From positions 1-22,935 of IMG/VR virus record IMGVR_UViG_3300045970_000701: 22,935 nt of DNA. One strand, given 5' to 3'. The stretch is from a virus. The position numbers were made by a program, and so were the translations under genes. Positions within the stretch are counted from its first letter, which is position 1. Each line of letters begins with the position of its first letter. The notes under the pieces were generated by a model that was given only the letters and a program-made list of their open reading frames with translations, had not been told where the DNA came from and made no database searches. This document shows positions 1-22,935 of the stretch, piece by piece.

Positions 1-512
1 CTGGATCAAGAAAATTGAAAGATTTTGGAACTGGAATTGGATTTAGTTTAAAAACTGAAGATAGTCAAAAAGATAAAAATAGTATCATTGATAAAGAATT
101 GAAGAAATTGTTCAGTCCTGAATTCTTGAACCGTGTTGACGAAGTTGTTATGTTTAATTCTTTAACAAAAGAAAACATTGGAAGAATTGTTGATGTTGAA
201 ATAAAATCAACCATTCAAAGATTAAGTGATATAGGCTATGATATACACATTACAAAGTCATTAAAGGACTATCTCTTTGAAGTTGGATATGATGAGCAGT
301 ATGGTGCAAGACCTCTTAAAAGAGCCATACAGAAGTATGTTGAAGATCGTATCACAGATGCAATCATTAATGATGAAGTTAAAATTGGTGATAGAGTGTC
401 AATTAGATATGACAAAAAATTATCCGATGTTAAATTAGTTAATTTAACTTCCTCAAATATTGAAAAAGATATAGAAGAAGATTTATTGATAGAACAAGAA
501 CCAATAATATAA
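1..512 (+). CDS. clpC: ClpC-type AAA+ unfoldase, C-terminal part (5' end outside window)
   Basis: Partial gene running in from the left edge; the open frame begins at base 3 and reads GSRKLKDFGTGIGF, the region just after Walker B/sensor regions of the second AAA+ module of Hsp100 proteins. Seen next are FSPEFLNRVDEVVMF (arginine-finger region, typical of ClpC/ClpB D2), then the D2-small domain with the sensor-2 motif GARPLKRAIQKYVED, then a short acidic tail. In the family this hexamer threads substrate proteins into ClpP or remodels them. Only about 170 C-terminal residues are visible, so N-domain, D1 and any ClpP-binding loop cannot be judged. Sequence is closest in feel to Bacteroidota ClpC. 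A strong terminator follows immediately. Whether this is a phage-borne copy or a host gene at a junction cannot be settled here, but base composition matches the rest of the window. Confidence 0.85.
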   Translation, partial: GSRKLKDFGTGIGFSLKTEDSQKDKNSIIDKELKKLFSPEFLNRVDEVVMFNSLTKENIGRIVDVEIKSTIQRLSDIGYDIHITKSLKDYLFEVGYDEQYGARPLKRAIQKYVEDRITDAIINDEVKIGDRVSIRYDKKLSDVKLVNLTSSNIEKDIEEDLLIEQEPII

Positions 513-525
513 TATTTAGAAAAAC

Positions 526-554
526 AAAAAACCTCTTCAAAAAGAGGTTTTTTT
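526..554 (+). terminator. rho-independent terminator after clpC
   Basis: Inverted repeat AAAAAACCTCTT / AAGAGGTTTTTT (526-537 and 542-553) with a 4-nt loop and a T-run, 14 nt after the stop codon. Confidence 0.85.
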
Positions 555-569
555 GTTTTTAAAAAAAAA

Positions 570-575
570 TATATA
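570..575 (+). promoter_or_regulatory. candidate TATATA promoter box
   Basis: TATATA 13 nt before the ATG at 589. It belongs to a set of similar boxes seen before many start codons in this window; in so AT-rich a sequence this single instance is weak. Confidence 0.25.
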
Positions 576-588
576 AAAATAAAAAATT

Positions 589-1047
589 ATGGCACTAACT
601 ATTGCACAAGCGATTATTTTTATATCGTATGTATCATTTTTAATGATTAAATTTAAAGGACCAATTCCTTCAATTTCTGATTCTTGGTATTTATTAAAAG
701 GAAGACAAAAATTTCTATTCACATTATTCTGTTTCTCAATAGGAATATTAATGTTATTTCAATCAGTACCATCTGCGTTATTCTTCTTATCTGGCTCAGC
801 TCTTTCATTTGTTGGAATAAATACAACATTTAAAGATAGTTGGATTACACCTTATGTCCATTTTGCTGGTGCTGGACTTTGTATTGGTTTTGCATTACTT
901 GGAATAGGATTTGTTCTTAATAGTTGGCTACCATTAATTGGATTTGTAATATCAGCAGTTTCTATTGGATTAGCAAAAATTAAAAATGAAACATGGTGGA
1001 TAGAAATAGCTGCATTTATTTTTATTATTTTAGGATTATTATTTTGA
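589..1047 (+). CDS. multi-pass integral membrane protein, unknown function
   Basis: 152 residues, almost entirely hydrophobic, with about five predicted transmembrane segments (roughly residues 4-22, 42-60, 63-79, 90-110, 113-130 and a final one at 136-152, some of which may pair as hairpins). A short loop with PSISDSWYLL lies after the first segment and a conserved-looking Trp-rich turn (NETWWIE) before the last. It resembles Bacteroidota small membrane proteins carrying a SISDSYYLL-type loop, a family without known function. No signal peptidase site is evident. It stands alone between the clpC terminator and the next operon's promoter. A role in membrane or lysis control is possible but nothing in the sequence shows it. 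Confidence 0.7.
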   Translation: MALTIAQAIIFISYVSFLMIKFKGPIPSISDSWYLLKGRQKFLFTLFCFSIGILMLFQSVPSALFFLSGSALSFVGINTTFKDSWITPYVHFAGAGLCIGFALLGIGFVLNSWLPLIGFVISAVSIGLAKIKNETWWIEIAAFIFIILGLLF

Positions 1048-1073
1048 TAAGTGAAAAATTTATATTATCTTTG
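1044..1073 (+). promoter_or_regulatory. Bacteroidota-type promoter (TTG-N19-TATCTTTG)
   Basis: TTG at 1044-1046, 19-nt spacer, TATCTTTG at 1066-1073; this fits the Bacteroidota consensus TTG-N19-21-TAnnTTTG. It overlaps the end of the membrane-protein gene and lies 32 nt before the ATG at 1106, so the leader would be about 25 nt. Confidence 0.65.
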
Positions 1074-1105
1074 TCCTATAATTAAAATAACAATTAAAAA
1101 CAAAA

Positions 1106-1288
1106 ATGAAAAAGATTAATGAGGATTGGTTAAAAGCTAATCGCAAAGGAAGCAGAGATGCTGAGTTAGAGAACAAAACAGGTTGGAGTGCTAAGACCAA
1201 AAAGCACAAAACCTTAAAGGATTACTCACGAAAGGGTAAGAATAAATTTCGTGATGTTGAAGATGATGTTGAACTTGAAGCATTTTAA
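1106..1288 (+). CDS. small basic protein, unknown
   Basis: 60 residues, lysine-rich in the middle (KTKKHKTLKDYSRKGKNKF) with an acidic tail (DVEDDVELEAF). First gene of a tight plus-strand operon (1106-2609) behind a good host-type promoter, which suggests early or constitutive expression. The Y-x-R-K-G-K stretch is reminiscent of the basic tail of ArfA-type ribosome-rescue factors, but the match is only a few residues and the order of acidic and basic parts differs; I do not assign that function. Could equally be a small nucleic-acid-binding protein. Confidence 0.7.
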   Translation: MKKINEDWLKANRKGSRDAELENKTGWSAKTKKHKTLKDYSRKGKNKFRDVEDDVELEAF

Positions 1289-1291
1289 GTC

Positions 1292-1564
1292 ATGACAACA
1301 TCAGCAAACGTAAGTGAATATGAGATCTATAATGAAAAAGGTGAACGTGTAGGTTATTATAGACAACATTGGATGTGTTATACACATTGGGAAGAACTTC
1401 TTAAATATCAGCCGTTGAAAGATCATTCTATCAGAGAGACATGGTTAGATGAAGAAGAAGAATATTTTGAAGATGATGAACCAGAAAATCTAGAAATATT
1501 TCTTAAAAAACTTGAAAGGCAATCAAAAGAATTACGTGAATATTTTAACCAATTAGAAAAATGA
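1292..1564 (+). CDS. small acidic protein, unknown
   Basis: 90 residues. The N-terminal half contains an aromatic-rich segment (YEIYNEKGERVGYYRQHWMCYTHWEELL) that looks like a small beta-hairpin followed by a helix; the second half is strongly acidic (EEEEYFEDDEPE) and ends in a coiled-coil-like helix. It starts 3 nt after the preceding stop and its stop overlaps the next start (ATGA at 1561-1564), so it is translationally coupled. Not recognised beyond being a typical small phage accessory protein. Confidence 0.7.
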   Translation: MTTSANVSEYEIYNEKGERVGYYRQHWMCYTHWEELLKYQPLKDHSIRETWLDEEEEYFEDDEPENLEIFLKKLERQSKELREYFNQLEK

Positions 1565-1866
1565 AAAATCTAAAAAATTTCTTGAAAAATCCTTATGGTA
1601 ATATGATTGTTTTTGCACTAAAAACAGTTACAATTGGTTATATTTTGTTGAACGTATATACTTTTATAGCATATGGTGCATTTGTTCCATTAATAGCACT
1701 TCCATTTGTTTTTTTAATGACAGCGCCAGCAGGGTTAAGTTTTGTTGCTATTAATCAATATTACAAAAAGAAATTCATTAAGGAAATTGAAAAGGTGATT
1801 AATGAGACTAATGAACCAATGAAAAGTCAATTAAATGTGTTATTAATAGAATTAAAAAATAAATAA
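1561..1866 (+). CDS. small membrane protein, two transmembrane helices
   Basis: 101 residues. Two hydrophobic segments (about residues 14-37 and 40-62) are separated by a tight turn, followed by a positively charged cytoplasmic-type helix (YYKKKFIKEIEKVI) and a C-terminal helical tail. The charge pattern suggests both ends face the cytoplasm. ATGA overlap with the gene before and TAATG overlap with the gene after show that it is a central member of the operon. No family recognised; a membrane anchor for the neighbouring soluble proteins, or a holin-like protein, are both possible but unsupported. Confidence 0.65.
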   Translation: MKNLKNFLKNPYGNMIVFALKTVTIGYILLNVYTFIAYGAFVPLIALPFVFLMTAPAGLSFVAINQYYKKKFIKEIEKVINETNEPMKSQLNVLLIELKNK

Positions 1867-2609
1867 TGGATACTCCAACACATTATGCAGATGTTTCTGA
1901 CAAAGCATTAAAAACGAAAGAGAAATACAAATTGTCCGACACTCAAACTTTATTATATGATCATATATGCAGAGGCGATTTCAAATTAAGAAATGAGGAT
2001 GGTCAATTATTTTATGATAAAAATAGTAATGGTTTTGGATATGGTGGTAGTAGAGAATGGGTTAAAAAGCAGTTTCAACCTTTAATTAAAGATGGATTAG
2101 TTAATTTTACATCATTACGTGATTGTAGGGATGGAAAATACACATCTTGGTATTTCTATTGTCCTGGATTTGAATTGGATGAATTAATAGATGCGTCTTG
2201 TTATGTTTCAACCTATAAATTATTTAATATTAAGCATTATTTAAATCTTGAAGATGGATTTAATAAGAAAAATCAAAAATACGGTGATATTGAATTTATA
2301 TATGATAAAAATAAAAAATATACATTCAAGTATAAAGGAGAATCAAGTATTTATGCTTGGGATAATAATGGTGAAGGTAAAATTCACGATTTAAGTTGGA
2401 TGAATCAAACTATTTGGTCATATGATATTAATGGAGAAGTTGATTTTTCAATAACACCTACTCATGTAAAACAATCTACTTGGACTGAACCTAGATATTA
2501 CAATTCATTTTCAGATATGATACATGATATATGGTCATTTTTAGCACACTATGGTTGTAAGTATATTAATATACCTAATACTTCGGAAAGAAGAAGATTC
2601 ACTATTTAA
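1866..2609 (+). CDS. unknown soluble protein with possible N-terminal winged-helix region
   Basis: 247 residues. Residues about 25-85 (DTQTLLYDHICRGDF through WVKKQFQPLIKDGLVNF) have the spacing of a helix-turn-helix or winged-helix unit, including the 'right turn into short strand' feel of GLVNFTSLRD. The rest is aromatic-rich (many Trp and Tyr), suggesting a beta-rich globular domain. No catalytic motif is visible. It is the last gene of the 1106-2609 operon and starts on the A of the preceding TAA. Ends just before a bidirectional terminator shared with the convergent kinase gene. Confidence 0.6.
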   Translation: MDTPTHYADVSDKALKTKEKYKLSDTQTLLYDHICRGDFKLRNEDGQLFYDKNSNGFGYGGSREWVKKQFQPLIKDGLVNFTSLRDCRDGKYTSWYFYCPGFELDELIDASCYVSTYKLFNIKHYLNLEDGFNKKNQKYGDIEFIYDKNKKYTFKYKGESSIYAWDNNGEGKIHDLSWMNQTIWSYDINGEVDFSITPTHVKQSTWTEPRYYNSFSDMIHDIWSFLAHYGCKYINIPNTSERRRFTI

Positions 2610-2613
2610 AATA

Positions 2614-2642
2614 AATAAAAGCCTCAATTTGAGACTTTTATT
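2614..2642. terminator. bidirectional terminator between convergent genes
   Basis: Hairpin AATAAAAG-C-CTCA / TGAG-A-CTTTTATT with loop ATT, A-rich on the left and T-rich on the right, so it can act on both strands. It overlaps the stop codon of the minus-strand kinase gene. Confidence 0.7.
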
Positions 2643-3148
2643 GTTTCTATGAATTCTAACACTTGTTTTTCTAATTCTTTCTTATCACCATTATTATCAA
2701 TATAAAAATCATATTCATAATTAGCAACATTCTTATCAGAATCATTATTTGGAACGTCTCTATCTTCTCTCTTTAATAACACAGTTAGACATTTCTTTCC
2801 ATATTTATCCACAAATTTTTGAATTTCGTGTGGCTCTCTACAATGAATAAAATATACAATATTTTGCCTTTCACCTTTTGGTAAATTCGCATTATATTTA
2901 GAAATTTTATTTACCATATCTTCAAATGGACCGTTATTAAAATCACTCCACACTCTCTTAACCTCTGACATAAATCTCCTAGATTCATCATTTTTTTTAC
3001 CATTCCAACCAAAATTCCTTTTTAGAATTTTTTTTACTTTATCTATTGTTGACCAATTAACACTTTTATATTCATAGTGTTTCTTAAAAAAATTGGCAAA
3101 ATTGTCTTTACCAACTGAGGCTGAGCCATTTATGATTATTACTTTCAT
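2624..3148 (-). CDS. P-loop (deoxy)nucleoside monophosphate kinase-like protein
   Basis: 174 residues. Starts with a beta strand and Walker A loop, MKVIIINGSASVGKDNF (GSASVGKD, residues 8-15), as in the NMP-kinase/T4 gp1 class of phage enzymes that phosphorylate dNMPs for the dNTP supply. The C-terminal part has the lid/base-binding style arginine region (HCREPHEIQKF) and LLKREDRDVPNND, then YEYDFYIDNNGDKKELEKQVLEF, a pattern common at the end of phage adenylate-kinase-like proteins where the final strand and helix pack on the core. Substrate cannot be told from sequence. Its start overlaps the stop of the upstream minus-strand gene by ATGA (3145-3148), implying coupled translation. Confidence 0.7.
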   Translation of the reverse strand: MKVIIINGSASVGKDNFANFFKKHYEYKSVNWSTIDKVKKILKRNFGWNGKKNDESRRFMSEVKRVWSDFNNGPFEDMVNKISKYNANLPKGERQNIVYFIHCREPHEIQKFVDKYGKKCLTVLLKREDRDVPNNDSDKNVANYEYDFYIDNNGDKKELEKQVLEFIETIKVSN

Positions 3149-3753
3149 TCTTCTATCTCTTTTAATTTTTTTAATTTATCCATTCTAACTTCTTTTATAG
3201 ATAATTTATTATTTTGATGTTTAATACTTTCATATTTAAATTTAACTTTGAGTTCGCTAAAATCACAATTAGTATCAAAATTTAAATTATTTTCAATTTT
3301 AATAAATTGTACATCCGTATATTTTATAGATAAAACATCTGAAACAAAAATTATTACTGTGAATTTTGTTTTTTCTCTAATTAATTTCATTATAAGTTCA
3401 TATGGCTGAATTCTATTTCCTTCATATTTACACCAAAATAAAAATTTATTTTTTCTTACACCTTTAATATTATCTTCTAATAATCCCTTTTCATCATCAT
3501 CTATATCAAAATCAATGCTATAATTTAAATTTTTTAATGGATTTGTTTCGCCATATGTTGTGCTATTAATAAGTACAGTTCCAGAACTATAATTATTATA
3601 TGGTGTTGTTGTTATTCCAGGTGAAACTATCCAAGTACCTGAAGAAGATGATGTTGTTATTGTACTTGTTCCTGTATATGGTATTTGGTTAACTAATGTG
3701 TTATTAAATGATGCTGTAGCTGCGGTTGCCCAAGAAGTGGGAGAATTTGACAT
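3145..3753 (-). CDS. Ser/Thr-rich protein with possible tail-tube-like C-terminal domain
   Basis: 202 residues. The first 65 residues are Ser/Thr/Gly/Asn-rich low complexity, like phage fibre or decoration proteins. From about residue 75 the sequence changes to alternating beta strands; FWCKYEGNRIQPYELIMKLIREKTKFTV and the closing ELKVKFKYESI resemble the strand order of phage tail-tube proteins (gp19-like), but this is a judgement by pattern only. The strand is opposite to the main structural block that starts at 3838, and it is coupled to the kinase gene. Promoters for the divergent pair must lie in 3754-3837. A virion protein is the most likely role; an unrelated hypothetical protein cannot be excluded. 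Confidence 0.5.
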   Translation of the reverse strand: MSNSPTSWATAATASFNNTLVNQIPYTGTSTITTSSSSGTWIVSPGITTTPYNNYSSGTVLINSTTYGETNPLKNLNYSIDFDIDDDEKGLLEDNIKGVRKNKFLFWCKYEGNRIQPYELIMKLIREKTKFTVIIFVSDVLSIKYTDVQFIKIENNLNFDTNCDFSELKVKFKYESIKHQNNKLSIKEVRMDKLKKLKEIEE

Positions 3754-3808
3754 AATTAAACATTCTTTTTTTAATTTTATTATTTTTAATAGATAAAGTT
3801 TGAATTTT

Positions 3809-3816
3809 TATATATA
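3809..3816 (+). promoter_or_regulatory. candidate TATATA promoter box
   Basis: TATATATAG 21 nt before the ATG at 3838, upstream of the virion gene block; member of the recurrent TATATA[C/G] set. Confidence 0.35.
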
Positions 3817-3837
3817 GAAAAAAAGAATATAAGGCAA

Positions 3838-5652
3838 ATGGCTAAAGCATCAAAATTTATGAAGTTAAATCCGAACATCTTAATGGAATGGGTGTTTGAT
3901 AGTGAGCATTATGTGAGTGAAAATTATAAAGTTATAACAAATTTGAATGAAAATAAAAAACGTAGTTTTCTATCAACATCTAACCTTAATAATATAAACA
4001 ACAATATATTTCAATTAGATTCTGTATTAAAAAAATACACATTGCCAGATCCTGCAAAATATAATTTTTTACAAGAACAAGATTATAATACTTCTCCAAT
4101 TCAATATGATACTGTTAGAATATATTTGCCTGTTACTTACAATTTTGTTTTTGATGGTTATGTCGGTTTATATTTAAAGATATTCGCATATGGTTTTTAT
4201 AATGATGTTGTTTATGAATTATCTAATATTTTTTTTGATGCAACAAATACTAGTAATTCTGGTTTAACTAATTTAGCAATTCCTTTTTTCTATGATGAAC
4301 AACAATGGGGAAAATATTATCAATTTGATATTCCATCAGTAGATTATGTTTCTAATCAAAGAAGTGGAACAACAACTTTATCTAATTCTATTAACCGTAA
4401 TTTGACAATAGGAGAAGGGTTGAGTCAAACTGGACCAATATTTGTTGATTTTCAATATCTTAACACAAAGGAAGTTGTCATGGGCAACACCTATTATTAT
4501 GCATCTGAAGCATATAGATCATCATTTGCAAAAGCACCAGAATATAATACATTAGGAGTACAAATACAAGAATCAACAGAAGGTGATTTCTTTGAAATAT
4601 TGGGAACTTATGGCGAATCAAATGAAAATTTAGATAATTTTGTTAGAGAACAAGAAAATAAAGGTCGTAAAATAAGAATTGAATATGATATTTATTTATA
4701 TGAAGAAAACATTCAAACAAATATGCAAACAGTTGCAGTTACTGAAGATTTTACAAAAAAGATTTTATATAGACCAATTTTAACTTTTTCAAATACTACC
4801 GCAGCAATTAAAATTACAATGAGAGTTACAGACTTGGTTGATATGAGCACGATTGAAAGATTTACATCAATTGGTTTAGATACCAATATTCAAAAATATG
4901 GCAAAAAACTAATAAGTTTAAATGTTGGAAACATTAATAAACTTAAAATTTATAATGCTAAACCAGATGAAATTGTTTTAGGAAAAGATTATTTTTCTGG
5001 TAATTTAATGACTGAAATTATTAAAGTTAATTCACCTCAGTTAATAGAGGTTGGAAAAATAATTGTTAATAGTCCTTCATCTTCAAAAGATTATAAAGGA
5101 ATGGGATTATTAAATTTAGTTATAACACCATTTGATAATATTATACAATTTAGATTAGCAATAATTCCAAATAATAATTCTGGATCAGGTAATCAAATGG
5201 AACAATATGATTTATCAAAAATATTAAATAATTCTGAAATAAAATTAGAATTTAGGTCTGACACAGAATCTGTTGATAAGTCAATTTATAATGAAGCAGA
5301 TAATGATTATAAAAATGGTATTATAAATTTCAAAATTGTAGAAAATGATCTTCAAGTATTGAAGAAAATATATGATAAAGGATCTACAAATTTTTATTTA
5401 ACAATTACATCCAATAAAGTAAAAACTCTTTTATATTCAGGAACATTTTCTTTTTATACTGATATTACTTTTGTTGATAGTAATATAAATAATATAACCA
5501 ACACAAGTAATAGTACAAGTGATACCATTCAACCACCAAATTCAACACCTACAACAACTAATACCGAATCAACTGTTCAAGAATGGCCAAAGGCTGGTAG
5601 AACAGTCATTATTTATACAAAATATAAAAATACATCAACATCATCAAAATAA
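3838..5652 (+). CDS. large virion structural protein (tail/baseplate region), family not assigned
   Basis: 604 residues, beta-rich, no signal peptide or membrane segment. It opens with KLNPNILMEWVFDSEHYVSENYKV, a lead-in I associate with Bacteroidota phage structural proteins, then long stretches of aromatic and Asn-rich beta strands. The last 60 residues are Asn/Ser/Thr/Pro-rich (about 555-590), probably a flexible linker ending in a short strand. It is the first gene of a plus-strand run (3838-7738) whose other members look like tail or fibre proteins, and it is spaced 9 nt from the next start. Likely a baseplate wedge, tail or virion-surface component; a specific T4 counterpart is not recognisable from sequence alone. 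Confidence 0.6.
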   Translation: MAKASKFMKLNPNILMEWVFDSEHYVSENYKVITNLNENKKRSFLSTSNLNNINNNIFQLDSVLKKYTLPDPAKYNFLQEQDYNTSPIQYDTVRIYLPVTYNFVFDGYVGLYLKIFAYGFYNDVVYELSNIFFDATNTSNSGLTNLAIPFFYDEQQWGKYYQFDIPSVDYVSNQRSGTTTLSNSINRNLTIGEGLSQTGPIFVDFQYLNTKEVVMGNTYYYASEAYRSSFAKAPEYNTLGVQIQESTEGDFFEILGTYGESNENLDNFVREQENKGRKIRIEYDIYLYEENIQTNMQTVAVTEDFTKKILYRPILTFSNTTAAIKITMRVTDLVDMSTIERFTSIGLDTNIQKYGKKLISLNVGNINKLKIYNAKPDEIVLGKDYFSGNLMTEIIKVNSPQLIEVGKIIVNSPSSSKDYKGMGLLNLVITPFDNIIQFRLAIIPNNNSGSGNQMEQYDLSKILNNSEIKLEFRSDTESVDKSIYNEADNDYKNGIINFKIVENDLQVLKKIYDKGSTNFYLTITSNKVKTLLYSGTFSFYTDITFVDSNINNITNTSNSTSDTIQPPNSTPTTTNTESTVQEWPKAGRTVIIYTKYKNTSTSSK

Positions 5653-5661
5653 ATTTAATAA

Positions 5662-6786
5662 ATGCCAGAAACAAATATAAATGAATTACTTCAATTGTTA
5701 GATGCATCTAATAATATTTTAATATCAGATTTAACATATAGTTCTTTAGTAGAAGATAGTATAAATCAAAATGGTGGTACTGTTATTTATTCTTATAATA
5801 ATATTATTGTAGCATCAGATATTAGTGAAACGTTTTATAATGAATTACAAAAAAATCCAAACATTGATTATATTGAAGAATTAGCATTAAAACAATACGG
5901 TGAAATTGATAGTAATTTAATGTCTAAACTAAATAATTCAGGTCCAACGAGTGGAACAGATGGTCAATCTGGAAATTCAGGATCAAGTGGAATATCTGGA
6001 ACATCTCCATCAATATTAAATTCTACTTTTACTTTAAGCGCATCTACAAACGAAATTTTTAATTATACTATAGTATCATCAGGCACAACACCAATAGATT
6101 TTGCTATTGTTAAACCTGATACATACTCTGGTACATTAGAATTAAAAAACATAAATATTATAAATGGTCAAACTTCTAAAGCAGGAGTTTATAATGTTAA
6201 ATTTTTAGCAAATAATAATTATGGAACAGATGTTAAATATTTAACATTATCAATTATTGAACCTACTAAAATTTTAAATACTAATCTTATAGTTTATAAT
6301 AATTTTGGAACTACTTTCTATTATACAATTGAAGCGTCTGGTGCACAAAGTTATGATGTGCCAGATATAATATCATCATTAATTTTAGATAGAAATATGA
6401 TAAGTGGAAAGTTTATATCAACTGGAATATATAATATGACATTAATAGTTAATGGGTCAACAAGTTTAGATGTTAAAAATCTAACAGTTAATGTTGGAGA
6501 GCAACCAATTATTAATAGTGATGGTGAGCGTTCTGTAGAACAAAATAACTATTTTTATTATGAAATTGATTCAACTGCTGGAACAGGCGCAACATATAAT
6601 GTGATTGGTGTTTTACCACAAGGATTAAGTTTTAGTATAAATATAATTGACGGAAAATCTGTAATAACTGGAGTACCTATACAATCAGGTGAATTTTATG
6701 TAACATTAATGACAACAAATTCATATGGTGAAGATTCAAAAGATTTAAAAATCACAGTAGTACCAATGGGTCAGTACACGTATTAA
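5662..6786 (+). CDS. virion protein: I9-like N-terminal domain plus three Ig-like domains
   Basis: 374 residues in three parts. Residues 1-82 form a compact domain (DLTYSSLVEDSINQNGGTV ... IIVASDISETFYNEL ... PNIDYIEELALKQYG) that is paralogous to the whole of the next protein; its strand-helix-strand pattern resembles the inhibitor-I9 (subtilisin propeptide) fold. Residues 92-113 are a Gly/Ser-rich collagen-like spacer (SGTDGQSGNSGSSGISG). Residues 115-370 hold about three Ig-like repeats; the last reads GLSFSI ... ITGVPIQSGEFYVTLMTTNSYGED, typical of the putative Ig domain family (He_PIG) found on phage and bacterial surface proteins. Ig-like repeats on phage virions are known for weak surface adhesion. 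Probably a tail or head decoration or fibre protein whose N domain docks to the particle. Confidence 0.7.
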   Translation: MPETNINELLQLLDASNNILISDLTYSSLVEDSINQNGGTVIYSYNNIIVASDISETFYNELQKNPNIDYIEELALKQYGEIDSNLMSKLNNSGPTSGTDGQSGNSGSSGISGTSPSILNSTFTLSASTNEIFNYTIVSSGTTPIDFAIVKPDTYSGTLELKNINIINGQTSKAGVYNVKFLANNNYGTDVKYLTLSIIEPTKILNTNLIVYNNFGTTFYYTIEASGAQSYDVPDIISSLILDRNMISGKFISTGIYNMTLIVNGSTSLDVKNLTVNVGEQPIINSDGERSVEQNNYFYYEIDSTAGTGATYNVIGVLPQGLSFSINIIDGKSVITGVPIQSGEFYVTLMTTNSYGEDSKDLKITVVPMGQYTY

Positions 6787-6800
6787 AATAAATTATAAAA

Positions 6801-7097
6801 ATGTCAACATCAACACAAAGTCAAGTATTTAGAGATTTAACATATAGTAATGATATTAAAGATCAAATTATTAATAGCGGTGGAACTATAGTTTTCATGA
6901 GGGATAATGTAATAATGGCATCTGAAATATCAGAATCACAATATAGGGCGTTATTAAATAGCCCATATATTGAGAAATTGGATGTTTTACCATTAAAAAG
7001 ATATGGTAATGTTGGAATACAATACACACAAAATACTAATATCGCTGCTGCTCAAGGTAATGCAGAAATATATGCCACAAAAAACTTAATTAAATAA
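6801..7097 (+). CDS. small virion protein, stand-alone I9-like domain
   Basis: 98 residues. Apart from a short tail (GNVGIQYTQNTNIAAAQG) the protein is a single domain aligned with residues 18-82 of the preceding Ig protein: shared DLTYS, GGT, ASxISExxY, P-x-I and LPLKRYG/LALKQYG positions. The I9-like fold is my inference from the pattern (strand, helix, strand with a hydrophobic N-x-I-x-AS segment). No catalytic residues. It sits 14 nt after the Ig-domain gene and its TAA overlaps the ATG of the tail-tube-like gene. A reasonable guess is that it occupies the same virion site as the Ig protein's N domain, giving a bare and an Ig-bearing version. Confidence 0.6.
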   Translation: MSTSTQSQVFRDLTYSNDIKDQIINSGGTIVFMRDNVIMASEISESQYRALLNSPYIEKLDVLPLKRYGNVGIQYTQNTNIAAAQGNAEIYATKNLIK

Positions 7098-7738
7098 TGA
7101 GAATAAGTTCACAAAATAATCAATTTTTATTTCAGTTTCCATCAGACTTTTTAGCAAAAGAAGTTGATGATAGATTAAGAAGATATATGGATAAAAATTG
7201 GATTCCTTATCAAGATCCAATGGCATATATAAATTCTACAATTAAAGAAATTGTTTTTCCTGCTATTTCTTATGAAGGTTCTGAACAAACTCATATGAAA
7301 GGTAAAAAAATAGAATATAAACCATCTATAAATATCTATGATACGTATACGAATTCATTAGATATAACATTAAGAAGTGTTGATTCACATACAAACTATT
7401 TTATGTTACAACAAATTTTTGCAGAATACTATAATAATACAAGAAAATATTATTTACCTTGGCTTAATCTATTTATACTTGATAAAGATGGCGATTTTTT
7501 ATATTCAGTTATTTTTAGAGCACCATTATTAAAATCTTTATCTGAACAAAGATTATCATATCAAAGTATGGATGTTGCTGAACAAACTTTTTCAATTACA
7601 TTTAAATTCAACTTTATGGATGTTTATTGGGAATTGAGTGATAATCCTGAATATAAAAAAGATAATATATTTTACTCACAAACTTGGGATCATTCAGGTG
7701 ATGTTTTACCTACACAAAGACCTCAAAATGAGTATTAA
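7097..7738 (+). CDS. tail-tube-like structural protein
   Basis: 213 residues. A two-layer beta pattern with a central helix is visible: IKEIVFPAISYEGSEQT, then the KPSINIYDTYTNSLDITLRSVDSHTNYFMLQQIF strand-helix unit, a LFILDKDGDFLYSVIF hairpin, and a final SMDVAEQTFSITFKFNFMDVYW strand. This order (strand, D-x-D-G hairpin, 'siSe..lsY.s.d..e.tfsitF.f...d') is that of phage tail-tube/baseplate-tube proteins of the gp19/gp54 superfamily. Starts on the A of the preceding TAA and closes the structural block. Could instead be a tube-fold baseplate or tail-terminator component. Confidence 0.6.
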   Translation: MRISSQNNQFLFQFPSDFLAKEVDDRLRRYMDKNWIPYQDPMAYINSTIKEIVFPAISYEGSEQTHMKGKKIEYKPSINIYDTYTNSLDITLRSVDSHTNYFMLQQIFAEYYNNTRKYYLPWLNLFILDKDGDFLYSVIFRAPLLKSLSEQRLSYQSMDVAEQTFSITFKFNFMDVYWELSDNPEYKKDNIFYSQTWDHSGDVLPTQRPQNEY

Positions 7739-7755
7739 CTAAACAAATAGTTAAT
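7734..7755 (+). other. small hairpin after the virion block
   Basis: ATTAACTA / TAGTTAAT perfect 8-bp stem with a 6-nt loop, overlapping the stop codon of the tail-tube-like gene and followed by an AT-rich, only weakly U-rich stretch. Could be a weak terminator or an mRNA 3'-end stabiliser. Confidence 0.35.
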
Positions 7756-7850
7756 TTATTATTTCAAAAATTAAACTTTTATTTAGAATGATCCTATAAC
7801 CATTATAAATAAATTTTTAGTATTAACGTTTAACTTTTTAAGATCAAATT

Positions 7851-8999
7851 ATGATTAAAGAACTCATTGAAGGCAAAAACATAGGTAGCCTTCCAGATCC
7901 ATTTCCATTTTTAACAAATAACAAAATTCCAAAATTTAAGAGTCAAGGCGATGTCTCTAAAGAATATTTGGATATGTATTTACAAATGGAATCATCTTTT
8001 TTAGCACTTAGAGACATCAAAGAAAATGAGGTTGTCACTGGTGTAATTAAAGAAATAAAAGAAAAAGAAATCTTCGTTGATTTCGGCTACAAAGATTATA
8101 TCTATGTAGATAAGCCTAAAAGAAGTACTGTTGGTGTAGAACTACAAATAGGCGAAATAATTGATGTTTTGATTACTGAAATATCAGATAGTCCATTTTA
8201 TATTAAGGGCTCTGTTACAGAATTAATTAAACAAAAGGTTCATAGTAAAATGAAGAATTACTTTGAGAATAACCTTGCATTAACATCTTCAGTTAAATCT
8301 ATGATTCCAGCAGGATATATGATGGATATTCACATGGACAACATCACAGTTGAAGCTTTTATGCCAAATACTTTAGCAGATGTTAACAAGTTAACAGATT
8401 CAAATTCTATTCTTGGTCTAACATTTGAAGTAATGTTAGAAACATTGCAACAAGAAAAAGGTGTATATGTAGTTTCTCGTAGAAAATACTTACAATCACT
8501 AATTCCAGACGAAATTGACAAATTGAAGTATGGTGAAGTTTATACTGGCGAAGTAACTGGCACAACTCCATTTGGTGTATTTGTTCAATTTAGTGCAACT
8601 CCAGGCGGTCCTACTTGCTTAACTGGTATGGTACATAAAGCTAATATTGGTGAAGGCTGGGCTGAAAAATGGAGTCAAATTTTACCTGGTATGCAAATCC
8701 AATTTTATGTAAAAGAAGTTATTAAGAATAACAAAATTATTCTTACACAAATTCTTAAAGAGTCCTTATGGGACACTATTAAAGTTGGTAAAGTTATGAC
8801 TGGTAAGATCAGAGACATCAAAAACTTTGGTGCACTTATTCTTCTTGACGAAGAAACAACAGGTTTGATACAAACTACTTATATCAATAAGTATAGTAAA
8901 AAACTAAATATTGGTGATGAGATAAAAGTAAAAGTTATTTCCTTAATAAGGGATGATAGAAAGATTTATCTTAACTTCGCAGATGGAAGAGAGAAATAA
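7851..8999 (+). CDS. ribosomal protein S1-like protein with four S1 (OB-fold) domains
   Basis: 382 residues. About four S1 repeats: residues 58-122 (VVTGVIKEIKEKEIFVDFGYKDYIYV), a degenerate one at 145-210, 226-300 (GEVYTGEVTGTTPFGVFVQF ... GMVHKANI), and 311-377 (GKVMTGKIRDIKNFGALILLDEETTGLI). The third and fourth have the canonical G-x-V-x-G and FGAL/FGVF signatures of RNA-binding S1 domains. Cellular bS1 has up to six repeats and is longer; this is a compact version that keeps its own N-terminal leader. It is monocistronic, with a 112-nt upstream gap and a strong terminator. Likely binds mRNA or the 30S subunit to favour phage messages, but an RNase- or replication-associated S1 protein (as for Q-beta replicase) is possible. 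Confidence 0.8.
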   Translation: MIKELIEGKNIGSLPDPFPFLTNNKIPKFKSQGDVSKEYLDMYLQMESSFLALRDIKENEVVTGVIKEIKEKEIFVDFGYKDYIYVDKPKRSTVGVELQIGEIIDVLITEISDSPFYIKGSVTELIKQKVHSKMKNYFENNLALTSSVKSMIPAGYMMDIHMDNITVEAFMPNTLADVNKLTDSNSILGLTFEVMLETLQQEKGVYVVSRRKYLQSLIPDEIDKLKYGEVYTGEVTGTTPFGVFVQFSATPGGPTCLTGMVHKANIGEGWAEKWSQILPGMQIQFYVKEVIKNNKIILTQILKESLWDTIKVGKVMTGKIRDIKNFGALILLDEETTGLIQTTYINKYSKKLNIGDEIKVKVISLIRDDRKIYLNFADGREK

Positions 9000-9027
9000 A
9001 AAAAGAGGTCAATGACCTCTTTTTTTA
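8998..9027. terminator. bidirectional terminator after S1-like gene
   Basis: AAAAAAAGAGGTC AAT GACCTCTTTTTTT hairpin right at the stop codon; A-run on one side and T-run on the other serve both the S1-like gene and the convergent gene ending at 9030. Confidence 0.85.
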
Positions 9028-9029
9028 TT

Positions 9030-9443
9030 TTAAATATTAAAGATGTATAATAATTTCCAATGATAAATATCTGAACCATTATAACCATTTACAATATTAT
9101 CTGGTGGTGTTATATTATCATTAACAAGCGATATAAATGATGCATAAAGACCTCCATTTTCATAAAAAATTATATCATCAATAGAATATGGATAACTTAT
9201 TGATTCTGTGCTCCATTTTCCTTTTCCAATTCCATTTATTTGTAAATTTTGTATATTAGAATTTGTTATATGTGTCCAATAACATTTAGGATAATCAAAT
9301 AAGTATCCATTTATAGCATCATCTGGCGAAACTGTATTGTTATCAACATTTGACATAAAAGTTCCATTATAATAAACCAAGTCTCCTAACATATAAGGAT
9401 AATATTCACTACTTATACTCCAATCACCTCTATCTATATTCAT
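9030..9443 (-). CDS. tandem carbohydrate-binding-type repeat protein
   Basis: 137 residues made of two copies of a ~60-residue module: GDWSISSEYYPYMLGDLVYYNGTF ... PDDAINGY ... YWTHI, and GKWSTESISYPYSIDDIIFYENGGLY ... PDNIVNGY ... HWKLL. The W-x(6-8)-Y-x-x-GD-x-V-x-Y-x-G-x-x-Y and closing W pattern is that of CBM5/12 (chitin-binding type 3) domains that often sit on phage tail fibres and on secreted enzymes. There is no catalytic domain, signal peptide or other partner, so it is a stand-alone two-module binder, possibly a fibre or decoration component. It has its own candidate promoter box and is separated from the upstream nusG gene by a terminator. Confidence 0.65.
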   Translation of the reverse strand: MNIDRGDWSISSEYYPYMLGDLVYYNGTFMSNVDNNTVSPDDAINGYLFDYPKCYWTHITNSNIQNLQINGIGKGKWSTESISYPYSIDDIIFYENGGLYASFISLVNDNITPPDNIVNGYNGSDIYHWKLLYIFNI

Positions 9444-9456
9444 AGTTTTTTATTAG

Positions 9457-9462
9457 TATATA
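9457..9462 (-). promoter_or_regulatory. candidate TATATA promoter box
   Basis: Reads TATATACTAAT on the minus strand, 13 nt before the start codon at 9443; close match to the boxes at 11977, 14063 and 22601. Confidence 0.4.
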
Positions 9463-9463
9463 T

Positions 9464-9492
9464 CAAAAAAAATCCTCAATTAATTGAGGATT
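9464..9492 (-). terminator. rho-independent terminator after nusG
   Basis: Perfect palindrome AATCCTCAATT/AATTGAGGATT at 9471-9492 followed on the minus strand by eight T residues; it separates nusG from the carbohydrate-binding gene. Confidence 0.8.
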
Positions 9493-9535
9493 GTTTTGCT
9501 TGTTTGGCTGTTTCTGGTTCCTGATGTTCCTGATG
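9476..9535 (-). other. in-frame open extension beyond the nusG stop codon
   Basis: Downstream of the nusG TAA (9536-9538) the frame continues HQEHQEPETAKQAKQSSIN and ends at TGA 9476-9478, inside the terminator hairpin. The segment is richer in C and G than its surroundings, carries a tandem 9-bp repeat and continues the acidic/Gln character of the NusG tail (KQEEE). It looks like former coding sequence truncated by a stop, or a readthrough tail. Confidence 0.4.
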
Positions 9536-10042
9536 TTATTCTTCTTCTTGTTTTACAATTTGTGAAACTGTTAAATCTAACATAGTTTCTCTACCAAAAA
9601 TTAAAACACTAACTTTAACTTTTTGTTTTTCCAAATCTAATTTATCAATTGTGCCAACAAATGAATTAAAAGGTCCATCAATTATTTTAATTTTATCTTT
9701 CAAATGTAGAGTTTCTTCAGTTTCTTTCTTTTCTTTTCGACCTAAAATTCCTTCAATTTCTTTAGAAGTTAAAGGTTGTTTTAATATAGAGGTCACACCA
9801 TTAATATGTTTAACATTAGCTTCAACATCACTTATTGATTCACATTCAACAAAGATATATCCAGGAAATGACTGTTTTTCAACAGAAATTTTCTTTCCAC
9901 GTCTTAATTGTACAGCTTTCTGCGAAGGAACTAACATTTGAGAAATAACACTTTCTGTATTACTCTCTTTTAATTTAATCTCTATCGCTTCTTTCATCTT
10001 TTTTTCCTTACCATTCATCACTTTGATTACATACCATTTCAT
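9536..10042 (-). CDS. nusG: phage-encoded NusG transcription elongation factor
   Basis: 168 residues, near full length for bacterial NusG. NGN domain at 1-105 begins KWYVIKVMNGKE and contains VPSQKAVQLRRGKK and the conserved SFPGYIFVE (residues 58-66) and INGVTSIL segments. KOW domain at 114-164 has the signature KIKIIDGPFNSFVGTIDKLD and IFGRETMLDLTVSQIV. NusG binds RNA polymerase across the cleft and through KOW contacts Rho or ribosomal S10. The order and residues resemble Bacteroidota NusG rather than an RfaH-like paralogue. Promoter-like TATCTTTG lies about 43 nt upstream on the minus strand. After the TAA the same frame stays open for 19 more codons with coding-like composition. Confidence 0.9.
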   Translation of the reverse strand: MKWYVIKVMNGKEKKMKEAIEIKLKESNTESVISQMLVPSQKAVQLRRGKKISVEKQSFPGYIFVECESISDVEANVKHINGVTSILKQPLTSKEIEGILGRKEKKETEETLHLKDKIKIIDGPFNSFVGTIDKLDLEKQKVKVSVLIFGRETMLDLTVSQIVKQEEE

Positions 10043-10085
10043 CGTATAAAGTTTTTATTTTTTATTATATAGTTTTATTTTCACA

Positions 10086-10093
10086 CAAAGATA
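10086..10093 (-). promoter_or_regulatory. Bacteroidota-type -7 box for nusG
   Basis: TATCTTTG on the minus strand, 43 nt before the nusG start; no clear TTG at -33. The box lies only 32 nt from an identical box on the plus strand, so the two promoters overlap back to back. Confidence 0.5.
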
Positions 10094-10101
10094 TATATTT
10101 T

Positions 10102-10132
10102 TTGGTGAATTAAAAAATAATAGTTATCTTTG
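10102..10132 (+). promoter_or_regulatory. Bacteroidota-type promoter (TTG-N20-TATCTTTG)
   Basis: TTG 10102-10104, 20-nt spacer, TATCTTTG 10125-10132, giving a leader of about 18 nt before the ATG at 10157. Confidence 0.65.
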
Positions 10133-10156
10133 TAGAGTTAAATAAAACAAATAATT

Positions 10157-10531
10157 ATGAAATTTGAAGAAATTGTACCAATTGGAAACTTTAAAGATGT
10201 TTTAGAACTTTTTAGAACAAAAGTAGATGAAACTATTTCTAGATGTAACGAAGAAAAGAAATATAATAAAAGTTTAACTAAATGGATAACAACTATTGTC
10301 GGAGATTTTGGCATGATTGATGTGTTGGAAGAAGGCATTCTTAAAAATGATTGCTGGGATATTGAAGAAGCAAAAATTTGCCTATTGTACACACATTTAC
10401 TGATAATTGATTTGAATCAAACTGCTCATACATATCTTAATAATATCACAGAATGGAATTCTCGAAAAGACCAATTACAAGAAATGATTGATTCCAGAGA
10501 AGACATTTTTAATGGACTTAAATTATCTTAA
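10157..10531 (+). CDS. unknown helical protein
   Basis: 124 residues, predicted mostly alpha-helical (KFEEIVPIGNFKDVLELFRTKVDETI, then TKWITTIVGDFGMIDVLEEGIL and a long final helix). Three Cys residues are scattered without a metal-binding pattern. It is expressed from a host-type promoter and ends 10 nt before the radical SAM start, so the two are probably co-transcribed. No family recognised; a helper or substrate of the radical SAM enzyme is possible only from position. Confidence 0.65.
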   Translation: MKFEEIVPIGNFKDVLELFRTKVDETISRCNEEKKYNKSLTKWITTIVGDFGMIDVLEEGILKNDCWDIEEAKICLLYTHLLIIDLNQTAHTYLNNITEWNSRKDQLQEMIDSREDIFNGLKLS

Positions 10532-10541
10532 AAAAATCAAT

Positions 10542-11480
10542 ATGAAAATCCAAAGTTTATCAATTTCAGTTCCTACAAAAAACAAATGTGTAAACGCTTG
10601 TAAATTTTGTGTAAGCCGTACACATACAAATCCTTATGAGGATAAAATCAGTTCAGTTGTAACTGCACCACCAATCAACAAAGAATGGTTGAAAATTGAA
10701 CCAAAACATAGACCAAGTCAAATGTCTACTAAAGATTTAATTGAATATAAAGATTATTTCAATAGACTTCAGTTTGCCCGTGATAATGGTTGTAATGTTA
10801 TTGTTTTGACTGGAACTGGTGAACCAATTCAAAATTTAAAATTCCTTAGATTTTTCTCCGAAATAAATTCAACTCTTACCACACCGTTCAAAAGCATTGA
10901 AATGCAAACAACTGGTGTTATGTTGAATGATGAAAATCTTTTGGAATTAAGACAACTTGGTGTTACTACAATTTCATTTTCTATTTCAAACCTTTTTAAT
11001 AATGAAAGGAATCTTGAACTTATTTCTTGTAAAGAAAAATTGAAATTTAATGTATTTGAAACAATTAAACTTGCCAAAAAACATGATTTCAATTTGAGAT
11101 TATCATTAAATCTTGTAAATGATTATGATATTTATGAAGTTAAGGAAGTTATTTCAAGATGTAAGGAATTGGGTGCTGATCAAGTAACATTCAGAAAACT
11201 TTACAAATCTAATCTTAATGGAGAAATTGATCAATGGATTGAAGACAATGCTTCTGTAAGTTTTTACAATAAACTTATTACTTATGTACAAAATAATGGT
11301 AAATTTTTGGGTGTTCTTCCTTTTGGACCGAGTATTTATGATATTGATGAAATGTCAATGGTTGTTGATGATGATTGTATGAGTGAAAAAGTTGATAAAG
11401 ATACTTATAAATATTTGGTTCTTAGAGAGAACTGTAAATTATATTCACACTGGGAAACAAAAGCCAGTTTAATATTTTAA
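10542..11480 (+). CDS. radical SAM enzyme, substrate unknown
   Basis: 312 residues from the ATG at 10542; I prefer this start to an in-frame ATG at 10488 because the longer form would overlap the preceding gene by 44 nt and the strand MKIQSLSISVPTKNKC is the natural first strand. The cluster motif is C-x3-C-x2-C (C16, C20, C23 in CVNACKFC), binding the 4Fe-4S that cleaves S-adenosylmethionine. VLTGTGEP at residues 88-95 is the GGEP-like SAM-amine-binding motif. A TIM-barrel-like alternation follows (LRQLGVTTISFSISNLF, LRLSLNLVNDYD, ADQVTFRKLYKS). No C-terminal SPASM cysteine cluster is visible. Family members do tRNA or cofactor modification, peptide modification or nucleotide chemistry (viperin); the cluster sequence does not match viperin closely. 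Followed by a strong terminator. Confidence 0.8.
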   Translation: MKIQSLSISVPTKNKCVNACKFCVSRTHTNPYEDKISSVVTAPPINKEWLKIEPKHRPSQMSTKDLIEYKDYFNRLQFARDNGCNVIVLTGTGEPIQNLKFLRFFSEINSTLTTPFKSIEMQTTGVMLNDENLLELRQLGVTTISFSISNLFNNERNLELISCKEKLKFNVFETIKLAKKHDFNLRLSLNLVNDYDIYEVKEVISRCKELGADQVTFRKLYKSNLNGEIDQWIEDNASVSFYNKLITYVQNNGKFLGVLPFGPSIYDIDEMSMVVDDDCMSEKVDKDTYKYLVLRENCKLYSHWETKASLIF

Positions 11481-11481
11481 T

Positions 11482-11508
11482 AAAAAAGCCTCAAATTGAG
11501 GCTTTTTT
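11482..11508. terminator. bidirectional terminator after radical SAM gene
   Basis: AAAAAAGCCTCA AAT TGAGGCTTTTTT hairpin between convergent genes. Confidence 0.85.
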
Positions 11509-11512
11509 CATT

Positions 11513-11971
11513 CTAATATCTTCTTATAATTGTTTTGCTTTTAGGTGGCTCGTATGATGGCATTGGTGCTGGAGTTTCTGGATAATCCATAGACATATCT
11601 CCATAACTATAATCTGGTTGAACTTGAGTATCTCTTACTCTTTCATTATCATCATCTTTATTTCTTTTTTTCTTTTTCTTTAGTTTTTGATTAAGGAACT
11701 CTCTAACATAGTTATGAGCCAATTTTAATTCTTTTTTGATTTTGTTTCTTAATCTTTTATCTTCACCATTTTTTTTCTTCTTGTATATTTTACAAATAAA
11801 TTTGCCGCCTTTACGGGTTATTTCTGCAAAATAATATGGTTCAATATTTCCTGTCTTATAATGAATTGTACCGTTAGAAACCGTTGGATCATATTTAGCT
11901 TTACCACTACTAAATAATGAATTATCAATTATATTGTCATTCCAAGTTTCAAATGTTTTAATATTTTTCAT
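11513..11971 (-). CDS. unknown basic protein with capsid-targeting-like N terminus
   Basis: 152 residues. N terminus MKNIKTFETWNDN resembles the MKTYQEF-type capsid-targeting sequence of T4 internal proteins, though the residues before the Glu (T-F-E) are not the preferred L/I-x-E. A central beta-type segment (GTIHYKTGNIEPYYFAEITRKGGKFICKIYKKKK) is followed by a very basic helix (KLKKKKKRNK) and a proline/tyrosine-rich tail ending SKTIIRRY. The high charge and lack of a fold-defining motif fit a DNA-associated internal head protein, but this is inference. A TATATA box ends only 5 nt before the start codon, so the transcript leader may be very short. Confidence 0.6.
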   Translation of the reverse strand: MKNIKTFETWNDNIIDNSLFSSGKAKYDPTVSNGTIHYKTGNIEPYYFAEITRKGGKFICKIYKKKKNGEDKRLRNKIKKELKLAHNYVREFLNQKLKKKKKRNKDDDNERVRDTQVQPDYSYGDMSMDYPETPAPMPSYEPPKSKTIIRRY

Positions 11972-11976
11972 AATAC

Positions 11977-11982
11977 TATATA
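11977..11982 (-). promoter_or_regulatory. candidate TATATA promoter box
   Basis: Minus strand reads TATATAGTATTATG, with the ATG being the start at 11971; nearly identical to TATATACTATTATG at 14065-14078 on the other strand. Confidence 0.45.
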
Positions 11983-12009
11983 TTATTTTTCAATCTCATA
12001 TTTTTTTAT

Positions 12010-12017
12010 TATCTTTG
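12010..12017 (+). promoter_or_regulatory. Bacteroidota-type -7 box, near-leaderless transcript
   Basis: TATCTTTG ends 4 nt before the ATG at 12022, so with normal spacing transcription would start at or very near the start codon. The -33 element is poor (TTT only). Confidence 0.5.
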
Positions 12018-12021
12018 CATT

Positions 12022-12696
12022 ATGGAAAAGATATTTCACATACCACACAGTTCAACTTATATACCAGTAGAGTATATAAATGAGTATTCATTATCAATTG
12101 AAAAATTGATGAATGAAGCTTCTATTATGTGTGATTTTAGAACAAATGAAATGATTGATGGCTTAGTTTTTCCATATTCTAGAATATTTTGCGACGTTGA
12201 AAGATTTAATTCTGATAAAGAAATAATGAATAGTGTTGGTATGGGCGTATTATATACTAAAACTCAAGACCAAAAAATTTTAAGGGAAAATCCTTCAAAA
12301 GAAATTTTAAATTTTTACAGAGAACATCACAAAAAATTTAATGATCTTGTTGCTGAAAAATTGAAAATAGATAATGTTTTAATTGTTGATTTACATTCTT
12401 ATTCAAAAGACCCATTAGAATATGAATTAAATAAAGAAATGAAAAGACCAGAAATATGTATTGGTCTGAATAAAAGATTTAATGAAAAATTGGTTGAAGA
12501 ATTAATATATATAATAAAGAATTTCAATTATACTTTTGCTATAAATGAGCCATTTTCAGGATGTTTGATACCTTCTGATTATATTAATGATGAAAGAGTT
12601 AATGGTATTATGATTGAAATAAGAAAAGATGTATATGATACATCAGAAAAATTTGAAAAAATAAAAAATTTCTTAAAATGTATAAAAGAAATCTAA
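12022..12696 (+). CDS. N-formylglutamate amidohydrolase family protein
   Basis: 224 residues. The family's conserved blocks are all present: HIPHSS at 6-11, the DVERF segment at 58-62 following PYSRIFC, DLHSY at 123-127, and IEIRKDVY at 198-205. Family enzymes (HutG-like) are metal-dependent and release formate from N-formylglutamate at the end of histidine breakdown, related in fold to zinc carboxypeptidases. No other histidine-degradation gene is nearby, so in a phage the substrate is probably different (another N-acyl amino acid or a peptide-like cell component). Transcript is predicted to be almost leaderless, and the gene overlaps the next start by 19 nt. Confidence 0.85.
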   Translation: MEKIFHIPHSSTYIPVEYINEYSLSIEKLMNEASIMCDFRTNEMIDGLVFPYSRIFCDVERFNSDKEIMNSVGMGVLYTKTQDQKILRENPSKEILNFYREHHKKFNDLVAEKLKIDNVLIVDLHSYSKDPLEYELNKEMKRPEICIGLNKRFNEKLVEELIYIIKNFNYTFAINEPFSGCLIPSDYINDERVNGIMIEIRKDVYDTSEKFEKIKNFLKCIKEI

Positions 12697-13382
12697 AAAC
12701 ATACGAAGAATATAAATTAGATTACGAATTGTCTAAAACAATTGGGGTTAGAAAGACAGGAAAAAATGCGGTAAGTAAGGCACTTAAAGATAAATATAAA
12801 AAAATGTATTTAGATTATTTATTAATGATGGATGTTGTTAATGATAATTCTAATGAGGGTAGAAGTGAAAGAAACGATGTTATTATTGCACTACAACGTA
12901 ATGACTTTGAGAATGATCCTGAGAAATTTTTTGACTCTTACACAGCATCAAAAAGAGTTTATTTTTTAACACCTTATAAAATAAGTGATTTGAAAAATTT
13001 CAAATTATTCAAAATTAGGGGGTATAATATTGGATTTGCAATAAAACCAAATGGTGATATTATTTTAGTACATAACAATGAGAATGTTTTAGGTATTGGT
13101 GATTTGTTATTACAAGAAGCGATTGAACAAGGTGGAACTCATTTAGATCACTTTGATGGCTACTTAACAGGTTTTTATAAAAGAAATGGCTTCAAATTAA
13201 AGCAAAATGATCAATTTGAAGAAGAATACCGTCCAAAAGGTTGGAAGTATGAAAGAGTAGATATTCAACACCCAGAAAAATCTATTTATGCTGGCGAATT
13301 AACAGTTCCTTATGATGAATTTATAGAAGCTAAAATCAGATATGAGAATGGTAAGCCTGATGTTGTTTACAGATCAATTTAA
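12678..13382 (+). CDS. GNAT-like phage protein with capsid-targeting-like N terminus
   Basis: 234 residues. The middle carries a GNAT-type core: GYNIGFAIKPNGDIILVHNN (116-134), then VLGIGDLLLQEAIEQGGTHLD (137-157; position of the acetyl-CoA loop and following helix), then FDGYLTGFYKRNGFKL (159-174), EEEYRPKGW and the end KPDVVY. This block order recurs in phage head-associated and MuF-like proteins. The acetyl-CoA-binding loop is poor (LGIGD), so activity is uncertain. The N terminus YKRNLKTYEEYKLDYE resembles the T4 capsid-targeting sequence KTYQEF. Overlaps the preceding gene by 19 nt. Could be an injected modifier of host proteins; the fold call is from pattern only. Confidence 0.6.
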   Translation: MYKRNLKTYEEYKLDYELSKTIGVRKTGKNAVSKALKDKYKKMYLDYLLMMDVVNDNSNEGRSERNDVIIALQRNDFENDPEKFFDSYTASKRVYFLTPYKISDLKNFKLFKIRGYNIGFAIKPNGDIILVHNNENVLGIGDLLLQEAIEQGGTHLDHFDGYLTGFYKRNGFKLKQNDQFEEEYRPKGWKYERVDIQHPEKSIYAGELTVPYDEFIEAKIRYENGKPDVVYRSI

Positions 13383-13428
13383 TAAACTTTTCTTATGATT
13401 TCTAATATATTTAGAAAAAATACTTATT

Positions 13429-13551
13429 ATGGGAAAAGCAAGATCATTAAAACCAATCAGAAGAAGAAATCACAAAAACATAGTAAAAACTAAAAAAAGA
13501 CTACAAGAAAATCAAAGACTTATAGCAAAATTATTTTCTGAATTCAAATGA
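13429..13551 (+). CDS. 40-residue basic protein, unknown
   Basis: Short ORF starting ATG-GGA-AAA-GCA (MGKARSLKPIRRRNHKNIV) and ending SEFK; 12 Lys/Arg in the first 24 residues followed by an amphipathic helix. Its TGA overlaps the next ATG (13548) in the ATGA arrangement seen elsewhere here, and an AT-rich TAATATATTTAG stretch lies upstream; both support a real gene. Probably nucleic-acid- or ribosome-binding by charge only. Confidence 0.55.
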   Translation: MGKARSLKPIRRRNHKNIVKTKKRLQENQRLIAKLFSEFK

Positions 13552-13823
13552 AAGATTCAGTTTTGAAATTAAGAATAACCGAAGAGGATTATAATAAATT
13601 TCAAGAAATGTGTGAAAGTAAAGGAAAAACAATGAGTGAAGTCCTTAGATCATTCGTTTCTTCTTACTCAAATAGTCAAAATATTATTTTATTAGATGTT
13701 GATAATGAAACACTTAAAGGAAGTGGAGAATTATGCAAAGAGAAACAAGTAAAATTCAATGCTTTGATAAAATTTTTATTAGAAAAGGCTATTAAAAATA
13801 AAGACAAATTGAATTTAAAATGA
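13548..13823 (+). CDS. tandem ribbon-helix-helix (CopG/Arc-like) DNA-binding protein
   Basis: 91 residues with two RHH-like units. Unit 1, residues 4-42: strand VLKLRI, helix TEEDYNKFQEMCESKG, then TMSEVLRSFVSSY. Unit 2, residues 46-84: strand IILLDV, helix DNETLKGSGELCKEKQ, then KFNALIKFLLEKAI. RHH proteins normally dimerise, pairing one strand from each chain to read the major groove; two units in one chain would form a built-in pseudo-dimer. ATGA overlaps at both ends place it in a three-gene operon (13429-14047). A transcriptional regulator of phage genes is likely; unit 2 is the less certain half. Confidence 0.6.
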   Translation: MKDSVLKLRITEEDYNKFQEMCESKGKTMSEVLRSFVSSYSNSQNIILLDVDNETLKGSGELCKEKQVKFNALIKFLLEKAIKNKDKLNLK

Positions 13824-14047
13824 CACCAAAAGAGAAAGCGGAATCACTATCATTTTACTACTTGAATCTTTTAGAACCAGTAATAAAAGATGAGCAGATA
13901 AGAGAAAATATGTCTGTAAAATCTGCAATCATAGCAGTTAAAGAGATAATTAAATATGAAACTATACTATTAGAAGAATTTTCTTCTGATGGATTTAAAC
14001 CAAAATATTGGGATGAAGTTTTAATAGAATTAAAAAATAAATTATGA
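13820..14047 (+). CDS. small conserved phage protein, unknown
   Basis: 75 residues. The pattern TPKEKAESLSFYYLNLL ... KSAIIAVKEIIKYE ... YWDEVLIELKNKL matches a small helical family often met in Bacteroidota and other phages (KEKA-x-x-L ... A-x-x-A-V-x-E-I-I ... YW-x-x-V), with no known function. Coupled to the RHH gene through ATGA at 13820-13823. Confidence 0.65.
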   Translation: MTPKEKAESLSFYYLNLLEPVIKDEQIRENMSVKSAIIAVKEIIKYETILLEEFSSDGFKPKYWDEVLIELKNKL

Positions 14048-14062
14048 GAAAACTGGATTTTT

Positions 14063-14070
14063 TATATATA
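14063..14070 (+). promoter_or_regulatory. candidate TATATA promoter box
   Basis: TATATATACTATTATG, box ending 5 nt before the ATG at 14076; mirror copy of the element before the minus gene at 11971. Confidence 0.45.
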
Positions 14071-14075
14071 CTATT

Positions 14076-14324
14076 ATGAAAGTTGGTGATAAAGTAATAT
14101 GCATAAATAATTCTATAAGTAGAAATGGTATTTTGAATAAAGAGCCGTTATTAAAAAAATTTGCAGTTTATATAGTAAGATTTTTTGATGAAACACCAGA
14201 AGGATACTCTGACAATGTTCAACTTGAAGATTATGATGGAAAATTTCCATCGGATAAATTTTTAACACTTAAAGAATATAGAAAACAAAAATTATTAAAA
14301 ATAAAAAAGTCACTTATTCCGTGA
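14076..14324 (+). CDS. small conserved phage protein, SH3/KOW-like fold, unknown
   Basis: 82 residues. MKVGDKVICINN ... PLLKKFAVYIVRFFDETPEG ... VQLEDYDGKFPSDKFLTLKEYRK follows the layout of a common small phage family that starts M-x-GDKV-x-C-I and has a later Y-x-x-x-F/RF strand, which looks like an SH3-type barrel. No function is known. Its last codons form the left part of a terminator hairpin. Confidence 0.65.
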   Translation: MKVGDKVICINNSISRNGILNKEPLLKKFAVYIVRFFDETPEGYSDNVQLEDYDGKFPSDKFLTLKEYRKQKLLKIKKSLIP

Positions 14325-14333
14325 CTTTTTTAT
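14299..14333. terminator. bidirectional terminator between convergent genes
   Basis: AATAAAAAAGTCAC / GTGACTTTTTTATT stem with 7-nt loop TTATTCC, overlapping the stop codon of the plus-strand gene and abutting the minus gene ending at 14336. Confidence 0.85.
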
Positions 14334-14335
14334 TT

Positions 14336-14545
14336 TTATTGCCATTCTTCTTGAATGGATGGATCATATTTTAACCCAAGTTCACTGATTTTATCATAAA
14401 CATCATTTTTGTTTTTTGTTTCAAACAGCTCATTAACTGTTTCGAATTTACCACTAACTTGCTTGAGGAATAATACATCTTTTGTATCAGCATCCCAAAC
14501 GAGTTTCCAAGACAACTTACTGCCAGTCTTTTTGATTTTTTCCAT
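14336..14545 (-). CDS. small phage protein, unknown
   Basis: 69 residues. Pattern KKTGSKLSWKLVWDADTKDVLFLKQVSGKFETVNELFETKNKNDVYDKISELGLKY: a three-strand sheet followed by a helix, of a kind I have seen among small Bacteroidota-phage proteins; function unknown. Start chosen at the first ATG; the 100-nt leader carries a hairpin that could attenuate it. An overlapping frame in the same region is a shadow. Confidence 0.6.
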   Translation of the reverse strand: MEKIKKTGSKLSWKLVWDADTKDVLFLKQVSGKFETVNELFETKNKNDVYDKISELGLKYDPSIQEEWQ

Positions 14546-14573
14546 AAAATTATTTGTTTATTTTTTGTGAAAT

Positions 14574-14597
14574 AAAAGGTCGTAATTACAACCTTTT
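14574..14597. promoter_or_regulatory. leader hairpin upstream of the 14545 gene
   Basis: AAAAGGT / ACCTTTT inverted repeat enclosing GTAATTAC, followed by T-rich sequence on both strands. It lies between a minus-strand TATATAC box (14639-14645) and the start at 14545, so it could be an attenuator in the leader, or a terminator. Confidence 0.35.
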
Positions 14598-14638
14598 TAA
14601 AAAAAGAAATTATATTATAAGTAATATTTTTCACTCAA

Positions 14639-14645
14639 GTATATA
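14639..14645 (-). promoter_or_regulatory. candidate TATATA promoter box
   Basis: Minus strand reads TTTAATATATACTT, the same 14 bases as at 22597-22610 on the plus strand; about 93 nt before the start at 14545. Confidence 0.35.
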
Positions 14646-14695
14646 TTAAATTTTCATTTTCTAAATTATACTAAGATTAAAAATAGTATTGATAA

Positions 14696-14715
14696 TCAAT
14701 TATTTATATAATTGA
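14696..14715 (+). other. inverted repeat upstream of thymidine kinase
   Basis: TCAATTAT TTAT ATAATTGA, 8-bp stem, 20 nt before the tdk start; preceded by an overlapping ATTGA/TCAAT hairpin. Could be an operator or leader hairpin; AT-rich background makes it weak. Confidence 0.25.
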
Positions 14716-14735
14716 CTAAAAAATAATTTTTAGAA

Positions 14736-15320
14736 ATGGCAAAACTTTTCTTCAGGTATTCAACAATGAATGCTGGCAAATCAATCGACTTAATCAAAAC
14801 AAATTTTAACTATTTTGAAAACGATAGAAAAACTTTATGCTTCACATCTGCAAAAGATAATAGATATGGTGAAGGTAAAATAACATCAAGAATTGGACTA
14901 TCAGTTGATGCAATTTCTGTTTTTGATGATACAAATATATTTGATGTTGTTTATAAATATATTATTAATAATGAACAAATATATTGTGTTTTTGTAGATG
15001 AATCGCAATTTTTAAATAAAAATCAGGTTTTCCAACTTGCAGATATTGTAGATGGGTTAGATATTCCAGTAATTTGTTATGGACTTAGAACAGATTTTGT
15101 TATGGAAATGTTCGAAGGATCTAAATATTTAATGGCTATTGCTGACAGTATAGAAGAAATTAAGACTATTTGCTTTGAGTGTAAAACTAAAAAGGCAATA
15201 ATAAATGCAAGAATAACTGATGGTAAAATAGTTACAGAAGGTGATCAAGTTATGATTGGTGGAAATGATACTTATAAACCTCTTTGTAGAAAGTGTTATA
15301 AAAAGTTAAAGAATGTTTAA
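14736..15320 (+). CDS. tdk: thymidine kinase, type II
   Basis: 194 residues, normal length for the TK1-like family that phosphorylates thymidine with ATP to feed dTTP synthesis. Seen: P-loop STMNAGKS at 9-16, Walker B/catalytic FVDESQF at 86-92, the YGLRTDF lasso start at 115-121, and a structural zinc site of four Cys (C146, C149, C184, C187). The substrate-backbone loop near residue 175-182 (IGGNDTYKPLC) is the usual IGG-x(n)-Y. Nucleotide-salvage enzymes are standard for large phages and fit the NMP-kinase-like gene at 2624. Its stop lies 16 nt before the most likely start of the histidine kinase. Confidence 0.93.
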   Translation: MAKLFFRYSTMNAGKSIDLIKTNFNYFENDRKTLCFTSAKDNRYGEGKITSRIGLSVDAISVFDDTNIFDVVYKYIINNEQIYCVFVDESQFLNKNQVFQLADIVDGLDIPVICYGLRTDFVMEMFEGSKYLMAIADSIEEIKTICFECKTKKAIINARITDGKIVTEGDQVMIGGNDTYKPLCRKCYKKLKNV

Positions 15321-15322
15321 TT

Positions 15323-15330
15323 TATATATA
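15323..15330 (+). promoter_or_regulatory. candidate TATATA promoter box
   Basis: TATATATAGGTTTAATG, box ending 6 nt before the ATG at 15337; argues for 15337 rather than 15313 as start of the kinase gene. Confidence 0.35.
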
Positions 15331-15336
15331 GGTTTA

Positions 15337-15522
15337 ATGGAAATGATACATCATAAAAAAGCAGAGCATATAAAAGAACTAGTCAATCAATTAATTGAGG
15401 CTAGTAAAGAATTAGCATTTCAAAATGAAGAGAAAGAAAAACGTGCAAATGAATTAATTGTTGCCAATGAAGAATTAGCTTATCAGAATGAAGAGAAGAG
15501 TAAGAGAGCAGATGAATTATAA
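15337..15522 (+). pseudogene. N-terminal fragment of the hybrid histidine kinase (frameshifted)
   Basis: Reads MEMIHHKKAEHIKELVNQL, then one and a half copies of the 21-residue coiled-coil repeat (KELAFQNEEKEKRANELIVAN, EELAYQNEEKSKRADEL) and stops at TAA 15520-15522. The stop arises because the second repeat lacks 11 nt compared with every other copy; without the deletion the frame would run straight into the kinase. An in-frame ATG at 15313 overlaps tdk by 8 nt and seems less likely. As it stands this fragment would be a short coiled coil, or a leader whose translation feeds the downstream frame through ATGs at 15488 and 15512. Confidence 0.7.
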
Positions 15523-15898
15523 AGAATTAGCTTATCAGAATGAGGAAAAAGGACATAGGGCAGATGAATTAATTATTGCCAATAAAGAATTATCTTATCA
15601 GAATGAAGAGAAGAGTAAGAGAGCAGATGAATTAATTATTGCCAATGAAGAATTAGCTTATCAGAATGAAGAGAAGAGTAAGAGAGCAGATGAATTAATT
15701 ATTGCTAATAAAGAATTAGCTTATCAGAATGAGGAAAAAGGACATAGGGCAGATGAATTAATTATTGCCAATAAAGAATTAGCTTATCAGAATGAGGAAA
15801 AAGGACATAGGGCAGATGAATTAATTATTGCTAATAAAGAATTAGCTTATCAGAATGAGGAAAAAGGACATAGGGCAGATGAATTAATTATTGCCAAT
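15406..15898 (+). repeat. 63-bp tandem repeat array encoding 21-residue coiled-coil units
   Basis: Eight units beginning at 15406, 15469, 15521, 15584, 15647, 15710, 15773 and 15836, with a degenerate ninth at 15899. Each codes for K/E-ELAYQNEEK-xx-RADELIIAN, three heptads. Two DNA variants alternate: one with GGACATAGG (protein GHR) and one with AGTAAGAGA (SKR). Units 5-7 are identical except for one silent C/T. Unit 2 is 52 bp (11-nt deletion). Such ANKELAFQNEEKEKRAAEL arrays are known in bacterial sensor kinases and cyclases. Confidence 0.95.
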
Positions 15899-17743
15899 AA
15901 AGAATTGATAGTTCAAAGTAAAGAAAAAGTAAAATTGGCAGAAGAACTTATAAATTCTCAGAAAAATGCGGAAATTGCTAATGAGTTCAATAAAAATTTA
16001 TTACAAACTATCCCATTTTATATGGATATTATAGATAAAAATGGTACAATATTATTTTCAAACAAATTATTAAAAGATAACGTTGGTGATGTTATTGGTA
16101 AAAAATGTTGGAATGTTCATCGTGATGATAAGAAACAATGTGTAGATTGTCCATTATATTCAGAAATTGAAATTGGTAAAACAAAAAAGATAGAATCAAG
16201 TGGAGTTTATGGCGGAAAAATTTTTGAAATAAGTCACACAGGAATAATGTTTAATGGAGAAAAATCTATATTAGAAATATTTCAAGATATTACAGATAGA
16301 AAGCAATCAGAAAATAGATTAGCAAGAGCAGAAATAATTTCTAAAACAGGTAATTGGGAACTTTATATTGATAATCTAACAATGATAGCATCAGATGGTG
16401 CAAAAGAAATATATGGTATAAAAGATAAATTAGAAGAACTTAAATATTTAGAAATAAAAAAATATGTATTATCTGAATATAGACCAATGATGGATGATGC
16501 ATTAAAAAATTTAATTGATTATAATAAACCTTATAATGTTGAGTATAAAATATTAACAGGCGACAATGAAATTAAAAATATTCATTCAATTGCAAATTAT
16601 GATAATATAAATAAAATTGTATTTGGAGTACTTCAAGATGTTACAATTCAAAAGAAAAATGAGGAAGCATTAGAAAAAAGCAATGCTATAAAATCTATTT
16701 TCTTATCAAATATTTCACATGAATTAAGAACTCCTATGACTGCAATTATTGGCTATTCAGATTTAATATTATCAAATAATAAAGATAAAGATAGAGATAG
16801 GTTTTTAAAATCTATTAATTCAAACGCTAAACATTTAGATGAATTGTTAAATAATATATTAGATTATTCAAAAATAGAGAGTGATACATTAGATATTTTA
16901 TATGAGGATTTTTCAATCTTAGATTTATTTGAAGAACTAAGTGATATATTTGAAGATGAGAATTATAAAAAAAATTTAGATTTTGTTAAATTAGAATTTA
17001 GTAAAAAAAATTATAAAATAACATCTGATTATTTAAGATTAAAACAAGTATTATATAATATAATTAGTAATTCTATTAAATTTACTGAAAATGGATATAT
17101 TAAAGTTTCATTTGTTTCAGATAAAAACTTTGTAACATTTAAAATAGAAGATACAGGAATTGGAATTCAAAAAGATAAATTACCATTAGTTTTTGATAGA
17201 TTTTGGCAATGTGATAGCACCAGTAAGAAAAAATATAAAGGAACAGGTCTTGGATTATCTATATCCAAAAGTATTGTTGAAATTTTAAATGGACAGATAT
17301 GGCTTGAATCAGAATTAAATGTAGGAACAACATTTTATGTTAAAATACCAATAGAAGAACAAAAATTAAAAATTATTAAAATTGAACCAGATTTTCCAGG
17401 CAAAACTATTTTAGTAATAGATGATGTACCAATAACATATTCTATATTAGGTATTTATTTAAATTCTTTACATATTAATATAATATCTTCTACTGGTGGT
17501 AAAGAATCAATTGAAATTTATAAAAAACAAAAAGAAAAAATTGATCTAATAATATTAGATTTAAATTTATTTGATATGAGTAGTTTTGAATTAATAAAAA
17601 CTATGAAAGAAATATGTGATTGTAAAATTATTTCCAAATCAGGTATTGAAAATCAAAAAAATGAATTGGTTGATTATCACTTGAAAAAACCAATAAATAA
17701 AAATATATTAGTTTCAATATTTAATGAAATATGGCAAAAGTAG
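15488..17743 (+). CDS. hybrid histidine kinase (coiled coil-PAS-PAS-HisKA-HATPase-REC)
   Basis: Main frame, up to 751 residues; the first 10 come from an out-of-frame read of the deleted repeat unit, and ATG 15512 is an alternative start that overlaps the upstream stop. Order: repeats to ~140; PAS with a cysteine cluster (KKCWNVHRDDKKQCVDCPL, 205-223); second PAS ~281-388; HisKA with SNISHELRTPM (His411); HATPase with N-box IISNSIKF (~525-532), DTGIGI (555-560), FDRFW and GTGLGLSI (585-592); receiver domain 638-750 with DD645-646, phospho-acceptor Asp691 and Lys733. All catalytic residues look intact, so kinase, ATP binding and receiver could work; there is no transmembrane segment, hence a cytosolic sensor. 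A hybrid kinase on a phage is unusual and may be host-derived. Overlaps the next gene by 13 nt. Confidence 0.85.
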   Translation: MKRRVREQMNYKELAYQNEEKGHRADELIIANKELSYQNEEKSKRADELIIANEELAYQNEEKSKRADELIIANKELAYQNEEKGHRADELIIANKELAYQNEEKGHRADELIIANKELAYQNEEKGHRADELIIANKELIVQSKEKVKLAEELINSQKNAEIANEFNKNLLQTIPFYMDIIDKNGTILFSNKLLKDNVGDVIGKKCWNVHRDDKKQCVDCPLYSEIEIGKTKKIESSGVYGGKIFEISHTGIMFNGEKSILEIFQDITDRKQSENRLARAEIISKTGNWELYIDNLTMIASDGAKEIYGIKDKLEELKYLEIKKYVLSEYRPMMDDALKNLIDYNKPYNVEYKILTGDNEIKNIHSIANYDNINKIVFGVLQDVTIQKKNEEALEKSNAIKSIFLSNISHELRTPMTAIIGYSDLILSNNKDKDRDRFLKSINSNAKHLDELLNNILDYSKIESDTLDILYEDFSILDLFEELSDIFEDENYKKNLDFVKLEFSKKNYKITSDYLRLKQVLYNIISNSIKFTENGYIKVSFVSDKNFVTFKIEDTGIGIQKDKLPLVFDRFWQCDSTSKKKYKGTGLGLSISKSIVEILNGQIWLESELNVGTTFYVKIPIEEQKLKIIKIEPDFPGKTILVIDDVPITYSILGIYLNSLHINIISSTGGKESIEIYKKQKEKIDLIILDLNLFDMSSFELIKTMKEICDCKIISKSGIENQKNELVDYHLKKPINKNILVSIFNEIWQK

Positions 17744-18135
17744 ACTTTATAACATTAGCAAATATAATTTTCAAAGATAAAGGTAAATATAAATTTGTTT
17801 CTGATGAGGAAAAAGAGACAAATTTTTTTATGCTTAATAGAAAATATGCTATTAAGTTTCTAAAACAAGCACAATTCTTTAATAATAAAAATGTGAATAG
17901 AGCATCTGCAATGGATATTTGGTATCAAGTGTTCTATAAAACAACGAATGGCACACCTCAATGGTGGTGGAAAACAAAAGTAGAACCAAAACCTAAATCT
18001 GAATTTATAAATGCTGATATTAAATTAGTTAAATCATATTATGATATAACAGATTCTGATATTAAGTTTTTGATTAAATTTCACCCAGAAAAATTAAAAG
18101 AAGATATAAAACGATTAAAAAAATTTAAAGGCTAA
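17731..18135 (+). CDS. putative gp62-like sliding-clamp-loader small subunit
   Basis: 134 residues. The layout FITLANIIFKDK ... FFMLNRKYAIKFLKQAQFFNNKNV ... DIWYQVFYK ... PQWWWKTK ... DIKLVKSYYDITDSDIKFLIKFHPEKLKEDIKRLKK parallels the short gp62 proteins of cyanophage-type T4 relatives (F-x-x-x-N-x-x-x-K, y-M-x-NR-x-L-S, A-N-x-x-N, W-x-K, kYY-g-S, final K-rich helix). In T4, gp62 with gp44 loads the gp45 clamp for replication and late transcription. Similarity is by motif spacing only and no gp44 or gp45 gene is in the window. Its stop overlaps the stop of the convergent nuclease-like gene by 4 nt, with no terminator between. Confidence 0.45.
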   Translation: MAKVDFITLANIIFKDKGKYKFVSDEEKETNFFMLNRKYAIKFLKQAQFFNNKNVNRASAMDIWYQVFYKTTNGTPQWWWKTKVEPKPKSEFINADIKLVKSYYDITDSDIKFLIKFHPEKLKEDIKRLKKFKG

Positions 18136-19106
18136 GGAGTTTTCTTTTTTAATCTTGCAGGTGCTTTCACATCATTATTAATGAAAATTTTACTATAATC
18201 TTTAGGCAACAATTTAGGAGGAATATCAATCATTTTGAAATCGTATTTATTATCTGTTGTACCATTTTTTAATTTAATTCTAATTGTTCTTCCATCATCT
18301 TCAATTCTATAAATACACCAAGCTTTAATTAAACAAACTTTTTTATCATTTTCTAAATAAAAACCAAGATAATCATAATGTAGTTCATCTTTATTCCAAG
18401 CATTATAATCTTTTAAATCTAATGATGAATTATTTATATAAATATAATCTCCTTGAACCTTAAGTGTTACATTTCCAGTAATATTTTTTACTTGAATTGA
18501 TTGCCTTGAACCAGATTCTTTATTAATCATCCAAACGTCAACACCATCTAAATCTTCACTTTCTTCTGCCTTTAATATATCATACCATTTACCATATATC
18601 ATAGCAATAACACCTTTAACAACTTTTTCACTTTCTTTTGATTTTTCAGTAACACCAGAAACAATATTAATGTATTCTTTTAAATTTTCATCACTCAAAA
18701 TATCTCCAATATTATCAATAAAGTTTTGTAAGACTTCTTCCTTATCATATTCATAATTAGGAATATTCAAACCAAATTTTGTATTAATTGTATTTAAAAC
18801 TATTTTATTATTTGGAATTTTTCTAATAATTTCAGATTTTGAAAGGTCTTTATCTTTTAATCCTTTTATATATTTTAGTATAACTGTATCATTACCTTTA
18901 TATCTAAGTAATTTTATATAAAGATAAAATCTCATTAAAGAGTTATATTGCATAGGAACAAAATAATCAGTGTTTAAGTTTTTAACAAACCATTCACTAA
19001 AATTCTTAAAACTAAAACTTGGAATTTTAGTCACATCGTTTTCATCAACATATATAAAATCATCAATGTCAATATCATTATTAAAATCTTCAAAAAGTGT
19101 GATCAT
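18132..19106 (-). CDS. PD-(D/E)XK nuclease-like protein with capsid-targeting-like N terminus
   Basis: 324 residues. N terminus MITLFED-FNND has the L-F-E that marks a T4-type prohead protease site, cleaving after residue 6. The helical first 150 residues lead to a nuclease-type core: a helix with Glu160 (KESEKVVKGVIAMI), then DLDGVDVWMINKESG, then SIQVKNI, i.e. Asp190-x14-Gln205-x-Lys207, where Gln replaces the usual Asp/Glu as in several known family branches. The C-terminal third is beta-rich and basic, ending ARLKKKTP. Likely a DNase or restriction-like enzyme; packaged delivery is inference. Shares a near-palindromic AT promoter region with the divergent gene that follows. Confidence 0.6.
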   Translation of the reverse strand: MITLFEDFNNDIDIDDFIYVDENDVTKIPSFSFKNFSEWFVKNLNTDYFVPMQYNSLMRFYLYIKLLRYKGNDTVILKYIKGLKDKDLSKSEIIRKIPNNKIVLNTINTKFGLNIPNYEYDKEEVLQNFIDNIGDILSDENLKEYINIVSGVTEKSKESEKVVKGVIAMIYGKWYDILKAEESEDLDGVDVWMINKESGSRQSIQVKNITGNVTLKVQGDYIYINNSSLDLKDYNAWNKDELHYDYLGFYLENDKKVCLIKAWCIYRIEDDGRTIRIKLKNGTTDNKYDFKMIDIPPKLLPKDYSKIFINNDVKAPARLKKKTP

Positions 19107-19120
19107 AATTATAATTGTAG

Positions 19121-19141
19121 TTTTTTATATATATTAAAAAA
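19121..19141. promoter_or_regulatory. near-palindromic AT element between divergent genes
   Basis: TTTTTTATATATATTAAAAAA reads almost the same on both strands and is the only promoter-like sequence in the 38-nt gap, so it may drive both the minus nuclease-like gene and the plus gene that follows. Confidence 0.45.
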
Positions 19142-19156
19142 ATAATGTGTATTTTT

Positions 19157-19585
19157 GTGATCACTAAATTTAAATTATTTGAATCTGAAGAAAAAGAAAT
19201 CTCATTTATTTTAAATGATATTATTGATTATTTTGATAATCGTCAAGGTTATATAAATAGTTTTATATCAAGTCTATGTAATAATCGTGATATTATTGTA
19301 AAAATAAATTGTAAAAATTGCACACATTATAATGAATATGGTGCGGATGAATATTTTCATTCAAATAAAGTACATAAAGGCAAAATAAATGGATATGGTT
19401 TAGGTTCCAGTACTGACGATGGTAAAAAAAGATTACATTTAACACTTTATTTGAAAAGAATAAAATATAAACATGAAGTAGATACAAGTAAACCAATTAC
19501 AATATATGGTGAAATTTCACCAAGTTTACAAGAAACAATTAATAATATTAATGCAAAAAGAACATCAATAAAATATAATATATGA
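19157..19585 (+). CDS. unknown protein with capsid-targeting-like N terminus (GTG start)
   Basis: 142 residues from GTG 19157, giving MITKFKLFESEE. An upstream ATG at 19145 would add four residues (MCIF), but the DNA from 19157 matches the start of the genes at 20781 and 21098 at 24 of 27 bases, which argues for GTG. Behind the leader peptide come a helix (SFILNDIIDYFDN), a C-x-x-C pair (INCKNCTHY), a Gly-rich loop (NGYGLGSSTDDGKK) and a beta hairpin with LHLTLYLKRIKYK; it ends KYNI like its neighbours. No enzyme motif recognised. Adjacent genes share the same peptide, so it is probably another packaged internal protein. Confidence 0.6.
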   Translation: MITKFKLFESEEKEISFILNDIIDYFDNRQGYINSFISSLCNNRDIIVKINCKNCTHYNEYGADEYFHSNKVHKGKINGYGLGSSTDDGKKRLHLTLYLKRIKYKHEVDTSKPITIYGEISPSLQETINNINAKRTSIKYNI

Positions 19586-20784
19586 TAACAAGATTTATAA
19601 AATTTATTACAGAAAAAAACATACCTATCAAGTTAACCCTACCTGATGATATTTATCAAATCAAAAAAGAGTTTGATAAAGCAGGTAAAAAACTATATGT
19701 TGTAGGCGGAGCTGTTAGAGACTTCTATCAAAAAGTAAATCCACATGATATTGACTTAGTTACAGATGCTCAACCTGAAGAATCTAAAAAAATTCTGAAA
19801 GGTAAATTTAATGTGTCAGACGAACAAGGAAAGAATTTTGGTGTATTAAGAATTTATACCAAAGATGAACCTTTAGGCTATGAACTTGCAACATTCAGAA
19901 AAGACATTTCAAAAGGTCGTGACAATAAAGGTGATGCGCCAAAAGTAGAAATTGGAAAACACATTACAATTGAAGATGATGTTAAAAGACGTGATTTAAC
20001 TCAAAATGCTCTTTTTTATGATATTGATAAAGAAGAAATTGTAGATTTGGTTGGTGGTATAGAAGATATTGATAGAAATGTCATATCTGCTGTTGGGGAG
20101 GCTTCTGAGAGGTTCTTAGAGGATAGACTAAGGATTTTAAGGACATTTAGATTCGCTTCAAGGAATCACTCTGAAATAAGTAAGAATACTATTGATGCTA
20201 TTATGAAAGATAAGAGATTGAGAAATATTTCACCTATTGATGATGTATCACAAGAGAGAATTGTTGAAGAATTTCAAAAATCTGTCGATTGGGCATTAGA
20301 TCATAATAAAATTGAAGCGTTACAATATTATTTAGAACTACTTGATAAGTATGGAATGTTTGAAGAAATGTTTCCAGAGTTGGATATTAATATCGAAGGT
20401 ATAGATACATTTAATTTAGGTGTAATATTTACTTTGTTATTTAGAGATAATACAATTGAAACATTAAAAATAAAATTAAAAAAATGTAAGTTTCCAAATA
20501 TACTTGCTGATACTGTATGCTTTTTATTAAGATTAAAAAATGAAATTAAAAATGTAAATAATATACCAGCTCTTTATAAAGAAAAAGTTAGAATACATCT
20601 TGTCAATGATACAATAGAAGAATTTGCTGATTTGTATGATTTTAATGATAATTATTTACAAGCATTTTTGAATTTTCAACCTAAAATTGATACTGCAAAA
20701 ATTATAGCTCTTGGCTTCAAAGGACCAGAAATTAGAGCTGAAGTTATAAAGAAAGAAATTGAAGAGTTTAAGAAATTATTATGA
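19582..20784 (+). CDS. cca: CCA-adding enzyme / tRNA nucleotidyltransferase, class II, with capsid-targeting-like N terminus
   Basis: 400 residues, full length for the class II family that adds or repairs the 3' CCA of tRNA. Motif A: YVVGGAVRDF at 39-48 with catalytic carboxylates Asp56 and Asp58 in HDIDLVTD. Motif C/D region: RRDLTQNALFYD (136-147) and EDRLRILRTFRFASR (180-194), whose Arg residues set nucleotide choice. Body and tail domain follow. In front lies MITRFIKFITE-KN, almost a copy of the T4 IPI leader (MKTYQEFITE), so cleavage after Glu11 would leave an intact catalytic core starting before the first helix. Starts by ATGA overlap and ends by ATGA overlap in the peptide-bearing cluster. 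No tRNA gene is in the window. Poly(A) polymerase activity is an alternative. Confidence 0.9.
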   Translation: MITRFIKFITEKNIPIKLTLPDDIYQIKKEFDKAGKKLYVVGGAVRDFYQKVNPHDIDLVTDAQPEESKKILKGKFNVSDEQGKNFGVLRIYTKDEPLGYELATFRKDISKGRDNKGDAPKVEIGKHITIEDDVKRRDLTQNALFYDIDKEEIVDLVGGIEDIDRNVISAVGEASERFLEDRLRILRTFRFASRNHSEISKNTIDAIMKDKRLRNISPIDDVSQERIVEEFQKSVDWALDHNKIEALQYYLELLDKYGMFEEMFPELDINIEGIDTFNLGVIFTLLFRDNTIETLKIKLKKCKFPNILADTVCFLLRLKNEIKNVNNIPALYKEKVRIHLVNDTIEEFADLYDFNDNYLQAFLNFQPKIDTAKIIALGFKGPEIRAEVIKKEIEEFKKLL

Positions 20785-21101
20785 TAACTAATTTTAAATT
20801 ATTTGAAGAAATTGATAGAAGAGATAGAGATATTAACTATAAAAAAGGTGATTATATATTTTGGAATAATGCGGTTCAGACAATTTCTGAGGTTGGTCTA
20901 CAAAGCTGGATTGGTTGGCGTCCTGATCCTAGTAGAATAGGTAAAAAGAACATTAGATTTTTTCTTTATAATGAAATAACAAAAAAGACTGATGCTGTGA
21001 CATTAGCTGAAGATGAGGTTGTATTACCAACAGATGAACAATTGATAGACTTTAAAAATACATTAGACGCAATAAAAAAGTTCAAAAAATATAACATATG
21101 A
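20781..21101 (+). CDS. unknown small protein with capsid-targeting-like N terminus
   Basis: 106 residues. Leader MITNFKLFE-EIDRR, then KKGDYIFWNNAVQTISEVGL ... WIGWRPDPSRIGKKNIRFFLYNEI ... EDEVVLPTDEQL and a helical end finishing KKFKKYNI. The middle looks like a small beta barrel with two Trp residues; no motif recognised. First 28 bases are identical to those of the next gene. ATGA overlaps both sides. Confidence 0.6.
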   Translation: MITNFKLFEEIDRRDRDINYKKGDYIFWNNAVQTISEVGLQSWIGWRPDPSRIGKKNIRFFLYNEITKKTDAVTLAEDEVVLPTDEQLIDFKNTLDAIKKFKKYNI

Positions 21102-21427
21102 TAACTAATTTTAAATTATTTGAAGGTACACAAGATTGGCAAATATGGGATATAAAAGCTTATATTGACACTAAATATCCAGCAAAAGGAGGAATAGGAA
21201 TAAGTGTAAGCAATGAAACAAATTTAAATGTTAATTTGAATTATATGATGGGTCACTATTATTCTAAAGATATAAGAGATTATAAAGAAAAAACTAAAGA
21301 AACTTATCAAGACATTAAAGATTATTTGATAAAAATGGGATTTAAACTGAAAGAAGAACAATATGGAGGTGGTACAATAACATATGTTTGGGATTTGCCA
21401 GGCACAATACAAAAATTTAACATATGA
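21098..21427 (+). CDS. unknown small protein with capsid-targeting-like N terminus
   Basis: 109 residues. Leader MITNFKLFE-GTQDW, cleavage expected after Glu9. The rest is a mixed alpha/beta domain (IKAYIDTKYPAKGGIGISVSN, LNVNLNYMMGHYY, a helix TYQDIKDYLIKMGFKLKE, and a final TITYVWDLPG strand), ending QKFNI. Not similar to its neighbour beyond the leader, which is what swapped effector cassettes would look like. Confidence 0.6.
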   Translation: MITNFKLFEGTQDWQIWDIKAYIDTKYPAKGGIGISVSNETNLNVNLNYMMGHYYSKDIRDYKEKTKETYQDIKDYLIKMGFKLKEEQYGGGTITYVWDLPGTIQKFNI

Positions 21428-21428
21428 A

Positions 21429-22268
21429 ATGAAGATAATTTTAGAATATAAAGTTTTTGATTTATTAAAAAATCCTGAAAATGAAGAATTTCTCTCTAAA
21501 GTAAAAACAGAAAATCCTGATTTATATGTTCAATTCTTAAATATTTTAGGTAATAAAGGACTTGAAATTGCAAAACAAAAATATAAAATTTATGATCCAG
21601 AATATAAAAAGCAAAAAGAATCTGAGGAAAAATATGAAAAATTAAGGAAAAAGCGATTAGGTGCTAAAAAATTAAAAGAAATATATGAAGAAGGCTTATT
21701 ACTTAAATATAAGGATGAAATTGATGAAATTGAAACTCAAGTATTTTCCTCATATTTATTAACATTAGCATCTGAAATAGAAAAAGACCCAAGAATCTCT
21801 AAATATTTAAAACACCTCAACGCAAAAAGAGTCATTAAAGATAGATTTAAAGAGTTTATTAAAAAACCTAGAAATTTGAAATATGGCTTTACAAGAGATA
21901 TGGTTGATTTAGATATATTGGCTTTTGTCACTAGATATTATAATAGAGCTGATGAAAAATATGATAATGTGAGTATTATAAAAATAGATCAACATTATAA
22001 TATAAAGACAAAGGAAGCAAGGTATACGGTTAATTTCAAATTATATGATCATGAAAATAATTCTTATTTTATACCAAAATTAGACAAGGAAAAAGATAGA
22101 CAGTTTTTAAGTGATAGAAACACTTATATTATGAGTCTAAATGATAAAGGAAGTTTAAACAAGGAAGAATTGAATTATCTTATCTTTAATAAATTTTCAA
22201 ATGCACTTGATGAAAATAGTTATAGGGAGTGGGAAATAAAACAAATGTCAAATAAGTTTAATCTCTGA
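21429..22268 (+). CDS. unknown protein, coiled-coil N-terminal half
   Basis: 279 residues from ATG 21429; an in-frame ATG at 21384 lies well inside the preceding gene and its first 15 residues (MFGICQAQYKNL) look like shadow sequence. Residues 1-110 are highly charged helices (PEYKKQKESEEKYEKLRKKRLGAKKL), followed by ISKYLKHLNAKRVIKDRFKEF and a more globular end with NIKTKEARYTVNFKLYDHEN strands. The start MKIILEYKVFD is only a faint echo of the leader peptide. Possibly a scaffold or internal head component; no motif recognised. Confidence 0.6.
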   Translation: MKIILEYKVFDLLKNPENEEFLSKVKTENPDLYVQFLNILGNKGLEIAKQKYKIYDPEYKKQKESEEKYEKLRKKRLGAKKLKEIYEEGLLLKYKDEIDEIETQVFSSYLLTLASEIEKDPRISKYLKHLNAKRVIKDRFKEFIKKPRNLKYGFTRDMVDLDILAFVTRYYNRADEKYDNVSIIKIDQHYNIKTKEARYTVNFKLYDHENNSYFIPKLDKEKDRQFLSDRNTYIMSLNDKGSLNKEELNYLIFNKFSNALDENSYREWEIKQMSNKFNL

Positions 22269-22275
22269 TTTAACA

Positions 22276-22365
22276 ATGGTGAAAGGGAGCAGCTTCCACA
22301 CACCAATTAGTAACCTAGTTACAGTTTGTCAGGACTTCAACCTGAATCTCCCAATTATTCACCAT
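22276..22365 (+). ncRNA. candidate structured RNA (four-stem element)
   Basis: Outer stem ATGGTGAA / TTCACCAT (22276-22283 with 22358-22365, 8 bp perfect), second stem GGGAG / CTCCC (22285-22289 with 22348-22352), then two internal hairpins GTAAC-CTA-GTTAC (22310-22322) and TCAGG-ACTTCAA-CCTGA (22329-22345). Its base composition is clearly richer in G and C than anything around it and no ORF of note covers it. Nested stems of this order suggest a folded RNA; strand is assumed plus because a strong plus-strand terminator follows at 22454-22500, but the stems also form on the minus strand. It does not fit a tRNA cloverleaf. Confidence 0.5.
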
Positions 22366-22453
22366 CTAACAAAAGATAATCTAACTAATACTTTTCAATG
22401 GTCGCGACTCCATTTACTACATACTTATTAAATTCTTTTGTGTATTTTAAAAC

Positions 22454-22500
22454 AAATAACCTAGCAAAAACTTCTTCAAGCTTTGCTAGGTTATTTTTTA
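22454..22500 (+). terminator. strong rho-independent terminator
   Basis: 15-bp perfect stem AAATAACCTAGCAAA / TTTGCTAGGTTATTT (22454-22468 with 22482-22496), 13-nt loop, then T-rich tail. It would end transcripts that include the structured element. Confidence 0.75.
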
Positions 22501-22600
22501 TATTTAGGTTTAGTTTTTCGATCATTTATATTTTCTCCAACTAAAAGTATATATATTTAATTTAAAATGGTTTTTGGAAAAAATGACTTTTTGTATTTAA

Positions 22601-22606
22601 TATATA
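22601..22606 (+). promoter_or_regulatory. candidate TATATA promoter box
   Basis: TTTAATATATACTTA, box ending 19 nt before the ATG at 22626; shares 14 bases with the minus-strand box at 14639. Confidence 0.4.
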
Positions 22607-22625
22607 CTTAAAAAGTAAATACAAA

Positions 22626-22781
22626 ATGAAGAAAAAAGACAAAACTTTCACAATGAGAATACCTTCAGACATACATAAATATTTGGAAGAATATTCAAAT
22701 AAAAATTATACATCAATGTCTAATGTTATAGTGCAGCTTATTATAAAGTTGAAAAAAGAATCAGAAAGCAATGAAAAATGA
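22626..22781 (+). CDS. small ribbon-helix-helix (Arc/CopG-like) protein
   Basis: 51 residues: a short basic arm KKKDKTF, strand TMRIPSD, helix IHKYLEEYSNK, turn and second helix MSNVIVQLIIKLKKESE. This is the full RHH unit of Arc/CopG/MetJ-type repressors, which bind DNA as dimers through the paired strands. Too short for the usual ORF cut-offs but well supported by composition and by its 11-nt overlap with the endonuclease start. Likely controls its own operon, perhaps keeping the endonuclease low. Confidence 0.65.
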   Translation: MKKKDKTFTMRIPSDIHKYLEEYSNKNYTSMSNVIVQLIIKLKKESESNEK

Positions 22782-22935
22782 TTACTTTTTTATTTATGAA
22801 ACAACAAATTTAGTTAATAATAAAAAGTATCGTGGAATACATAAAACTAAAAATATTAATGATAATTATATTGGAAGTGGTGTGTCGTTTGAGTTTGCAA
22901 TTAAAAAATATGGAAAAGAAAATTTTAAAAGAGAA
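22771..22935 (+). CDS. GIY-YIG endonuclease, N-terminal part (3' end outside window)
   Basis: Starts MKNDYFFIYETTNLV inside the end of the RHH gene (ATG 22771). The GIY-YIG elements are F-I-Y (residues 7-9) and Y-R-G (about 20-22), then IHKT and the family's typical NYIGSGVSFEFAIKKYGKENFKRE, as in SegA-G-like and homing endonucleases of phages that nick or cut DNA. The first G of GIY and the I of YIG are replaced (FIY, YRG), which is seen in family members. 55 codons are visible and the frame is open at the right edge, so the catalytic Glu and DNA-binding part cannot be checked. Confidence 0.8.
   Translation, partial: MKNDYFFIYETTNLVNNKKYRGIHKTKNINDNYIGSGVSFEFAIKKYGKENFKRE

Follow-up and report, generated by a model that had tools for sequence, protein, structure and literature searches.

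Ribosomal protein S1 (rpS1) was reported in 2020 from huge phages with few Shine-Dalgarno (SD) sites and was predicted to act in translation initiation, with the reservation that a true rpS1 is hard to confirm in such phages (Al-Shayeb et al., PMC7162821). A shortened bS1 of 359 aa is encoded by Microcystis phage PhiMa05, where it is described as derived from a Vampirovibrio-like host (PMC13157829). Bacteroidetes phages encode bS21, likewise a protein of the 30S mRNA exit, from a gene lying amid structural genes and with a proposed late role (PMC9723584). The cellular bS1 of Bacteroidota has six S1 domains (PMC6705787). In E. coli, Lys43 of bS1 enters the zinc pocket of uS2 (PMC10123108), and bS1 hands nascent mRNA to the 30S subunit (Webster et al., as described in PMC12820379). 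In the start regions of F. johnsoniae, A is over-represented from -14 to -11 and acts as a positive determinant at -3, -6, -12 and -13 (PMC6847099); bS1 has been proposed as the reader of the upstream A block (PMC6847099; also PMC3155529), with D4 located around nt -12 to -15 when an E. coli structure is superposed (PMC6847099). In F. johnsoniae, one SD-less mRNA was initiated twice as well when bS1 was added, and initiation on rpsU mRNA hardly responded (PMC9976891).

Here we describe an S1 gene in a 22,935-nt viral DNA (IMG/VR record IMGVR_UViG_3300045970_000701, positions 1 to 22,935), the whole of which is called the window. Its product shares with the huge-phage rpS1 the S1-domain make-up, the SD-poor huge phages and the predicted initiation role (PMC7162821). 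A homologue in LR756501.1 (735,411 bases) has 45% identity over 100% of the query, and others are in LR745206.1, LR756502.1 and LR756504.1; these four appear to be genomes of the Al-Shayeb study. The occurrence of rpS1 in huge phages, and its association with absent SD sites, were thus known before. New here are the evidence for bS1 ancestry over D1-D4, the family anatomy and the gene position; the parts of PMC7162821 consulted do not describe gene position, N-terminal motif or start pattern. Among the literature matches listed, judged by titles and abstract starts in a collection with few subscription journals or preprints, there was no publication on the anatomy, gene position or start pattern of the phage S1 family.

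Domain anatomy and likeness to bS1

The S1 gene is real and under purifying selection: in comparison with its eight clade relatives, dN/dS is 0.046-0.162 in seven pairs, and dS is saturated in the eighth (L022). The gene and the parts of its product are as follows.

7851..8999, + strand: phage bS1-like protein, 382 aa, with four S1/OB domains (ATG-start ORF, profile matches, predicted structure)
7851..7958, + strand: N-terminal tail, residues 1-36, containing PDPFPFL, at the place of F[DN]W in Bacteroidota-type bS1 and some phage homologues; mostly low confidence in the model
7959..8000, + strand: helix 37-50 ahead of D1, where bS1 has its uS2-binding helix; the exact register of residues is uncertain (alignment, model)
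8016..8225, + strand: D1, residues about 56-125; Lys81 stands where E. coli bS1 has Lys43 (Pfam, alignment, model)
8280..8486, + strand: D2, residues about 144-212, with an AFMPNT signature; Phe170 corresponds to E. coli Phe130, Tyr156 to Phe120 and Pro153 to Lys117 (alignment)
8523..8750, + strand: D3, residues about 225-300, with the full RNA-binding set Phe241, Phe244 and His262 (Pfam, alignment)
8784..8984, + strand: D4, residues about 312-378, partly degenerate, with Phe326, Leu329 and Gln341 (Pfam, alignment)

Pfam S1 (PF00575) hits the protein in three stretches (68.7 bits, E 5.9e-19); D2 is detected only with bS1 profiles and in the predicted structure. NCBIfam bS1 models span most of the protein in a single stretch (PRK00087, residues 49-375, E 2.1e-35; TIGR00717, 51-375, E 2e-31). 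The curated bS1 equivalog cut-offs are not reached (TIGR00717, 109.1 versus 577 bits; PRK06676, 95.3 versus 368; PRK00087, 122.1 versus 624). Against solved structures, the single window sequence aligns to E. coli bS1 over residues 53-376 (E 5.9e-18), and a profile from 13 phage S1s is collinear with the same protein (46-373 to 7-345, E 5.2e-48). Searches of Pfam and NCBIfam matched no catalytic domain, and PHROGs gave no structural-protein family, with one weak match of unknown function (E 0.021).

Structure prediction, which the earlier note had proposed as a check, was run with AlphaFold2 on an alignment of 69 proteins (the window and fetched loci) and gave four OB-like folds and the helix 37-50 before D1 (mean pLDDT 78.8, pTM 0.57). 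Among the Foldseek matches listed, the closest were bS1 on the E. coli 30S subunit (9gut_B, '30S mRNA delivery complex', E 3.1e-24; 9guv_B, 1.2e-20). VIA-align 2 gave Z 14.7 for 9gut_B (317 aligned, rmsd 9.9) and Z 14.5 for 9guq_B (168 aligned, rmsd 5.6); the high rmsd across four domains would be consistent with flexible links between the domains.

The residues by which E. coli bS1 contacts the ribosome (PMC10123108) were located in an alignment that joins 77 non-redundant phage S1s with 15 bS1-type proteins. The Lys43 column holds K in 62, R in 11 and another residue in four of the 77. In OB2, the Phe130 column is Phe in all 77; the Phe120 column is Tyr in 66 and Phe in 11, and Met in 5/5 Bacteroidota-type bS1s; the Lys117 column is Pro in 58 and Lys in only three. 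Alignment pairs the uS2 helix residues Phe5 and Phe9 with Tyr39 and Tyr43 of the window protein (Y in 56/77 at the Phe9 column), while superposition of the structures gives another register. Trp307 in the D3-D4 linker is near-invariant in phage S1s and aligns with the PW linker of bS1.

The aromatic and His positions of D3 and D4 are presumably RNA-binding sites, from general knowledge of S1 domains. In D3 they are almost fixed among the 77 (Tyr205 column: F 71, Y 5, S 1; Phe208: F 77; His219: H 67), and in D4 they vary (Tyr290: F 53, Y 19; Phe293: L 54, F 19; His305: H 48, Q 20). The F-L-Q triplet of the window lacks two of the three D4 residues, which makes this domain probably a weaker RNA binder, and both Lak homologues examined have no D4 at all. 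D1 and D2 align as counterparts of the docking and exit-channel domains of bS1. Of the 'four RNA-binding repeats' seen by the earlier note, the four S1/OB domains are there, and D3 alone has the full aromatic/His set. Mean pairwise identity is 0.20 for the N-terminus, 0.30 for D1 (among the least conserved parts) and 0.57 for D3, the most conserved.

On this alignment evidence the protein is a bS1 derivative over D1-D4 and not a generic S1 protein. It shares with bS1 of E. coli and Bacteroidota the D1-D4 order, the D2 signature, the linker Trp, the uS2-docking Lys and the D3 RNA-binding set, and differs in its size (382 aa in four domains, against about 590 aa in six for Bacteroidota), its sub-threshold scores, its separate long-branch clade and the loss of OB2 Lys117. 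Taken singly, its domains, and D4 most of all, look like the S1 domains found in PNPase and RNase R. The whole protein does not fit the non-ribosomal S1 proteins GSP13/CvfD, PNPase and RNase R, which have one S1 domain with or without a catalytic one: it has several S1 domains and no catalytic match in Pfam or NCBIfam, and curated cut-offs are unreached.

The phage S1 family and its origin

An alignment scan of IMG/VR found 202 encoding stretches, from which 80 loci were kept. In the GenBank phage collection, S1 homologues were found in six 'uncultured phage' records of 462-735 kb (two of equal length) and in 15 Lak records. Ninety phage S1s (from the window, the kept loci, five LR and two of the 15 Lak records, and two MAG contigs) were reduced to 77 at 95% identity, and all neighbour tables refer to these 77 loci. 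Matches labelled Acinetobacter, Listeria, Enterococcus, Staphylococcus, Escherichia and faecal 'Bacteriophage sp.' were excluded as probable bacterial DNA, gene order having been checked for Acinetobacter only: CAKLQH020000011.1 (L017), whose record name is Acinetobacter phage MD-2021a, shows the gene order cmk-rpsA-himD and has the look of bacterial DNA deposited under a phage name.

A quick tree, with long branches, puts all 77 phage S1s in one clade with support 100, apart from the 15 bS1-type rows and from the PhiMa05 bS1 (L114), which, on a long branch, groups with the cellular rows and not with the window family. By this phylogeny the window protein belongs to a monophyletic, divergent phage family of which the Lak S1s are distant members. 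Two of its S1s were taken from MAG contigs that carry the labels Erysipelotrichaceae and Clostridium; both lie within the clade, the Clostridium one next to Lak, and the contigs are therefore read as probable phage contigs binned with bacteria.

The phylogeny against bS1 that the earlier note had suggested gives the phage clade no single sister group. Approximately unbiased (AU) tests on a 28-row tree rejected none of the groupings in which the phage rows were held with Bacteroidota (p 0.358), Proteobacteria (0.194) or Neochlamydia (0.306). Neither the full tree nor the 28-row tree placed the phage family within Bacteroidota bS1; in the best 28-row tree the 'Fir' rows are nearest, with weak support (77/73). 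These rows (L095-L098) come from unannotated faecal 'phage' records and owe their label to a domain layout that we take to be of that type. The best single bS1 found by phmmer from D1 onward was Bacteroidota-type for 38 of the phage S1s, from Proteobacteria for 24, Neochlamydia for eight and 'Fir' for seven; PDB 9zcd was counted as Bacteroidota-type as it grouped with Bacteroidota rows in the tree.

The N-terminus gives a further clue. An F[DN]WxxF element lies roughly 30 residues ahead of D1 in 5/5 Bacteroidota-type bS1s, and an element of this type is found in 0/10 other bS1-type rows, the stretch before D1 in two IspH-fused rows included. The form F[DNE]Wxx[FYL] occurs in 14 of the 77 phage S1s, on several separate branches and in the two Lak rows (11 if the last letter must be F or Y), against a mean of 0.04 and a maximum of two in 1000 shuffles; the looser F[DN]W occurs in 15. 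It is absent from the window protein, and the corresponding residues in its clade, PDPFPFL, PDPFPEL or PDIFPFL, may be a worn form of the element. No study of the element was seen among the literature matches listed, judged by title or abstract start. As the AU tests reject no group, a Bacteroidota origin of the phage S1 family is suggested mainly by this motif.

Gene surroundings and start regions

Four further features surround the gene.

3838..5652, + strand: gene of the same block, of an unnamed family present in 16/76 other S1 loci (neighbour comparison)
7097..7738, + strand: contractile-tail tube-fold protein, 213 aa, directly upstream of S1 (predicted fold)
7772..7779, + strand: TAAACTTT box, found 56-81 nt upstream of the S1 start codon both in the window and in eight close relatives (leader alignment of six loci, position counts)
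9536..10042, - strand: phage NusG paralogue, downstream of S1 (profile matches, neighbour comparison)

The model of the 7097-7738 protein (pLDDT 70.4, pTM 0.61) resembles T4-type tail tube and baseplate tube proteins (9f4a_BQ, Z 11.2, 154 aligned, rmsd 4.4; 9mkb_AC, Z 10.8, 150 aligned, rmsd 3.9). Its family is found in 24/77 loci, one gene upstream of S1 in ten and two upstream in nine. Group C comprises 17 loci, 16 of which have, two genes upstream of S1, a member of a baseplate spike family (Phage_base_V, PHROG baseplate, a naming based on the single member L073), and families named baseplate wedge on one or two representatives lie downstream. Group A has a small protein of about 130 aa (e.g. 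L034 9335-9736); its gene occurs in 37 loci, and in 34 of them S1 is the next gene downstream. The L034 protein, the only member tested, has a UvrB/C (UVR) motif, and no named family was found for the larger genes beyond. Eight loci have both the tube gene and the small protein, and in four (L013, L045, L059, L064) the tube gene is followed by the small protein and then by S1, an arrangement that links groups A and B. Four of the 77 loci (L015, L016, L092, L093) have no marker neighbour family. Conservation beside the tail module, which the earlier note had thought worth looking for, therefore extends to most loci in two of three neighbour groups, the third having unnamed neighbours. S1 here runs in the direction of the tail block, a difference from phage bS21, a distinct protein reported on the opposite strand (PMC9723584). 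L022 has an inverted tail block from which S1 is separated, so the operon linkage is not absolute.

The TAAACTTT box precedes S1 in 9/9 window-clade loci and 13/217 other genes of the clade. In group A the counts are 13/31 and 15/508, in group C 0/17 precede S1, and among the rest 2/20. Searched across the window as a 14-mer with two mismatches, it is no commoner than in shuffles (8 versus a mean of 6.82), so the claim for it rests on position before S1. It is a possible promoter element, and its placement suggests that S1 may have its own promoter and not mere read-through. The box also precedes some other window-clade genes, by eye often with a TATA-like stretch some 15 bases later, and the combination could be a phage promoter class. 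Rfam found nothing in the window at gathering thresholds.

In the window and in its eight close relatives, the gene for NusG follows S1 on the other strand; according to the neighbour tables of the 77 loci, NusG beside S1 is not conserved outside this clade. Of 12 large records with S1 that were examined, NusG is present in seven, bS21 in eight, and all three together in six (four LR, two IMG/VR). No bS21 match was found in either Lak record, in LR756500 or in one IMG/VR record. The link between S1 and NusG drawn by the earlier note is thus a weak one.

Some other genes may be mentioned. Near NusG, 10530-11480 encodes a Radical SAM protein (PF04055, 42.2 bits), and 12022-12696 a protein of the N-formylglutamate amidohydrolase family (PF05013, 109.7 bits) with a BLAST relative in 1/76 other S1 loci. 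The 15313-17743 region contains a 751-aa ORF, presumably hybrid histidine kinase-like, with many NEEKxxRADELIIANKELAYQ units arranged head to tail; the repeats are spread over two overlapping frames (15313-15522, 15488-17743). The 19582-20784 product we take to be a CCA-adding/poly(A) polymerase-like nucleotidyltransferase, another possible RNA/tRNA function. In the huge phages W01, W03, W04 and G003-G006, another ORF, roughly 600-700 aa long, contains a single S1 domain and is possibly phage RNase or PNPase-like.

SD sites were counted as SD 4-mers at -20 to -5, with one ORF-calling pipeline for all genomes. Their near-absence, reported by the earlier note, is borne out: 1/25 window genes and 3/184 in the window and its eight relatives have one, versus 27/46 in a T4 stretch; the counts are 5/313 in group A and 14/286 in group C. 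In crAss001, a Bacteroides phage, 10/39 genes have one; this rate of 0.26 compares with 0.23 for the upstream control from the same phage and 0.11 for shuffles, so there is no clear SD enrichment; crAss001 gave no S1 match in the GenBank phage collection search or in the examined half of its genome. Because this phage, with no S1 match, also shows no clear SD enrichment, missing SD sites look like a host trait and do not suffice by themselves as the argument for an S1 role that the earlier note had made of them.

Start regions of the window clade (n=184) are rich in A from -19 to -10 (z up to +6.7) and at -3 (z +6.6), those of group C have an A peak at -14 to -11 (z about 6 to 7), and crAss001 has A at -13 and -12 too. 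A at -6 is not enriched in the window clade, group A or group C. SD-less and A-rich like those of F. johnsoniae, these start regions point to a Bacteroidota-type host for the phages. The A-rich pattern is probably a host trait, and host phylum may lie behind the correlation that has been published between phage rpS1 and a lack of SD sites.

Proposed role in translation and its alternatives

The reading that we favour, with reasonable though far from full confidence, is that the protein is a phage bS1 cut to D1-D4, which would bind the host 30S subunit and feed it SD-less phage mRNA. D1, with the N-terminal element and Lys81, would dock on uS2, and D2 would sit at the mRNA exit; D3, and D4 less so, would grip the A-rich stretch upstream of phage start codons. 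The phage S1 would join host ribosomes or compete there with host bS1, and initiation on phage mRNA would be raised in a Bacteroidota-type cell, where SD pairing is not used. The step that sequence supports is bS1-like docking with single-stranded RNA binding. We infer ribosome binding, preference for phage mRNA and timing, and take the action of bS1 in F. johnsoniae and E. coli as the likely action of the phage protein on phage mRNA; that it displaces host bS1, acts late or is selective is guesswork. In favour of this reading are the collinear match and the fold likeness to bS1, the conserved docking and D3 residues, the N-terminal motif in 14 of the 77, the A-rich start regions, the effect of added bS1 in F. 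johnsoniae and the bS21 genes in eight of the 12 large records. Against this reading stand the low bS1 scores, the poor conservation of the N-terminus and D1 (the presumed anchor), the lack of F[DN]W in the window, the loss of Lys117, the degenerate D4 and its absence from the two Lak homologues examined, the slight response of rpsU mRNA to bS1 in F. johnsoniae, a tree that does not put the family within Bacteroidota bS1, and the probable host origin of the A-rich start regions.

A host shut-off factor would dock on uS2, take the place of host bS1 and reduce the translation of host messages without itself favouring phage mRNA. Some features would suit it: the anchor residue is retained, D5-D6 are absent, D4 is degenerate in the window and missing in the two Lak homologues examined. 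We consider such a shut-off unlikely, as a pure blocker would not need the near-invariant RNA-binding set of D3, the most conserved domain, and phage mRNA, with its Bacteroidota-like start regions, would be harmed too. Conservation of D3 would also serve an S1 working off the ribosome with the transcription machinery or NusG, and the presence of NusG in seven of the 12 large records and the ability of bS1 to contact the transcription complex and pass on nascent mRNA (PMC12820379) lend this a small measure of credit. There is, however, no obvious reason why the Lys43 equivalent and the D2 signature would then persist, and NusG keeps its place beside S1 in the window clade only.

The position close behind a tail-tube-fold gene, or in group C between baseplate spike and wedge genes (named on one or two representatives), could instead mean a virion or tail-assembly protein, perhaps injected. 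This seems quite improbable: the protein has no PHROGs structural family and no virion protein among its best 50 Foldseek matches, and phage bS21 genes, which also lie among structural genes, are nevertheless read as late translation factors (PMC9723584). A partner of an RNA decay or replication complex, comparable to the S1 domains in PNPase, RNase R and Qbeta replicase, was the other role raised by the earlier note. The likeness of single domains, chiefly D4, to PNPase and RNase R speaks for it; no catalytic domain was matched in Pfam or NCBIfam and the full-length matches are to bS1, and we reject this role as very improbable. Of the two roles that the note had offered, recruitment of 30S subunits to SD-less messages is the better supported, as a prediction.

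A wider picture can be drawn tentatively, and we would not lean on it: large Bacteroidota phages might rebuild the mRNA-exit face of the 30S subunit with a four-domain bS1, often together with a phage bS21, yielding a phage-specialised ribosome that chooses late transcripts by an A-rich leader and not by SD, with S1 placed in the tail and baseplate region to time the switch with virion protein synthesis.

For the window family, the doubt whether huge-phage S1s are true bS1 relatives is answered. That bS1 reads the A-rich leader is a standing idea for SD-less Bacteroidota, and a direct test was called for in 2019 (PMC6847099). A phage S1 that keeps just D1-D4 and serves SD-less, A-rich messages would be a natural deletion test of it: if the four-domain protein suffices on a Bacteroidota 30S subunit, the role of D4 would be separable from that of D5-D6.

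Follow-up and report, generated by a model that had tools for sequence, protein, structure and literature searches.

Candidates for structured non-coding RNAs have come from comparative genomics, for example a set of 104 motifs (PMC2864571). The element described here was recognised in the same way and resembles such candidates in being intergenic, in having stems that covary, and in carrying a conserved unpaired strand. It lies in an IMG/VR record fragment of 22,935 bases, the whole of which was analysed and is called the window below. An initial annotation of the sequence had proposed a phage non-coding RNA or a riboswitch-like leader at this site. The element is a real, conserved structured RNA of a huge-phage clade and apparently one that has not been described before; the initial annotation was right in part, in that this is a phage structured RNA with compensating changes in homologues and no Rfam family to which it belongs.

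We place the window in the huge-phage clade because of matches to the protein encoded at 7097-7738, which among GenBank phages matches only uncultured phage genomes of 462-735 kb and has copies 49-89% identical in IMG/VR contigs. We call this protein tail-tube-like, a guess from its position and size. Elsewhere, the window encodes a NusG-like protein (9536-10042, minus strand; Pfam PF02357, E 4.5e-16) and a phage histidine kinase with a response-regulator domain (15313-17743), the N-terminal end of which carries an array of ~21-residue repeats (ADELIIANKELAYQNEEKGHR) spanning two overlapping ORFs. Two consecutive genes at 20781-21427 each open with the peptide MITNFKLFE, and a similar peptide, ITKFKLFE, begins the 146-aa ORF at 19145. 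The MITNFKLFE start resembles a capsid-targeting N-terminus of T4-like phages.

A three-way junction kept by compensatory change

Read on the minus strand, which is the strand of the RNA (see below), the core common to the members runs from 22352 to 22285 and consists of helices P2, P3, and P4 and a joining strand, arranged as a three-way junction. In the window, P2 has 5 bp, formed by GGGAG (22348-22352) with CUCCC (22285-22289), and it has 7 bp in the relatives (5′ strand 22346-22352). P3 follows the 5′ strand of P2 directly and is a 5-bp hairpin (UCAGG/CCUGA, 22329-22345), paired in 100% of its alignment cells, with a 7-nt loop UUGAAGU and a family loop consensus of YURANGU. P4 (22304-22328; here CAA...GUAAC-UAG-GUUAC...UUG) varies in length and sequence. 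A hairpin forms in seven of the eight linkers, in six of the eight it outdoes about 95% of shuffled linkers, and P4 is missing or broken in G004; in G006, its closing C-G pair has become U-A. The joining strand GUGUGUGGAAGCU(G) at 22290-22303, outside the conserved helices, leads back into P2, and the 13 nt of GUGUGUGGAAGCU are near-invariant, with at most one substitution per homologue. Around this core, an outer stem, P1 (22276-22365), pairs AUGGUGAA (22365-22358) with UUCACCAU (22283-22276) in three of the eight sequences only (the window, G003, and G013), with one pair being G.U on the minus strand in G003.

On the plus strand, these are the nested stems and two hairpins that the initial annotation had drawn at 22276-22365, namely an outer stem of ATGGTGAA (22276-22283) with TTCACCAT (22358-22365), an inner stem of GGGAG (22285-22289) with CTCCC (22348-22352), and internal hairpins GTAAC/GTTAC and CAGG/CCTG. 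All are present in the letters. As a plus-strand sequence, the 90-nt element has a folding energy of -22.6 kcal/mol, whereas its shuffled versions average -15.3 (z -2.45) and 6 of 200 of them do equally well, which is modest evidence by itself; the whole 232-nt stretch that includes a neighboring 15-bp hairpin has a z-score of -4.67. The minus-strand element of the window is unremarkable (z -1.03). What decisively places the element beyond chance is comparison: seven other phage sequences retain the core of three stems, with changes that compensate each other.

Two-sided changes across the homologues affect five of the seven P2 pairs and one pair of P3. For seven sequences, 97.6% of stem cells are paired and six pairs, in 9 cells, have changed on both sides, counts that partly reflect shared ancestry because only eight related sequences are available. 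The covariation score is 0.488, compared with 0.277 ± 0.043 in shuffles, and on the measures of pairing and two-sided change 0 to 2 of 500 shuffles scored equally high; alignments slid out of register were 36-57% paired. The secondary structure is kept by compensatory change, as expected of a structured phage non-coding RNA. The compensating changes on which the initial annotation had staked its proposal are found in the inner stem and the hairpins, and the outer stem is present in only three of eight sequences.

The eight distinct sequences are the window and seven homologues, all in related huge-phage contigs, and were retrieved with DNA searches, covariance models, and patterns. Searching the DNA of relatives located the element in G001/G002, G003, and G004/G005. 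A covariance model of the minus strand added G012 and G006, together with four identical copies in further contigs, among them the 235-kb L111, and a second model added G013, a true member that degenerate patterns had missed, so that further members are likely to exist. Every relative that has a tail protein of 70% or higher identity and a contig extending to the locus carries the element, as a single copy at one site per genome; the closest relative (G007, 89%) has the upstream genes in common, and its contig stops before the locus. It is absent from the available parts of the genomes of relatives at ~50% identity and, at convincing scores, from the 462-735 kb genomes. Only weak scores were obtained from more distant huge phages (LR756500-LR756504 and LR745206), and those inspected have no core. 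Five pattern matches in bacterial genomes are due to chance, with none scoring with the covariance model, and the pattern matches L042, L046, and L047 are unrelated DNA. A half-pattern for P3 retrieved mostly unrelated DNA, its sole true yield being the four identical new copies, and the exact 20-mer GGGAGCAGCTTCCACACACC retrieved nothing from viral contigs. For the 294-aa protein encoded beside the element, a pattern scan of viral contigs gave no relatives; the protein was later located in two records, in both of them far from the element.

Genetic setting and proposed mode of action

In the window and its relatives, the positions 10-40 nt ahead of ORF starts are enriched in the motif T[T/A]TATATA, with 57 occurrences in three 10-nt bins against about 4 expected; it is likely a phage promoter motif of the clade. 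One such promoter-like box, TATATATA, is at 22548-22555 on the minus strand, upstream of the unit. The motif precedes P2 by 77-266 nt on the minus strand in seven of the eight members, and the eighth, G002, has a near variant, TTAATATATAG.

Between the box and the element is the 15-bp hairpin AUAACCUAG...CUAGGUUAU (22456-22494, minus strand), which has a T-rich tail and had been taken for the terminator of the element. Hairpins ending in AACCTA/TAGGTT occupy this place in six of the eight members, being missing in G003 and G006, and in ~175 kb of sequence from the relatives AACCTA..TAGGTT occurs only beside the element. In all six members, the hairpin is more stable as minus-strand RNA, and the folds contain 8 G.U pairs on the minus strand against 1 on the plus strand. 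The terminator assignment is therefore withdrawn: the hairpin is upstream on the RNA strand, and its restriction to the side of the element and its minus-strand pairing make it part of the module on that strand. On the plus strand, it may terminate transcripts of the upstream genes. With its U-rich tail, it could also terminate transcription ahead of the element, which counts against the reading favoured below.

The surroundings were described initially as gene-free, and 22269-22625 does lack a long ORF, but it contains a 46-aa ORF on the minus strand (22525-22385; MIEKLNLNIKNNL...) with no Pfam match. The corresponding ORFs of the relatives range from 13 to ~80 aa and have unrelated C-termini; judged from these sequences, the ORF is probably not a conserved protein. 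Every P3 loop includes UAA or UGA, which prompted us to consider a C-terminal peptide ending in GDSG-stop, spelled by P2 and P3; it was rejected. P2 and P3 are not coding, since the frame is closed five to six codons upstream in the window, G013, G004, and L111.

The element keeps a conserved gene setting: a PF04308 RNase-H-like gene is found upstream on the strand of the element in all seven homologues, usually 100-400 nt away, with an extra gene intervening in G013. The end of the window falls within a GIY-YIG endonuclease gene, before any RNase-H gene would be reached. The RNase-H-like gene also occurs with no element following it, in LR756501, LR745206, LR756502, and the ~50% relatives. 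The endonuclease gene in the window (22771-22935, cut by the contig end) is the start of a SegE-like homing endonuclease, and before it comes a 51-aa ORF (22626-22781). G003 keeps 16 residues from the start of this ORF exactly, just before the RNase-H gene, and has lost the remainder. In G006 (L060), a TnpB-like gene with palindromic ends is inserted between the RNase-H-like gene and the element, ~250-1420 nt upstream. Mobile genes seem to be drawn to the site next to the element. G006 is the sole member with an adjoining TnpB-like gene, and the start of that gene, not its end, faces the element; the overlap with the 3′ end of tnpB that defines an omega RNA or TnpB guide RNA was not found.

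On the downstream side, a co-directed gene begins 135-190 nt away in G004, L111, G002, and G012, and in G002 and G012 it lies beyond a terminator-like hairpin. Such hairpins follow the element in G003, G004, G002, and G012, and in weaker form in L111, with none clear in the window, G013, or G006. In these last three, no co-directed gene is present; the neighbor is a convergent gene, with its 3′ end toward the element. These arrangements bear on a possible role in cis, in which the minus-strand RNA would be a riboswitch, attenuator, or antitermination leader controlling either the next gene or the preceding AACCTA terminator-like hairpin. The four co-directed genes, most of them with a terminator-like hairpin ahead, fit this role, as do the junction, which looks aptamer-like with its three helices and invariant joining strand, and the NusG-like protein encoded by the phage. 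However, the three members that lack a co-directed gene downstream, and so have no target, speak against a cis role. Moreover, the upstream hairpin is missing in two members, and by eye the downstream gene of G002 has an apparent promoter of its own after the element. We consider control in cis unlikely, including the riboswitch leader of the initial annotation, since not every member of the family sits in a 5′ leader ahead of a co-directed gene.

We instead favour, as the probable explanation of the sequence evidence, a minus-strand gene for a small non-coding RNA, with the promoter-like box upstream, whose product would act in trans through the surface of its junction. The transcript would be ~170-300 nt long, start near the TATATATA box, and contain first the AACCUA hairpin (in six of eight members), followed by the three-way junction. 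A putative partner, which could be a phage or host protein or RNA, would bind the junction at a surface made up of the invariant strand GUGUGUGGAAGCU and the P3 loop YURANGU. The RNA may then serve as a scaffold, decoy, or regulator, without control of the downstream gene. We infer the action in trans only from the lack of a cis target. No phage antisense target for the joining strand was found, as its complement occurs once per phage genome, within the element itself. The joining strand could also pair with the 16S rRNA decoding region, but two of its three natural substitutions would break this pairing.

With low probability, the element could be the RNA component of a phage ribonucleoprotein, or else a ribozyme, which would make it a new class of compact functional RNA, built on the three-way junction and its invariant 13-nt strand, and a core gene of the clade. 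In the specific form of a small self-cleaving ribozyme, with the P3 loop and joining strand as the candidate catalytic core, this idea is very unlikely. Phages are known to carry ribozymes, and the fold is compact (about 57-72 nt), with two near-invariant unpaired blocks and no coding context. Yet no Rfam ribozyme matches it, no conserved dinucleotide stands out as a cleavage site, and the family consists of only eight sequences, with one copy per genome.

The strand of the RNA

Of 82 pairs counted in seven members, 76 are Watson-Crick, 6 are G.U, and none is A.C when read on the minus strand; the same six wobbles become A.C mismatches on the plus strand. Inspection of G013 adds one further minus-strand G.U. 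We assign the RNA to the minus strand because all six non-Watson-Crick pairs are G.U there and A.C on the plus strand. Folding z-scores across the members (mean -1.5 on the minus strand and -2.0 on the plus strand) do not discriminate between the strands, so the assignment rests on the wobble pairs and the upstream promoter-like box, both of which contradict the strand first proposed.

With the pairing on the minus strand, it is highly improbable that the element acts as a plus-strand RNA, either as a 3′ untranslated element or as a terminator structure of the upstream gene, as the initial annotation implied. The element does start 8 nt after the 294-aa gene, a strong terminator-like hairpin follows about 90 nt after it, and the plus-strand z-score of the window is -2.45. 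Against this, every wobble pair belongs to the opposite strand, and the plus-strand upstream gene varies among members, being a polyA polymerase in G006, a 135-aa gene in G003, and a gene on the opposite strand in G002 and G004. No promoter box is found on the plus strand in the window, G003, G013, L111, or G006. We give least credence of all to a palindromic DNA site for recombination, packaging, or mobile-element insertion, for although mobile genes adjoin the element (the GIY-YIG endonuclease in the window and the TnpB-like gene in G006), tolerance of G.T on just one of the strands would be unexplained in a double-stranded site, the stem letters vary yet stay paired, and symmetry is lacking in the 13-nt invariant strand.

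Comparison with described RNAs

A scan of the window and two homologues against 4227 Rfam families (release 15) gave sub-threshold matches only and none at the gathering threshold, in agreement with the first impression that the element matches no RNA family, and no description of it was found in the literature. ARAGORN found no tRNA or tmRNA in the window, and the best tRNA score in a homologue was 14.8 bits against a threshold of 29. The element is like a tRNA or tRNA-like structure in having a 7-bp stem beside a 5-bp stem with a 7-nt loop, and YURANGU resembles an anticodon or T loop. It differs in having no D arm and no CCA end, in the position of P3 directly after the 5′ strand of P2, and in the T-loop U-A pair, which is not kept (A, G, or U stands at loop position 5).

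The best sub-threshold Rfam match is the DUF2815 RNA motif (RF03084), at 21.5 bits (E 0.026-0.046) on the G003 homologue, with which it has the string UUGAAGUCC and one hairpin in common. The gathering score of that family is 41.2, the element lacks 6 nt of the 13-nt hairpin loop of the model, and the match has no enclosing P2 and stops before the invariant joining strand. On both score and hairpin architecture, the element falls outside the DUF2815 family, and we treat the match as chance.

Non-coding RNAs of huge phages are little charted, and for this element the strand, fold, promoter-like box, and invariant nucleotides are now defined. As a single-copy element, it is a ready target for asking what huge phages use RNA for, and its covariance alignment is directly usable for annotating other huge-phage genomes. 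Set beside the structured RNA candidates from comparative genomics, whose general features it shares, the element differs in lying outside the described Rfam families and in being limited to one clade of huge phages.
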